A stretch of 64,000 nucleotides of DNA from an uncultured Bacteroidota bacterium (GTDB lineage Bacteria > Bacteroidota > Bacteroidia > Chitinophagales > Chitinophagaceae): assembly GCA_903887415.1 (NCBI GenBank), contig CAISPO010000038.1:124001-188000 (forward strand), read 5' to 3'. The translations under genes and the position numbers were made by a program. This document shows positions 1 through 64,000 of the stretch, in pieces (the first letter of the stretch is position 1; each line of letters begins with the position of its first letter). The notes beneath the pieces are model-generated. The model was given only the letters and a program-made list of their open reading frames with translations. It was not told the DNA's origin and ran no database searches.

Positions 1-73
1 AACGTAAAAATCTGCTCAATTGCCCCGCCCTTAACGGGTCAGGTCTATGAGCCGTACAGACTACAGTACGCCA

Positions 74-793
74 CTACAGATAAAAGCTGCTCTTCTTCTT
101 CCTGTGCATTTTGTAATGGATGGCCAGATAAAAACTGGGAGTGATCACATTGCCCGTAAGGCTGGCCTGGTAATGATAGAAGTTACTGTTTGGGGCTGCA
201 ACGCTGACGCTATAGGTGTTCTCCTCGGCAAGCAGCAGTATATACTGAAAGTTGAGGCCCATGGTTATGTACAGGTCTTTACCTGCTGATTCACCGTAAT
301 TATATTCGACCCCTATGTTCAATGCAGGGAACGCATTATTGATATTTTTGGTGGAGTCAATGGTGGCATGCATGGTCTCCCCCTGGCTGCCAGCCACCGT
401 TATCCCTTCATTTATGAGGTACGAAAACCCCACGCCGCCGTATATAAAGACTTCGCTCTTAGGGAAAGTGAGTATGTAATTTTCATTGAGCATTACATTG
501 ACATAATCAAAATTGAGTGCAGCCACATTCTCCCCGAACTGTTTCAGCGGCAGCCTCGTTCTTCCAAATGAAACATTAAGAATGGGGAAGAATTGCGTCT
601 CTGCGGGTTTGTAAGCAATCCCCACTTTCACCCCAAAGCTGACCTGCCCGTACAGCATTCTTGTGTTATTGCTGTTCAGCAATTCAGGAAAGCTAAAATC
701 CAGCCCAGACGACAGTTCTATCTGTGCGCCACAATCCGTTGCAAAAAACAGCACACACACCACACCTATTATCTGCCGTAAGTATCTTCTCAT
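74..793 (-). CDS. outer membrane beta-barrel-like secreted protein
   Basis: 239-aa ORF with N-terminal signal peptide and alternating beta-strand pattern (YGGVGFSYLINEG..., YLAIHYKMHRKKKSSFYL). Confidence 0.7.
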   Translation of the reverse strand: MRRYLRQIIGVVCVLFFATDCGAQIELSSGLDFSFPELLNSNNTRMLYGQVSFGVKVGIAYKPAETQFFPILNVSFGRTRLPLKQFGENVAALNFDYVNVMLNENYILTFPKSEVFIYGGVGFSYLINEGITVAGSQGETMHATIDSTKNINNAFPALNIGVEYNYGESAGKDLYITMGLNFQYILLLAEENTYSVSVAAPNSNFYHYQASLTGNVITPSFYLAIHYKMHRKKKSSFYL

Positions 794-898
794 CTCGCCT
801 TAGCTAACGTTTTTTCGCGGATTTTGTTGCACCTATTCGAACACTTGACAACTCCCAACTATCTACTATCTACTAAAATACTATCTACTAAATACCAG

Positions 899-2230
899 CT
901 ACTCCTTATACATAAACCATTTGGCAAGCTCTTTGTAGCTGGCCTTCTTGCCATACATAAGTATGCCCACGCGATATATGCGCGATGCAACCCATGTGGT
1001 GAATAAGAAGCCCAGCACCATCAGCAGCATAGATGCCGCAAGTTGCAGATTGGTGACACCGCCAAAGGGTATTCGGATCATCATAGCAATAGGCGATGTA
1101 AATGGTATCATGGAAAGCCAAATGGATAGCGTGCTATCCGGGTTGTTGATAATAACCGATTGTGCCAGTGCAAAAGTAAAGATTAGTGGCAAGGTAATAG
1201 GGAACATGAATTGCTGGGTCTCTGTTTCATTGTCCACCGCAGAGCCCACTGCGGCAAATAACGAGCTATATAGCAGGTAGCCGAAAAGGAAGTAAAACAG
1301 GAAGCACGAGATCGTCTTTGCTACCGGAATGCCCTGCAGCTCTTTCAATACGTTTGCCATCTTGTCCCCATCTTCTGCTACTGGGGCAGTATTTGCGGCG
1401 CCCTGCACCACCATGTGCTGGGCTGCTGAAACCTGTTCTGTTTTTGCTTTTACATTTTTCACAAGCACACTGCCAGCCACTGTAGAAAGTGTCAGTGTAA
1501 GCACTATCCATAAAACAAATTGCGTAAGGCCCACCAGCCCTATGCCCAATATCTTACCTAGCATCAACTGAAAAGGCTTTACCGATGATATGATCACCTC
1601 AACGATACGGCTTACTTTTTCCTCAATAACACCGCGCATTACCTGTGCCCCGTACAGGAACAAAGACAGGTAAATAAGAAAAGCGCATACAAACCCAACT
1701 GCTAATGAAGCGACTACATGGGCATCTTCCACAGTTCCATTCTCCTTCACCTGCTGCGGCGAAATGCTGATATGTTTCTGCGCCTTTGCAAGCACTACCG
1801 TATCTATGCCGGCTTCCACCAACCGTTGTGAACGGAGCAGGTTGCTCAGGTCATCTTCTATTTTGCCGCTTGTAAGCGGGCTTGGCTTTTTTTCTCCCAG
1901 CAGTTGCACGCCTGTCAGCGATGAAGGTATATACAGCAGGTAGTCATAGCCATCTTTAATAAAGCTCTTCTTTGTTGTTTCAAACGGCTGGCTTACATAC
2001 GTAAAAGACATGTTGCTGCTATTCCTCATCTTATTCAAAAACCGGCCGCTTTCATCTATGACCGCCACTTTTTTAAGGTCGGCAAATTCATTTTGAGATG
2101 CACTGATATAAGCTATGAGCGCTATCATGCTTATAAATAAAACCGGCACCAGGAATGTGAGCACCAGGAATGACTTCTTCTTTACCCTGGAAAAATATTC
2201 TCTCTGTATGATCAGTAATATCTTGTTCAT
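899..2230 (-). CDS. ABC-2 type transporter permease (NatB-like)
   Basis: 443 aa, N-terminal TM segment, large extracytoplasmic loop, C-terminal TM cluster; VMRGVIEEKVSRIVEVIISSVKPFQLMLGKILGIG motif; 3 bp downstream of an ABC ATPase gene. Confidence 0.9.
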   Translation of the reverse strand: MNKILLIIQREYFSRVKKKSFLVLTFLVPVLFISMIALIAYISASQNEFADLKKVAVIDESGRFLNKMRNSSNMSFTYVSQPFETTKKSFIKDGYDYLLYIPSSLTGVQLLGEKKPSPLTSGKIEDDLSNLLRSQRLVEAGIDTVVLAKAQKHISISPQQVKENGTVEDAHVVASLAVGFVCAFLIYLSLFLYGAQVMRGVIEEKVSRIVEVIISSVKPFQLMLGKILGIGLVGLTQFVLWIVLTLTLSTVAGSVLVKNVKAKTEQVSAAQHMVVQGAANTAPVAEDGDKMANVLKELQGIPVAKTISCFLFYFLFGYLLYSSLFAAVGSAVDNETETQQFMFPITLPLIFTFALAQSVIINNPDSTLSIWLSMIPFTSPIAMMIRIPFGGVTNLQLAASMLLMVLGFLFTTWVASRIYRVGILMYGKKASYKELAKWFMYKE

Positions 2231-2233
2231 GTC

Positions 2234-3151
2234 TTATTGATTTGAGGTATTTGCACTCGCTACTTTTTGAATAAATATCTCGTTCATGGTCGGCACCACT
2301 TCCTCCAGTTTATTGATGGATGCCAGCGGCAGCATGTAGTGCAGCACATCGTTTACTTTGCTGCCTTCGTTTATTTTCAGCTTTACCTGCTGGTAGCCTT
2401 CGTGGCCGGTCTCCTGCAATATGGCAAATGGTGCGTTCCCATTCATGGCTATCTTATCGCCTTCGTACTCCAGCACATAGGTGCCATTGCGGTAAGAGTT
2501 CCTTATCGCTTTTACCTTGCCATCCAGTATTTTGTGCGACAGATTCAGCAGCGCTATAGAGTCACATAGCTCTTCCACACTCTCCATACGGTGGGTGGAG
2601 AAGATCACCGTTGCGCCTTTCCTGTTCAGCTCCAATATCTCATTTTTAATCACCTCTGCATTCACCGGGTCGAAGCCGGTAAATGGCTCATCGAGTATCA
2701 GCAGCTCCGGCTCATGGATCACCGTGGCCACAAACTGCGCTTTCTGCTGCATCCCTTTTGACAACTCTTCTATCTTTTTATTCCACCAGCTTTGTATCTC
2801 TAGCTTTTCAAACCAGTATTTCGCGCGCTTCAGCGCCTCCGCACGGCTCAATCCTTTCAGCCTTGCCAGGTACAGTATCTGCTCGCCGATCTCCATTTTT
2901 TTGTACAGCCCGCGCTCCTCGGGGAGATAGCCTATGCGGTCCACATGCACCTGGCTTAGCGGTTCGCCGTTGAATAACACCTGCCCTGAGTCCGGCGCTG
3001 TGATCTGGTTGATGATGCGTATGAGCGATGTTTTGCCTGCGCCATTAGGCCCCAGCAGTCCAAACACCTTCCCTTTTTCTATTTCTATACTTACATCATC
3101 CAGTGCGCGGTGTGCGGCATACTGTTTCACGATGTTGCGGATGCTTATCAT
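2234..3151 (-). CDS. ABC transporter ATP-binding protein (NatA-like)
   Basis: Walker A GPNGAGKTS, signature LSKGMQQKAQ, Walker B LLILDEPFTGFD. Confidence 0.95.
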   Translation of the reverse strand: MISIRNIVKQYAAHRALDDVSIEIEKGKVFGLLGPNGAGKTSLIRIINQITAPDSGQVLFNGEPLSQVHVDRIGYLPEERGLYKKMEIGEQILYLARLKGLSRAEALKRAKYWFEKLEIQSWWNKKIEELSKGMQQKAQFVATVIHEPELLILDEPFTGFDPVNAEVIKNEILELNRKGATVIFSTHRMESVEELCDSIALLNLSHKILDGKVKAIRNSYRNGTYVLEYEGDKIAMNGNAPFAILQETGHEGYQQVKLKINEGSKVNDVLHYMLPLASINKLEEVVPTMNEIFIQKVASANTSNQ

Positions 3152-3238
3152 GTATTTGTGATTGTAGTGTAAAATAAGGAATTTTTGTTGAGGGATGCAT
3201 ATCCAGGCAGTTTGCTAAAAAAAGATATGGCGTAAAAC

Positions 3239-3271
3239 ACAAGGGGCCGTCCTTTTGAGACAGCCCCTTGT
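3239..3271 (-). terminator. intrinsic terminator of the 3294-16808 gene
   Basis: minus-strand RNA: ACAAGGGGC-U-GUC-ucaaaag-GAC-G-GCCCCUUGU; continuous stem including one U.G wobble. Confidence 0.75.
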
Positions 3272-3293
3272 TATTAGTCAATTTCAACTTCTC

Positions 3294-6200
3294 TTAACGC
3301 TCAACCACGAAGTGGAACGATTTGTTATCACTTCCGCTGCTGATGTTCAGTATATACATACCGTTCGCCAGGTTGTTGCCGAGGTCTATCTGCTGGTTCA
3401 CTTTACCATTGTCAGACCTGATCTTGTTCTTGTAGATCACCTGACCCAGCATGTCTGTTATTTCCACATCCAGGTCTTCGTCCGTGGTTGTAGCCAGGGT
3501 TCCCTTGATGGTAAAGGCGCCGCTGTTCGGGTTAGGCAGCAGCATTATGTTGCTTACGCCTACATGCTGCACAGAGCCCACACCAGTCGGGATGACCGTA
3601 ATATACACCCAGTCGAAAGTGGAAATGCCTTCGCAGTAACCACTGCTGGTGAGGATACAGGTTACAGAGTCGTAGTTGTGGAACGAGGTGCTGCTATAGC
3701 TGGAGTTCGTAGCTCCTGGCACAGGCACACCGTTTATTTCCCACTGGTAGGTTGGATCTGGCCCGCCGCCGGTCTCTGTTGTTGTCAGTGTCTCCAGCGA
3801 ATCCTCCACAATACTCAGGCCCGGATGTGCGGTGATCTCTACGTGCGGTATGATCATCGGCACTACGTCCATGGTTATCTGGTTGCTATGCGCTGTATCC
3901 GGCATAGCGCACAGATAGCTGCTCGTCATGCTGCAATAAATAACATCGCCAGAGTTGGGCACATAACTGAAGTACTGGCCAGTGCCTTCGAAAGTACTGT
4001 TCACTATCCACTTATACGTTGGGGAAGCACCGCCGAAAGTAGGCGTAGCCGTAAAGGTGGCCGAAGCATACTGGCACACGGTGTCTCCCGGATCAACAGT
4101 AATATGCACAAGCGGCGTACCGATTTGCAATACATGCAGCCTCAGGGTATCCGTTGCAGTTGCCGGGAATATACATGCAGCGCCGCTGGTTATCGCCACT
4201 TTCACTATGTCGCCATTGGCAGGTATGAAGGAATAAGTGGGGCTGGTACTTACCGCTGTGCCATTAACGTACCACACATAAGTGGCCGTTGCAGTAGCAG
4301 TGCTGGCAGGCGAGAGCGTAGGTGTAATGGTCACTGTAGTACCAGGGCATACCGTATCTGCCGGGCTGGCATGTAAGGCAACCGTTGGGTTCACCGTCGG
4401 TGTCACATTTACAGTAACAGTGCCGGTCATACCTATAGAACAACCGGTAGTGCTGCCTGTAGCAAGGACCGTGTAAGTGCCCGCAACAGTGAGCAGAGGG
4501 GTGAAGTGCAAAGTATCACCGGTACCTGCCAGGTAGCCTGTTACAGATGCACCGTAATACAGCAGGTAGCTAACACCTACGTTAGAGCCGTTGAGCCCAA
4601 CAGGGACACCATTTCCGCCCTCGCAGTAAGTGCCGCCGCCATAAACAGTAAATACGTTAGGAAGCGGGTTAACAGTAACGGCAAATAAAGCCGAGCAGCC
4701 TACCGCTGGCGAATAACTGATGGTAGCCGTGCCAAGTGCACTGCCGCTTACCACGCCGGAGGTACCCACCGGGGCTATTGCAGTATTGCTGCTGCTCCAT
4801 ATGCCGCCTGCTGAAATATCGCTCAATGTGACCGTAGAACCGAGACATATCTGGTGATTGCCGCTGATCGATGCAGGCATGGCGTGAACAGTTACCTGGA
4901 CACCAAGAGCGCAACCTGTAGGCAACGTATAAGATATGGTGGCAAAGCCCACAGCCAAAGGATTGATAATCCCTGAAGCAGAGCCAATAGTAGCTACTGT
5001 AAGGTTGGAGCTGGTCCATGTGCCGCCGCCAGTAAGGTCGCTAAGCGTGTCTGCGATGCCATTACACAAGCTAAGCGTGCCTAGTATTGGCGTTGGTAAC
5101 GGGTTCACGGTTACTATTGCTGTAGCCTGGCAGCTCGTGGCCACACTATAGGTGATCGTTGTGGTACCTCCCGATTCGCCCATAACTATACCTGTGGCAG
5201 AGCCTACAGTCCCGATCGCTAGGCTGCTGCTGCTCCATATACCGCCAGGTGTCGGGTCGCTTAATGCCGTAGTAAGGCCCACACACACCACGCGGGTGCC
5301 GGTAATGGGCGCCGGTACTTTATTCACAGACATTGTCATAGTGACATAGCAGCCGGTAGGTATGGTATAAGTAATCGTCACGGTTCCGAACGTTATGCCG
5401 GTTACCACACCCGATGTGGAACTAACGCTGCCAATAGTTGGGTTACTGCTGCTCCAGGTGCCCCCGGCTGTAAGGTCGCTTAACGTAGTGTTTGCTCCTA
5501 TACATACTGCGGTTGCGCCAAGTATTGCTGTTGGCAGCGGCATTACATCCACTGTTGTGGTCATGAGGCAGCCGGTTGGCAGTGTATAAGTAATGGTATC
5601 TAAGCCAGCCGTAATACCTGTAACTAATGCGCCGCCGGTAATGGATGCAGTTGACGAGGAGCTGGTACTCCAGCCGCCGCCCACGGTGGCATCTGTCAGC
5701 TGCGTGGTCAGGCCAACACATACGTTCATAGAACCGGTAATTGCCGCAGGCAATGGATTAACCGTGATTATCTCCGTGCTGACACAGCCTGTAGTGGGCA
5801 GTGTATAGGTGAGGGTGCCCGTACCTACAGCGGTCCCGCCTACAAGGCCGGAGGTGGAGCCGTCCACTGTCAGTGCACTCCCCAATGTTGCGCTCCATGA
5901 GCCGCCGGGGCTAAGATCGGAATACACGGCAGTAAGGCCAAGGCACAGTGTAGTTGGGCCTGAAATAGGTGCCGGTACCGGATTTACAGTAACCACAGCC
6001 GTTGTCTGGCAAGCTGAGGGTGAAGACAGTATATAAGTGATCACTGCCGTACCTGCGGATACACCGGTTACAACACCCGTTGCGGACCCTACCGTAGCCA
6101 GCGGCGGAATGCTGCTGTACCAGAAGCCACCGCCGGTAGCATCTGTAAGGTTGGTAGTGCTGCCTGCGCACACCACCAGCGAACCGGTGATTGGCAATGG

Positions 6201-9200
6201 TATAGCGTCAACTGTTACCACTGTTGTTGACATACAGCCAGTGGATAAGGTATAAGTGATGGTACCAGTGCCGCTTGCATTACCGGTTACAATGCCCGTT
6301 GTGGGATCTACCGTAGCAGTGCCAGTGGCGGTCCATACGCCGCCGCCTGTTGCATCGGTCAATGCGGTAGTAGTGCCTGCACAGAATTCCTTGACGCCGT
6401 TGATGGCCAGTGGCAGCGGGTTCACCGTCACCACGGCGGTTGTAAGGCAGCCAGTAGCTAAGGTATAAGTTATGTTTGCTGTGCCTGCACCAGCGCCGGT
6501 AGCTACACCGGTTGCAGGGTTAATAACGCAGATGACTACCGGGCTGCTTGCCCATGTGCCGCCTGGGGTCGCATCACTAAGTGAGGTAGTCAGTCCCACA
6601 CATACGCTCAGGTTGCCCGCTATTGGGCTCGGGTTTGGATTAACTGTAACGACCGCAGTAACATAGCAGCCATGGGCAATAGTATAAGTATCTGTCGTTG
6701 TGCCAGAGGTTATGCCGGTCTCTATGCCCGAGGTAATGCCAATGGTTCCTACAGCATGATTGCTGCTCGCCCATGTGCCGCCCGGTGAAGCGTCAGATAA
6801 TGTAGTGTTTAAGCCAACGCATACGGCCATTGTGCCGGTGATGGACGCAGGCAAAGGATTGACAGTAACTGTTGCAGTTATGAAGCAGCCTGTGCCCAAT
6901 GTATAAGTTACGGTAGCAGTGCCTGCGGTTGAGCCGGTAACCAAACCACCCGCGCCTATTGTAGCATCTGCATTGCTGATGCTCCAGGTGCCGCCGCCAG
7001 TAAGGTCAGATAGCTGGGTAGTTTGCCCGATACATACATTCAGGTTGCCCAATATAACTGTTGGGTTAGGATTAACAGTAACCACCGCGGTTGTGCCGCA
7101 GCCGGTGCTGCCGTATGAATAGGTGATAACAGATGTGCCGAAAGCAATACCGGAGACTACGCCGGAGAACGTGCCGGCAGTTGCTATGCCCGTGCTGCCG
7201 CTCGCCCATGTGCCGCCGCCTGAACCATCAGTAAGCGTAGTAGTTGCGCCTACACATACGCTAAGTGTACCATTGATGGGGCCCGGCACATTGTTCACAG
7301 TCACAAGGACAGTCGTGATACAGCCTGCCGCGCTGGTATAAGTAATTGTAGCTGAAGAGCTGCCGGTTACGCCGGTTACAAGGCCCGTTGAACCTACACT
7401 TGCGTTGCCTGGGTTACTGCTGCTCCAGGTGCCGCCTGCGGTAAGATCAGAAAGCTGGGTGGTGAAGCCTTTACATACCGCTGTATAACCCAGGATAGCT
7501 GTGGGCAGCGGGTTGACGGTTACAATAACAGAGTTCGAGCAGCCGCCTGCCGTAGTATATATTATGGTTGTTGTACCGCCGCTTATACCAGTAACAATAC
7601 CGGTAGAGCCTACGGTAGCCACACTCGTGATGGTGCTGAGCCATGTACCGCCGGCGCTGATGTCTGAAAGCGAGGTCGTTGAGCCCGCGCAGAGAACCGC
7701 TGTTCCGGTGATTGGCGCCGGATCAGGATTAACCGTTACTACGATTGTGGCAATACAGCCAGCCGGTGGTGCAGCATACGTAATAGTTGCAGTACCAAGG
7801 AACATACCCGTTACGGTCAGCACCCCTGAAGAAGTCCCGCTAAGAGAAACGTTTAGGCTGGTAGTACTCCAGGTACCACCCGGTGCATCCGCCAGCAATG
7901 TCGTTCCCAAAAGACATATATTCGGGTTGCCGTTTATTGGCGATGGGTTGTTATCTACTGTGACTATAGTTGTAGCATAACAATAAGTAGGCATGGTGTA
8001 AGATATTACCACCGTGCCGCCGCTTACGCCGGTCACTATACCGGTTGTTCCGCCAACAGTAGCAGTGCCGGTGGCGGCGCTGCTCCAGGTACCGCCTGCG
8101 GTAGCATCGGTAAGCACAGTGGTAAGGCCTACACACACCGGCAGCCCGCTGCCGGTAGGAATAGCCGGAGTTGTGGACACGGTAACCACTGTAGTTCCAA
8201 TACAGCCCGATGGCGGTAAATAAGTGATCGTTGCAGTACCTGCAGTGTTGCCGCATACCAGCCCTGTACCTGAGCCGGCAGTAGCTACAGCCGGGTTGCT
8301 GCTGCTCCAGGTGCCGCCTGCAAGCAGGTCGGTAAGCGATACGCAAAGGCCGGTACAGATTGCCGTAGTACCCGTGATTGGTGGGGGCGTAGTGCTCACG
8401 TTCACAACGTGGGTTACATAACATCCGCCCGCGGGTAATGTGTAAGTTATATAAGCAATACCTGGAGATCCGCCAGTAACAATGCCTCCGGCAGTTATTG
8501 GTGCAATACCGACGTTGCTGCTGCCCCACGAGCCGCCGGGTGTAGCATCCACCAATGATATAGTAGCGCCAACACATACACCGGATGGGCCGGAAATAGG
8601 TGAAGGCAACGGATCAACTGTAACTATCTGTGTTGCGATACAGCCTGTTGGTAAACCACAGGTTATCGTTGCGGTGCCGCCAGATACACCGGTAACAACA
8701 CCTCCGGCAGTTATTGAAGCAATACCGGGGTTACTGCTGCTCCAGGAAACTCCGGGTGTAGCATCATTAAGTGTTACTGTACTTCCCTGGCAGAACTCAA
8801 ACGTGCCGGTAATAACCGCAGGGTTTGGATTTACCGTCAGTATTGCCGTCATCTGGCAACCTGTAGCAAATGCATAAGTTATGATAACTGTACCCGGCGC
8901 TATGCCGGTGGCCAGCCCCGTACCGGGGTTGATGGTGGATATAGTAGGATCACTGCTTGTCCATGCACCGCCTGGCGTAGCATCCGTTAGTTGTGTAGTA
9001 AGGCCCACGCATACGGTAAGCGTACCATTTATTACACCCGGTACCGGGTTAATGGTAACGATCTGGGTTTGGTAGCATTGGGTGCTTACTAAAGTATAAG
9101 ATATAGTAACTGTGGTACCGGCAAGTCCGCCGCTCACACCGCAAACCAACCCGCTCGATGACCCAGCGGTTGCATCAGTAGTATTATTGCTGCTCCAGGT

Positions 9201-12200
9201 ACCACCCGGTGTAGCATCGGTGAGCGTAGTGCATAATCCCTGGCATACCGAGAAGTTTCCGCTGATGAGTGCAGGTAATGCATTCACCGTTACTATTGCA
9301 GTCGTATAACAGCTTGTAGCCAGTGTGTACGTATCCACAAAGATACCTGCTGCCTCACCTGTCACAGAACCTGACCCTAATCCTACCGAACCGATAGCAG
9401 GATTGCTGCTGCTCCAGGTGCCGCCCGGTGTAGCATCGCTCAATATTATTGTTGACCCAACGCACACCTGCGGTGCAGGCGGCAGGATCGATGTCGGATT
9501 CGGATTGACCGTTACCACTGCTGTTATGGAGCAGGTGGTAGGCAATGTATAACTGATAGTAGATGTACCATAGCCAAACACCCCGGTCACAAGGCCGGTA
9601 GCAGGGTTTATTGTAGCATTAGCAGTAATGCTGCTGCTCCAGGTACCACCCAGTATGCCATCAGTAAGCTGTGTAGTAGCTCCTATACATACGGTAAGTG
9701 TACCGTTTATTGGAGTTGGCAGCGGGTTCACGGTTATTATCACAGTAGTGATACAACCTGTGCTGCCAATGGTATAGGTTATTATTGCAGTACCTGCACT
9801 GACGCCGGTTACCAGGCCGGTTACCGGATCTACGCTCGCCGCAAGGGGTTGGCTACTCATCCAGCCGCCGCCGGGAGTACCATCGGTGAGCTGTGTTGTT
9901 GCCCCTGCGCAAACCAGTAGTGAGCCATTAATAGCTGTTGGCAGCGGATTTACGGTCGCTGTTGCTGTAATATAGCAGCCGGTTGCTGTTAACTGATAAG
10001 TTACTGTAGCCGTACCACCTATTGCCGATACACCGCACATAGTGCCGGGAGTTGTCGTGAAGGAAGCCACGAATGAATTACTGCTGCTCCAGGTACCGCC
10101 TGGGGTAGCGTCAGTAAGCGTTGAGCAGGATTGATAACAAACGGCCAGAGAGCCATTTATAGCTGTCGGCAATGGATTAATGTTTACAGTTGCCGTCATA
10201 ATACAGCCGGTGCCGCCTAAAGTATAAGTAATAGTAGTTGTCTGCGAAGTAGTGAGGCCGGTTACGTAAGCATTAAATGTGCCCGTTACAGGATCTATTG
10301 TTCCATAAGTAGTGGGGCTGTTGCTCCAGCTACCGCCGCCCGTAGCATCGGTGAGCGTTGTTGTAAGTCCCTGGCAAACATTCAGGTTACCATTGATAGC
10401 TGAGGGTAAGGGGTTCACCGTCACCGGGGTCACCGTATAACAGCCTGTTGCAAGCGTATAAGTAATGTCCGCAGTTGTACCGCCTACTATGCCGGTAATA
10501 ACACCCGTGCCAAGCCCTGCGGTCGCATCGGTAGTATTGCTGCTGGTCCAGGTGCCGGGGGTTGTTGCATCTGTAAGTGTTGTGGTCAGCCCCTGGCACA
10601 CAACGAATGTACCAAGTATAGGTGTCGGGTTCGGATTCACGGTCACAGTAGCATTAACAGTACAGGTTGTAGGTAAGGTATAAACAATATTGGAAGTGCC
10701 GGGACTAATGCCGGTAACATCCCCTCCGCCAACAGTAATAGTAGCGACACCAGTATTGCTGCTGAACCATGTACCAAATGACGAAGCATCAGTAAGCAAA
10801 GTAGTACCCGTCACACACACATTCAGTGTTCCCAGGATAGCTGTTGGCAGCGCGTTTACGGTCACCTCTGCTGTAGTCATACAGCCGGTAGCCAGCGTAT
10901 AGCTAACAATACAAGTGCCTGCTGAAAATGCGGTTACCAGGCCGGTGCCGGAAATGCCGATGTCCGCGCAAGCCTCACTCCAGGTACCGCCCAGGGTAAG
11001 ATCGCTAAGTTGTGTCTGTCCGCCTACGCACACTGCCAGGTTGCCGAGTACACCAGTAGGGTTAGGATTAACAGTTACAACCACCGTCATGAAACAGCCG
11101 GTTGGCAAAGTATAAGTTATCGTTGCGGTAGTAGGGAGTCCGCTTACACCAGTTACAATACCAGTGCTGCCAACTGAGGCAACAAACGGATTAGAGCTGC
11201 TCCATGTACCGCCACTGGTAGCATCTGTAAGTGGGGTTGTCAAACCGACACATACGGAAGGATTACCGGTGATAACACCTGGATTACAATTTACATTTAC
11301 TGTAGCAGTCGTGATACATGTTGTTGGCATTGTATAAGTAATTACAGAAGTAGCCGGGCAGTTTATGCCGGTTACCAAGCCACCGCCTGCTGTTACAGTA
11401 ACATTGCCATTGTTAGCGTTCCACCCGCCGCCTGCTGTAAGGTCAGACAGCGTTATAGTATAGCCCTGGCATACTGCATTGGCGCCAAGTATTCCCGTTG
11501 GAAGTGCATTTATGGTTACTATAGCGCCTGTGCTGGCAGTAGAGCACCCGTTTGTGCCGGTATAGGTAATGTTTGTGGTAGTAAAAGAACCACCGCCATT
11601 TATGCCACCCACAATGCCGGTTGCTGACCCGACAGAGCCATTGCCCGGGTTAGAGCTTGTCCAGGTACCGCCGGCTGGGCTGGATGTCAATGTTATCGTT
11701 GAGCCTACACATACCATCAGCGGAGAAGGGCCGCTAACTGGCGAAGGCAATGGATCTATGGTTACCACAGCCGTAACGGTACAGCCGGTGCCCAACGCAT
11801 AAGTGATGATAGTTGTAGTAAACGAAGTTGAACCTGCCGCACCGCCATTTATACCTGTTACCAAACCAGTAACCGGATCTATCGATCCGTTAGTAGGAAC
11901 ACTGCTGGTCCATGTGCCGCCGCCCGTAAGATCGGTAAGCTGCGTGGTCTGACCCTGGCATACAACCTTTGTTCCGCTGATAGCCGCTGGCAATGCATAT
12001 ACCGTAACGGTAACTACAGGGCCGATACAGCCTGTAGGCATTATATAACTGATATTAGTGGTTCCGGCACTAAGACCAGTAACAGTAGTGGTTGTGCTGG
12101 GGCCTGTTGTAGCAGTGGCTACGGAAATATTGCTGCTCAGCCATGTGCCGCCTGTAGTGAAATCAGTAAGCGTAGTATTTGATCCGACACATACCGTAAG

Positions 12201-15200
12201 GTTACCATTGATCGGTGCAGGGTTACAATTCACCGTTACCGTAGCTGTATTGATACAGCCAGTTGGCAAAGTATAAGTAACAACAGCATTACCTGGACAG
12301 CTAACGCCCGTTACTAAGCCTCCACCAGCAGTGATCGAGGCGTATGTCGAACCAGGAGGGTTGATACTCCATGTGCCGCTTGCTGTGCCATCGGTGAGCG
12401 CAGTGGTAAGCCCCTGGCATACAGACAGTGTACCATTTATCGGGCCAGGGTTTGGATTTACCGTTGCCACAGCCGTAACAAGGCAACCTGTGCCTAAAGT
12501 ATAGGTTACAGTAGTAGTGCCGCTGGCAAGGCCGGTGAGTACACCAGTACCGGAAGCAATAGTGCCCGGAGCTAGCGGGCTGTTCGACCATGTACCGCCC
12601 ACACTGCCATCAGTAAGCTGGGTAGTAAGACCCAAACATACCGACAATGTACCGTTTATAGATGTTGGCAGCGGGTTCACTGTTACTATTATAGTATTGA
12701 TACAGCCTGTAGGCAGTGTATAAGTTACGATCGCGGTGCCTGCAATAGTACCCGTAACGGTAGTAGTACCGCTAGGGCCTGGAGTAACCGTTACATTGCC
12801 GGAAGTAGTGCTCCATGTGCCGGTGCCAGGGGTAGAGCTCAGTGTTGTAGTCAGTCCGGCACACACCGTAGCAGTGCCCAAAATTGCGCTTGGCAGGCAA
12901 TTCACAGTCACCGCCTGTGTAGCTATACAGCCGGTTGCAGGCAGGCTGTATGTGATAACAGGAGTAGTACCTCCGCAGATGAGGCCGGTTACAAGGCCAC
13001 CTCCGCTAACAGAAGCGTTGCCATTGCTCACGGTCCAGTTGCCACCCGCAGTAGCATCGCTAAGCTGTGTTTGCAGCCCCACACACACATTGAATGTGCC
13101 GGTTATAGCAGTCGGGTTAGGATTAACATTTACCGTGGTAGTTATAAAACATCCTGTGCCTACGGTATAGGTAATAGCCGCGGTTCCTGCGGCTACACCG
13201 GTAACAGTAGTAGTGGCACTGGGGCCGGGCGTTGCAGTAGCAATACCGGTAGCGCCGCTCAGCCATGTACCGCCGGCGGTGCCGTCAGAAAGCGTTGTAG
13301 TTAAACCCACGCATACAGTAAGCGTACCGCTGATGGCGGTGGGCAATGGATTTACAGAAACGACCCTTGTTATATAACAACCCGTGGGAAGTGTATAAGT
13401 AATATTAGTTGTCCCGCTGGAAACTCCATAAACATCGCCGGACGCATCTACAGTGCCAACAGCCAGGTTGCTGCTGCCCCATGTGCCGCCCGCCGTTGTA
13501 GAGCTAAGCGTAGTCGTCTGGCCAACACATACCGTATTACCACCTGTTAGGGCAGCAGGCAATGCATTTATGGTTACTGTCACCGCTGGAATAAGCAATG
13601 CACAGCCTGTGGGCAATGTATAAACAACAGTAGTTGTAGTAAAACCTGCGCCGCCATTCAGGCCACACAAAACACCTGTAGTGCTTATCGAGCCATTGAG
13701 CGGGCTGCTGCTGCTCCATGTGCCGCCTGTTGAGGCATCAGTGAGCTGTATGCAGGAACCAACACATACCATAAGCGGAGTTGGTCCGGTGATGGGCGCG
13801 GGCAGCGGATTGACCGTAACCACAACGATGGGTGCAATACAACCTGTGGGCAATGTATAAGTAATTGTGGCGGTTGCGAAAGTTGTTGCGCCGGTTAGTA
13901 CGCCTGTTACCAGGCCAGTACCCGAAACAGTTGCTACTGCAACCGGATTACTGCTCCAGGTACCACCTGCGGTTACATCCGTCAGTTGCGTTGTTGCACC
14001 CTGGCACACGCTAAGCGTACCGGTTATGCCAGCAGGGTTTGGATTAACTGTAAGCACAGCGGTTGTAGAGCAGCCGGTGCCATTTAATTTATAAGTTATA
14101 ATTGTAGTGCCTCCCGCTGCCGCAACCCCGGTAGCTACACCAGTACCAGCAACGATAGAACCAATAGCCGGCAAGCTGCTCGACCATGTGCCCGGGGTCG
14201 CTGCATCTGTAAGTGCGGTAGTTAGCCCCACGCACACAGTCAGGTTACCCAGTATGGGTGTAGGCAAGGGGTTTACGATTACTGTAACTGTATTGAAACA
14301 GCCCGCTGGGGACGTATAAGTGATTGTTGCAGTAGATGTTGCCGTAACAGTGGATATACCGGTTACTGTGGTAGTGCTGCCGGGGCCGGCAACAACCGTA
14401 GCCACAGTTATGTCACTGCTGCTCCACGTGCCGCCGGCTATAGCATCAGAAAGCGTTGTCGTCTGCCCCGCGCACACCACTGTTGTACCGCTTATAGCGC
14501 CGGGCAGTGCGTTTATCGTCACTATAGCGCTGACGGGGCATCCTGTAATTGAAGTATAGATGGCAGAGTCTGTTGTAAAAGAAGCTCCTCCGTTAATGCC
14601 ACAGAACATACCTGCGGTGCTTATTGAGCCATTTGCAATATTGCTGCTGCTCCACGTGCCGCCAGCTGTGGCGTCAGTAAGCTGCGTGCAAGAACCCGCA
14701 CAAACCGTCAACGGAGTTGGGCCGGTTATTGCAGCAGGTGGGCTTACCACGTTTACCGTAGTGGTGAGCTTACAGGACACCGTCCCTATGTAGTAAGTAA
14801 TGGTGTCAACCCCCGGAACCGGAGCTCCGCTGGTAAGTACCCCTGTAGCAGAGTTAATTACTGCACTGCCGTTTGTAACGCCAAAGATACCACCGCCCGG
14901 GGTGCCTGTTATTGTATAACTCGTGCCCGCACATAGCGGGGCCGGAGTACCTGTAAGAGCCGTTGGCGCTGCGTTCACTGTTACAACACTGGTAACAACG
15001 GCGCAGCCATTGGTCCACGTAATAGTAACTGTTCCACCCGCAGCCCCAACACCTTTCACCCAGCCTGTAGCAGAGCCCACCGAGCCTATCGCAGTATTAC
15101 TGCTGCTCCAGGTACCGCCTAGCGAAGCCTCAAAAAGCTGTGCAGAGTCTATACCGCCAGCACAAACATGGATACCCGCAAGCGGTGTTATCGGCGTTGG

Positions 15201-16808
15201 CGGATCATTGCGCAGTATGGAAAAAGTATTCGCGCCGGTATTCGTCACTGCAAGGTCGCTCTTACCATCGCCGTCCAGGTCACCGGCAGCAACGTAAAGT
15301 ACGCCTGTGGATGCAGGGAAAGTACATCCCGCCGCCAGGCTGGGAGTGCCCGGCACAGAAGTATTGCGGAATGCCGAAACGGACAGGTTGCCGAAATTAG
15401 TAACCGCCAGGTCGGGTTTGCCGTCGCCGTCGAAGTCACCAACTGCCATACCTTCAATTTGAGTGGTATTCGCAAAATTATAGGGCGCTGATACACTAAA
15501 GGTTCCTGGAGTAGATAAATTCCGGAACACCTGTATCCATCCGGCGGCGCCGGGTTTCGTGCCTACCACAATGTCATTAACGCCATCGCCGTCAATGTCG
15601 GCAATAATAAGGCTCTGTGGATTAGGTAAAAGGCCGCCGGCAGGCGTTACTGTAAGCCCGGCTGCAAGCGATATTAACGGAGTGCCAACTGCAGCCGTAG
15701 TGTTTTTGAATATTTCCAGCCGGGTTACCGTAAAGTCCAGTACAATTACGTCTCTTTTTCCATCTCCATCTATATCTGCTATTTGCACACCTGCCGGGGT
15801 AGTTCCGGGAACGGTAGGATAATCAACTTTAGGGCCAAAAGAGATAAGTCCACCACCTGATGTATTGTGGAAAACAGAAATTGAATTGGAGCCATTATTG
15901 GATATCACCATTTCCGGCAGGCCATCGCCGTCAATATCGCCCAGCGCTGAGAAATAAGGCGTACTGGCCCCGGCTCCTGATGGAATAGCAGCCGAAACCG
16001 TAAAATTTACTGCACCAGGTGTGGAGATGTTGCGGAGCACCTCTACCGAGGTGGCTAAAGTCGCATTCCCAACAACCAGATCCAGCTTGCCATCGCCATC
16101 AATATCCCCTATACTCATTACATAGCCAGGTATGCTTATGCTTATGGGTGGCGCACCCACGCCCGCACCGGTAACGAAAGAAGTGGCGTTTATGACGCCG
16201 GCTGTGGCGGCATTGAGATATACGGTAATATAGTATGGAGCGCTGGAGTTACTAACAATTATATCAGGCTTTCCGTCACCGTCTATATCGCCTATTGTTA
16301 TGCCTTGCGGGCTCGTGGGTGTAGTAAAGTCAACCTTGGGATCAAAGTTTATGGTGCCTGGCGCATATGCCGCATTATTGTAGGTCTGCAAAAACGCCTG
16401 CTTCGACCATCCCTCTTTATTAGTGCCGGTGTTAAGCACGCTTACCGGCATGAAGGTGGTACCTTGTGGCACGGTCACAGTCAGGGATGTGGTGCTGCCC
16501 CCTGTCACTGTTGCTTTGGTTGCGCCTAAGTAAACGATATTACTCGTAGGAGTAGCATTGAATCCTGTACCGGTGATAGTAACAGAAGAGCCCTGGTAGC
16601 CGTTAAGCGGGCTAAGAGCAGTAACCGTAGGCTGCGCTGCCGCCCCCAGGCCGAATAGGATAAGGCCGGAAAAAATAAACGAGCTTACAAACCGTATAAA
16701 CGATCTGTCCGCACCCGATTTTTTCACTGTTCCCGCCTTCTTTTGAGTAAGTATTTCCTGCTGCATAAGCTTGGTATGTATAACTAAGTAAAATAAATTT
16801 ATAGACAA
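3294..16808 (-). CDS. giant secreted repeat protein: TIG/IPT + FG-GAP/VCBS repeats + long Big_2/Ig-like array + T9SS type-A C-terminal sorting domain
   Basis: 4504-aa ORF; hydrophobic signal region near N-terminus; TIG-like PTVTALSPLNGYQGSSVTITGTGF; seven D(I/L/F)DGDG repeats; about 50 repeats GxLxVCxGxTTxLTDATxGGTWSSS...ITYTLPTGCxxTxxVTVNPLP; C-terminus LLPNPNSGAFTI...GMYILNISSG...FVVER. Confidence 0.93.
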   Translation of the reverse strand: MSINLFYLVIHTKLMQQEILTQKKAGTVKKSGADRSFIRFVSSFIFSGLILFGLGAAAQPTVTALSPLNGYQGSSVTITGTGFNATPTSNIVYLGATKATVTGGSTTSLTVTVPQGTTFMPVSVLNTGTNKEGWSKQAFLQTYNNAAYAPGTINFDPKVDFTTPTSPQGITIGDIDGDGKPDIIVSNSSAPYYITVYLNAATAGVINATSFVTGAGVGAPPISISIPGYVMSIGDIDGDGKLDLVVGNATLATSVEVLRNISTPGAVNFTVSAAIPSGAGASTPYFSALGDIDGDGLPEMVISNNGSNSISVFHNTSGGGLISFGPKVDYPTVPGTTPAGVQIADIDGDGKRDVIVLDFTVTRLEIFKNTTAAVGTPLISLAAGLTVTPAGGLLPNPQSLIIADIDGDGVNDIVVGTKPGAAGWIQVFRNLSTPGTFSVSAPYNFANTTQIEGMAVGDFDGDGKPDLAVTNFGNLSVSAFRNTSVPGTPSLAAGCTFPASTGVLYVAAGDLDGDGKSDLAVTNTGANTFSILRNDPPTPITPLAGIHVCAGGIDSAQLFEASLGGTWSSSNTAIGSVGSATGWVKGVGAAGGTVTITWTNGCAVVTSVVTVNAAPTALTGTPAPLCAGTSYTITGTPGGGIFGVTNGSAVINSATGVLTSGAPVPGVDTITYYIGTVSCKLTTTVNVVSPPAAITGPTPLTVCAGSCTQLTDATAGGTWSSSNIANGSISTAGMFCGINGGASFTTDSAIYTSITGCPVSAIVTINALPGAISGTTVVCAGQTTTLSDAIAGGTWSSSDITVATVVAGPGSTTTVTGISTVTATSTATITYTSPAGCFNTVTVIVNPLPTPILGNLTVCVGLTTALTDAATPGTWSSSLPAIGSIVAGTGVATGVAAAGGTTIITYKLNGTGCSTTAVLTVNPNPAGITGTLSVCQGATTQLTDVTAGGTWSSNPVAVATVSGTGLVTGVLTGATTFATATITYTLPTGCIAPIVVVTVNPLPAPITGPTPLMVCVGSCIQLTDASTGGTWSSSSPLNGSISTTGVLCGLNGGAGFTTTTVVYTLPTGCALLIPAVTVTINALPAALTGGNTVCVGQTTTLSSTTAGGTWGSSNLAVGTVDASGDVYGVSSGTTNITYTLPTGCYITRVVSVNPLPTAISGTLTVCVGLTTTLSDGTAGGTWLSGATGIATATPGPSATTTVTGVAAGTAAITYTVGTGCFITTTVNVNPNPTAITGTFNVCVGLQTQLSDATAGGNWTVSNGNASVSGGGLVTGLICGGTTPVITYSLPATGCIATQAVTVNCLPSAILGTATVCAGLTTTLSSTPGTGTWSTTSGNVTVTPGPSGTTTVTGTIAGTAIVTYTLPTGCINTIIVTVNPLPTSINGTLSVCLGLTTQLTDGSVGGTWSNSPLAPGTIASGTGVLTGLASGTTTVTYTLGTGCLVTAVATVNPNPGPINGTLSVCQGLTTALTDGTASGTWSINPPGSTYASITAGGGLVTGVSCPGNAVVTYTLPTGCINTATVTVNCNPAPINGNLTVCVGSNTTLTDFTTGGTWLSSNISVATATTGPSTTTTVTGLSAGTTNISYIMPTGCIGPVVTVTVYALPAAISGTKVVCQGQTTQLTDLTGGGTWTSSVPTNGSIDPVTGLVTGINGGAAGSTSFTTTIITYALGTGCTVTAVVTIDPLPSPVSGPSPLMVCVGSTITLTSSPAGGTWTSSNPGNGSVGSATGIVGGINGGGSFTTTNITYTGTNGCSTASTGAIVTINALPTGILGANAVCQGYTITLSDLTAGGGWNANNGNVTVTAGGGLVTGINCPATSVITYTMPTTCITTATVNVNCNPGVITGNPSVCVGLTTPLTDATSGGTWSSSNPFVASVGSTGIVTGVSGLPTTATITYTLPTGCFMTVVVTVNPNPTGVLGNLAVCVGGQTQLSDLTLGGTWSEACADIGISGTGLVTAFSAGTCIVSYTLATGCMTTAEVTVNALPTAILGTLNVCVTGTTLLTDASSFGTWFSSNTGVATITVGGGDVTGISPGTSNIVYTLPTTCTVNATVTVNPNPTPILGTFVVCQGLTTTLTDATTPGTWTSSNTTDATAGLGTGVITGIVGGTTADITYTLATGCYTVTPVTVNPLPSAINGNLNVCQGLTTTLTDATGGGSWSNSPTTYGTIDPVTGTFNAYVTGLTTSQTTTITYTLGGTGCIMTATVNINPLPTAINGSLAVCYQSCSTLTDATPGGTWSSSNSFVASFTTTPGTMCGVSAIGGTATVTYQLTATGCYITATATVNPLPTAINGSLLVCAGATTQLTDGTPGGGWMSSQPLAASVDPVTGLVTGVSAGTAIITYTIGSTGCITTVIITVNPLPTPINGTLTVCIGATTQLTDGILGGTWSSSITANATINPATGLVTGVFGYGTSTISYTLPTTCSITAVVTVNPNPTSILPPAPQVCVGSTIILSDATPGGTWSSSNPAIGSVGLGSGSVTGEAAGIFVDTYTLATSCYTTAIVTVNALPALISGNFSVCQGLCTTLTDATPGGTWSSNNTTDATAGSSSGLVCGVSGGLAGTTVTISYTLVSTQCYQTQIVTINPVPGVINGTLTVCVGLTTQLTDATPGGAWTSSDPTISTINPGTGLATGIAPGTVIITYAFATGCQMTAILTVNPNPAVITGTFEFCQGSTVTLNDATPGVSWSSSNPGIASITAGGVVTGVSGGTATITCGLPTGCIATQIVTVDPLPSPISGPSGVCVGATISLVDATPGGSWGSSNVGIAPITAGGIVTGGSPGIAYITYTLPAGGCYVTHVVNVSTTPPPITGTTAICTGLCVSLTDLLAGGTWSSSNPAVATAGSGTGLVCGNTAGTATITYLPPSGCIGTTVVTVSTTPAIPTGSGLPVCVGLTTVLTDATAGGTWSSAATGTATVGGTTGIVTGVSGGTVVISYTMPTYCYATTIVTVDNNPSPINGNPNICLLGTTLLADAPGGTWSTTSLNVSLSGTSSGVLTVTGMFLGTATITYAAPPAGCIATIVVTVNPDPAPITGTAVLCAGSTTSLSDISAGGTWLSTITSVATVGSTGIVTGISGGTTTIIYTTAGGCSNSVIVTVNPLPTAILGYTAVCKGFTTQLSDLTAGGTWSSSNPGNASVGSTGLVTGVTGSSSATITYTSAAGCITTVLVTVNNVPGPINGTLSVCVGATTTLTDGSGGGTWASGSTGIATAGTFSGVVSGIAFGTSVITYSYGSTGCGTTAVVTVNPNPTVILGNLNVCIGQTTQLSDLTGGGTWSISNADATIGAGGLVTGSTAGTATVTYTLGTGCFITATVTVNPLPASITGTMAVCVGLNTTLSDASPGGTWASSNHAVGTIGITSGIETGITSGTTTDTYTIAHGCYVTAVVTVNPNPSPIAGNLSVCVGLTTSLSDATPGGTWASSPVVICVINPATGVATGAGAGTANITYTLATGCLTTAVVTVNPLPLAINGVKEFCAGTTTALTDATGGGVWTATGTATVDPTTGIVTGNASGTGTITYTLSTGCMSTTVVTVDAIPLPITGSLVVCAGSTTNLTDATGGGFWYSSIPPLATVGSATGVVTGVSAGTAVITYILSSPSACQTTAVVTVNPVPAPISGPTTLCLGLTAVYSDLSPGGSWSATLGSALTVDGSTSGLVGGTAVGTGTLTYTLPTTGCVSTEIITVNPLPAAITGSMNVCVGLTTQLTDATVGGGWSTSSSSTASITGGALVTGITAGLDTITYTLPTGCLMTTTVDVMPLPTAILGATAVCIGANTTLSDLTAGGTWSSSNPTIGSVSSTSGVVTGITFGTVTITYTIPTGCYVTMTMSVNKVPAPITGTRVVCVGLTTALSDPTPGGIWSSSSLAIGTVGSATGIVMGESGGTTTITYSVATSCQATAIVTVNPLPTPILGTLSLCNGIADTLSDLTGGGTWTSSNLTVATIGSASGIINPLAVGFATISYTLPTGCALGVQVTVHAMPASISGNHQICLGSTVTLSDISAGGIWSSSNTAIAPVGTSGVVSGSALGTATISYSPAVGCSALFAVTVNPLPNVFTVYGGGTYCEGGNGVPVGLNGSNVGVSYLLYYGASVTGYLAGTGDTLHFTPLLTVAGTYTVLATGSTTGCSIGMTGTVTVNVTPTVNPTVALHASPADTVCPGTTVTITPTLSPASTATATATYVWYVNGTAVSTSPTYSFIPANGDIVKVAITSGAACIFPATATDTLRLHVLQIGTPLVHITVDPGDTVCQYASATFTATPTFGGASPTYKWIVNSTFEGTGQYFSYVPNSGDVIYCSMTSSYLCAMPDTAHSNQITMDVVPMIIPHVEITAHPGLSIVEDSLETLTTTETGGGPDPTYQWEINGVPVPGATNSSYSSTSFHNYDSVTCILTSSGYCEGISTFDWVYITVIPTGVGSVQHVGVSNIMLLPNPNSGAFTIKGTLATTTDEDLDVEITDMLGQVIYKNKIRSDNGKVNQQIDLGNNLANGMYILNISSGSDNKSFHFVVER
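4640..15190 (-). repeat. tandem coding repeat array (about 70-75 aa, about 216 bp period)
   Basis: recurrent GGTWSSS / TYTLPTGC / VTVNPLP motifs; plus-strand reading shows recurring ctgctgctccaggtgccgcc. Confidence 0.9.
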
Positions 16809-16936
16809 TTATCTGATAAACAAAATAATCAACAAGATTATCCTAAAACACACCCGCGAAACATTGCAAAGAATGTCCCAACCCTATACCACACAGCAAT
16901 AATCTTTAACAAAATAACTTGTTAATTACCCTACCG

Positions 16937-16944
16937 CAAATATA
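16937..16944 (-). promoter_or_regulatory. possible -7 box (TATATTTG) of the giant gene
   Basis: CAAATATA on + = TATATTTG on -, matches TAnnTTTG; no clear -33 element. Confidence 0.25.
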
Positions 16945-17078
16945 ATGCCAAAATGCCATTTTTACTAATAACAGTGCATTTTTTTGATTTTATAATTTTT
17001 TAATGTAATGAATGAGTTTCGGGTATTTTAAAAAAGAATCATTTTGAAGTTCCTTATGTTTGCGCAACAGGCTGCACG

Positions 17079-17125
17079 CAACTCATTCTGCTCCACCCGC
17101 TCCTTTAGGAGCGGGCTGGGGAGCG
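17079..17125. repeat. REP-like palindromic element (copy R3) inside the 3' end of the Kir gene
   Basis: AACTCATTCtgctccaCCCGCTCCTttAGGAGCGGG; shares AACTCATTC..CtCaCCC..CTCC with copies at 37423 and 42192. Confidence 0.6.
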
Positions 17126-18078
17126 GCAACATCTTTGATCTCATTTAGCTTATGCAGTTCCAGCACGGTGGTCATTCCATCCTCGCTCTCCCGGTACATC
17201 GGCACAAATTTCGCATTGAACTTCATTTCCTGGTAGGTGTAAGATGTGCGCTGCAGCACAATGCTGGAATATACCTCGTCAAACGCTGTTATCAGCACAT
17301 ACAGCTCGGTATCAGCGGCAGCTATATCATCCGGTGTAAAGCCATATATGGGGCTGTTCTCGTCTATAGCATGTACCACCGTCCAGTTCATCGGCAGGTT
17401 GTCCACCTTGTAGCGTTCCAGCGCCAGGTCATAAAAATTGTAAACCGCTTTGCCGTTCTCCTCTGTCCGTAAGGCGATATTCACTTTTATCTCTACATTG
17501 GTAAGCGTATGGTTGTCTTTATAGGTCACAAACCGGAACATGAGCGCGGTTTTATCCTGGTAGGGGCTGATCAGCGCTTTTTCACTGAATGCCAGGTAAG
17601 ACTTGGGCTTCGCAAACCGCCCGTAGATAAGGCCGGTAGCTATAGCCAGCGATAAAAAGCCGGTAAGGGCTTCCAGTGATGAAAGCAAGTTAGCGCCATC
17701 TCCCAACGGATTGATGCGCCCGTAACCCACCGTCGTTAAAGTCTGTGTGCTGAAATAAAACACCTCCTTGAACCTTCCCCACTGCGTTGTGGCAGTCATC
17801 CCCTGCAATTCGCCGGATCCAATAAGCAGGTACGAAGCCGAGAACAGCAGGTTGATGGCAAAGTAAAAGATAAGGATAACACCTATGAACTTCCAGGTAG
17901 GCAGGTTCAGCATTCGCTGATATACGCTGAACCGGTTAAAATAAGACGAGCCCTCCCTCCGCAGGTTAAAGGTCCCGTCTTTATTGATAAAACGCCCCCC
18001 GTAGCTGTTCGCATTGCTCCCGAAACCGGTATCGTTATTGGTTTTGAGAAATGGGTTGATATTGCGGTGATAAGCCAT
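17083..18078 (-). CDS. inward-rectifier-type potassium channel (KirBac family)
   Basis: selectivity filter TLTTVGYGR between two TM helices, N-terminal YFNRFSVYQRML slide helix, C-terminal Ig-like Kir cytoplasmic domain. Confidence 0.93.
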   Translation of the reverse strand: MAYHRNINPFLKTNNDTGFGSNANSYGGRFINKDGTFNLRREGSSYFNRFSVYQRMLNLPTWKFIGVILIFYFAINLLFSASYLLIGSGELQGMTATTQWGRFKEVFYFSTQTLTTVGYGRINPLGDGANLLSSLEALTGFLSLAIATGLIYGRFAKPKSYLAFSEKALISPYQDKTALMFRFVTYKDNHTLTNVEIKVNIALRTEENGKAVYNFYDLALERYKVDNLPMNWTVVHAIDENSPIYGFTPDDIAAADTELYVLITAFDEVYSSIVLQRTSYTYQEMKFNAKFVPMYRESEDGMTTVLELHKLNEIKDVAAPQPAPKGAGGAE

Positions 18079-18173
18079 TGCCTTACGGATAGAAAAAGTG
18101 AAGATAATAAATGCTGCTTAAATATGCTACCCTGGTTATATTACTTGGATATTGAAGGCCCACATCGCCGAAT

Positions 18174-18250
18174 AGCCTCGCGCTTCGCGGCCTTTAAAAC
18201 TAAGTGCAGAAACCGCGCGTTTGTGCCTTTGCGGGATATTTTTTGCGGTA
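18174..18250. repeat. dispersed intergenic repeat (copy D1)
   Basis: atcgcc...cgcttcgcggcctttaaaac...tgcctttgcgggatattttttgcg; resembles 40466-40560. Confidence 0.55.
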
Positions 18251-18265
18251 CATCTCTTTTACTAA

Positions 18266-18295
18266 AAACGGGCCGCCTTTCCTGGCAGCCCGTTT
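18266..18295 (-). terminator. intrinsic terminator of the 18318-21662 gene
   Basis: minus-strand RNA AAACGGGC-U-GCC-aggaaa-GGC-G-GCCCGUUU. Confidence 0.75.
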
Positions 18296-18317
18296 ATCAA
18301 AACTCATTTTAAAAAGC

Positions 18318-21300
18318 TTATCTCACCAACGTCACATCACCTCTTTCTTCTATAGTGTTGCCGCCACAATCATACTTGATGAAGTAGTAGTAAACGCCCA
18401 TATCCTGCGGAACTCCATTGAAGCCGCCGTCCCATGATGGGTTGGAATTTGCACTCTCAAAAACTGTCTGGCCCCAACGGTTCACAACGCGGAACTCATG
18501 GAAATTATGATAGCCATTGAATATCGGCTGGAAGCGGTCGTTATGCCCATCACCATTTGGCGAGAATGCAGTTGGGAACAGCACGGTGCAGCACGCATCA
18601 GGGCTAAGCTGCATGTCAGAACTTGATTTGCAGCCAAACGGATCAGTAACGGTCAATGTGATATCGGTTCTTCCCTGCTCCGCCTTACCCCATATTTCAG
18701 CCTTGTTGTTATTATTGAAGTCATGTTCCGGCTGCCACAGATAGGTCACATTGGCATCCTGCAGCGCTGCCTTGAATAATACGCTGTCTTCCAGGCAAAG
18801 CGTTCCGGTCTTTGATGGCACTATGGTAAAAGTGGCATTAGGCAGTGCGTGTACATTAACAGTATCAAACTCAGGCAGGTTGGTACATCCTTCTGTAGTA
18901 GTGGTCACTAAAGATATAATGTGCGGGCCAATAATATTCCAGCTAATGCTGAACGGGCCGCCGCTGTTTGAATTGGAAGATACGATATTGAGCGCCGGTG
19001 AGCTGGTCATAGGCGTTCCATCTATCTGCCAGAAGAAATTTGCCGCATTCGAAGACTGCGATGAAATAGCCAGGTTCACTGTATCTCCCTGGCAAACATC
19101 CTGTTTACTGTATGACTGTGCAGATGGCTCCGGAACGACCCTTACCGTAAATGTATCCGTAGTGCTGCACTCGCCGTTCAGGTTGCCGATAGTAAGATAA
19201 CCGATGTTATAGGTAACATTTGCGGAGTCATACTTCACTGTTACTGATGGGTCGTTAACATTGGTGCCATTTGCTGTGGAAGCGCCAACAGGCAATTGCC
19301 ACAAATAGACAGGAGCTATTAATACCGATCCTGTAAGGTTGTAAGACAGATCAATGGAATCATGCTGGCAAACCCAGTTCCTATATTCCATATTGAATTT
19401 AGGAGTTGGGATAATAGTAACTTTTATCGGCGCCTGGGGACTTTCGCACCCGTTCACAACCTGGCTTACATTCCAGGTCGTTCCTCCCGGATAATCAGGA
19501 GTAGCCGTTGATGGAGTAGGTGCTCCTGCCAGTGCCGAACCGGCGCCGGAATACCATCTCAGGAAAGAAGCCGCTGCACTGTCCACCTCCCAGTTCGGGG
19601 GCAGTATAAAGCCGTTGTAGTACTGGCAGTAAACAGTATCATGCGTTATTGGCGCAGCAGGTTGTGGTATTATCGTTATAACATCTGTAGCGCTGTCGCT
19701 CACACAGCCGAATGACGTGGTCTGTGTTACATAATAAGTGGTTGTACCCGGCAGTGAGGTTGAAGGCGTAGGGCCGGTAGCCATGCCGCCGGTTACACCG
19801 GGCCCGTACCACAGCAGGCCGGTTCCTGAGGCAGTTACAGGGCCCGCTATCGCGAACTGGCAATAACTAAACGGCGCAGACGGCACAGGTGGCGTTGGTT
19901 TCGGATTAACTGTAACCAGTGCCGTCACTGCACAACCGGTAGGCAAGGTATAAACAATAGTCGCATTGCCACCGGTAAGCCCGGTAACAACACCTGTCGC
20001 GCTGTTTACAGTAGCTACCGACGGGTTATTGCTGGTCCATGCGCCGCCTGCTATAGCATCTCCCAATGTTGTGGTGAAATTTTGGCACATAGACATCACG
20101 CCGGTGATCGGAGATGTCGGGTTAACCGTAACAGTGGTGCTGACAAAGCACCCGCCGGCAGAAGTGTAAGTAATATTCGATGTTCCGCCCGATACCCCGG
20201 TAACTATTCCGGTGCCTGCACCTATCGTAGCCACTCCCGTAGCGCTGCTCGTCCAGGTTCCACCAGCGCCTGCGCCCGGATCAGACAAGGAGGTTGTGCT
20301 GCCCATACACACTGTTTTCGTGCCTGAAACAGGAGTGAGCACTACTATGTTCACTGGCGTAGTTGTCACACAACCAGCCGGCGTTACATAAGTAATCATG
20401 CTTGTACCCGCAGTTACGCCGGTTAGCAAGCCGGAAGACAGCCCGATAGTCGCCACACCAGGCGTACTGCTCGTCCATGTGCCACCCGTCACTCCATCAG
20501 CGAGTGTACTTGTACCGCCTACGCACAGCGTTGTTGTCCCCGTTATTGGCGGCGCAATATTTACTGTCACAATAAGAGTTGATGTACAAGGGCCGTTTGT
20601 ATAAGATATGGTTGCAGTACCACCCGAAACACTGGTTACATGGCCTGTTGCGTCCACCGTTGCCACGCCTGGTGCGCCGCTGCTCCACGTTCCCCCCGGG
20701 GTCGCGTCAGTCAATGTCACACCAGAACCGAGGCACATAGCGGTTGGCCCGGTAACGGTTCCGGTTGCACCGCCGGAAACAGGGCCAAGCGTAATGTATG
20801 CCATCGAGGTATCATCACAGCCAACCGCAGCAGCCTCATAAGTTGTGGTACTGGTCGGAGAAACAACCACTGTAGCGCCACTGCCCAGGTATGCGCCGGT
20901 GGTGGTGTTATACCAGTATATTGCAGATGCCGCATACGGTATCGGAGCATACGGAATAGAAGATACAGTGTATGTGGTGCCGCCGACGGGAGTAAAGCGC
21001 CACGCCTCATTGGTTGCTGTCCATACCGATGGGTAATCGCGGCCCGGCGCAACTGTAGCTGATGAACCGGATGCGTTTTGCACGCCAACTATCGCATAAC
21101 CTCCGTTCCAGCCGGCACAAACTGTTTTATGCCCGATGTGCGCTTCAACAACGCCGGTAGTTTCGTAAAGTATGATTTGGGTTGTTGTGTACTGGGCCGT
21201 ACAGGAGAACATATGGTCCCTGCACCAGGTGGCAGCAAAAGTCCTGTTTGGCGCAACACCCTGTACAGAATATACTATCGGGTCAGCGGGCGGGCCTGTG

Positions 21301-21662
21301 CTTTCTATATCACACCATGGCGCACATACAGTGTTTAAGGCACTCGAATTACCCAGCAGCGCCGCTGATATAGGCCACGGATCATATCCGCCTGCCAGAG
21401 ATGGGTCAAATGTAAGCTGGCCATTTTCTCCTATCACAAGTTGTGTATAGGGTGTGCCATAATAATTAAAAGTGAACCCTATCGGTATTACACCCGAATA
21501 GGAATCATCGCTGTACAACCCTGAATTGACAGGGGTAAGCCCCGTCAATGTTGCCGTCAGCGTATAAGCCGTACAACTGGATACAGAAGATATCGTCACC
21601 TGGGCAGATCCTTTGCCTGCCAATGTGAGCAAAATAGCGAGTACTAGGTAAATCTTTTTCAT
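18318..21662 (-). CDS. T9SS type-B (gliding motility-associated CHU_C) sorting-domain protein with Big_2-like and Ig-like repeats
   Basis: 1114 aa; signal peptide; Big_2-like repeats identical in style to the giant protein; C-terminus LFPTAFSPNGDGHNDRFQP...WGQTVFES...WDGGFNGVPQDMGVYYYFI. Confidence 0.92.
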   Translation of the reverse strand: MKKIYLVLAILLTLAGKGSAQVTISSVSSCTAYTLTATLTGLTPVNSGLYSDDSYSGVIPIGFTFNYYGTPYTQLVIGENGQLTFDPSLAGGYDPWPISAALLGNSSALNTVCAPWCDIESTGPPADPIVYSVQGVAPNRTFAATWCRDHMFSCTAQYTTTQIILYETTGVVEAHIGHKTVCAGWNGGYAIVGVQNASGSSATVAPGRDYPSVWTATNEAWRFTPVGGTTYTVSSIPYAPIPYAASAIYWYNTTTGAYLGSGATVVVSPTSTTTYEAAAVGCDDTSMAYITLGPVSGGATGTVTGPTAMCLGSGVTLTDATPGGTWSSGAPGVATVDATGHVTSVSGGTATISYTNGPCTSTLIVTVNIAPPITGTTTLCVGGTSTLADGVTGGTWTSSTPGVATIGLSSGLLTGVTAGTSMITYVTPAGCVTTTPVNIVVLTPVSGTKTVCMGSTTSLSDPGAGAGGTWTSSATGVATIGAGTGIVTGVSGGTSNITYTSAGGCFVSTTVTVNPTSPITGVMSMCQNFTTTLGDAIAGGAWTSNNPSVATVNSATGVVTGLTGGNATIVYTLPTGCAVTALVTVNPKPTPPVPSAPFSYCQFAIAGPVTASGTGLLWYGPGVTGGMATGPTPSTSLPGTTTYYVTQTTSFGCVSDSATDVITIIPQPAAPITHDTVYCQYYNGFILPPNWEVDSAAASFLRWYSGAGSALAGAPTPSTATPDYPGGTTWNVSQVVNGCESPQAPIKVTIIPTPKFNMEYRNWVCQHDSIDLSYNLTGSVLIAPVYLWQLPVGASTANGTNVNDPSVTVKYDSANVTYNIGYLTIGNLNGECSTTDTFTVRVVPEPSAQSYSKQDVCQGDTVNLAISSQSSNAANFFWQIDGTPMTSSPALNIVSSNSNSGGPFSISWNIIGPHIISLVTTTTEGCTNLPEFDTVNVHALPNATFTIVPSKTGTLCLEDSVLFKAALQDANVTYLWQPEHDFNNNNKAEIWGKAEQGRTDITLTVTDPFGCKSSSDMQLSPDACCTVLFPTAFSPNGDGHNDRFQPIFNGYHNFHEFRVVNRWGQTVFESANSNPSWDGGFNGVPQDMGVYYYFIKYDCGGNTIEERGDVTLVR

Positions 21663-21682
21663 TTCTTAAATAATTGTAGTAT

Positions 21683-21713
21683 CAAAAATATTGCCAGTTT
21701 TATAACAACCAAA
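21683..21713 (-). promoter_or_regulatory. Bacteroidota-type promoter for 18318-21662
   Basis: minus strand: TTTG (21713-21710) - 19 nt - TATTTTTG (21690-21683); ATG about 20 nt downstream at 21662. Confidence 0.6.
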
Positions 21714-21812
21714 AAATAATATAATTGAGCAATAACGGCAAAGTTATCAATTTTTCCTTATCCATTACTGCATATTTTATATGACAGACCCCATCATATA
21801 GCTAATTCACCC

Positions 21813-24800
21813 CTACCTTATCAAGGTCACATTTCCATGTTTCTCAATTCTTGTCCCTATACTGGTTACCGCTTCTACCTGGTAAACAAATACACCCATT
21901 GGCTGCGGCGTTCCTTTATAAGTGCCGTCCCATCCCTTGTTTATATCTGTAGTCTCAAAAACCAGTACACCCCACCTGTCCCATATCCTGAAATAATTTA
22001 AAGTGGCAATGCCATTCAATATGATCTTGAATTCGCTGTTTGGCCCGGTGCCCGGTGAAAAAGCGTTTGGCAGCGCTATCAGCGACTGGGCACTTACCGC
22101 AATATTTATGGAATCGCGTGCGAAACATCCCTGCGACGTCACGCCGTAAACTACATATTTAGTGCTTATGTCTGGTGATGCAACCGGGTTGGATATATAC
22201 GGATCGCTCAGCCCTCCCGGTGGCGACCATATAAATGAAGAGCAGTTCGTCTGCGGGTTGAGCTGGTAGGTCTCTCCGGGATAAAGAATAACAGAATCCC
22301 CAAGATTAATGACGGCCGCGGGATATACCGATACAACCGCTATTGCCGTATCCGTGCAGCCATATTGGTTACTGGCCACAACCGTATAGTGTATATCTGT
22401 TTCCGGATATACGGTTACCATCGCTGTGTTAGTGTTGCTGAGATACATCGACGGCGACCACGAGTATGTAGCGGCCAGGTCGGCATCATGTGCGGTTAAA
22501 ACAACCGAATCGCGCGGGCACAGCGCCGTATCCGGCGGCGTTATAGTCACCATTGGCTTGGGGTTCACCGTCACTCTTATTGAATCCAGCGCGCTGATAC
22601 AGCCATCCACCGTTTGTGTAGCGTAGAACCACATCACCGTATCCCGGGCTGTAGGCGGCAAAGGCGGTACAGGAGAGCCGATACCGTGCGCCGTATCCGT
22701 GGGATACCAAAGGATATTGTATCCTCCCGCCATTAATGGGGCAGCAAGGTAGTACTGGCAATAAGTGAGCCATGCCACCATTGGCGGCAGCGGCGTCTGT
22801 ACCACAACCACAGTATCATTTACGGTAGCCTTGCAGCCGTTCAGGGTTGCCGTTACCTGGTAAACACCACCATATTCTAATATCACAGTATCCCGCTGCG
22901 GATTAGCATTGCCGGAAGCGAACACATAAGGCCCCGTCCAGCTAAATGTAGCCCCCGCCGGCGCTATGGCATGAAGGAACAGCGTGTCTGTGCTGCCCGT
23001 GCATACCGGGCTGTTGCTGGTGGCGCTCAGCGCGGGGGTCGCTGCAATGCTGACTGATATTACCGCGAAATTGGTACAAGTGCCCCCAGTGCTCACGGTT
23101 ACCGTGTAAAGTCCATCAGCAGCAGTAGTCACATTCAGTATCACCGGATCCTGGAGTGTGGATGAGAACGAGTTAGGGCCTGCCCAGCTATAGCTCACGC
23201 CTGCTGTCGCATCTGTCGCAAAGAATGTAAGCGTATCTCCTTCGCAAATACCTGGTGTGCCGGGCGAGTTGCTGCCGGCTACCGGCGCTGCAGGTGTGGA
23301 ATCAACTACCACAACTATCGTCGCCATTGCCGATGGGCATCCGTTCAAGGTGGCGATCACGGAATAAGTGCCGGTTGCCAGTGTTGTTGCCGGGGTTATC
23401 GTAGGGTTTTGTAAAGCAGAGGTGAACCCGTTCGGCCCGGTCCAGCCATACGTGGCGCCTGCCGCGCTTGAAGCTGTTAATATCAGCGGGCTGCCGGAGC
23501 AGACAGGGGAGTTGCTGGTCAGGTCAGGTGCGTTAGGTGTTTGGTTAATGACCACGGTTGTAGTACCAAACGAACTGCAGATACCCAGCGTAGCTGTTAC
23601 CGTATAGATACCGGATGCCGCAGTGGTTACCGGCGAAATGCTCGGATTTTGCAGAGCGGAAACAAAAAGGTTCGGCCCGGACCAGCTATACCCCACTCCG
23701 GCTGTACCGTCTGTGGCGGTCAGCAGTAATGTATTACCGGAACAAACCGGGCTGTTGCTGCCTGCAACCGGCGCCACCGGTGTTGAATCAACAACGACAG
23801 CTAACATGGAAAGCGCAGACGGACACCCCGCCAGTGTAGCGATCACCGAATAAGTACCTGTGGCAAGCGTAGTTGCCGGGTTTATGGTTGGGTTCTGTAA
23901 GGCAGACACAAATCCGTTTGGCCCCGTCCAGCTATACGTTGACCCTGCAGTAGAAGTAGCGGTTAAGTTTAGCGCATTGCCGGAGCAAACGGGCGAATTG
24001 CTGCCCAGCTCCGGTGCAGGCGGGGTCTGGTTGATGACCACAACAGTGGTATTGGATGAGCGGCACATCCCTAATATAGCAGTTACCGTATAGGTGCCGG
24101 AAGACGCTGTGGTTACCGGTGTAATGTTCGGATTTTGCAATGTAGAAGAAAATGCCGGCGGTCCAGACCAGCTATAAGTTACCCCGGTCGTGGCATCCCC
24201 CGCGCTCAGCGACAAAGTATTACCGGAGCAGACCGGTGAATTGCTGGTTGCCGCAGGTATCGCCGGAGTGGAATCAATGACCACATTCACAGATGCACTG
24301 TCTATGCACCCATTCCACGACGTATATACTTTATAAAGGCCGGAGCTCTCTACTGCCACGGTTCCGATTGTGGGGTTCTCCAGGCTTGATGTAAACCCGC
24401 CAGGGCCGGTCCACGTAAATGTCTCGCCCGTAGAATCGGGATTTGCAAAAAGGTCAAGCGTATTTTGTGAGCATATGGGTGCATTAGTAGTGGCAACCAC
24501 TACAGGCAATTGCTTTATCACTACATGTGTGGAGGCTGTATCACTGGCGCTGCCCACCGTTTTTATCACATAAAAGACGCCGGTATCTGCCCACGTGGAG
24601 GGGAATATAGTAACAGTCTGCCCGGAGCCTATAGCCGGCCCGCCCAGGCCAGGGCCATACCAGGTGTAGGTAGCACCTGTGGAATCACCGTGCGCCGCCA
24701 GCGTAAGTGTATCACCTAAACAAGGTGAATTGCTGCTGGCGCTGAAACAAGTAATAACAGTAAGAAAAAATGGAGGAAAATGATCGCAGGCCGAAGTATC

Positions 24801-26105
24801 TGATGGGGTAATGGTATATGTTGTTGTCCCGGGCAGCGCAAGGACGTTTATCGTATTATAAGTGCCTGTTGTTGAGGAAAGCCCTATCGCCGGCGACCAG
24901 TTCCAGGTCGTGGTACCCCAGTAGCCGTTCTCAATTCTCACCGGCAGTGTGGTAAGCGGGCATGGGCTGATCGTATAACTGTTTGGGGCAAGGAAACAGT
25001 TCACATTCATTTGCGGCTGTTTGAATGCGCTGTCCACGGCAGTAGTATCACTAAAGCCCCAGGCGTAGCTCACAAAAGTGCTTGCCCCGGGAGCAAGGTC
25101 GCCCAGGTTGAATATGAGTCCGTATGCAATATCCTGGTCTAATGTAGTAGCACCAAGTGCATAGTAAGTAGTGCCAAGCCATCCGGCTGTGCCGGCATAT
25201 ATTTCGTCAAGGGTATTGGCCACTGCTTCTGCAGGATACGGGGGCCAACCGGTGTAGATGAGTGCTTTGGCGCGGCAATCCTTGGTACTCAGCGATGAGA
25301 ACGCATCCTGGTGCAATGATGGCGGCCGTCCCCACACCAGCACCCTGTGAATCGCGTCATCCTGGTATGTAATATGGTTGTTCGTAGGAAAACTTCCGCC
25401 TGTGGTCACCTCATCATTATCAGGGTCGCCAGTCACAAAATAATACAGCCCCGTCATAGTCGTGGCGGTCGTGTTGGTGAATATCGTATTTACTACAAGC
25501 CACGAAGCGCCTGTGTCCAGCCGGTTCGTCTGAACTATCGTTAACCCTCCCCCGGGGCCTGCTGTGCCATGCCACGTTCCGGTCTTAAAGCTCTGGGTAA
25601 CACCAGGGCAGCCCGGAACAAAAGAGTACGCACCAACCGTACCGGTAAGGTTACTCGAGGCAGGTGTCGCGCTCCAGAATCCGTCGGTAGCGGAAACCGC
25701 TCCTCCGTTTGTAAAATAGGCGTCGCTCCGGTTGCCATTTATCTGCATGCTCCATCCGTCAAATGGCGTACCTGGCATAAAATAAGGCCCGTAATAGCAG
25801 CAAGGTGTGCCGGTTGGTGTGCCGGCGGTCCAGCCATCATGGTTCGCATCATACGAAAAATCCATTCCATTGCCTGTGTATGATGTGCCTGTTATAGGGT
25901 CTGAGTACCCTGTACCGCCGCCACCCGGATGCGTATGATAACCCGCCGGTACCGTGACCGTATTGCCCCACGAGCCATTTGGCGCGATAACCGCCTCAAG
26001 GTAGCGGCCCTGCAGAAATGCATTATCACTAACAAGCTGGCCATCTGCCACCCCGCTAAAAAAGAAAACGCAACCTATAACAAACCAAAAGTACCAATGC
26101 TTCAT
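21813..26105 (-). CDS. T9SS type-B (CHU_C) sorting-domain protein with PKD/Ig-like repeats
   Basis: 1430 aa; signal peptide; repeats PVCSGNxLxLxAxxxxGxxYSWxGPxxFxSxLQNPxI; C-terminus LPNAFSPGTGPNSEFKI...DRWGVLVFET...WDGTYKGTPQPMGVFVYQV. Confidence 0.92.
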   Translation of the reverse strand: MKHWYFWFVIGCVFFFSGVADGQLVSDNAFLQGRYLEAVIAPNGSWGNTVTVPAGYHTHPGGGGTGYSDPITGTSYTGNGMDFSYDANHDGWTAGTPTGTPCCYYGPYFMPGTPFDGWSMQINGNRSDAYFTNGGAVSATDGFWSATPASSNLTGTVGAYSFVPGCPGVTQSFKTGTWHGTAGPGGGLTIVQTNRLDTGASWLVVNTIFTNTTATTMTGLYYFVTGDPDNDEVTTGGSFPTNNHITYQDDAIHRVLVWGRPPSLHQDAFSSLSTKDCRAKALIYTGWPPYPAEAVANTLDEIYAGTAGWLGTTYYALGATTLDQDIAYGLIFNLGDLAPGASTFVSYAWGFSDTTAVDSAFKQPQMNVNCFLAPNSYTISPCPLTTLPVRIENGYWGTTTWNWSPAIGLSSTTGTYNTINVLALPGTTTYTITPSDTSACDHFPPFFLTVITCFSASSNSPCLGDTLTLAAHGDSTGATYTWYGPGLGGPAIGSGQTVTIFPSTWADTGVFYVIKTVGSASDTASTHVVIKQLPVVVATTNAPICSQNTLDLFANPDSTGETFTWTGPGGFTSSLENPTIGTVAVESSGLYKVYTSWNGCIDSASVNVVIDSTPAIPAATSNSPVCSGNTLSLSAGDATTGVTYSWSGPPAFSSTLQNPNITPVTTASSGTYTVTAILGMCRSSNTTVVVINQTPPAPELGSNSPVCSGNALNLTATSTAGSTYSWTGPNGFVSALQNPTINPATTLATGTYSVIATLAGCPSALSMLAVVVDSTPVAPVAGSNSPVCSGNTLLLTATDGTAGVGYSWSGPNLFVSALQNPSISPVTTAASGIYTVTATLGICSSFGTTTVVINQTPNAPDLTSNSPVCSGSPLILTASSAAGATYGWTGPNGFTSALQNPTITPATTLATGTYSVIATLNGCPSAMATIVVVVDSTPAAPVAGSNSPGTPGICEGDTLTFFATDATAGVSYSWAGPNSFSSTLQDPVILNVTTAADGLYTVTVSTGGTCTNFAVISVSIAATPALSATSNSPVCTGSTDTLFLHAIAPAGATFSWTGPYVFASGNANPQRDTVILEYGGVYQVTATLNGCKATVNDTVVVVQTPLPPMVAWLTYCQYYLAAPLMAGGYNILWYPTDTAHGIGSPVPPLPPTARDTVMWFYATQTVDGCISALDSIRVTVNPKPMVTITPPDTALCPRDSVVLTAHDADLAATYSWSPSMYLSNTNTAMVTVYPETDIHYTVVASNQYGCTDTAIAVVSVYPAAVINLGDSVILYPGETYQLNPQTNCSSFIWSPPGGLSDPYISNPVASPDISTKYVVYGVTSQGCFARDSINIAVSAQSLIALPNAFSPGTGPNSEFKIILNGIATLNYFRIWDRWGVLVFETTDINKGWDGTYKGTPQPMGVFVYQVEAVTSIGTRIEKHGNVTLIR

Positions 26106-26416
26106 GGAACAGCTATAACATCTGTAAAGTTCAAAAATTACACTTAAATGACTAAATACAGCCTATAAACATAAATATTTTTTCTTCCCCCAAACGCATT
26201 TTTATTTTAAAAATAAATTAAAACAAAAACAACAAGGGTAAATAAATAGACAGCAAAAAAACAGTTTTGGATGGGTTTGGGTCAAAATAAAATAATCAGC
26301 ATTTATCTCTGGCGACAGTTAGTCCCTATACTGTTTAAATAAAGTTATATATTTATGCTCCGGCTATCTCTTTACTCACGTTTTGTACAATGTTTACGTC
26401 TATTCATTAACAAAAA

Positions 26417-27373
26417 GTGTATCTTATGGGAAAATTATTACTCCTTTTGTTGTTTATACCCCGCTTTTTGGAGGCCCAGGTTATTGATAGTACGACATTC
26501 GCTTTCTCTGGCAGCGATTCTTTAATTCATTACATGCCGTCAACCTCTGGAGGAGGCCAAGTCGCTGTGTCAGTTGACACAACCGGCACCACTTTATGGA
26601 AAATCGGCAATACGATTAAACCCGTATTCTCGAATGATACGACTGCAATGCGGGGAATCATGACCGATACGTCGAATCCTTACCGTGCAAATGCAAATGA
26701 CTTTTTTGTGCTAAAAATTGGTCCGCTCCCGAATGTTATTGTCAGCTGTTGGCATAAATATCAAACTGATAGTCTTCACGCTGGTGGTATCATCGAATTC
26801 TCTTCCGATTCCGGCATAACCTGGACAAACATTGCAAATTGCCCCGACATGGTTATTCAAAATGTTTATTCCCCCGCCGATACACTTATTACCGGGCAGC
26901 CTGCTTTTACCGGAACCAGTGACGGAGAACAATTATCTAGCTTTCAATTTGTTGATTGTATTGCTGCAAGACAAACCGCAACTGGGTGCTTCCCTTCCGG
27001 TATTGATTTTTCTGGTAGTATCTATGTTAGATTTCATTTTATCAGCGACTCAACTACAGATTCACTTTCAGGTTGGATGATTGATTCCATAAAAATAGCT
27101 GACTATGAATGTTTTGGCATAGGCGGTGTCAGAAATATCACAGATAACAAAGTGTTTAATCTTTTCCCAAACCCCGCCACATCACAACTCACCATCCAAT
27201 CTCCCGGTGAGGTTATCAACTACATCACTATCACAGACATACTTGGCGAGATAGTTTACAGTTCACAATCAACAGTTCGCAGCACCAGGATGGATATTGA
27301 TGTCACGACTCTACCTAGCGGTATCTATTTTGTAAAAATAAACAACGAAGTACGAAGGTTTGCGAAAGAGTAA
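26417..27373 (+). CDS. secreted protein with T9SS type-A C-terminal sorting domain
   Basis: signal peptide; C-terminus VFNLFPNPATSQLTIQSPGEVINYITITDILGEIVYSS...LPSGIYFVKINNEVRRFAKE. Confidence 0.85.
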   Translation: MYLMGKLLLLLLFIPRFLEAQVIDSTTFAFSGSDSLIHYMPSTSGGGQVAVSVDTTGTTLWKIGNTIKPVFSNDTTAMRGIMTDTSNPYRANANDFFVLKIGPLPNVIVSCWHKYQTDSLHAGGIIEFSSDSGITWTNIANCPDMVIQNVYSPADTLITGQPAFTGTSDGEQLSSFQFVDCIAARQTATGCFPSGIDFSGSIYVRFHFISDSTTDSLSGWMIDSIKIADYECFGIGGVRNITDNKVFNLFPNPATSQLTIQSPGEVINYITITDILGEIVYSSQSTVRSTRMDIDVTTLPSGIYFVKINNEVRRFAKE

Positions 27374-27458
27374 TAATGCTGTACCCAAATCGCATAGAAC
27401 TTTGCTGCCTCTGCGCATTTCTTTGCGGCTCTTTGCGTGAAACTTCTAGCACTAGAGC

Positions 27459-28823
27459 TTAACGCATTATCTCCATCTTTCTCACAGAAGTATTTTTATC
27501 CGATCTCAGGTAAAGTATATAAATGCCTGCTGGTTGCCGACTCAGATCAATGTCCCATTGAAATGCATTATGCTCCGTTTCAAAAACCCGCTCCCCTAAC
27601 TCATTATATATCGTCACCTGTACTTTCCCGTTCATCTGTACTGTGAATTTCCCTTCCGACGGGTTTGGAAATATATTTACACTAAGTTGGGAAAGAATGC
27701 CTGCCCCAGTTGTAGAAACCGTATCCACCCTCGTTACTTCCCGCACAACATGATTATCAAAATCCGCAATGAACACACTTCCGCTACTATCCACTGCCAC
27801 TCCCTGCGGCCTGAATATTTCGCCATTTATTGCCAGGCTGTCATCGCCAGTATAGCCACCTGTGCCATTGCCGGCAATGGTAGTAATAATGCCCGTTGCT
27901 GCCCTCACTTTCCTGATCCGGTTGTTGTAGAAGTCTGAGATGTAAATATTTCCGCTGTCATCCACTGCTACTGCCGAGGCATTGTATAATTCAGCGTTTA
28001 TGGCAAGACTGTCATCGCCGCCATATCCTCCTGTTCCGTTTCCGGCCACAGTGGTAATGATACCGGTTACCGCGTCCACTTTCCGCACCCGATTGTTGTA
28101 CAGGTCAGCTATATACACATTGCCGGTCTTGTCCACGGCTATGCCTTCCGGAAAATTTAGCTGTGCAGTTGAAGCAGCTATAGTATCGCCATTAAAACCC
28201 GGCGCTCCGGTGCCTGCTAGCGTGGTAATGATACCCAATGTGTCCACTTTGCGCACCCGGTTATTGTCCTGGTCCACGATGTACAAGTTACCAAAGGTAT
28301 CCACGGCCACATCTGCCGGCGACCACATCTCGGCATGAATCGCCAGTGCCGAATCCCCGCTGAATCCCGACGTGTCATTGCCCGCAACAGTAGTTATAAT
28401 ACCTGCGGTATCTATTTTCCGGATCACATTATTGAACTCATCTGCTATAAATACATTGCCGTACTTGTCAACAGCCACACCGGTTGGCCCGGACAAGTGC
28501 GCAGAGTCTGCTGGTCCGCCATCGCCATCATAACCAAAAGTGCCTTTCCCAGCTATAGTGGTAATAACACCTGCCGCATCCACCTTTCTTATCCGGTTAC
28601 TATTCTGGTCGGCTATATATACATTACCCTTCCGGTCCACCGCAACACCCGATGGATCGATCAATCCTGCGACTTTCGCCGGCCCACCATCCCCGCCATA
28701 AGTACCGGCACCATTGCCTGCATAGGTAGTGATGATCCATAACTGCGCATCACATACCGCCGCCGGAATGCTACAGCAGGCATACAACATTAAAAAAACC
28801 GCTAGCCGCTTCATGCTTATCAA
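27459..28823 (-). CDS. NHL-repeat (beta-propeller) secreted protein with T9SS type-A sorting domain
   Basis: repeats GxGGPA...PxGVAVDxxGNVYIADxxNNRIRKVDxxGIITTIAGNG; C-terminus NIFPNPSEGKFTVQMNG...GIYILYLRSD. Confidence 0.95.
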   Translation of the reverse strand: MISMKRLAVFLMLYACCSIPAAVCDAQLWIITTYAGNGAGTYGGDGGPAKVAGLIDPSGVAVDRKGNVYIADQNSNRIRKVDAAGVITTIAGKGTFGYDGDGGPADSAHLSGPTGVAVDKYGNVFIADEFNNVIRKIDTAGIITTVAGNDTSGFSGDSALAIHAEMWSPADVAVDTFGNLYIVDQDNNRVRKVDTLGIITTLAGTGAPGFNGDTIAASTAQLNFPEGIAVDKTGNVYIADLYNNRVRKVDAVTGIITTVAGNGTGGYGGDDSLAINAELYNASAVAVDDSGNIYISDFYNNRIRKVRAATGIITTIAGNGTGGYTGDDSLAINGEIFRPQGVAVDSSGSVFIADFDNHVVREVTRVDTVSTTGAGILSQLSVNIFPNPSEGKFTVQMNGKVQVTIYNELGERVFETEHNAFQWDIDLSRQPAGIYILYLRSDKNTSVRKMEIMR

Positions 28824-28882
28824 TTTATATAAAAGTACCGATTATCGGCCTGCTTGCAAAAGTGTTGATACTCTTAAAAACA

Positions 28883-28909
28883 AAAATGCCCTCAAACTGA
28901 GAGCATTTT
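28883..28909 (-). terminator. probable intrinsic terminator of typA
   Basis: minus-strand RNA AAAAUGC-U-CUC-aguuu-GAG-G-GCAUUUU. Confidence 0.6.
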
Positions 28910-29001
28910 CAAATTTTCTTATTCCCCATCTGCACATTAACATGGGCCATTTGCATATTTGCACATTCCTGGATTCGCACACCTGCCGGCAGGCAGGTTA
29001 A

Positions 29002-30810
29002 TTAAGCATCCGCCTTCATTACCTTCTGGTATTTCTTGCGGTCTTCCTCGTTCAGCATGATTTTACGCAGGCGTATGTTCTGCGGGGTCACTTCTATACA
29101 CTCGTCCTGCTGTATATATTCCATGCACTCTTCCAGGGTCATTTGTATCTTAGGTGTTATGCGCACAGAGTCATCAGTACCGCTGGAGCGCATATTCGTC
29201 AGCTTCTTGGTTTCTGCCACATTCACCACCAGGTCGCCTGGCTTTATATGCTCTCCTATTATCTGGCCTTCATATAACTCCTGCATCGGGTCGATAAAGA
29301 AAGCGCCCCTGTCCTGGAGTTTATCTATTGAGTAGCCGGTTGCTTTACCTGCGGTCTTGGCAAGCAGTACACCGTTGTTTCGTCCGGGTATAAATCCTTT
29401 CCATGGTTTGTATTCGCTGAAACGGTGCGCCATTACTGCTTCTCCCTGCGTGCCGGTAAGCATTTGCGAACGCAGGCCGATCAATCCGCGCGATGGAATA
29501 TCAAACTCCAGGTGCTGCATTTCGCCCTTAGTTTCCATCACGTGCATTTCGCCCTTGCGCTGTGTTACCAGGTCTATCACTTTACCGCTGAATTCTGCTG
29601 GCACATCCACCACCAGCACCTCATAAGGCTCACATTTCTTTCCGTCTATCTCCTTCGTGATTACCTGTGGCTGGCCTACTGTAAGCTCATACCCTTCACG
29701 GCGCATGGTCTCCACAAGCACACTAAGGTGCAGGATACCACGGCCATAAACCAAAAATTTGTCCGCATCGTCTGTTTCAGTTACACGCAGCGCCAGGTTC
29801 TTTTCCAGCTCTTTCATAAGCCTGTCGCGTATGTGGCGGCTGGTAACGAATTTACCCTCCTTACCAAAGAAAGGAGAGTTGTTAATGCTGAACTGCATGT
29901 TCATCGTAGGCTCATCAATTGGTATTATCGTCACCGCTTCCGGATTGTCATAATCCGCTATCGTTTCGCCTATCTGGAATCCTTCTATACCCACTACGGC
30001 GCATATATCGCCGCACTGCACCTCTGTTACTTTCTTTTTGCCCATGTCCACAAACACATACAGCTCTTTCACCTTACTGCGCTGCATAGTGCCATCTACC
30101 TTGCACAGCATCACCTGCTGGCCTTCTTTCAGTACACCCCTTGTTATCTTCCCTATAGCTATACGGCCAAGGAAAGAAGAATAGTCGAGCGACGTGATCT
30201 GCAGCTGCACCGGGCCTTCTACCACTGTTGGAGGCGGCACCTTTTCAAGTATCGTATCCAGCAGCACAGTTATATCCTGCGTCGGCTCCAGCGATGTATT
30301 GAACCAGCCTTGCTTTGAAGAACCATACACGGTAGGGAAATTCAATTGCTCCTCAGTAGCATCAAGCTGGAAGAACAATTCAAAAACCGCATCATGCACC
30401 TCATCGGGGCGGCAGTTCGGTTTGTCAACTTTATTGATAACAACTATAGGGTGCAGGTTCAGGTTCAGTGCTTTCTGCAGCACAAAACGGGTCTGGGGCA
30501 TTGGCCCTTCAAATGCATCCACCAGCAGCAGCACACCATCTGCCATCTTCAGTACACGCTCCACCTCACCGCCAAAGTCGGCGTGGCCCGGAGTATCAAT
30601 TACGTTGATCTTAACGCCTTTATAAGTTACCGAAACATTCTTGGCAAGAATGGTGATCCCGCGCTCGCGCTCCAGGTCGTTGCTGTCCATGATCAGGTCG
30701 CCGGTCTCCTGGTTCTCACGAAATACATTGGTCGTGTGTAATATCTTATCAACCAGCGTCGTCTTTCCGTGGTCAACGTGTGCAATAATGGCAATGTTAC
30801 GAATATCCAT
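29002..30810 (-). CDS. typA: ribosome-associated GTPase TypA/BipA
   Basis: 602 aa; NIAIIAHVDHGKTTLVDKIL, RERGITI, DTPGHADFGGEVER, NKVDKP; TypA C-terminal domain. Confidence 0.97.
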   Translation of the reverse strand: MDIRNIAIIAHVDHGKTTLVDKILHTTNVFRENQETGDLIMDSNDLERERGITILAKNVSVTYKGVKINVIDTPGHADFGGEVERVLKMADGVLLLVDAFEGPMPQTRFVLQKALNLNLHPIVVINKVDKPNCRPDEVHDAVFELFFQLDATEEQLNFPTVYGSSKQGWFNTSLEPTQDITVLLDTILEKVPPPTVVEGPVQLQITSLDYSSFLGRIAIGKITRGVLKEGQQVMLCKVDGTMQRSKVKELYVFVDMGKKKVTEVQCGDICAVVGIEGFQIGETIADYDNPEAVTIIPIDEPTMNMQFSINNSPFFGKEGKFVTSRHIRDRLMKELEKNLALRVTETDDADKFLVYGRGILHLSVLVETMRREGYELTVGQPQVITKEIDGKKCEPYEVLVVDVPAEFSGKVIDLVTQRKGEMHVMETKGEMQHLEFDIPSRGLIGLRSQMLTGTQGEAVMAHRFSEYKPWKGFIPGRNNGVLLAKTAGKATGYSIDKLQDRGAFFIDPMQELYEGQIIGEHIKPGDLVVNVAETKKLTNMRSSGTDDSVRITPKIQMTLEECMEYIQQDECIEVTPQNIRLRKIMLNEEDRKKYQKVMKADA

Positions 30811-30878
30811 AAATCCTGTCTTTTCTTCTAAAACCTTAATTTTATTTTATTTAATTTTTCCTGAGAAAACTAGAAAGG

Positions 30879-30970
30879 TGCGCTACACCGCCGCTCCTGT
30901 TTTTAGGAGGGGATGACCGGAGCTGGCTCCGGTCTGGGGTGGTTAACTCGCGTTAACCAGGCAGCTCATT
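30879..30970. repeat. dispersed two-hairpin element (copy A)
   Basis: about 92 bp closely matching 45324-45414, including CTCCTgtttttAGGAG and ACCGGAGC-tg-GCTCCGGT. Confidence 0.8.
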
Positions 30971-31249
30971 TTCGCTACTTCTCACTTAAAAAATAACCCC
31001 ACCCGCATAGAAAATCAGGAAGGGCCTTTTCTTTCAGGGTGCAAAAGTACGGAAATAAACCCTCACAAAACCACCGGAACGTTAATTAACTACTAATAAT
31101 TCGGAATATATCATTAAATGAGGGAGTGAAAACACCTCTCATCTTTTTCATGATGGGATACACCAGAAAGCATAGCGAAGCAGTGTTTCTCCGGCCGTGG
31201 TGATCGGCTTGCATCGGGTACAGTGATCATTCGCACATTCCGGAGTCGT

Positions 31250-31774
31250 TCACCGCAAAGCATCCGCCAGCTTTTTCTCAAATACACCTGTCGATTGCCC
31301 CGCAAATGTATAATCCTGTGCTGGATGAAACGATTTCTTCTGTGCTTTTTGAACACCCGCATCCACCTTGCTCAGGTCTATCCTTATCATACTCCCGGTG
31401 CCCGCTTGCTTTACTTGCACGGTCCAGTGCGCATACACATGAAATTCTGCGTCACCAAACCCTCCTTTGTTCGTCACGTACGATAGTGCCACCCATGCTG
31501 TAGAATCCATTGGCTTACCACCCTTCACAAAACTGAATTGCTTGCCGAAATCATGATTATCTGTAGTAACAACACCCGTCTTCTTATCTTCCTCCTTTAT
31601 CGTAAACCCGTTCGCAGCTAAAAACCGGTGTACGCTTCCCCACGCGCTATCCACACCCTGCACGGATTTTATGTTCGATATTTCGTCGTAGTTCTTCCCC
31701 GGCAATGGATACAAAATCGGATTACACGAAAGACATAGCAACATTATCGCCGCAAAAACTATAAAATTCTTCAT
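31250..31774 (-). CDS. small predicted lipoprotein
   Basis: start taken at the internal ATG (31774): MKNFIVFAAIMLLCLSCNP lipobox; track ORF extends to 31819. Confidence 0.65.
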   Translation of the reverse strand: MKNFIVFAAIMLLCLSCNPILYPLPGKNYDEISNIKSVQGVDSAWGSVHRFLAANGFTIKEEDKKTGVVTTDNHDFGKQFSFVKGGKPMDSTAWVALSYVTNKGGFGDAEFHVYAHWTVQVKQAGTGSMIRIDLSKVDAGVQKAQKKSFHPAQDYTFAGQSTGVFEKKLADALR

Positions 31775-32032
31775 GACATTTATTTCATGCAAAATACATT
31801 TTTTCCTATGTTGCCGCATTTGCGATTCCGACCCTTGTTAGAAAGACCCGCCTTTCGGAATTTATGATTACAAAACACATTGTTGGGCAGTTTACAATCT
31901 GCGAAATCTATAAATCGGTTTTCATCCGCGATTCAGACGAATAAAATTCCCTTATACCCATATTCTCTCTTTTCTCATCACACTCCATACTTTCACTCCC
32001 CACAAGATCACCTCACGCTAAAAACTAAAACA

Positions 32033-32509
32033 ATGAAAGAATTACTCGTAAAAAATGTGCTCGACACATGGAACAGCAACATTCAGAGGGCCGATGCCCT
32101 TTTCAACTCGCTTACTAATGAGCAGCTCGAAGGCGAAGTAGCGCCTGGCCGCAACAGGGGCATTTACCTTCTTGGCCACCTCGCAGCGGTTCATGACCGT
32201 ATGCTCCCGCTCCTTGGCCTGGGCCAGCAGCTCTATACCCATCTCGATGACACCTTCATCACCAAGCCCGATAAAGCAATCACCGGCATGCCCTCCACAG
32301 AAGACCTCCGCGACAACTGGAAAGAAGTGAATGTGAAACTTGCAGAGCAATTCGCCACTATGCAACCGGATGACTGGTTCAAAAGGCACACTTCGGTATC
32401 TGAAGAAGACTTTGCAAAAGAGCCGCACCGCAACCGCCTCAACATCATCATCAGCCGCACCAACCACCTTTCCTACCACCTCGGCCAGCTTGCTTTTCTG
32501 AAGAAATAA
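32033..32509 (+). CDS. DinB-family (four-helix bundle) protein
   Basis: internal Met start (MKELLVKNVLDTWNSNIQRADALFNSLTNEQL); GRNRGIYLLGHLAAVHDRMLPLL and TNHLSYHLGQLAFLKK pattern; track ORF starts 31880. Confidence 0.75.
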   Translation: MKELLVKNVLDTWNSNIQRADALFNSLTNEQLEGEVAPGRNRGIYLLGHLAAVHDRMLPLLGLGQQLYTHLDDTFITKPDKAITGMPSTEDLRDNWKEVNVKLAEQFATMQPDDWFKRHTSVSEEDFAKEPHRNRLNIIISRTNHLSYHLGQLAFLKK

Positions 32510-32526
32510 TAAGGCTCATTCTAGCC

Positions 32527-32564
32527 ATATACCGCTATTCCACAGCTCAGGAATAGCGGTATAT
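32527..32564. terminator. perfect-palindrome intrinsic terminator after the DinB-like gene
   Basis: ATATACCGCTATTCC-acagctca-GGAATAGCGGTATAT, 15-bp perfect stem, 18 bp past the stop codon. Confidence 0.8.
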
Positions 32565-32582
32565 TTAATAAAATAGATGGTC

Positions 32583-32620
32583 AAAATCAAGAAATCCTTT
32601 AATCAAGCGAATCAAGGTTC
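32583..32620. repeat. GAACCTTGATT dispersed element
   Basis: minus: GAACCTTGATTcgcttGATTAAAGGATTtcttGATT. Confidence 0.65.
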
Positions 32621-32669
32621 GGACGGCCTTTTTTAACTTTTCTCTATGCAAAAAACCCAACTTTTTCCA

Positions 32670-32677
32670 TATATTTG
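32670..32677 (+). promoter_or_regulatory. possible -7 box of bamD
   Basis: TATATTTG 8 nt before the ATG at 32686; no clear -33 TTTG, so weak. Confidence 0.3.
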
Positions 32678-32685
32678 CCTCCCGT

Positions 32686-33504
32686 ATGCGCATTCGCTTT
32701 ATAAATTTATTATATTTATCGCTTGTTGTAGTGCTGCTCGCCTCATGCGGCGGATTTGAGAAGATCCGCAAAAGCAGCGATGTGAACTACAAGCTCACTA
32801 AGGCTAACGAGTATTATGAAAACAAAGACTACCAGCACGCTAACCAGCTCTACAAAGAGCTGATGCCCGTAATGAAAAGCACCCGCAACTATGAGGCGAT
32901 GTTTTACAAATATTCTTACACCTTCTACTACCTGAAAGATTATGTGGAAGCGTCTTATTATTTCAAGAACTTCACCGAATATTTCCCCATCAGTAAAAAC
33001 GCCGAGGAATGTGAGTTTATGAGCGCCGTGTGCCTGTACAAATACGCTCCTAAATACTCGCTCGACCAAACGAATACCGTAAAATCGCTCGAAGCCCTGC
33101 AGTCTTATGTAAACAGGTACCCCAAGTCGGATAAGATGGCCGAGGCGAATAAATACATAGATGAGTCGCGCAAAAAGCTGGAGATGAAACAGGCAGACGC
33201 TGCGAAGCTGTATTACAACATCAGCCAGTTCAAGGCTGCTACAGTGGCCTACCATAGCGTACTGCGCAACTACCCTGAATCCCCCAATGCCGACTTGTAC
33301 CAGTTCATGATCATGAAAGCGATGTACAAGTATGCAAAGATCAGTATTACCGAAAAGCAGGACGAGCGCTTTTCCAACGCTATAGCCGCCTACATGGAAT
33401 TAAAAGATACTTATCCGCATTCTGCCTATCTTGCAGACGCGGGCAAGCTATATACCGAAGCAGACAATAACTTAAAAAAATTACGCAATGAGCAACACAA
33501 ATAG
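32686..33504 (+). CDS. bamD: outer membrane protein assembly factor BamD
   Basis: lipobox VVLLASCGG; TPR pattern NEYYENKDYQHANQLYKELMP...YFKNFTEYFP; followed by the omega-like gene. Confidence 0.92.
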   Translation: MRIRFINLLYLSLVVVLLASCGGFEKIRKSSDVNYKLTKANEYYENKDYQHANQLYKELMPVMKSTRNYEAMFYKYSYTFYYLKDYVEASYYFKNFTEYFPISKNAEECEFMSAVCLYKYAPKYSLDQTNTVKSLEALQSYVNRYPKSDKMAEANKYIDESRKKLEMKQADAAKLYYNISQFKAATVAYHSVLRNYPESPNADLYQFMIMKAMYKYAKISITEKQDERFSNAIAAYMELKDTYPHSAYLADAGKLYTEADNNLKKLRNEQHK

Positions 33505-33811
33505 AAGGTCACTGTCTTCAGTTAACGCGCTGATAGAAACACGCGATGTGATCGCACTGAAAGAAAAAACAGGCAATCTCTACGAATCGATCGTAGTTAT
33601 ATCACGCCGCTCAAACCAGATATGCGTGACCATGAAGGAAGAACTTCACCGCAAGCTCGATGAGTTTACCGTGCATGGCGATAACCTGGAGGAAGTGCAT
33701 GAGAACAAAGAGCAGATAGAAATATCGCGCATTTACGAGCGTATGGCTAACGCGCCCCTGCAGGCTATTACCGAATTCAACGAAGACCAGATCTACTACC
33801 GCAAGAAATAA
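33488..33811 (+). CDS. rpoZ: DNA-directed RNA polymerase omega subunit (Rpb6-like, Bacteroidota type)
   Basis: 107 aa; NLYESIVVISRRSNQICVTMKEELHRKLDEF; overlaps bamD by 17 bp. Confidence 0.85.
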   Translation: MSNTNRRSLSSVNALIETRDVIALKEKTGNLYESIVVISRRSNQICVTMKEELHRKLDEFTVHGDNLEEVHENKEQIEISRIYERMANAPLQAITEFNEDQIYYRKK

Positions 33812-33828
33812 TAAAAGCCTATAAAAAG

Positions 33829-33864
33829 TAAAATAAGCTGCACCCATCTGTGCAGCTTATTTTA
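33829..33864. terminator. bidirectional intrinsic terminator between rpoZ (+) and bcp (-)
   Basis: TAAAATAAGCTGCAC-ccatct-GTGCAGCTTATTTTA, 15-bp perfect stem with A/T flanks between convergent genes. Confidence 0.88.
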
Positions 33865-33876
33865 TCTACCTAATTC

Positions 33877-33919
33877 TGATTCTTCAAGGAACTCCCTTAA
33901 TCAGGAAAATCAAGGTTTA
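33877..33919. repeat. GAACCTTGATT dispersed element abutting the bcp stop
   Basis: minus: TAAACCTTGATTttcctGATTAAgggag. Confidence 0.6.
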
Positions 33920-34378
33920 CATCCCCCACGTCTCCATTATCTGCTCACTATGGGTCTTGCTTTTCACCTTATCTATGATGTGGTCTATCCGACCCTTATC
34001 ATTGATCAGAAAAGTAGTGCGCAGCACCCCCATATACGTATGTCCAAATAGCGTCTTCTCCGCCCACACGCCATAGTCGTTCACCATCTTATGTTCCGTA
34101 TCCGCCAGTAAGGTAAACGGCAGTGAATACTTCTTCTCAAACTTCTTGTGGCTCTTCTCATCGTCCGGGCTCACCCCCATCACCACTACCCCTTTCTTTT
34201 TCAGCACAGCATAGTTGTCGCGTATGTTGCAGGCCTCTTTAGTACACGTCTCCGTATCATCTTGCGGATAGAAGTAGAGCACCACTTTCTGGCCCTTGTA
34301 ATCCTTCAGCTGATGCGGGTTGCCGTCCTGGTCAACGACCTTAAAATTAGGTGCTTTGTCTCCTTGCTTCAATTGCAT
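33917..34378 (-). CDS. bcp: thioredoxin-dependent peroxiredoxin (BCP family)
   Basis: GDKAPNFKVVDQDGNPHQLKDYKGQKVVLYFYPQDDTETCTKEACNIRDNY, peroxidatic Cys motif. Confidence 0.95.
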   Translation of the reverse strand: MQLKQGDKAPNFKVVDQDGNPHQLKDYKGQKVVLYFYPQDDTETCTKEACNIRDNYAVLKKKGVVVMGVSPDDEKSHKKFEKKYSLPFTLLADTEHKMVNDYGVWAEKTLFGHTYMGVLRTTFLINDKGRIDHIIDKVKSKTHSEQIMETWGM

Positions 34379-34388
34379 GATACATTAA

Positions 34389-36203
34389 TTATCTCGTGAA
34401 ATTTAACTCATACTTTGCCTCATTACCATTCTCATCTTCCGCCTTGAACACCAGCTTATGCTTCCCCTTACTGCAATACTCGTCAAACTTATAAAAGAAG
34501 CTATTATTGTGCTGCTCAAAGCATATCCACTTGCCATCAAGGTAGCCGCTAAAACTCTTCACAGAAGTTGCGTCATCTTTTACTTCAAACGTTATCTGTT
34601 TAGCCCCGCCCAGGTTCGCCCCATTCTTCTGCAATGATTTGATCACCGGCGCCGTAGTATCTATATCCAGCCAGTATGTGCCGAAGTTGCGCACCTTAGC
34701 TACATACCATCCGTTCTCGGAAAACGCAGCCGCCCGCCCGTCTTCATCCTTATCATCGCTATACATCATCACTACTTTGCTCCGCAGGTCAAAGGGTATT
34801 GTCTTATTCGGCTTTATCTGCAGGTCGAAATAATGGTGAACAGGTACATATGAATGATGCAGTTGGTACTTATCAGAATAAGCCGTTGCATCCTGAGTTT
34901 TTGCAAATGAAAAATAAATGTCATCGTACAACTGTTTGCTATCTAAAGAAAATGACACATTTGGATCATTGAAATTATTCGGTTGTCCCGCAGAGAATTT
35001 AATTTCCCCAGCATTTAAGCTTGGAATTGGGGGGCGCATGGCTCGCCTGACATTTACCAAAATCACACTAGTATTGTTCTTATCATCAGTGACAACCACT
35101 TTTATCTGATGCACAAGCTTTCTCTCCTGGTTTGTAGAATCGTCGGGTTTATTACTATCAATTGTCATCACATCACTTCCTTCTGGCGCTGTGATTCCTC
35201 CATTTAGCCGGTTAAGGAAACGGTAAATACTATCGAGATGATTGCCAGGCAACTTGAACAAGCATTGTATCCATTTATGTTTTTGCTCCTTAGTTTTATA
35301 GTCAGCATATGCATTGATATATCTTGTCTCATCATAGCCTATGTTATCAAGCTGGATCTCACTCTGCAAACTATCATCCATATAAAGTTTTGCAGTAAGG
35401 AAAGCAATTGTATTGTCGCTTCCCTCCATAAAATCGTTGATATTAAGGCCTATACCTATCACAGCTGCACTTGTCCATAGCACACCATTAATGACATTAA
35501 GACCGTCATTTTTTTCCTTAGCGATTATATATTTGTCGCCGTCTTTCTTTAGTGTGGTAATAAAAGGGTCTTGCTCGTATATGCTCTTTGTAAGGTCATA
35601 AATTGCCACCTCCACCGGCACAGGCGCTATATTATCCACTATCGGCAATCCAAACAATTCCGGGTTCAGCGGATGCTCCGTCTTTGTATTCCTGATCTCA
35701 AAGTGCAGGTGTGGTGCTGTGGATGCCCCGGTATTGCCACTCCAGGCTATCTGGTCGCCCTTCTTTACCGGGAACTGATCAGGGGATAGCTGTATGTCCA
35801 CATCCCAGTGTTTCTTTGCGTACTGCTCTTTCTTGAGATATTTCTGTATCTCCGGGGCGAACTCACTAAGATGGGCATATAGCGTAGTATAACCATTGGG
35901 GTGCGTAATATATAAGCCATGCCCAAACCCACCTTTCTCCATCTTTATACGGGATATATAGCCATCAGCAGCCGCATGTACCGGCTGGCCTTCTTTGCCT
36001 AGCGTCTTTATATCCACCCCGCTATGAAAATGTCCCGGCCTGCACTCCCCGAAATTGCCCGCAAGAAATATGGGTATATCCAGCGGGTTCCGGAAATAGT
36101 CCTGCGGATAGTCCGGTTTTTGCTGTCCAAACGCGAAAAAAGGAAACAGTAAAAAGAGAAAATATGCTATCAGTTTCATTGTCATTGTAAGTCTTGCAAA
36201 CAA
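34389..36203 (-). CDS. M23-family (LytM) peptidase
   Basis: FHSGVDIKT...VHAAADGYISRIKMEKGGFGHGLYITHPNGYTTLYAHL...APHLHFEIR. Confidence 0.93.
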   Translation of the reverse strand: MFARLTMTMKLIAYFLFLLFPFFAFGQQKPDYPQDYFRNPLDIPIFLAGNFGECRPGHFHSGVDIKTLGKEGQPVHAAADGYISRIKMEKGGFGHGLYITHPNGYTTLYAHLSEFAPEIQKYLKKEQYAKKHWDVDIQLSPDQFPVKKGDQIAWSGNTGASTAPHLHFEIRNTKTEHPLNPELFGLPIVDNIAPVPVEVAIYDLTKSIYEQDPFITTLKKDGDKYIIAKEKNDGLNVINGVLWTSAAVIGIGLNINDFMEGSDNTIAFLTAKLYMDDSLQSEIQLDNIGYDETRYINAYADYKTKEQKHKWIQCLFKLPGNHLDSIYRFLNRLNGGITAPEGSDVMTIDSNKPDDSTNQERKLVHQIKVVVTDDKNNTSVILVNVRRAMRPPIPSLNAGEIKFSAGQPNNFNDPNVSFSLDSKQLYDDIYFSFAKTQDATAYSDKYQLHHSYVPVHHYFDLQIKPNKTIPFDLRSKVVMMYSDDKDEDGRAAAFSENGWYVAKVRNFGTYWLDIDTTAPVIKSLQKNGANLGGAKQITFEVKDDATSVKSFSGYLDGKWICFEQHNNSFFYKFDEYCSKGKHKLVFKAEDENGNEAKYELNFTR

Positions 36204-36211
36204 AGATATAA

Positions 36212-36667
36212 TTATCCTTTCGCCTCGGCCTCACTTTTGATTACTGCATTTCTTTGTTTCAGAAAGCGAGTCATATATCTTTTCAGAACAAGAACATTGA
36301 AGAGTCTGCCAAGCGAGCCAAATGGAGTTTCGTAACTGAAAACATCGGTCATCTCGGTTCTTCCGTTTTTGATTTCAAAATGATGTTCGTGATACAGACT
36401 TTTGAAGGCACCCGTCACCATTTCATCACTGAAAAAATGTGGTGGCTTCATTTCACCTATCGTGCTGGTAAGCCGCTGTCTGACACCAAAGTGAACTGCC
36501 TCCCAGGTTACTGTTTCTCCCTGTTCTATCAGCCCGCTGGTTCTCCCGGCTATAGCTTTTTCTTGCGTTTTTCCGGTAGAGCGCAGATGCAGGTCTATGC
36601 TTCTGGCAAGGTCAAAGCACCGTTCTATCGGCGCATCAATAATTGTCGTTAGTTTTATTGTTGTCAT
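36212..36667 (-). CDS. SRPBCC/START-like ligand-binding protein
   Basis: start taken at 36667 (MTTIKLTTIIDAPIERCFDLARSIDLH); track ORF extends to 36709 through a palindromic repeat (cgcaacgtattgcg). Confidence 0.8.
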   Translation of the reverse strand: MTTIKLTTIIDAPIERCFDLARSIDLHLRSTGKTQEKAIAGRTSGLIEQGETVTWEAVHFGVRQRLTSTIGEMKPPHFFSDEMVTGAFKSLYHEHHFEIKNGRTEMTDVFSYETPFGSLGRLFNVLVLKRYMTRFLKQRNAVIKSEAEAKG

Positions 36668-36736
36668 AATAGTGTGAGTGGGTATTTTATTCATTTCGTA
36701 GAGACGCAACGTATTGCGCCTACACCAGGCGTGTAA

Positions 36737-37429
36737 CTATTCTACACCTTTTTCATATACTGTCGATACCACAAACCCTTTCACAAACGTTTCATGCTTC
36801 TTTACTTTGTATCCACATTCTGCAAAACATTCTTCCGTTTTCGGCAGTTCCTTTGCCTCGATCCCGCAGCTCATCCTGAAAAACAAGTACATAACCTTTA
36901 GCATGGCGCGTTGCCAAAACACATCTGTTTTTCTAAAATCGCAAAACAGCCAGATACCACGCGGTTCCAGGCTGTTGTTCAGGTATGCAAAAACCTTACG
37001 CATACCTGCGTCTGTAAAATTATCGAACAGAAAAGGAGTGAGTACCACATCATAAACATCAGGCGGTTCAATGGCTTCGATTGCAGCAGCAATGAACGTC
37101 ACTTTATTACCACACGCATTTCGTTCGCGGGCAAGCGCTATCATTTTAGGAGAAGAATCAACATAAGTAATGGAAAGCCCGGCTGCATGGATCTTTGCTA
37201 TTTCTTCCAGGACCCAGCCCGTGCCACCGCCAACAATCAATACGCGCGAATTTGCAGGGATCGCAGCCAGGAGATATTGCTGCGCTTTCACCAGTGCCTG
37301 CCCATATACCAGCCTTGACAGGCGGTCATAAAACCAGGCTATACTATCATAATTGCGCTTCACGGAAATAGTTCTAATCCAAAAGTAGATACTATCCGAA
37401 AGATAATCGAACGGTGTTACATAACTCAT
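36737..37429 (-). CDS. class I SAM-dependent methyltransferase
   Basis: NSRVLIVGGGTGWVLEEIAKI (motif I), VDSSPKMI, DVVLTPFLFDNF. Confidence 0.88.
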   Translation of the reverse strand: MSYVTPFDYLSDSIYFWIRTISVKRNYDSIAWFYDRLSRLVYGQALVKAQQYLLAAIPANSRVLIVGGGTGWVLEEIAKIHAAGLSITYVDSSPKMIALARERNACGNKVTFIAAAIEAIEPPDVYDVVLTPFLFDNFTDAGMRKVFAYLNNSLEPRGIWLFCDFRKTDVFWQRAMLKVMYLFFRMSCGIEAKELPKTEECFAECGYKVKKHETFVKGFVVSTVYEKGVE

Positions 37430-37490
37430 TCGACCTCACCCTCTCCTTCGGAGTTCACGCCAGTGAAGGAGCGCAGCTCGTGGGTGAGGC
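37423..37490. repeat. REP-like palindromic element (copy R1)
   Basis: AACTCATTCgaCCTCACCCTCTCCTTCggagttcacgccagtGAAGGAGcgcagctcgtGGGTGAGG; about 68 bp match to 42192-42260. Confidence 0.8.
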
Positions 37491-38674
37491 TACTTATTAA
37501 ATATCGTACACTTCAACTGGAACTGCAGGTAATCACGGTCTATGTATTTATTCACCGGGTTTATAAAGTCATTCATCCCTTTACGGTACGATATGCCTGC
37601 TTTAATTTTCTTCGTCAGTGAATATTCTGTTTTACCTATAAATCCTATGTCAAAAACCGGAGCCACTTGTATATTCCCCCGGTCAACTGTTGACGTGGCG
37701 GGCCTGTTGTCCACCAGCATCTGCTGAAAATCAGGGCCCAACCCTACAGACATCCGGCTGATGATCTTATACCCTATACTGGGGCTCACCTGCGCATACG
37801 AGAGGTTGTAATTCTGCTGTTCCGTTTCAATGGTTCCCTGCGGCGCGGATATTGGTGCAGCCTTGCTGGCATCCTCAGCGGAATTCCTCGCTGCTGTATG
37901 CCTTGCTGCTGAACCCGCCCTGCCCGTACTCGGTATCCATATCTCCGTCGATTGCGAGTTGCTGCTGGTTGCAAAGTCAACATCGCTTTCTATATACACC
38001 TTGTCATTGAGCATTCTCCTGAATGTAGCGCCGGCCATATAGCCGCTGTTCTGGTTACCATGATTATACCCACCCGCCAAAATGATCGAAACCTTTGGCG
38101 CTTTCACAGGCGCTTCTTCTTCGGGCGCAAAGGTGTTATACCCTTCTCTTATTGCTACCGCTGCATCTTTTCTGACTTTAGCTACGGGTATATTATTTCC
38201 TGCGGCAAAATTGAACTCTTTATCTGCCTTAGCTGTTGTGTTTCCCGGCTTATCATTTAAAACTACATGAAACCAGTCACTCGTTTTTTCCTTTATGCTG
38301 ACGGGGTGCTTTTGCGTGTTATTTGTTGCGCTTGCATATAACTCCTCTTTGTGCGAAGGAGTTGCTGCATTTGTCATTAGCTGGGTTTGCATAGGCTGCT
38401 CGGCAGGTTGTACCAGCTTCTTTGCTTGCACGGTCGCAGTAACAGTGCCCTTGTTTCCTGGTTCGTTTTGGCGGAACATCGGCGCAATGCCCACGGCCAG
38501 GGCTACGGAAGCGGCCATGCCGGCCAGCGGCACCCACCACCACATCATAATACTGCGTTTCTGCGCACGGCCGTCCAACTTCTCTGCGAGCTGGTCCCAG
38601 TTTTTGGGATTGTACGCAAAGTCGTTCTGGTCAAATTTTTGCCTGACCAGTTCGTCAAATTCTTTTGGCTTCAT
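37490..38674 (-). CDS. anti-sigma-like N-terminus + TM helix + beta-barrel-like C-terminus
   Basis: overlaps the upstream ECF sigma gene; MKPKEFDELVRQKFDQNDFAYNPKNWDQLAEKLDGR then TM; C-terminal strands YNHGNQNSGYMAGATFRRM...GISYRKGMNDF. Confidence 0.6.
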   Translation of the reverse strand: MKPKEFDELVRQKFDQNDFAYNPKNWDQLAEKLDGRAQKRSIMMWWWVPLAGMAASVALAVGIAPMFRQNEPGNKGTVTATVQAKKLVQPAEQPMQTQLMTNAATPSHKEELYASATNNTQKHPVSIKEKTSDWFHVVLNDKPGNTTAKADKEFNFAAGNNIPVAKVRKDAAVAIREGYNTFAPEEEAPVKAPKVSIILAGGYNHGNQNSGYMAGATFRRMLNDKVYIESDVDFATSSNSQSTEIWIPSTGRAGSAARHTAARNSAEDASKAAPISAPQGTIETEQQNYNLSYAQVSPSIGYKIISRMSVGLGPDFQQMLVDNRPATSTVDRGNIQVAPVFDIGFIGKTEYSLTKKIKAGISYRKGMNDFINPVNKYIDRDYLQFQLKCTIFNK

Positions 38675-39263
38675 ACGTCACTTTTTGTTGTTCAGTTTTC
38701 ATTATTTTTTTCTGCAGCATATTCCTCGCCTGGTGCACATGCCAGTGAGAAGTGCCCTCGCTTATATCCAGTTGTTTCGAAATTTCCTTATGGTTGTACC
38801 CGTCAAACACAAACAGGTTGAATACCGTCCTCGTCATAACAGGTAAGAGCTGTATCACCTTCACCATCTCCCGGAAATCCATATTCTCTATCGCCTCATT
38901 GCTCACGGAGAGATTGCTCTCTTCCGCCGGTATCGAATTCACATGCATGATCATTTCTTCCTTCAGTGCGGTGTTCCTCAGGTAGTCCAGGCAGGTGTTT
39001 ACCATTATCCGTTGCATCCACCCTGCAAAAGAGCCTGCATTCTTAAAATTTTCTACCTGGGTGAATACTTTGAGGAAACCGTCATTGAGCAATTGCTCTG
39101 CATCTTCCATGCTCCGGGCATACCTCGCACATACCTTCAGGAGCGGGCTATAGTATGCCCTGTACAGGTGCTCCTGTAATGCCCGGTCTTTTTTCCGGCA
39201 CCCTGCTATTATTTCCTGTTCAGAATATGCGGGCATAAGATGAGGTACATCGCCGCTCACCAC
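38655..39263 (-). CDS. ECF-family RNA polymerase sigma factor
   Basis: region 2 LYRAYYSPLLKVCARYARSMEDAEQLLNDGFLKVFTQVENFKNAGSFAGWMQRIMVNTCLDYLR; region 4 LPVMTRTVFNLFVFDGYNHKEISKQLDISEGTSHWHVHQARNML. Confidence 0.95.
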   Translation of the reverse strand: MVSGDVPHLMPAYSEQEIIAGCRKKDRALQEHLYRAYYSPLLKVCARYARSMEDAEQLLNDGFLKVFTQVENFKNAGSFAGWMQRIMVNTCLDYLRNTALKEEMIMHVNSIPAEESNLSVSNEAIENMDFREMVKVIQLLPVMTRTVFNLFVFDGYNHKEISKQLDISEGTSHWHVHQARNMLQKKIMKTEQQKVTYEAKRI

Positions 39264-39833
39264 AATAGGTAAGCCGGGGTATTAACAATAGTAAGTTACT
39301 GATTTTTCTTCATTCTTTGTTTTTTATAAGTGCATCTTCACACCGGTTTGCCTAAATTGATTGATAGTGTTTCAGGGGCTGCCCGTATTGCCGGCCTGTA
39401 TCTTTATTTTATCATAGATACCAGTTTAGCGGTTTTGAGGGGCTTTTTTTAAACTGGAAAGGCGCCTTTCGCAGCTCAATTAAAGAACCCTTACTATAAT
39501 AGACGATAAACGGAGTAGGAATCTTGGGTTTTCCCGGAAAATATTTTTAGCTTTTAACAAATTATCTATTTTAATTATAGCAAAAATACCCATTTATACA
39601 CAAATGAAAATTACTTCTTACATTTGTGCTTATGAGTGATATAAATATTTTAGCGGGTTGCGTTCAATGGGCAGATAATAAATGTGCAAGAATTTTTAAA
39701 GAGAGTGGATATAGTTCGTGTTACTGGGATGCCGTTAAGGTATGGAAGGGATTAAGGGATGAATATAGGATTGCTAGATTTAATATTCATTTCCAACTCT
39801 CATCCTTACTACTTATTCATTAGTGTCTAGCTT

Positions 39834-40349
39834 TTAATCTGTGAGCTTCGAGATTGACACAAAGTAATCTGGAGAATCTGTCTTTTCTCCCTCGCTGCCA
39901 TTGTCCATACTAGGCATCAAGACGACAGATATTTTCCCTTTCTTATATGCTAGAGATAAGCCACCTGTAGAAGTAAACGACTCTATATATTTAAATCCCA
40001 ATCTGTTAAGCTCGCCTTTCAACGCCAAATACTCTTTCGTGCGTTTTGTAGAATACTCTACTCTTTTAGAATGTACTGTCGTATTGTCGCTGTTATAAAC
40101 ATTGCATTTGCGAAAACGCCATTCATTTGAAAATTTTTTTCCTTCTCTATCGTACGACTTACATGCTTGGCGAAATTCATCTTCTGTACTTTTATTAAAA
40201 AAGAAACCCCTTGCGGTCAAATACGTGTCCAATCTATCATCGCTCATATCTAACAGCTTAATAAGTTCATTAATAGTAAGTACGTTTTGAGTATACCCTG
40301 CAGGGGATATTAATAAAAAGGTTATCAAAAAGAGAGCTTTCATCGACAT
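39834..40349 (-). CDS. hypothetical secreted protein
   Basis: 171 aa, N-terminal signal peptide (MSMKALFLITFLLISPAGYTQN). Confidence 0.6.
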   Translation of the reverse strand: MSMKALFLITFLLISPAGYTQNVLTINELIKLLDMSDDRLDTYLTARGFFFNKSTEDEFRQACKSYDREGKKFSNEWRFRKCNVYNSDNTTVHSKRVEYSTKRTKEYLALKGELNRLGFKYIESFTSTGGLSLAYKKGKISVVLMPSMDNGSEGEKTDSPDYFVSISKLTD

Positions 40350-40465
40350 GAGATAAAGTTACAATTAGTTTCACCACTCGCAAGAGTTTAGTATTATTAC
40401 GTATAAGTGGGTATTATTACCAAAAAAATTGTGGTACCGAGATAATGCCATTTGGCCTGCGAAAA

Positions 40466-40560
40466 TCGCCTTAATCAAGTATACGTGCGCTTTGCGGCCT
40501 TGAAAACAAAACACGGGAACTGCGCCTTTGCGCCTTGGCGAGACACCTTTTTTTGCGAGG
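40466..40560. repeat. dispersed intergenic repeat (copy D2)
   Basis: atcgcc...gtgcgctttgcggccttgaaaac...tgcgcctttgcgcc; resembles 18174-18250. Confidence 0.55.
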
Positions 40561-40585
40561 CACACCTTCCGTTCCGGCAAAAACA

Positions 40586-40614
40586 AAACCGTCCCGGGAT
40601 CTCCAGGACGGTTT
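40586..40614 (-). terminator. intrinsic terminator of rpmI-rplT
   Basis: minus-strand RNA AAACCGUCC-U-GG-agauc-CC-G-GGACGGUUU, 22 bp past the rplT stop. Confidence 0.8.
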
Positions 40615-40635
40615 CAATATCATTGAGTCTTCTGC

Positions 40636-40980
40636 TTATTTTACTTCAGCGCACAGCTTCTTGAAAGATTCCGGCTCATTCATAGCCAGGTCAGCCAGCA
40701 CTTTGCGGTTCAGGTCTATGCCTTTAGCGGCAAGTTTGCCTATGAACTGCGAGTAGCTCATGCCTTCTTCGCGCACCGCGGCGTTGATACGCACGATCCA
40801 CAAAGAACGGTAGTCGCGCTTTTTCAGCTTACGGCCTACGAATTTATAGCCCTGGCCTTTCTCCAGTACGTTTTTGGCAACGGTATATACGTTTTTACGC
40901 TTACCATAGAAGCCTTTCGCTTCTTTCAGTATTTTCTTTCTTCTCGCGCGTGATGCAACTGCATTTACGGAACGTGGCAT
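40636..40980 (-). CDS. rplT: 50S ribosomal protein L20
   Basis: [68 protein letters not shown]. Confidence 0.98.
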
Positions 40981-41115
40981 AACTATTAAAATTTAAAGAT
41001 CCAGAAACCAAATTCCAAAAGGAGTTCCGGTTATGGGCTATTTATAAAAAATTATTTCAAACAACTCTCTTCTTTCCAGATCCACCTTGGATTTTGGAAT
41101 TTTATTTTTGGGATT

Positions 41116-41322
41116 TTATCCTATCACCAGCATCCTCTTCACAAGGCGTGCATTGGTTGGGTGCACCAAACCATGTATGCGCAAACCGCGCTTACGCGAT
41201 TTTGATTTTTTGGTCAGCAGATGGCTCTTAAATGCCTTATACCTGCGGATCTTGCCCGTACCTGTAACCCTGAATGTTTTCTTTGCACGTGAGTGCGTCT
41301 TTATTTTTGGCATCGTATTCAA
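41116..41322 (-). CDS. rpmI: 50S ribosomal protein L35
   Basis: [45 protein letters not shown]; true start probably the second Met (41316). Confidence 0.96.
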
Positions 41323-41333
41323 ATTTGGGATGG

Positions 41334-41341
41334 CAAAGGTA
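41334..41341 (-). promoter_or_regulatory. possible -7 box of rpmI-rplT
   Basis: CAAAGGTA on + = TACCTTTG on -, 11 nt before the first ATG; no clear -33. Confidence 0.3.
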
Positions 41342-41545
41342 ATGAAAAAAAACTATTGAATACGGAAAAACCAATATTTTTATTTTTACTGCCATCAAAT
41401 TTACAAAACATTAAATATAAAGCCACAATTTCGCACTATTCCTTCTTCATTGCATGATTATCTCCGTTTTGGCGTTATAATACTATAGCAAATCCGTAAC
41501 AGGGATTGCTTTTTACTTATTACTTTTTACTTTTGACTTAATATT

Positions 41546-42121
41546 ATGGCTGTACTACGATTCAGGGTTTCTTGGGAAGACGATGACCAGACCTACCGGG
41601 ACATAGAAATTTTGGGCAATCAGACCTTTTTGGATTTTCATAAGGTCATCATTTCGGCTTATGAATTCGATGGCAAGCACCCGGCATCTTTTTATGAAAG
41701 CAATGACAAATGGACTTATGGCCGCGAGCTGAACTCGGAGGTATTGGTTAATAAAAAGGATGCCCCTGCATTGTCGATGCTCAAAACCCCGGTATCTGCC
41801 CTGGTCACCAATCCCGATCAGAAGTTCATATACGTTTATGACCCTGCAAAAAAATGGACCTTCATGGCTGAGCTGATAGGGGTGAGCAAGGATGAAACGC
41901 CCCGAAGGGTTTATCCGTTCCTGCTCCGCAAGGAGGGCATTGCGCCTGCTCAGTACGGTATCAAGGGTGTGAACCCTGATAAAATAATGGAGATAGAAGA
42001 AAAATATGACCTTGGCGCCGATGAAATGGCCGAAGGCTTCGGCAACGAAGGCGAAGGCGCAGAAGAAAGCTCCGAAAGTTCAGAAAATGTAGCCGAAGAT
42101 CTCGGCGGCTTTGACGAGTAG
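41546..42121 (+). CDS. plasmid pRiA4b ORF-3-like domain protein
   Basis: LRFRVSWEDDDQTYRDIEILGNQTFLDFHKVIISAYEFDGKHPASFY; acidic C-terminal tail. Confidence 0.75.
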   Translation: MAVLRFRVSWEDDDQTYRDIEILGNQTFLDFHKVIISAYEFDGKHPASFYESNDKWTYGRELNSEVLVNKKDAPALSMLKTPVSALVTNPDQKFIYVYDPAKKWTFMAELIGVSKDETPRRVYPFLLRKEGIAPAQYGIKGVNPDKIMEIEEKYDLGADEMAEGFGNEGEGAEESSESSENVAEDLGGFDE

Positions 42122-42181
42122 TTCGATGTGCGACATCTCAAAAATTTGACACATCGGGGGGCTTACTTCAACCAACCAAAC

Positions 42182-43147
42182 ATGGATCACGTAACTCATT
42201 CCACCTCACCCTCCCCTTGGGGGTTCACGCCAGGGAAGGAGCGGAACTCGGGGGAGAGGTACCTCTACATCATCGCCGGCCCCACAGCCGTGGGTAAAAC
42301 AGCAATAGCCATGCAGGTGGCGCAGCAGTTAGGTACTGCCATCATATCCGCCGACAGCAGGCAATGCTATAAAGAAATGACCATCGGCACCGCAAAGCCA
42401 TCGCCGGCGGAATTACAGGCTGTAAAACATTTCTTCGTTGATGAGTACCCAGTAACCACTCAGCTTAGTGCCGCCGACTATGAATCTTTAGCGCTCGGAT
42501 ACCTTAATGAGATATTCACCACCCACAACACTGCAGTAGTCTGCGGTGGCACTGGCCTGTACATAAAAGCCCTTTGCGACGGGCTTGATGAAATGCCACA
42601 GACCGACCCGGTAATTGTAAAGCACATAACCGATGAATATATGCTGCGCGGCTTTGAATGGCTGCAGCAGGCGGTACAAAAAGAAGATTCTGAGTTTTAT
42701 GGCCAGGGCGAGATCGGTAACCCAGCCCGGATGTTGCGCGCTCTTTCCTTTATCCGCAGCACCGGCAGCAGCATCACCCAATACCGTACACAGGCAAAAA
42801 AACAAAGGCCATTCAAAATTATTAAAGCCGGCCTTGAGCTGCAACGCGAACAATTGTATTCCCGTATCAATGCCCGCGTAGATCAGATGATGGAACAGGG
42901 ACTGCTTGCAGAAGTTGAGAAACTATACCCTTACCGGAGTCTTAAAAACCTGCAATCCGTAGGCTACACCGAGCTCTTCGACTACATGGACGGAAAATGC
43001 TCGCTACAGGCAGCAGTTGACAAAATAAAACAACACACCCGCAACTACGCCAAGCGCCAGGTAACCTGGTTCAAAAAAGATACCGGGATAAACTGGTTCA
43101 GCGCAGATGATAAAGACATTGCAGAAAAGATATTGACGCTGAAATAA
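42182..43147 (+). CDS. miaA: tRNA dimethylallyltransferase
   Basis: YIIAGPTAVGKTAIAMQVAQQLGTAIISADSRQCYKEMTIGTAKPS, GGTGLYIKALCDGLD, NYAKRQVTWF; start taken as 42182 (track ORF from 42128). Confidence 0.95.
   Translation: MDHVTHSTSPSPWGFTPGKERNSGERYLYIIAGPTAVGKTAIAMQVAQQLGTAIISADSRQCYKEMTIGTAKPSPAELQAVKHFFVDEYPVTTQLSAADYESLALGYLNEIFTTHNTAVVCGGTGLYIKALCDGLDEMPQTDPVIVKHITDEYMLRGFEWLQQAVQKEDSEFYGQGEIGNPARMLRALSFIRSTGSSITQYRTQAKKQRPFKIIKAGLELQREQLYSRINARVDQMMEQGLLAEVEKLYPYRSLKNLQSVGYTELFDYMDGKCSLQAAVDKIKQHTRNYAKRQVTWFKKDTGINWFSADDKDIAEKILTLK
42192..42260. repeat. REP-like palindromic element (copy R2) within the 5' end of miaA
   Basis: AACTCATTCCACCTCACCCTCCCCTTGGGGGTTCACGCCAGGGAAGGAGCGGAACTCGGGGGAGAGG, matches R1. 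Confidence 0.8.
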
Positions 43148-43170
43148 TGGAGTTAAAGAATATGGGCAGT

Positions 43171-43236
43171 CGTGGAGAAAATTCCCCCTTGCCGCGTAGG
43201 TGGTGTGCAGCCAGCGAAGGGGGTTAAGGGGATGCA
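43171..43236. repeat. dispersed element (copy C1)
   Basis: attcccccttgccgcgtaggtggtgtgcagccagcgaagggggttaaggggatg; matches reverse complement of 53661-53723. Confidence 0.7.
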
Positions 43237-43313
43237 GCTCTAGCGAGGAAAATTTTCCATGCCATTTTTTTAACGTAAATTGCTTTTTTTAATACGCTTG
43301 AAATGCGATACCG

Positions 43314-45239
43314 ATGAAAATCAAAATCATACTTATATGCAGCGCCCTGCTGATGCTCACTTTAAACAGTTATGCGCAGCAGCACAGAAAACATTCAGGC
43401 AATAAAACCACGCTCGCCGACCCAGGTGAAGATGATTATGATGTAAAATATCTCCGGTTCAACCTCAACGTTACCGATACTTCTGTCCATATCAGCGGTG
43501 ATGTATCCACCACGGCCCAGGTAGTTGCGGACTCCATGACTGCATACGTTTTCGAGCTGGATACACTCATGACGATTGATGCTGCAACAGTCGATGGCGT
43601 GTCGTGTACACTTACTACCAGTGGTTCTGTCAGGACATTAACCCTGCCCTGGACGCTTGCAGCGGGCTCCATGTTCACAGCGCAGATATTTTATCATGGC
43701 GTACCGCCGCCTGGCGGTGGTTTTTTTAACGGTCTTACTCATGCCGTTTCTTCAGGGGGAACCAACATGGTTTACACCATCAGCGATCCATGGGTAGCCC
43801 TGGACTGGTGGCCGGCAAAACAATCGGTTGACGACAAAATAGACTCGGTGGATATGTTTGTTACCGTTCCATCGGGTGTTGCAGATGGCAGCAATGGGGT
43901 ACTGGTGAACGTTGACACCAGTTCAACTCCGGGCTTCGCTACTTATCATTGGCAGACGCACTACCCTATTACGTACTACCTCATATCCATTGCAGTAGCC
44001 CGCTATGCCCAGGAAAAATACTATCACCATTTCCCTGGCAGCACAGATTCCATGCTCATCCAGAATTTCTTCCTGGATACAGCTACATTTTATCCTTCCT
44101 ACAAAGCCAACTTTGATAGCCTTGGGCTGATACTTGATTATTATGATTCACTCTATGGCAGGTATCCCTTCTGGCAGGAGAAATATGGCGTTTGCTATAC
44201 TACCTTGCCCGGCGGCATGGAACACCAGACTATGACCACCATAGGTGTGCCTTACACCTGGACGATAGCGCATGAGCTCACCCACCAGTGGTTCGGGGAT
44301 CATGTCAGCTATCTCACCTGGGGAGATGTATGGCTGAGCGAGGGCTTTGCAACTTTCGACGAGCAATTGTTCTATGAGCATTTCTGGGGGCCCGCAGCCG
44401 GTTTTGGCCGCCGGAATTATTACCTCAATATGGCCTTTGGGGATGCCTGCGGAGAGCTTTATGTAACGGATACCACAACAGCCAACACATTGTTCTATCA
44501 GCCCACTGTCTATGCCAAAGGGCAAGGTGTGGTGACCATGCTGCGGTACCTTGCGCCGCAGGATAGCCTGTTCTTCAAAGGGCTGCGTACCTATCAGCAA
44601 ACCTACGGCTTCAGCAATGCAAGTACAGCAGACCTGAAGGCGATCATGGAAACAGCTTATGGCGGCATGAACCTGGATACATTTTTCCATCAGTGGGTCT
44701 ATGGAAAGGGCTTCCCTGTCTATGCCGTAAGATGGAACCAAACCGGCTCAAGCGTAGCTGTCCGGCTGGTGCAAACCCGCTCCTGCCCCTCCTCATACGA
44801 TACTACTTTCAGCACTCCGCTGGAACTGGAACTTCATTCCGGCTCACTGGATACGATCATAAAGGTGTACAACAATGTGGATACACAATGGTACACGTTC
44901 AACTGGGCGCCAACCATAGATACAGTTATGCTCAACCCTGATATCTGGACGATCTGTAAGCAAATTGGGCACGCTATACATGATCCGGGACTGGGCGTAA
45001 CTACGATTGTACAGGGAGCGTTAAAAGTCTCTCCTAACCCATCCTCAAATAACTGGCAAATTGACGGCCTTACAGAAAATACAGCGCTGACACTTACCGA
45101 TATAAATGGCCGTATAATATGGAAAGGAAAAAGTAGCAAGGGCACTACAGTAATACCCGGCGATAAACTACCTCCCGGCGATTACTTCCTAAAGCCGGGA
45201 GACGGGAACACGGATAGTATTAAGCTGGTGCATTGGTAG
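43314..45239 (+). CDS. M1-family aminopeptidase-like metallopeptidase with T9SS-type C-terminus
   Basis: HELTHQWFGDHVSYLTWGDVWLSEGFATF (HExxH-x18-E), PGGMEHQT; C-terminus LKVSPNPSSNNWQIDGL...PGDYFLKPG. Confidence 0.93.
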   Translation: MKIKIILICSALLMLTLNSYAQQHRKHSGNKTTLADPGEDDYDVKYLRFNLNVTDTSVHISGDVSTTAQVVADSMTAYVFELDTLMTIDAATVDGVSCTLTTSGSVRTLTLPWTLAAGSMFTAQIFYHGVPPPGGGFFNGLTHAVSSGGTNMVYTISDPWVALDWWPAKQSVDDKIDSVDMFVTVPSGVADGSNGVLVNVDTSSTPGFATYHWQTHYPITYYLISIAVARYAQEKYYHHFPGSTDSMLIQNFFLDTATFYPSYKANFDSLGLILDYYDSLYGRYPFWQEKYGVCYTTLPGGMEHQTMTTIGVPYTWTIAHELTHQWFGDHVSYLTWGDVWLSEGFATFDEQLFYEHFWGPAAGFGRRNYYLNMAFGDACGELYVTDTTTANTLFYQPTVYAKGQGVVTMLRYLAPQDSLFFKGLRTYQQTYGFSNASTADLKAIMETAYGGMNLDTFFHQWVYGKGFPVYAVRWNQTGSSVAVRLVQTRSCPSSYDTTFSTPLELELHSGSLDTIIKVYNNVDTQWYTFNWAPTIDTVMLNPDIWTICKQIGHAIHDPGLGVTTIVQGALKVSPNPSSNNWQIDGLTENTALTLTDINGRIIWKGKSSKGTTVIPGDKLPPGDYFLKPGDGNTDSIKLVHW

Positions 45240-45323
45240 TTTTTATGAAGCGGCTGCATACGAGTCGCCCCTTCGAGTAAACAATATGCTGCATACTAGT
45301 CCTTGAAAAGTTAGTATGAGGAC

Positions 45324-45414
45324 TGCGTTACACCTCCCCTCCTGTTTTTAGGAGGGTATGACCGGCGCTAGCGCCGGTCTGGGGTGGTTGACTCGCGCCC
45401 GGCAGTGTGCTCAT
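45324..45414. repeat. dispersed two-hairpin element (copy B)
   Basis: matches 30879-30970; ACCGGCGC-ta-GCGCCGGT. Confidence 0.8.
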
Positions 45415-45433
45415 TTGTCTTCTTGAAACAAAC

Positions 45434-46570
45434 TTAACGATGAGGTCCAACCGCATCCATCATCACTTTAGTAAAAGTCTCCCAGGTATATTTTTTCTTT
45501 TCTTCCAGTATATTTTCGTGCAAGCCAGGTATTGAATCTGGCTCAAAAAACTTCAGTATAGCCGTTGCAATTGATGTAGGGTCTGGCTCCGCCACGAAGC
45601 CAACCTGGCCATCAGGTACCACCTCTGCAAGGCCACCCACATTGGTCACCACCATTGGCTTTTCAAAATGAAAGGCGATCTGGGTAATACCGCTCTGTGT
45701 AGCATGTTTGTAAGGCTGCACCACCAGGTCTGCCGCGCTGAAGTAGTAGCGCACCTCACTGTTTGGGATGAAGTCCGTTTTTAAATGAACCTTGTTTTGC
45801 AGTTGGCGGTGTTCTATGATGCTGTTATTCTTGGCTTCCACATCCTTATTATAGTATTCACCTGCGGCTATCAGTTCTATGCCTGCCGCCCGTATCCGTT
45901 CGTCTGCCATTGCTTCCAGCAACCAGTCCAAGCCTTTATATTCCCTTATAAACCCGAAGAAAAGTATATATTTTTTACTCGGATTAATTTTCAGTTTTTC
46001 GCAGGCAGCTTGCTTGCTCACCGCCTCATGGTAACTGTCATAAACCGGATGCGGGGTAAAAAACGATGGCTTATCCGTAAAGGTTTTTACATCCTTCAGC
46101 ACATCCTTGCTCATCGTCACAAACGCATCCACGGCCTTAATAAAATACCTTGTGAATTGCGGATCTCCCGGCCTTTTTTCATGCGGTATGATATTGTCAA
46201 CAATACATACTACGCGGGTATGTTTATTCTTCTTAGCCTTCCTCAATATAGTGCCGAAGCATGGCCCCATAAAAGGCAGCCAGTATTTCACGATCACAAG
46301 GTCATACTTCTCCCGGTTCATCGCCGCGCCCACACTTAGCCAGTTCATTGGGTTCACAGAATTAACCACCCTAAGTATCTTCAGCCCTGCCGGCGCAGGT
46401 TCGTCGGTAAACTGCGTCTTCCCGGGAAACAGGAACGAAGGGTATTGCAGCGAAAAAGAATAGATCGTAACATCATGCCCCTGCTGCTGTAGCTGGTAGG
46501 CCAGCCGCTCATTGAACGCCGCCAGTCCGCCGCGCAAGGGATGCGCCGTACCCAGTATGGCTATTTTCAT
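45434..46570 (-). CDS. GT4-like glycosyltransferase
   Basis: HPLRGGLAAFNERLAYQLQQQGHDVTIYSF; KYILFFGFIREYKGLDWLLEAMA; KPMVVTNVGGLAEVVPDGQVGFVAEP. Confidence 0.92.
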   Translation of the reverse strand: MKIAILGTAHPLRGGLAAFNERLAYQLQQQGHDVTIYSFSLQYPSFLFPGKTQFTDEPAPAGLKILRVVNSVNPMNWLSVGAAMNREKYDLVIVKYWLPFMGPCFGTILRKAKKNKHTRVVCIVDNIIPHEKRPGDPQFTRYFIKAVDAFVTMSKDVLKDVKTFTDKPSFFTPHPVYDSYHEAVSKQAACEKLKINPSKKYILFFGFIREYKGLDWLLEAMADERIRAAGIELIAAGEYYNKDVEAKNNSIIEHRQLQNKVHLKTDFIPNSEVRYYFSAADLVVQPYKHATQSGITQIAFHFEKPMVVTNVGGLAEVVPDGQVGFVAEPDPTSIATAILKFFEPDSIPGLHENILEEKKKYTWETFTKVMMDAVGPHR

Positions 46571-47265
46571 TTGAAAAGGGTTTTAAAATCCACCTGTGCC
46601 GCATCATAATCCACGGGGATGCCAATGTCTATAAAATAATCCTCGCTTACATAACCATAAAAGCCCTTTTCCTTCACAAACCGTTCCAGGTAATCTTTTT
46701 CAAAAGAAAATTTCTCCGGCAACTTCCGTCCCAGGAAGGCCTCCCTATTTAGAAAATATGCCCCACCATTTATCAACCCTTCTTCTTTAAAATGCTTTTC
46801 TTCAAACGAAGTGATAACACCCGCTGCGTTGGCATTCACCACCCCATAACGGTCAAATTTGTGCATCTTCTTTAAGGCAAGCGTTACCTCGGCATTCTTG
46901 CTTTTATGAAATCTGTATTGCTCTTTCAAACCCACCTTAAACATCGTATCTCCATTCAGCACCGCCACATCATCAGTCTCCGCTTCCTCCATAGCCGCAA
47001 GTATGCCGCCGCCCGTTCCCAACGGTTCAGTTTCTATTACACAGTCCACCTCAAATGGCAGGTCCTGGTCTTCCAGCCAGTCGGTCACTACCTTATGCTT
47101 ATACCCCAGCGACAAGATCACTCGCGTAGCCCCCTGCTGGTTCACATATTCAAACAGATAAGAAAGGAACGGCTTGCCATTCACCGGCGCCATACACTTA
47201 GGATAAGCCCCTATCACTTCCTTCAGCCTCGTTCCCAGCCCTCCGGCTAATATGATTACTTCCAT
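46567..47265 (-). CDS. hddC: nucleotidyltransferase, likely D-glycero-alpha-D-manno-heptose 1-phosphate guanylyltransferase
   Basis: MEVIILAGGLGTRLKEVIGAYPKCMAPVNGKPFLSYL; adjacent to HddA-like kinase. Confidence 0.85.
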   Translation of the reverse strand: MEVIILAGGLGTRLKEVIGAYPKCMAPVNGKPFLSYLFEYVNQQGATRVILSLGYKHKVVTDWLEDQDLPFEVDCVIETEPLGTGGGILAAMEEAETDDVAVLNGDTMFKVGLKEQYRFHKSKNAEVTLALKKMHKFDRYGVVNANAAGVITSFEEKHFKEEGLINGGAYFLNREAFLGRKLPEKFSFEKDYLERFVKEKGFYGYVSEDYFIDIGIPVDYDAAQVDFKTLFK

Positions 47266-47274
47266 TTTGATAAG

Positions 47275-48297
47275 TTATATTGACCAGGAAACTAATCCTC
47301 TTTCTGTAAAATTATAAGGGCGCAACTCACCTCCAAACATACCCAGGGCATTCTTCACAGCGTACCTCGTATTCCCCGGACAGTAGAACATCATAAAGCC
47401 GCCACCACCCGCGCCGGATATCTTCCCACCTGTAGCGCCGGCTTTTAGGGCGGCTTCATATATCTCATCCATGCTGGTATTGGAGATGCCTTTCGCCATT
47501 TGTTTCTTATACCGGAAACCATAGTCCAGTATGCCACCTATTTCGTGTATGTTGCCCTTCAGCACCGCGTCCTTCATCATCTGCGCCTGCTCCTTCAGGT
47601 GGTGCATCGCATCTATAGATTCCTTGTTCTTGTCCTTCACATTCTGGCTCTGCGCTTCTATGATGGTTGATGACAGCCTGCTCGTGGCCGTAAAGTACAG
47701 CAGCAGGTTATTTTCCAATTCATACAGATATTCAGGCTTTATCCGCAGCGGATTTACAACCACCTTATTATTGTCATAAAACTCCATGAAGTTCACCCCG
47801 CCAAATGTTGCAGCATACTGGTCTTGCTTGCCGCCGGCCATAGCCAGCTCTACGCGCTCCACATCATAGGCCATCTGTGCTATATCATATTCCCCCAGCG
47901 GCAGGTTCAGCCACTCAGCAAATACCCCTATTATCGCCACCATCAGTGTGGAAGAGCTACCAAGGCCAGAACCGGCAGGGGCATCCACAACAGTAGTCAG
48001 TTTAAACCCAGTTGGCACCGGGCCATACTTAGCTACAATGTGGTTGTACGCGCCTGTTGCCAGGTCCAGCACACCATCTATGGGCAGTTTATCGCTCTTA
48101 TCATACGATACGCTTTCATTCCGGTCCAGTGCTTCGATGATAATTTCCGGCACATTCAGTGGTTCTATGGTAGCATAGGCATACAGCGAAATGGTAGCGT
48201 TCAGTATTGCACCGCCATACAGGTCACAATAAGGGCTTACATCCGTGCCGCCCCCGGCAAGGCCAATACGCAATGGCGCTTTACTTCTGTAGATCAT
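47275..48297 (-). CDS. hddA: GHMP kinase, likely D-glycero-alpha-D-manno-heptose 7-phosphate kinase
   Basis: RSKAPLRIGLAGGGTDVSPYCDLYGGAILNATISLYAYATIE; PAGSGLGSSSTLMVA; GGKISGAGGGGFMMF. Confidence 0.9.
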   Translation of the reverse strand: MIYRSKAPLRIGLAGGGTDVSPYCDLYGGAILNATISLYAYATIEPLNVPEIIIEALDRNESVSYDKSDKLPIDGVLDLATGAYNHIVAKYGPVPTGFKLTTVVDAPAGSGLGSSSTLMVAIIGVFAEWLNLPLGEYDIAQMAYDVERVELAMAGGKQDQYAATFGGVNFMEFYDNNKVVVNPLRIKPEYLYELENNLLLYFTATSRLSSTIIEAQSQNVKDKNKESIDAMHHLKEQAQMMKDAVLKGNIHEIGGILDYGFRYKKQMAKGISNTSMDEIYEAALKAGATGGKISGAGGGGFMMFYCPGNTRYAVKNALGMFGGELRPYNFTERGLVSWSI

Positions 48298-48471
48298 AAT
48301 ATGGTGGCTAAATTAACGAAATACCGAACAAATACGCTACCCGATTTCGGCAGGAATCGCTAACCTTCATATGGACTGCTTACTTTTAACTCAAAATTAG
48401 GCAGCCCCTTCAGGGGTTTGGGGGTTTTCACAATATTAATCAGTAAACTTGTATAAAGAAATAAGATAACT

Positions 48472-49464
48472 ATGATCGATCCCGTTACAGAGCCGGTGAG
48501 CATTGATTCCGTGCAGGCAATACAGCACCTGGTAGGGCAAATGGAAAAAGTGATCCGTGGCAAACGCAGGCAGATTGAGTTTGTGATCACATGCCTGCTT
48601 GCAGGCGGCCATATTCTCATGGAAGATAATCCCGGAACGGGCAAAACGGTGCTTGCCCGTACGCTGGCACAGTGCATCAGCGGTGAGCGCGAAGGAGAGC
48701 ATGTGGTGTTCAAGCGCATACAATTTACCCCCGACCTGCTGCCCATGGACCTTATTGGCACGCACATATTCGACGATATCCATAAAGAATTCATCTTTAA
48801 AAAAGGCCCCCTCTTTTGCAATGTACTATTGGCCGATGAAATAAACAGGGCTTCGCCAAAAGTGCAGAGCGCCCTGCTGGAAGCCATGGCAGAGCAGCAA
48901 ATAACTGTGGGCGATACAACCTTGAAACTGGAGCGCCTCTTCTTTTCTATAGCCACTCAAAACCCTATAGAAATGGAGGGTACCTATCCCCTGCCCGCCG
49001 CCCAGCTAGACCGCTTCTATATGAAGATACAGTTTGGCTATGTGGACGAGCAAACCGAACTGAATATCTACCGCGAATACCTCAACATTGCCCAAAACCT
49101 CATAGACCTGGAACAAGTACTGAGTATGAAGGACATACTGGAACTGCAGGCTATGGCGGGACAAGTACATGTACATGAAGAGATACTAAGATCGGTAAGC
49201 AACATAGTACGCCAAACCCGCGAGCACCAGGATATATCGCTTGGTGCATCTACCCGCAGCGGTATAGCATTCCTCAAGTGCCTGCGTGCGTACGCGCTCG
49301 TAGCCGGCCGCACTTATGTGATAGAAGACGATGTAAAAGACATAGCCCGCGCCGTACTGGAGCATCGCCTTGTTTATCGGAACAAAGAAGGCAAGCTCAA
49401 AGCCCTCGACAGTATAATCGCCCGTGAAACCGAACGCCTCGCCAAGCTGAAACTGCATGGGTAA
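48472..49464 (+). CDS. MoxR-family AAA+ ATPase
   Basis: AGGHILMEDNPGTGKTVLARTLA; LLADEINRASPKVQSALLEAMAEQQIT; ATQNPIEMEGTYPLPAAQLDRFYMK. Confidence 0.96.
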   Translation: MIDPVTEPVSIDSVQAIQHLVGQMEKVIRGKRRQIEFVITCLLAGGHILMEDNPGTGKTVLARTLAQCISGEREGEHVVFKRIQFTPDLLPMDLIGTHIFDDIHKEFIFKKGPLFCNVLLADEINRASPKVQSALLEAMAEQQITVGDTTLKLERLFFSIATQNPIEMEGTYPLPAAQLDRFYMKIQFGYVDEQTELNIYREYLNIAQNLIDLEQVLSMKDILELQAMAGQVHVHEEILRSVSNIVRQTREHQDISLGASTRSGIAFLKCLRAYALVAGRTYVIEDDVKDIARAVLEHRLVYRNKEGKLKALDSIIARETERLAKLKLHG

Positions 49465-51622
49465 CTACCAGGAGCGGGAAGATCAATCAAATAAAGTGGA
49501 TCTCAAAATCAAAAATAGAATAGGATACGCTTGCACACTGGCATTAACGCTGTGTGCTTTTATTTCCTTTGCCCAATCCTCCGCGCAAAAAAGCAAGCCG
49601 GCCGCACCGCGGGAAGTACCCAAAATGCCTACGCTGCCACCGCAGTTCATGCCGCCCCACCCACCGGATAAGATGGAGCAGCGATACTACAACATTGATG
49701 CCAAACGCATGATAGAAGACCCGGAAAGCGAAGACGCCCTGCCCCGTTCCCGCGAATTCATTCGTATCGACAGCACCTACTATGTGGGATGGATGTTTGA
49801 GGGCGTTTATAAAGCTACCCACGCTGCCGATTATATCGGTTATAAGAATGCGATCATACCGCTTGAACGTGCGCTTCACCTGATGGAACGCGATTATTCC
49901 AAAGCCCTCGCCACCCGAACATCGGATGCTAAAGTGTTTTACCCAATAAGGCGGCTCCCGGTTGACTATACTTTCATTGCCTACTTCCTGGAGCAATGCT
50001 ACAGCAATACTGATCAGCCGGACAAAGTCTTTGCGCTGCTGCGCCACTGCCTCAAGTGGAAGTTCCAGATGCAGTATTATATGGATGCATACAACTACAT
50101 GGCCTGGACCGTTCACCGCAACCGCTTCTATACCAGCGCCAAATATCCTTTCCTGCGCAACTCCATTGATGCCAATGAGCGCCTTGCCCAGCGCTACCTG
50201 GATACCAGCATGTCCCTCATCATCCAAAATGAGTCCATCAACACGGAGATAGGAAAATACTTCTTCCCCGGCTATGAGGAACGGGAGAAGATGAGTGTTT
50301 ATCATTACAAAAACATCCTTGCCAGCTACTCGTTCGCCATAGACTCTGCCAACTATTACTTCAACCTGATGCGCCAGGCGCGCAGGCTGCCGCACAACAA
50401 CTACGCCAACTTCCGCGTCATCTGCGGCGACTTCCGCACCGCGGAAAAGGAGTACAAACTGGCCGCTATGCAAGACAACGGCGACAAGCGCCTAATGGAA
50501 TGGGCCTACTATAGCTCAACGTTGGATATCTACAAATCGCTGCCGAAGCAAGGTGCAGCGCTCATGCGCGACATGATACGCGCCGCCGGCACCACGCCCG
50601 GCTATGGCTGGTACAACATAGCCCTCGCCCGATGCCTCCTCTATGATGGCCAGATTAGTGAGGCCCAGCGCTATGCCGACAAGGCTGCGGAATTCAAGGA
50701 GCTCCACATAGGCACCACGCTTGGCCAGAGCCAGTACGACTTCAGCATACAGCTCCTGAAACTCATCAGTAAGGAGCAATCCTGGGAGATGGACAAGTTT
50801 GAGCACCGCAACTGGTGGTACAACCCCAAAGTGTTGCTGGACATGAGCAGCAAGCTAAGCGAGAAGTACCTGCAGCAGTTCCTCATCATCAACCAGTTTG
50901 CCCAAAACCCGGAGCGCGACCGCGTGATCTACAAACTCTTCTCTACCGAGAGTACCGTATCATGGGATGAGATATGGTTCCTCATTCACGACTTCAGCAC
51001 CAAATACTTTATAGACCGGTTTCAAAAAGAAGCGGAGACCGACAACCGGCCATATATCCGCAAGTATTTCCAGCTATTCACTACCCGCCTGAAGATGCAG
51101 GATGGAAAGTACCAGGATGCCAAACCAATGCTGGACAAGTTGCTGCAGGACCCAAATACAGACGCAGAATATGAAAAGCTCTTCACCGCCCGCATATACG
51201 AAGCAGAGGCTACTTGTGCCAAAGAGCTGAAGAACGAAGCCGCGCAAAACGACTGGCTCTATCGCCTCTATGTGCTCTACCCGCAACTGGCGCCCTACTG
51301 CGGTATGCCCATCAACATGCACCTGCACCTGAGCGGAGAGATAGACAAGGACGTAGAAAGCCGCCTCCGCGCCTGCAACATCAACTGGGTAACTAACAGC
51401 AGCATACCCGGCCCGGATGTGTATGTGATCTTCACACATGCCGGCAAGAATAAAGACATTACTTATTATGTGCTCGATAAAGCCGGCAATTACATTGTCC
51501 CCAAGCAATCCTTCGCCTGGCAGAAGGCCGATGAGACCGGCACCGCAATCGCCTACCGCATCTTCAACATTGGTGGTAAAGATGCTGAGGAGATAGAAAA
51601 GGGAAAAGAAGCCGCTGAATAA
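49457..51622 (+). CDS. large TPR-like exported protein of unknown function
   Basis: 721 aa; N-terminal hydrophobic segment (YACTLALTLCAFISFAQ); helical repeat pattern; overlaps the MoxR gene by 8 bp. Confidence 0.75.
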   Translation: MGNYQEREDQSNKVDLKIKNRIGYACTLALTLCAFISFAQSSAQKSKPAAPREVPKMPTLPPQFMPPHPPDKMEQRYYNIDAKRMIEDPESEDALPRSREFIRIDSTYYVGWMFEGVYKATHAADYIGYKNAIIPLERALHLMERDYSKALATRTSDAKVFYPIRRLPVDYTFIAYFLEQCYSNTDQPDKVFALLRHCLKWKFQMQYYMDAYNYMAWTVHRNRFYTSAKYPFLRNSIDANERLAQRYLDTSMSLIIQNESINTEIGKYFFPGYEEREKMSVYHYKNILASYSFAIDSANYYFNLMRQARRLPHNNYANFRVICGDFRTAEKEYKLAAMQDNGDKRLMEWAYYSSTLDIYKSLPKQGAALMRDMIRAAGTTPGYGWYNIALARCLLYDGQISEAQRYADKAAEFKELHIGTTLGQSQYDFSIQLLKLISKEQSWEMDKFEHRNWWYNPKVLLDMSSKLSEKYLQQFLIINQFAQNPERDRVIYKLFSTESTVSWDEIWFLIHDFSTKYFIDRFQKEAETDNRPYIRKYFQLFTTRLKMQDGKYQDAKPMLDKLLQDPNTDAEYEKLFTARIYEAEATCAKELKNEAAQNDWLYRLYVLYPQLAPYCGMPINMHLHLSGEIDKDVESRLRACNINWVTNSSIPGPDVYVIFTHAGKNKDITYYVLDKAGNYIVPKQSFAWQKADETGTAIAYRIFNIGGKDAEEIEKGKEAAE

Positions 51623-51629
51623 ACAATGA

Positions 51630-51800
51630 TCATATTTTCCTCCACGCCTTTTCCCTTAAACTCTTAACAGTAATATGCTGTCCTTCAAAGAGGCCTGCGC
51701 TTTTCTCAAAGTCTTCGTTGCTTTTGAACCCCGACTCGCCTAGCTTTTTCCGCAACGTCTTGTGTAGCCTGGAAGTAGCCGTTTTGGTTCCTGTTTTCAC
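51630..51800 (-). pseudogene. small GTG-start ORF or gene remnant resembling an antitoxin C-terminus
   Basis: manual translation VKTGTKTATSRLHKTLRKKLGESGFKSNEDFEKSAGLFEGQHITVKSLREKAWRKI*; not in the supplied track; upstream in-frame stop two codons before GTG. Confidence 0.35.
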
Positions 51801-51871
51801 AACTCAAAGATACATAATTTTAAAAACTTGCCGTTTGGCGGTGAACAAATAAACCTGCTTTTTTCATTAGC

Positions 51872-52717
51872 TTGCACCCTTCTAATTCCGGTATCATGAG
51901 CAAGCTAAAACTACTGAGTACTTTCCTCGCTAATCCTAAACAGATCATCGCGCTGGGCATACAGGCGCTGAACAGGAAACAAAGCGAGATAGACTACGAA
52001 AAGAAGAACCTCGAAAAATACGGCCGCGCGCAACTGCCCACACTTGACATACTCGACCTTGTTCCCGGATTCAGCGGCACTATCCACTCCTTTGCCTACC
52101 TGAATGGCGCGTCCATGCCCACCATCATAATTATGCTGAAGTCGCTGGCAAAGCGTATCCCCGACTGCTCTTACCTGGAGTTCGGCAGCTTTCGCGGGGA
52201 GAACATTGTGAACGTGGCCGATGCCGCTAAAGACTGCACATCGATAACATTATCTCCCGAGGAAATGACCGCCCGTGGCTTTAAGCCGGGCTTTTTGAAG
52301 GTGGACCGTTTCTTCTCAAAAAACAAGCCCAACATTAACTACATCCTGCACGACTCCATGACTTTCGACTTCGCCTCGCTCAACAAGAAGTTCGACCTGA
52401 TATCTATAGATGCCGACAACCGCTACAGCTTTATACTCCAGGATACCAAAACAGCTTTCAGCCTGCTGAAGAACGAGAACTCCATAATAGTGTGGCACAA
52501 CTATTCCATTGAGCTGGAGAACGATGGCATCCGGCAGGATGTACTGGCTGGGATACTTGACGGCACTCCAGCAGAGTACCACAACAACCTGTACCATGTG
52601 TCCAACACCATCACCGCTATTTTCATCCGTGGCAACTTCCCTACCAGCATGATCAACTTTCCCTCTGTGCCTACGAAGTCTTTTAATCTGAGTATTGAGG
52701 CAAAGAAGATCGTCTGA
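51872..52717 (+). CDS. class I SAM-dependent methyltransferase-like protein
   Basis: CSYLEFGSFRGENIVNVADAAKDCTSITLSPEE; FDLISIDADNRYSFILQDTKTAFSLLKNENSIIVWHNY; likely start at 51896. Confidence 0.7.
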   Translation: MHPSNSGIMSKLKLLSTFLANPKQIIALGIQALNRKQSEIDYEKKNLEKYGRAQLPTLDILDLVPGFSGTIHSFAYLNGASMPTIIIMLKSLAKRIPDCSYLEFGSFRGENIVNVADAAKDCTSITLSPEEMTARGFKPGFLKVDRFFSKNKPNINYILHDSMTFDFASLNKKFDLISIDADNRYSFILQDTKTAFSLLKNENSIIVWHNYSIELENDGIRQDVLAGILDGTPAEYHNNLYHVSNTITAIFIRGNFPTSMINFPSVPTKSFNLSIEAKKIV

Positions 52718-52750
52718 ACCTTGATTCTCTTGATTAAATGATTAACTTGA
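52715..52750. repeat. GAACCTTGATT dispersed element overlapping a stop codon
   Basis: gtcTGAACCTTGATTctcttGATTAAatGATT. Confidence 0.65.
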
Positions 52751-52904
52751 TGCAGGGTCGCGGAAAGCTGATGAAGCTGTCATGGTGAGCCTCGCCGAGC
52801 CATGACATTGCCGAATTAAGCTCTTAGCTGAACAGCATTCTTAATAGCTCCATAATAACGTTTTATGTATATTGGGTTGTTTATTAACCACTAAAACGAT
52901 CCAC

Positions 52905-53318
52905 ATGCCACTTATCCGTTCCTCCCTTCAAAAGGTTTCCTGTGTTTTGCTGGCTGCATGCCTGCTGCTCAGTTGCCATATCAACAACTCTGTTACCGAA
53001 AGAATGGACGTTACCTTCTCTAAGGACCAGCCGGCTATGTCTGCCGAGCTGCGCGGCCTTGTAAACTGCGAACGCATAAACGTATCCGGGACAAAAACGA
53101 CCACCAACCAAACAAAGGTTACAAAAAGGCCCATAATAGAGTTTGTGAACTACACCAACCAGGACGACCTCAACGACCTCTCAAAAAAAGTAGCCGCACA
53201 ACTAAAGCAAGACCTGGTGAACCCCAATGATTTTGACGAATACAAAGTCGGTTTTGTCAAGAAGTCGGAGCATATGAGCACGAGTAAATATTTCGTGATC
53301 ACTAAGGATAAACTGTAG
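52905..53318 (+). CDS. small predicted lipoprotein
   Basis: MPLIRSSLQKVSCVLLAACLLLSCHINN lipobox; track ORF starts 52872. Confidence 0.6.
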   Translation: MPLIRSSLQKVSCVLLAACLLLSCHINNSVTERMDVTFSKDQPAMSAELRGLVNCERINVSGTKTTTNQTKVTKRPIIEFVNYTNQDDLNDLSKKVAAQLKQDLVNPNDFDEYKVGFVKKSEHMSTSKYFVITKDKL

Positions 53319-53660
53319 TGAGTTTCTTACCATGTTAGCAGGGCCGCCCTGTGTTGATTCCTTTGTTCTGGCGGAATATCACATTTTTCATAGAAAAAAA
53401 AGTTTTGTGGATAGCGGCGGTTAGTTGGCTGGTTTTCAAGGGTTTGGTTTTTGAAAAATGTCACAAACGTATCGCAAACGTATCACAGATCAGGATTTCA
53501 GGATTTTAGGATTTTCAGGATGCGCAAGTTTATGGGCCTGGTAAAAAACCTGAGATAGGCCGCTGAGATAAATCCCGATAGGGATGATATTATTATAGCT
53601 GTTTTAATAGTTATGGGGTGAACCCTGAAGGGGTGGTATAAAAATATGGAGTGTGGTTTT

Positions 53661-53723
53661 TACATCCCCCTAGCCCCCTTCGCTCATGCACATATCTACG
53701 CTAAAGGGGGAATGTTCCACTAC
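53661..53723. repeat. dispersed element (copy C2)
   Basis: reverse complement matches 43171-43236. Confidence 0.7.
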
Positions 53724-53769
53724 GAGTACAGATGCTTCCTGTCGTCAGCATGAGCAATATGAAGTCATA

Positions 53770-54471
53770 TTAGTTCAAATTGATGGGTGGGGTGTTTTGG
53801 TCGGGGGTGGGGATGATGGGGTGCGACATTGTGTTGCTGGTTGGAGTGCTGGCTGGTTCTTCGGGTTTGGGGTTTTGCCAGTTTTCGAGGGCTTCTTCTT
53901 CGGTGGCGGCTTTCTTGCGTTCTTCGTTCAAGGCCTGTTCGTCTTTCTCGTCCTGGTAGCCTTCTATTTTTTCCTGGTTAGAGAATGGGATGTGGCCATT
54001 CTCGTCAAATTCATCGAGGAGGAAATCGTTGGTGTCGATGCCTTTGCGGTACTGCATGTAGTACTCGATGTGGGGCAATAGTTTGTCGGCGAGGTCTGCG
54101 TCGCGTTTGCGAAGGCCGGTGAGGAAGAAGTTGAACAGTTCCATGCTCTCATTTACTGCCATGCGGTTCTTTAGTTTTTTTACGGCGCTGGCGAGCTTGT
54201 TGATAGCATCGGCCTGGCGGGGAGTGAACGAGGCAGCGCCGTTGTGCGGGCCCAGCATTTGTGTGGCGTACTGGTCTATGAGGTGGTAGCATTTTTCTGC
54301 AACGAGGGATGGCATGTGGCGGGCTGACTTGCGGAGTTGCTCCCAGTTGCCCTCCTGGCACCAGAGCATGATGCTGCGGCGGTTGACGCCGACCTGGTCT
54401 GCGATCTCTGATTTGGTCATATTGGTCTGGAAATAGAGGTGCTGTGCCTCTTCGCGCTGTTCGTGTTTCAT
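53770..54471 (-). CDS. HTH protein resembling phage terminase small subunits
   Basis: N-terminal HTH YFQTNMTKSEIADQVGVNRRSIMLWCQEGNWEQLRKS; charged/proline-rich tail; no other phage genes nearby. Confidence 0.6.
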   Translation of the reverse strand: MKHEQREEAQHLYFQTNMTKSEIADQVGVNRRSIMLWCQEGNWEQLRKSARHMPSLVAEKCYHLIDQYATQMLGPHNGAASFTPRQADAINKLASAVKKLKNRMAVNESMELFNFFLTGLRKRDADLADKLLPHIEYYMQYRKGIDTNDFLLDEFDENGHIPFSNQEKIEGYQDEKDEQALNEERKKAATEEEALENWQNPKPEEPASTPTSNTMSHPIIPTPDQNTPPINLN

Positions 54472-54832
54472 AGGGCTTTTTTGCTTTTTGGGGCATAAAG
54501 GTAAATTGGCCTTTGTTCACCGAACGAATTTTGGGGATATCTTGTTTGGGAATCTGGTGGGATGCAGGCGGGGTAAGGGAAGTGTTTTTCGGGGTTGCCC
54601 ACAAAGATCAGGATTTGTGGATAATGTCTGAACCTCCGATTAGCCAAGATTAACTGATTTACTGTTTAAAATTGTCTGAATCAGAATGGCCAGAACCTGC
54701 CTACCGGCAGGCAGGTTAGCGGATTTTCAGGATTGTGTTTTTGCAATAAATTTGTTGCTAAAATATTTTGGCAATGGTTTTGTTGCTAAGGTGACTGCGA
54801 TGCGGAGCCAGTTTGTCATCGACAGTGAATTC

Positions 54833-54879
54833 GCCAGTCGGGAGACTGGCATCCTCTCCGACGTAGTCAATAGACTACG
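54833..54879. repeat. pair of 7-bp-stem hairpins
   Basis: GCCAGTC-ggga-GACTGGC (54833-54850) and CGTAGTC-aata-GACTACG (54862-54879). Confidence 0.8.
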
Positions 54880-54999
54880 CCGAACTATTTCCGAACTATT
54901 ACTTTTTTATATCGTGAACACTACTGGCAACGGGGGCAATAGCCTACGCCGAACTGTTGCTTTTTTATTTCGTGAACACTACGAGCAACGGGGGGGGGG
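54868..54999. repeat. imperfect tandem duplication (about 65 bp x2) ending in a G10 tract
   Basis: caatagactacgccgaact...cgtgaacactactggcaacggggg / caatagcctacgccgaact...cgtgaacactacgagcaacgggggggggg. Confidence 0.8.
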
Positions 55000-55017
55000 T
55001 TCTTTTCTTGCCAGAAA

Positions 55018-55356
55018 TTAATAAAATAGTACCGGCACGTCTTGGAATTGATAGAATCTGTAGTCGATCATTACAACGGTAATGCTATAATTTTTTAAGC
55101 CATTTATTTGTATAGAATAGGGCCCGGGAGGTATGCCGTAGAAAAAATAAAATCCAAACTCATTTGTTATAGCTTGACTTACTAATACCCAATTATTATA
55201 TGCATTAAGCGCATACAAACCAATGCTTGCATTCGGGTATGGAACGTATGTATTATTATATGCAACTTGCACCTGTCCTCTTAAATTGGTACCAGGATAT
55301 TGAGCCTTTGCCGATAAGACGATGAGTGAGAAAATAATAAACAGTATTTTTTTCAT
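55018..55356 (-). CDS. secreted carboxypeptidase-regulatory-like small protein
   Basis: signal peptide; LRGQVQVAYNNTYVPYPNASIGLYAL...TNEFGFYFFYGIPPGPYSIQINGLKNYS. Confidence 0.6.
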   Translation of the reverse strand: MKKILFIIFSLIVLSAKAQYPGTNLRGQVQVAYNNTYVPYPNASIGLYALNAYNNWVLVSQAITNEFGFYFFYGIPPGPYSIQINGLKNYSITVVMIDYRFYQFQDVPVLFY

Positions 55357-55368
55357 AAAATATATATA

Positions 55369-56001
55369 TTATTCTACAGTAGTAGGTGGTCCAAAATTTT
55401 TAGTTTCTTTAATTCCTCCTTCTTGAGACTTTAAAGAATTTCCTTCTTCCAGTATTATCTTCCCCAATTTAATTATCCTTTTTTCGTTATCTACTTGTAT
55501 TTTCATGTTGTCATTATCTTCCGTCGAGGACAAACAAATTTGTCGTGATAAATATGCTGTAGAATCCTCACACTTAAATTGGAGGTAGTTTAAATTCTTG
55601 TGTATGCTAAAAATAATATGGTTTGGGTCGCCCGTTATTTTAGAATCTATTGTTTCCGGCGTTAAAATAAATTGAATTTTTTTAATTTTGTCTTTGTCTT
55701 GCCATATATTCCCGTTTCTATCTTTTAAAAAAATTGAAGATTGAACAACCCATTCTTTATTCTTTTCGTCGTTTATATTTTCAACAATATACGGAATAGT
55801 ATATTTGTAGTCTGCAATAAGGATGGCAATATAGAACCCAACCGCTCCCACTGCGTTTATTTTAAATAATCCAATAGTCCCAGTAATATTGAACTTTTGA
55901 TCTGGAAAAATCTTATATAATATTATCGCTGGAACTAATGGCAATAATATTGAAATAAAAAAAAGTAAAAAAGAATAAAAAACACCTGAAGCCATTGTCA
56001 A
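55369..56001 (-). CDS. hypothetical membrane-anchored protein
   Basis: two N-terminal TM segments, soluble C-terminal domain; 12 bp upstream of 55356. Confidence 0.6.
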   Translation of the reverse strand: MTMASGVFYSFLLFFISILLPLVPAIILYKIFPDQKFNITGTIGLFKINAVGAVGFYIAILIADYKYTIPYIVENINDEKNKEWVVQSSIFLKDRNGNIWQDKDKIKKIQFILTPETIDSKITGDPNHIIFSIHKNLNYLQFKCEDSTAYLSRQICLSSTEDNDNMKIQVDNEKRIIKLGKIILEEGNSLKSQEGGIKETKNFGPPTTVE

Positions 56002-56069
56002 AGATATTTTATCTGCATTATTATACTAACTTAAGCTATAAAGCATTATTTTATTTGTATGTGTTTACA

Positions 56070-57680
56070 TTAACCGGACAAATATTCATATACAGAAGCA
56101 AGGGCAGCACTTTTCATTCGTCGTGCTCGTTTTTCTCCAATATAGTACGCCTCACGCAATTTATTTTCAGTTGCTGTGAGAATTTCTCCAATTGAATTTA
56201 TCCCAATTTTCTTCAATTCTATTTTTTGCCATTGTGCTAAATCTAATACATCTATGTTTTTCTTCATTTCCCTAGCAAGAACGGTACTTGTATCAACCTC
56301 GGAAAAATTCGATAAAATTGATATCTCAGCATACATTGAATGATTCATCCCATATTCGGACATGCGTCGAAGATCAAAATTACGGGCAATATTTAGCGCC
56401 GTATTTGTCGGCACTGTTTCCAATGCAAACAACGTTCCAAGGTTTACTTGATAACGTGTGCCTATTTCAGATCTTGTACCCTTTATGCCCGGAGCATTTT
56501 CTGTAACAATGCCAGTATATGTCAATAATCTCAATGCTTCTTTTACTGCTTGTGGGCTATCTCGGTGAACCCAAAAAAAGCAAGTAGTTTTCTTACCTTC
56601 CTCTAAATACCGTGTATTCTTTTTTTGTATTACCGGTAATGCTTCAATTTCCATAAATTTTCGTCCCCAATCAATAATTTCTTTATGCCCTGAATATTTA
56701 TCACTAAGTAAGGAATGTTCAGACCAAATTTCAATTTTGTAATATTCGCGAAAAATTTCGTTTACTTGGGTTGAATTCATTTTGCCCGCACGCGCAAGTG
56801 TCTTCAATAGGATTCTCGGATTCCCAGATGCCGCATACGACAATATTTTGAAGTTGTTTATATTTTTTGAAATGGCTTTAAGTAGATCACTACTTGCGTC
56901 CATTTGTTTTTCCACTATTTCTCGCATATTTTCAATATAGTTTTCATGAAAAATATCACGATCTAAATAGTAAAATGTTGCGTCATGGATTGGTTGAAAT
57001 GAATCGCCATAGAAAGTAACGCCAGGATAAACTGCCGCGTTGCAACTTATATATGGCATTCTCAAATCTCTAAAGAGAGTAAAAAATTGTCTTTGTTGTT
57101 CAGGTCTAAAAATATGAGCGGCTTCATCAATTAGAAAATTAAATCTCTTTATTTTGAACTGCTGGCAAATTTCTTCGATTGCGTCTTTAAAATCTTCTAT
57201 AGTTGGCAAACCTTTTATATCAACTTCAACTTCCGCAGTCTGCCAAGATTCCTCGAAAGATGAAATGATTTTTTCTATTCGAGTTTCACCATTATTTGAA
57301 ATTGATCCGCCTGCGATAATTGAGATAGGGACACTATTTGATGTTAAATATCCTTGCTTTTTTAGACACCGTATTATTTTCCCACAAAGTATTGAAAGCA
57401 TCCAATTAGCAAATTGCCTTGTATTTTTCGTGTGAATTAACGAACTTCTATTGAAGGAAACATAAATTGGCATTACTTTATCATGCGAAAAACTTATGTA
57501 TTGCTCGTGTTCTGCTATCCGAAATAAAAACGACTTTCCAACGCCTCTACTACCTACTAATACTACTGGTGATGGGGCTTTCAACGCATCAATGATTGTC
57601 CGATCTAAAGTTGTTTCCACGAAAAGATCCTCAAGCTCATCATTTGAAATGTCTTCTGTACGATATATTAATTCTTGCAT
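56070..57680 (-). CDS. ORC1/Cdc6-like AAA ATPase with C-terminal helix-hairpin-helix
   Basis: Walker A VVLVGSRGVGKSFLFR; Walker B RFNFLIDEAAHIF; C-terminal LKKIGINSIGEILTATENKLREAYYIGEKRARRMKSAA. Confidence 0.75.
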   Translation of the reverse strand: MQELIYRTEDISNDELEDLFVETTLDRTIIDALKAPSPVVLVGSRGVGKSFLFRIAEHEQYISFSHDKVMPIYVSFNRSSLIHTKNTRQFANWMLSILCGKIIRCLKKQGYLTSNSVPISIIAGGSISNNGETRIEKIISSFEESWQTAEVEVDIKGLPTIEDFKDAIEEICQQFKIKRFNFLIDEAAHIFRPEQQRQFFTLFRDLRMPYISCNAAVYPGVTFYGDSFQPIHDATFYYLDRDIFHENYIENMREIVEKQMDASSDLLKAISKNINNFKILSYAASGNPRILLKTLARAGKMNSTQVNEIFREYYKIEIWSEHSLLSDKYSGHKEIIDWGRKFMEIEALPVIQKKNTRYLEEGKKTTCFFWVHRDSPQAVKEALRLLTYTGIVTENAPGIKGTRSEIGTRYQVNLGTLFALETVPTNTALNIARNFDLRRMSEYGMNHSMYAEISILSNFSEVDTSTVLAREMKKNIDVLDLAQWQKIELKKIGINSIGEILTATENKLREAYYIGEKRARRMKSAALASVYEYLSG

Positions 57681-57682
57681 AA

Positions 57683-58396
57683 TTAGCTAACAATTGAAAA
57701 ATATGAACGAATAGGTTCCACATGAGAAAGTTGATCAAGTACACAACTTTCGACAACCTTTTTTTCTTTTTCAGATAAATAGGGTAAATATCGTAAACAA
57801 AAAGCAAATGTGAGGATACTCTTCATTGTGTCTGCCTTTTCATTCCATTCTTTTATGAGTTCATCGCTATAGTTTAACGTATCTGGAACTTTACTTTGAG
57901 TGGAAATATTCCCATGAACATATTCGGAGCATTCTCGATAAACTTTTGTAGCTAACACTTTAAAATGTTTTATTTCGTCTTTAAGTTCAGGGAAAAATGC
58001 AACACAAAAATTATGGGAAAAAATACCTTTATCGTCATCACAAATCTCCGCCCAATAAGTATCTCTACCTCCTTTCATCCACAACCTCAGCTCCATCTCT
58101 TTTGTTGAAAATAAAACGCCAGTTAGTGTCCTTTCAAAGAAAAAACGTAAACCCGTAAATGCCAAATTATATAGTCCAAGTACGCCGGCGAGTAAACTCA
58201 TTTGATACTCTCTTAACGCACTTTTGAACATGATATTTTCAGGTCTGCTTTCAATGATAGTGTACCATGCGTTGTAATCATCAATTGATGAATGATTTAA
58301 CCCTATCCGAGGAATATTTTCGTCAGTTAAACTTTGCGTTGTAATATTTTGACACTTTGCTACGAATGACAAATATGTTTCTTTGATATCACCCAT
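57683..58396 (-). CDS. uncharacterised helical protein with HEPN-like R-x6-H motif
   Basis: 237 aa; YRECSEYVHGN (R-ECSEYV-H); 2-nt gap to the downstream ATPase gene. Confidence 0.55.
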   Translation of the reverse strand: MGDIKETYLSFVAKCQNITTQSLTDENIPRIGLNHSSIDDYNAWYTIIESRPENIMFKSALREYQMSLLAGVLGLYNLAFTGLRFFFERTLTGVLFSTKEMELRLWMKGGRDTYWAEICDDDKGIFSHNFCVAFFPELKDEIKHFKVLATKVYRECSEYVHGNISTQSKVPDTLNYSDELIKEWNEKADTMKSILTFAFCLRYLPYLSEKEKKVVESCVLDQLSHVEPIRSYFSIVS

Positions 58397-58848
58397 GATT
58401 TGTATTTATGTATATCCTGAATTAAATATTATAATCGTGAATGTAATTTAGACGCTAATAATTTTCCGTCCCCCTAAGTGTCCTTTTTCAAAAAAATGAC
58501 AATATAAGCGAACTGAATAGTATGTTAAACAAATCTGGATTAAAGGTAAACCTGTATTTCTCTGAAAAAACCGTACTTCTCCCGTTTTTTTTACGAATAT
58601 TTTGTGTAAATGCAGTGCATCCATATATCATACATTTCTCCTTCGACAGTAATAGTAAATAATGGATCATTCCTGGCAGTTCATCACGCGAGAAGGCCAA
58701 CGCGCACGACCTTCGGCGGGCTCAGGGAGAATGCTTCTATCAACTAAGTGCTAATTCTCGGGAGATTTCTCCACTGCGTTCCGCTGCTCTGCACTTCGTT
58801 GCGAAGAGGTCCCCCTCCTTTTTACCTTTTACCTTTTTTTATTTTCAA

Positions 58849-58856
58849 TATCTTTG
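58849..58856 (+). promoter_or_regulatory. possible -7 box upstream of dxr
   Basis: TATCTTTG about 87 nt before the dxr ATG; poor -33. Confidence 0.3.
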
Positions 58857-58942
58857 TTAACATAATTTACACACTACACTTGCCGCCGGTTAAATACTAT
58901 CTACTAAATACTATCTACCTTTAGCAGGTTAAAACAAAGTGA

Positions 58943-60112
58943 ATGAAGCGTATAGCGATATTGGGGTCAACGGGTTCTGTGGGTACACAGGCATTGGACG
59001 TGATAGGGGCGCACCCGGAGCTGTTTGAAGTGGAGGTGCTGAGTGCGCATCATAATGCCACGCTGCTGATAGAGCAGGCAAGAAAGTTCAAACCGAATGC
59101 GGTAGTTATTACCGACGACAGCAAGTATAAAGAGGTAAAGGACGCATTGATGATGCTCCCTATAAAGGTGTTTGCGGGGCAGAAGAGCCTTAAAGAGGTG
59201 GTGCAGTGGGACACGATAGATACCGTGCTGGGCGCCATAGTGGGCTTTGCGGGCCTGCACAGCATACTGGCAGCCATAGAGGGCGGCAAGCGCATAGCGC
59301 TGGCCAATAAAGAAACCCTGGTGGTAGCAGGCGAGCTGGTGATGCAGCGGGCAGCCGAAAAGAAGGTAGCCATAATACCGGTGGACAGTGAGCACAGCGC
59401 CATATTCCAATGCCTGGTGGGCGAGGATATGAGCAAGGTGGAGAAGATGATACTCACGGCCAGCGGCGGGCCCTTCCTGGGCAGGAAGCCCAACTACCTG
59501 GTGAATGTAAAGGCCAGCCACGCACTGCAGCACCCCAACTGGAACATGGGCGCCAAGATAAGCATAGACAGCGCCAGCCTGATGAACAAGGGGCTGGAGA
59601 TGATAGAGGCTAAGTGGCTATTTGGGCTGGAGAACGAGCAGATAGAGGTGATCATACATTCGCAGAGCGTGGTGCACAGCATGGTGCAGTTTGTGGACGG
59701 CAGCATAAAAGCCCAGATGGGCCTGCCGGATATGAAGCTGCCCATACAGTATGCGCTGGCCTTCCCGCACCGGATAGACAACAAGTACAAGCGGCTGGAT
59801 TTTAAGGATTTCCCGTCCCTGACATTTGAGCCTGCCGATTATAAAACTTTCCGTAATCTTGCCATCGCTAAGGATGCGCTGTACAAGGGTGGTAATGCGC
59901 CCTGTGTGCTTAACGCGGCAAATGAAGTGGTGGTACATGCCTTCCTGCAAAACAAGGTGGGCTTCCTGGAGATGAGCGAAATGATAGAAAAAACAATGGA
60001 GATGGTGCCGCTGATACCGCACCCCACCATAGAAGATTATGAGCAGAGCGACCGGGAAGCACGGGAGTATGCCAGTGAGTTTTTGAAGAAGAGCCAGTTG
60101 TCTATTTATTAA
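58943..60112 (+). CDS. dxr: 1-deoxy-D-xylulose 5-phosphate reductoisomerase
   Basis: MKRIAILGSTGSVGTQALDVI; ALANKETLVVAGELVM; PVDSEHSAIFQCL; SASLMNKGLEMIEAKWLF. Confidence 0.98.
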   Translation: MKRIAILGSTGSVGTQALDVIGAHPELFEVEVLSAHHNATLLIEQARKFKPNAVVITDDSKYKEVKDALMMLPIKVFAGQKSLKEVVQWDTIDTVLGAIVGFAGLHSILAAIEGGKRIALANKETLVVAGELVMQRAAEKKVAIIPVDSEHSAIFQCLVGEDMSKVEKMILTASGGPFLGRKPNYLVNVKASHALQHPNWNMGAKISIDSASLMNKGLEMIEAKWLFGLENEQIEVIIHSQSVVHSMVQFVDGSIKAQMGLPDMKLPIQYALAFPHRIDNKYKRLDFKDFPSLTFEPADYKTFRNLAIAKDALYKGGNAPCVLNAANEVVVHAFLQNKVGFLEMSEMIEKTMEMVPLIPHPTIEDYEQSDREAREYASEFLKKSQLSIY

Positions 60113-60282
60113 CCCCCTCCCCCTAAAGGGGAGTCATAAATTTGGCTGAGGAAGAAAGGGAGCTTTTGCTTTTCAATTAAGCTGATTTATTAAAACAAAT
60201 ACGGACTAGATTACTTAATAAACCCCATAAGCTACCATCCAAATTCCCAATACCAAATTCCCAATTACAATAATAAAAAACG

Positions 60283-61671
60283 ATGCATTTAAATACCCTC
60301 TTATTAATGTCTGGCACCGGGGCGAAGGTGCTGCAATTGTTCGCCTCACTATCATTACTGATCGCACTGCATGAGGGTGGGCACTTCTTTTTCGCACGGC
60401 TGTTCAAGACGCGAGTAGAGAAGTTCTACTTGTTCTTCGACTTCCTGTTCCCGTTCTCGGGCATACTCAACTTCGCTTTGTTCAAGAAAAAGAAAGGCGA
60501 TACCGAATATGGCATCGGCTGGTTTCCGCTGGGCGGCTATGTGAAGATAGCCGGTATGGTGGATGAGAGCATGGACAAGGAGCAGATGGCCCTGCCGCCG
60601 CAACCGTGGGAGTACCGCAGCAAGAAGCCTTGGCAGCGCCTGTTCATTATGCTGGGCGGTATTATTGTGAATGTGCTGGTGGCTATCATATTGTACATAG
60701 TGGTGTTTGGCGTGTATGGCGAGGAGTACCTGCGTACCAAAAATGCCAAGTATGGTATAGCTGTGGACAGCCTGGGCCGCAGCATAGGCCTGCAGGACGG
60801 CGACATGATCCGCTCGGTAGATGGTAAGGTGGTAGAGCGTTTGGACCGCGTACCTATGGCTATGATCTTCAGCAAAGACCAGACCGGCACTATAGAGATC
60901 ACCCGCAACGGTAAAGACACAACTATAAATATACCTTCGGGCACAATAGGCAAGATGCTGAAAATGCAAAAGGGCGGCTTTATGGGCTATGCCGTGCCTA
61001 TGATCGTGGACTCGATAGCGCCTAACTCCATTGCTGCTAAAGTGCATATGCAGGTGGGCGATAGCGTGGTTTCTGTAAATGGCAAACCGGCTGGTTATCA
61101 CAATGAATTCACGGAAATTAAAAACGCAACTTACGGAACACCAATAACCATTGCATTCGTCAGAAACAACGCACTGGATTCGGTGAACATAACGATACCG
61201 AAGGATTCAGCTTTTGGCGTGTTTCAACACCATTCCAAGTATATTAAGTTCGATACGATAAAGTACGGTTTCTTCGATGCTATCAGCAAGGGTTTCTCGT
61301 TTACGTTCCAGCAGTTTGGCAACTACATTTCGCAGTTCAAGCTCATGTTTGGCTCGAAGGAAGTGAAGGCGAGCGAGAGCGTGGGTGGTATCATCAGCTT
61401 CGGCAAGATATTCCCGTCTGAGTTTGATATGCGGCAGTTCCTGATGCTCACGGCATTCATATCCATCATACTGGCATTCATGAACCTGCTGCCCATCCCC
61501 GGCCTCGATGGGGGCTATGTGATCTTCCTGTTGTTTGAGATGATCACCGGCAAAGCGGTAAGCGAGAAGGTAATGGAGCGCGCTACTACAGTGGGCCTTG
61601 TACTATTGCTTACCCTGATGGTGTATGCGAATGGGCTGGATATTTTCAGGCTGTTTAAGCATGAGGTCTGA
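60283..61671 (+). CDS. rseP: site-2 protease RseP/M50
   Basis: LIALHEGGHFFFARLF (HExxH), PLGGYVKIAGM, PDZ domain, MNLLPIPGLDGGYVIFLLFE. Confidence 0.96.
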   Translation: MHLNTLLLMSGTGAKVLQLFASLSLLIALHEGGHFFFARLFKTRVEKFYLFFDFLFPFSGILNFALFKKKKGDTEYGIGWFPLGGYVKIAGMVDESMDKEQMALPPQPWEYRSKKPWQRLFIMLGGIIVNVLVAIILYIVVFGVYGEEYLRTKNAKYGIAVDSLGRSIGLQDGDMIRSVDGKVVERLDRVPMAMIFSKDQTGTIEITRNGKDTTINIPSGTIGKMLKMQKGGFMGYAVPMIVDSIAPNSIAAKVHMQVGDSVVSVNGKPAGYHNEFTEIKNATYGTPITIAFVRNNALDSVNITIPKDSAFGVFQHHSKYIKFDTIKYGFFDAISKGFSFTFQQFGNYISQFKLMFGSKEVKASESVGGIISFGKIFPSEFDMRQFLMLTAFISIILAFMNLLPIPGLDGGYVIFLLFEMITGKAVSEKVMERATTVGLVLLLTLMVYANGLDIFRLFKHEV

Positions 61672-61707
61672 ACCTTGATTTTTAGGATTAAAGGATTTTC
61701 ATGATTG
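61669..61707. repeat. GAACCTTGATT dispersed element overlapping the rseP stop
   Basis: gtcTGAACCTTGATTtttagGATTAAAGGATTttcatGATT. Confidence 0.65.
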
Positions 61708-61771
61708 TGGATTGATCGCATTTACCTGCTAACAACCCAAATTCCAAAAGACAAATTCCAAATTCCAAAAA

Positions 61772-62203
61772 ATGTACCCACAAAATATTAAACTCACCGT
61801 CGATTCGCTTGTGTTTAGCAAACGTGGCGGCCATCTGCAGTTGTTGCTCATAGAGCGCGGCAATGAGCCTTATAAAGGTATGTGGGCCTTTCCGGGTGGG
61901 TTTGTGGAGGATGATGAAGACCTGGAGGCAGCCGCTATAAGGGAACTGCATGAAGAGACCGGTTTGCTGCTCCCCGGCTTGAAGCAATTGCACACATTTG
62001 GCACACCCGGCCGCGACCCCAGGGGCAGAACGGTATCTGTGATCTACTATGCTATTGTGAATGCAGGAGACCATGCGGTGAAAGGCGGTGATGATGCAGC
62101 GAATGCGCAGTGGGTAAATGTAAAAGACATCGCAGCTATGGCCTTTGACCATAAGGAGATACTGGACTTTGCACTGCAGGCACTGGAGCAAGAACTCGGT
62201 TAA
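61772..62203 (+). CDS. Nudix hydrolase
   Basis: GGFVEDDEDLEAAAIRELHEETGL (Nudix box). Confidence 0.95.
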   Translation: MYPQNIKLTVDSLVFSKRGGHLQLLLIERGNEPYKGMWAFPGGFVEDDEDLEAAAIRELHEETGLLLPGLKQLHTFGTPGRDPRGRTVSVIYYAIVNAGDHAVKGGDDAANAQWVNVKDIAAMAFDHKEILDFALQALEQELG

Positions 62204-62236
62204 ATCTTCTAAATTTGTTTTCTAAATACGTTTACC

Positions 62237-62719
62237 GTGAAAAAAGTATTCAATTCGGCACTATTATTACTACTTCTTAGCGGAAGCGTTTATGCACAGG
62301 ATCAGCCTGCGCTCACTGGAAATGCCATTGTGAAACCGCAGCTTACTTTTGTAAACAATGACACCGCTTATGACTTCGGCGGCATACCAAGAGGCGAGTC
62401 ATTGCCCTATGTATTTGAAATTAAGAACACAGGCGATGCGCCACTGCTGATCTCGGGAATGACCTGTGAATCCAGGAACGTACAGTGTAAATGGCCTGCA
62501 AAAGCAGTGAAGCCCGGTAAGAAGGGGTATATCACCGTTACTTATAGTGCGCGCGATGATGAAGGGTCGTTCAAAACCAATGTCTTCATTGCATCAAATG
62601 CCACAGATACAGCTTACGCCTTTCTGCATATCATTGGGGCTATTATTCCGGCAAGCTCGCCGTACCAGCCCAGCAGCTCGGGTTCTAAGAAGGGAGGCGG
62701 AAGGCGAGGCGGCAGATAA
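62237..62719 (+). CDS. DUF1573-type secreted protein
   Basis: YDFGGIPRGESLPYVFEIKNTGDAPLLISGMTCESRNVQCKWPAKAVKPGKKGYITVTY. Confidence 0.88.
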   Translation: MKKVFNSALLLLLLSGSVYAQDQPALTGNAIVKPQLTFVNNDTAYDFGGIPRGESLPYVFEIKNTGDAPLLISGMTCESRNVQCKWPAKAVKPGKKGYITVTYSARDDEGSFKTNVFIASNATDTAYAFLHIIGAIIPASSPYQPSSSGSKKGGGRRGGR

Positions 62720-62723
62720 GGTC

Positions 62724-64000
62724 TTAGAAAAATACAGCCAGTTTCAGCTTTGCAAAGAATGGTACACCGGGAGTACAGCTCACCTGGTCCGTGGGTTTTG
62801 ATTCGTTCTTCAGTTGCGATACGTATTCGAACTGCGATTCATCCCACTGCTGGTTAAAGAGGTTTTCTATGGCCACACCGATCTCATAACGCTTACGGGT
62901 ATAGTTTACTGCGAGGTCTGTAATGAAGTAACCGCGGGCTGTTAAGGTGTAGTCTGTATTGGCGGCCCTGTTATGCAAATAGCGGTAGCTGATGCCGCCG
63001 TTGATGCCATTCTTCAGCCGGAAGTCAAGCGAGGCGGTGCTGGTAAGTGTGGGTGCCAGCGGCACGTAGTTATGGCCCGTTGCGCTGTCTATATAACGGG
63101 GCCTGGCGGGGTTTACATTAAGGTTGGCGAAAAGCCACTTGGTGAACTGGTACCGTGCGGAAAAGTCTATGCCCATGCGCTCGGTTCTGCCGGTAGGAGA
63201 AACAGGGCCGCCGGGCTGGTCTATCAGGTCTTGCCCGAAGGTAAACTCCTGCTGCAGGTATAGGTACCATGCAGCGACATTGATAAAGAGGTTGGGCAAT
63301 GGCTTCCAGTTTGTGCCGATGTCTGCGCCATAAGCTGCGGGCAATACTTCAAAACCCTGATTGGCAATTACTACCCTGGCGTCATTGGAGTGAAAGCCTT
63401 TGCCTGCCTTTAAGTAAAGCTGGAACTGCGAGTTAAAAGTATATTCCGCGCTCAGCTTCGGGCTTACAATTGCTTTCTGTGCGTTAGGGTCTGCGTTGGT
63501 AAAAATACCGCTGGCAAAAGTGTCAACAAGAGGGGCAAGGTTCTGATAATAGAAATGAAAGTAGTCCAGCCGCACACCTGCATTAAACAGCCAGTTGCCG
63601 GTGCGTATGGTTTCATCAAAATAGGTGTTCGCATTCAGTTCTTTTGCTTTGCCGTACTGCAGGTAACTTAAAAATTGTCCGTTCTCCGTATGGTCCAGCT
63701 CGCTGGGGTATATGTTATCATAGCGCAGGCCGGCCCCGATTGTGGAGGTAAATGCTGTGTTATTTACATAGGCCGTCTTTGCTATTTTGCCATTATAGCC
63801 GCCCACGTCACGGGTGTCTTTCTGGCGGAATTCATCACCGGTAGTTGGATAGTAGTAGTAATAGGTAAAGTTGCTGATGAGGTTGAAATAATAGTGGGAA
63901 TACCATAACTGGTTTTCCATGTTCCAGCCGTTACCAAGGGTGGTGAGCAGCTTCAGGCTTGCATTAGTGCGGGTGGTGTAGCCGCCCTGCGCAGAGTCGA
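62724..64000 (-). CDS. TonB-dependent outer membrane receptor, 5' end beyond the window
   Basis: C-terminal barrel repeats (YNGGISYRYLHNRAANTDYTLTARGYFITDLAVNYTRKRYEIGVAIENLFNQQWDE); frame stays open upstream of 63920 (DSAQGGYTTRTNASLKLLTTLGNGWN). Confidence 0.9.
   Translation of the reverse strand, partial: DSAQGGYTTRTNASLKLLTTLGNGWNMENQLWYSHYYFNLISNFTYYYYYPTTGDEFRQKDTRDVGGYNGKIAKTAYVNNTAFTSTIGAGLRYDNIYPSELDHTENGQFLSYLQYGKAKELNANTYFDETIRTGNWLFNAGVRLDYFHFYYQNLAPLVDTFASGIFTNADPNAQKAIVSPKLSAEYTFNSQFQLYLKAGKGFHSNDARVVIANQGFEVLPAAYGADIGTNWKPLPNLFINVAAWYLYLQQEFTFGQDLIDQPGGPVSPTGRTERMGIDFSARYQFTKWLFANLNVNPARPRYIDSATGHNYVPLAPTLTSTASLDFRLKNGINGGISYRYLHNRAANTDYTLTARGYFITDLAVNYTRKRYEIGVAIENLFNQQWDESQFEYVSQLKNESKPTDQVSCTPGVPFFAKLKLAVFF

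Follow-up and report, generated by a model that had tools for sequence, protein, structure and literature searches.

Does the AT-rich run of four minus-strand genes in this window (the whole stretch of 64,000 nucleotides analysed here) encode an undescribed defence system, and which of the four genes would belong to it? A sequence-only reading had proposed a system made of a HEPN-like putative RNase, an ORC/Cdc6-like ATPase and two envelope-like genes. A check of the open reading frames of the window found all four at the coordinates given for them. The features discussed below are:

53770..54471, minus strand: terminase-small-subunit-like helix-turn-helix gene; left neighbour of the hotspot, found near dxr in other congeners too
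54995..58810, no strand: AT-rich cassette of 34% GC in a variable hotspot that runs from the terminase-like gene to dxr; borders approximate, drawn from alignments with same-genus genomes
55018..55356, minus strand: gene for a secreted 112-aa protein with a weak carboxypeptidase-regulatory-like domain; probable passenger
55369..56001, minus strand: gene for a 210-aa protein, TTG start, two hydrophobic segments; probable passenger of the AT-rich cassette
56070..57680, minus strand: gene for a 536-aa ORC/Cdc6-like AAA+ ATPase; putative DNA-bound sensor or switch
57683..58396, minus strand: gene for a 237-aa HEPN-like, DUF5677-related protein; putative effector
58943..60112, plus strand: dxr, bordering the hotspot on the right; identified by sequence as the gene for 1-deoxy-D-xylulose-5-phosphate reductoisomerase

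The cassette and its hotspot

The hotspot beside dxr is variable, and related species hold other defence-like genes there. dxr was present in all 26 same-genus genomes searched, and the window can be aligned with congeners over dxr and the genes that follow it. The terminase-like gene aligns in some of these genomes, but the stretch between it and dxr does not. In one collinear genome (G015) the hotspot contains an AAA ATPase, an nSTAND/TPR protein and a PIN protein; in another (G012) it contains an HD phosphohydrolase, and in a third (G020), where the terminase-like gene is inverted, a PIN protein. In the window, the segment at 55000-58810 has a GC content of 34.0%, compared with 47.9% for the window as a whole, and is its lowest-GC 3.8-kb stretch. 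The proposal of an accessory setting is supported, both by this variable hotspot and by the restriction-modification and Ssp operons that surround relatives elsewhere.

Two details of that proposal fared less well. The repeats described as dispersed are short local repeats at 54738-54994. The terminase-like gene does flank the cassette, but it is chromosomal and lies near dxr in related species, and so does not mark a prophage. Because the stretch between this gene and dxr varies, while the gene itself aligns in some congeners, we regard the gene as a flank, and a prophage origin of the cassette was rejected. No restriction genes were found adjoining the window copy of the pair.

A pair of genes inherited together

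The genes for the 237-aa and 536-aa proteins are separated by 2 nt, and these two genes are a genuine conserved module that is co-inherited. A genome scan in which the query was the ATPase alone (a three-sequence profile, with the small protein left out) returned 29 loci, and in every one of them the small gene lay directly upstream on the same strand. An earlier scan with a two-sequence ATPase profile had returned no loci. The set of 29 was reached through the ATPase motifs and is a sample rather than a census. Further copies were found on Planktothrix plasmid p2 and in a genome of the window's phylum (L011), which, with the window copy, brings the total to 32 pairs in the 32 loci examined. 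The distances of the two proteins also correlate strongly (r = 0.93, Mantel p = 2e-4, 25 pairs; r = 0.87 in the close group). Co-occurrence in other genomes had been named as a check on the pair as a unit, and both the occurrence and the co-divergence bear it out. One locus (L041) is frameshifted, and another (L016) has an N gap.

The pair is broadly distributed, occurring in some ten bacterial phyla and in a single archaeon. It was found in Bacteroidota, alpha-, beta- and gammaproteobacteria, a deltaproteobacterial MAG, cyanobacteria, Verrucomicrobia, Campylobacterales, Acidimicrobiales, Nitrospirae, Acidobacteria, Bacillus and one Methanophagales archaeon. Among related genomes, the ATPase occurs in 2 of 300 and the small protein in 1 of 200. 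Since the ATPase is this sporadic in related species, the pair is not housekeeping, and that candidate was rejected. Searches of phages with either protein gave no match, and no viral contigs carrying the ATPase were found.

The two envelope-like genes behave differently. No homologues of the 210-aa and 112-aa proteins were found beside other copies of the pair, and no homologue of the 210-aa protein was found in 60 related genomes. On this evidence the two genes share the cassette but appear to sit outside the module. The idea that they are parts of the system is thus not supported, and a four-gene system was rejected since other copies of the pair lack the 210-aa and 112-aa genes.

Several relatives lie within or beside type I, II or III restriction operons or Ssp phosphorothioation operons, as expected from the earlier suggestion of a defence context. 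For example, in one tight operon (L032) the order is DNA methylase, pair, BsaWI-type restriction enzyme and second methylase. In L026, the pair lies between DUF4007/SspC/SspD-like genes and SspE, and a similar Planktothrix operon (L004) holds DUF4007, a large ATPase, PAPS reductase, the pair, a helicase and a GHKL-type protein. L011 has type III Mod and Res followed by the pair (read from sequence), and L031 has HsdS, an OLD-like ATPase and a PtuB-like protein followed by the pair. Housekeeping genes (purL, nuoG, secA) are the neighbours at several or more of the 29 loci, where no adjacent defence gene was seen. A pooled PADLOC/Pfam scan of 104 neighbour proteins gives tallies per family, not per locus.

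Because the pair is shared across about ten phyla and several copies sit in restriction-modification operons, we conclude from these sequence comparisons that it is probably an unnamed two-gene defence module. No named system in Pfam, NCBIfam or PADLOC matches the pair, and PADLOC gave no match for either protein, in agreement with the initial impression that the pair was not a named one. In the literature searched, which took in only a minority of subscription papers, preprints and supplements, the pair was not found under a name. General accounts exist of HEPN effectors encoded in restriction, BREX and PT operons and of defence roles for ORC/Cdc6 ATPases (PMC3710099, PMC10853773, PMC12839542).

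The ATPase and its small partner

Sequence and predicted fold identify the 536-aa protein, as first proposed, as an AAA+ ATPase of the ORC/Cdc6 type. Its match to PF24389 (ORC-CDC6-like) scores 46.7 bits (cut-off 27), the best stretch being confined to residues 5-61. The Walker A (GSRGVGKS, residues 43-50) and Walker B (FLIDEA, within FLIDEAAH at 182-189) motifs that had been picked out are both present, together with a GNPR motif at 286-289. Across 26 relatives, Walker A (G-x-R-G-x-G-K-[ST]), Walker B (F-hh-DEAAH) and GNPR are conserved, the two Walker motifs being near-invariant. In a Foldseek search with the AlphaFold2 model (pLDDT 85), the best match was Cdc6/Orc1 bound to origin DNA (2qby_B, E 2.2e-7), with 2qby_A and 2v1u; after the archaeal Cdc6/Orc1 proteins come eukaryotic ORC, then CED-4 and plant NLR proteins. 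This reading of the ATPase goes beyond chance because of the PF24389 score, the predicted Cdc6/Orc1 fold and the conservation of the pair elsewhere. The C-terminal helix-hairpin-helix, also part of the earlier reading, is matched by Pfam HHH_5 (E 7.9e-4), but below the Pfam cut-off (20.3 against 27 bits). More distant relatives of the ATPase also have a Cys4 zinc ribbon at the C-terminus, as read from their sequences.

The identity of the small protein is less clear-cut. HEPN domains are four-helix bundles in which an R-x4-6-H motif ends helix 3, an insert separates helices 2 and 3, and helix 2 often carries an acidic residue (PMC3710099). The AlphaFold2 model of the 237-aa protein is all-helical and confident (pLDDT 93.3, pTM 0.90), with helices at 54-72, 76-96 (containing R84 and E88), 136-161 (ending in H161) and 178-206, and an insert at 97-135. 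Its helix order and the position of its R-x6-H motif (R154...H161) fit the HEPN layout of PMC3710099. However, the motif arginine varies among 26 relatives (arginine in 19, serine in 4, glycine in 2 and lysine in 1), whereas H161 is found in all 26, as are R84, E88, Y153 and R202. HEPN families that keep the histidine without the arginine are known, among them Parep1/8 and c2405 (PMC3710099).

Searches for HEPN relatives of the small protein gave no significant match. Pfam and NCBIfam returned no HEPN family; apart from one irrelevant weak NCBIfam match, nothing was found in Pfam, NCBIfam or PADLOC. Foldseek returned no significant match among PDB or viral structures, the HEPN protein Csm6 ranking 20th at E 0.93, and no HEPN protein came from a PDB profile search. 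In profile-profile comparisons, the small-protein family scored no better than controls against RiboL-PSP-HEPN (deeper alignments, reversed controls) or against DUF4145 (shallow alignments). The modelling proposed earlier as a check on the fold gave a confident helical model with HEPN-like order, but no significant match to a HEPN structure. We use the label "HEPN-like" only, because the layout fits but the motif arginine varies and significant HEPN family or structure matches are absent. The earlier, putative assignment as a HEPN RNase is plausible from motif, helix order and model; the arginine, present in 19 of the 26, and the database searches count against it.

By profile comparison, the closest family of the small protein is the uncharacterised DUF5677 (PF18928), to which it appears distantly homologous. 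The hhalign comparison of the two families gave E 2.5e-5 (probability 75%) over 127 columns that include both motifs, compared with E 0.31 and 0.47 for reversed controls. This comparison and that with RiboL-PSP-HEPN used deeper alignments, shallow ones having been uninformative. An R-x3-E helix and a Y..S..VHG motif are common to DUF5677 and the small protein. The Pfam DUF5677 model matches 8 of the 26 relatives (best E 6.5e-5) and does not match the window protein itself.

Possible roles of the pair

We postulate that the pair is a portable conflict module in which the ATPase is a sensor and the HEPN-like protein an effector, providing a second line of defence like that of PrrC and RloC; we give this reading about an even chance. 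The ATPase would assemble on DNA, with the helix-hairpin-helix (and, in some relatives, the Cys4 zinc ribbon) as its DNA-contacting arm, and in the resting state would keep the small protein inactive. It could read a cue of infection, for example invading DNA or a blocked or failing restriction or modification system, and nucleotide turnover or altered assembly might then free the small protein. The freed effector would most likely cut RNA around H161 and E88, with an arginine contributed by R154 or by the invariant R84 or R202. Cutting of RNA would halt the cell and thereby stop phage growth, in the manner of PrrC and RloC. We speculate, more tentatively and with some doubt, that the pair represents a widespread unnamed anti-phage system of bacteria and archaea, inserted as a back-up in restriction and Ssp systems. 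In such a system, a DNA-bound ORC/Cdc6 AAA+ ring would directly control effectors of a new, HEPN-like and DUF5677-related class. Their active site would be non-canonical, the invariant E88 and H161 being joined by R84 or R202 in place of the motif arginine.

The pair could instead be a defence module in which the small protein is no nuclease but an adaptor, or a DNA- or protein-binding subunit, and links the ring of the ORC-like ATPase with a neighbouring restriction or Ssp nuclease, as BrxC- and McrB-like ATPases serve their partners. The varying arginine and the lack of a HEPN match fit this arrangement, as does the fact that in L032 and L026 modification and restriction genes enclose the pair, and ORC/Cdc6-like ATPases are structural cores in BREX and Ssp (PMC12839542, PMC10853773). 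However, E88, Y153, H161 and R202 are invariant across phyla and look like an active or ligand-binding site. The pair also seems able to work alone, because some loci, with housekeeping neighbours, show no adjacent nuclease. We consider an adaptor rather unlikely.

It is quite improbable that the pair works primarily by addiction, with the small protein as toxin, the ATPase as antitoxin or regulator, and anti-phage action secondary or absent. A tight two-gene operon with strict co-inheritance would suit a toxin-antitoxin system, and PIN toxin genes fill the same hotspot in related species. In addition, remote relatives of the small protein adjoin ParA/Soj-like ATPases, a layout proposed to be toxin-antitoxin in another HEPN family (PMC3710099). 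But a 536-aa AAA+ protein with a helix-hairpin-helix would be a large and unusual antitoxin, and insertion within restriction operons suggests a functional link to them. Least probable of all is a role outside defence, in which, for example, an ORC/Cdc6-like initiator and a helical partner would replicate or maintain a plasmid or mobile element: the ORC/Cdc6 fold, the copies on plasmids and some chromosomal copies without a defence gene seen adjacent are compatible with it, but most copies are chromosomal and without replication genes among the neighbours read, several lie within restriction or Ssp operons, and the distribution is sporadic (ATPase in 2 of 300 related genomes).

The conflict module that we favour resembles several known systems in part. 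PrrC and RloC likewise combine an ATPase switch with a HEPN-type effector, often in restriction-modification operons, and are a proposed second line of defence (PMC3710099). However, their ABC (SbcC/Rad50-like) ATPase is fused to a canonical R-x4-6-H HEPN domain, whereas the window pair has an ORC/Cdc6 AAA+ ATPase, a separate partner gene and a motif arginine that is not conserved. A PrrC-like location in restriction-modification operons is found for L011, L031 and L032 (and in Ssp operons for L004 and L026) but was not seen beside the window copy. DUF499 (HmaC), related to Type-1 BREX, similarly brings a STAND/ORC-Cdc6 AAA+ ATPase together with HEPN in DNA-methylation defence operons (PMC12839542, PMC3710099). 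DUF499 proteins differ in their added winged-helix, alpha+beta and RRM-like domains and their fused HEPN of the Swt1/Abi2 family; in the window pair the DUF5677-related protein is separate from the 536-aa ATPase. SspC and BrxC are also ORC/Cdc6-clade AAA+ ATPases of DNA-modification defence (PMC10853773, PMC12839542), but in Ssp operons the ATPase of the pair is additional to the SspC-like one, is under half as large and comes with a dedicated partner of its own. The MAE_18760 dyad of HEPN and ParA/Soj proteins is likewise a two-gene module of P-loop ATPase and HEPN (PMC3710099), although the window ATPase is AAA+ and not ParA-like. Remote similarity, limited to the N-terminal ATPase region, extends to the DS-41 anti-phage ATPase (NF053860; DefensePredictor, PMC13092281), which 9 of the 26 relatives match, and to the P-loop ATPase Sll1717 family (NF047389), which 16 match. 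The window ATPase falls far under both cut-offs (26.9 against 370 bits and 32.7 against 75 bits, respectively), and neither family has a match for the small protein.

If confirmed, the pair would be a broadly distributed, unnamed addition to the class of defence systems that join an ATPase sensor to an effector. It would tie the DUF5677-related family, whose function is unassigned, to a testable role, and would add control of a dedicated effector to the place that ORC/Cdc6-type ATPases already have at the core of Ssp and BREX. Where a restriction operon has the pair inserted between its methylase and nuclease genes, the idea that the pair guards restriction is directly testable.

Partners differ among remote relatives of both proteins. 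Three proteobacterial plasmids carry a more distant member of the ATPase family, each with a gene after it whose product has an R-H-x3-H HEPN-type motif. One of these products weakly matches RiboL-PSP-HEPN (E 0.0012), and in two of the three cases a DNA methylase comes before the ATPase. The small protein's remote relatives have, as noted, ParA/Soj-like ATPases as neighbours. Such partner exchange is typical of ATPase-effector modules.

The interval between the terminase-like gene and dxr

In the genus of the window, the interval from the terminase-like gene to dxr forms a variable hotspot: its content differs between species, the genes found there being defence-like or toxin-like (STAND/TPR ATPase, PIN, HD phosphohydrolase).

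window 54995-58810: hotspot stretch
L093:3645-8374: hotspot stretch, related species
L092:8409-10649: hotspot stretch, related species
L088:6690-7339: hotspot stretch, related species
window 54738-54994: left border of the cassette, with short imperfect direct repeats

The direct repeats are 46, 29 and 24 nt long, and portions of them are found again near the equivalent position in related species (L088, L090, L092 and L093).

Decayed copies of the pair

L041:9977-11732: decayed copy of the HEPN-like protein and ORC-like ATPase pair
L040:5890-7185: decayed copy of the pair

The small gene of L041 carries a frameshift, and its ATPase is shortened immediately ahead of a transposase-like gene. 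The ATPase gene of L040 contains an internal TAA.

More distant relatives of the two proteins

L097:1177-1908 (-): remote relative of the small protein, operon locus
L098:1468-2178 (-): remote relative of the small protein, operon locus
L101:1300-3450: two tandem 312-360 aa proteins, remote kin of the small protein
L005:5935-8684, proteobacterial plasmid: distant ATPase relative and R-H-x3-H protein
L006:5953-8508, proteobacterial plasmid: the same
L007:6001-8541, proteobacterial plasmid: the same

The small-protein relatives in the L097 and L098 operons are accompanied by a ParA/Soj-like ATPase and by a protein of 157-160 aa, in place of the ORC-like ATPase; this partner swap may mark out a second module. 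The L101 tandem proteins carry the motifs F-V-H-T-K-G / I-I-H-T-R-G, and a protein resembling them adjoins a gene that reads like the end of a restriction-methylase in L099.

On the three plasmids, the distant ATPase relative bears a zinc ribbon, and the protein encoded after it has a HEPN-type motif, R-H-x3-H. A DNA methylase gene lies upstream of the ATPase relative in L005 and L007. These genes may form a separate system of three genes.
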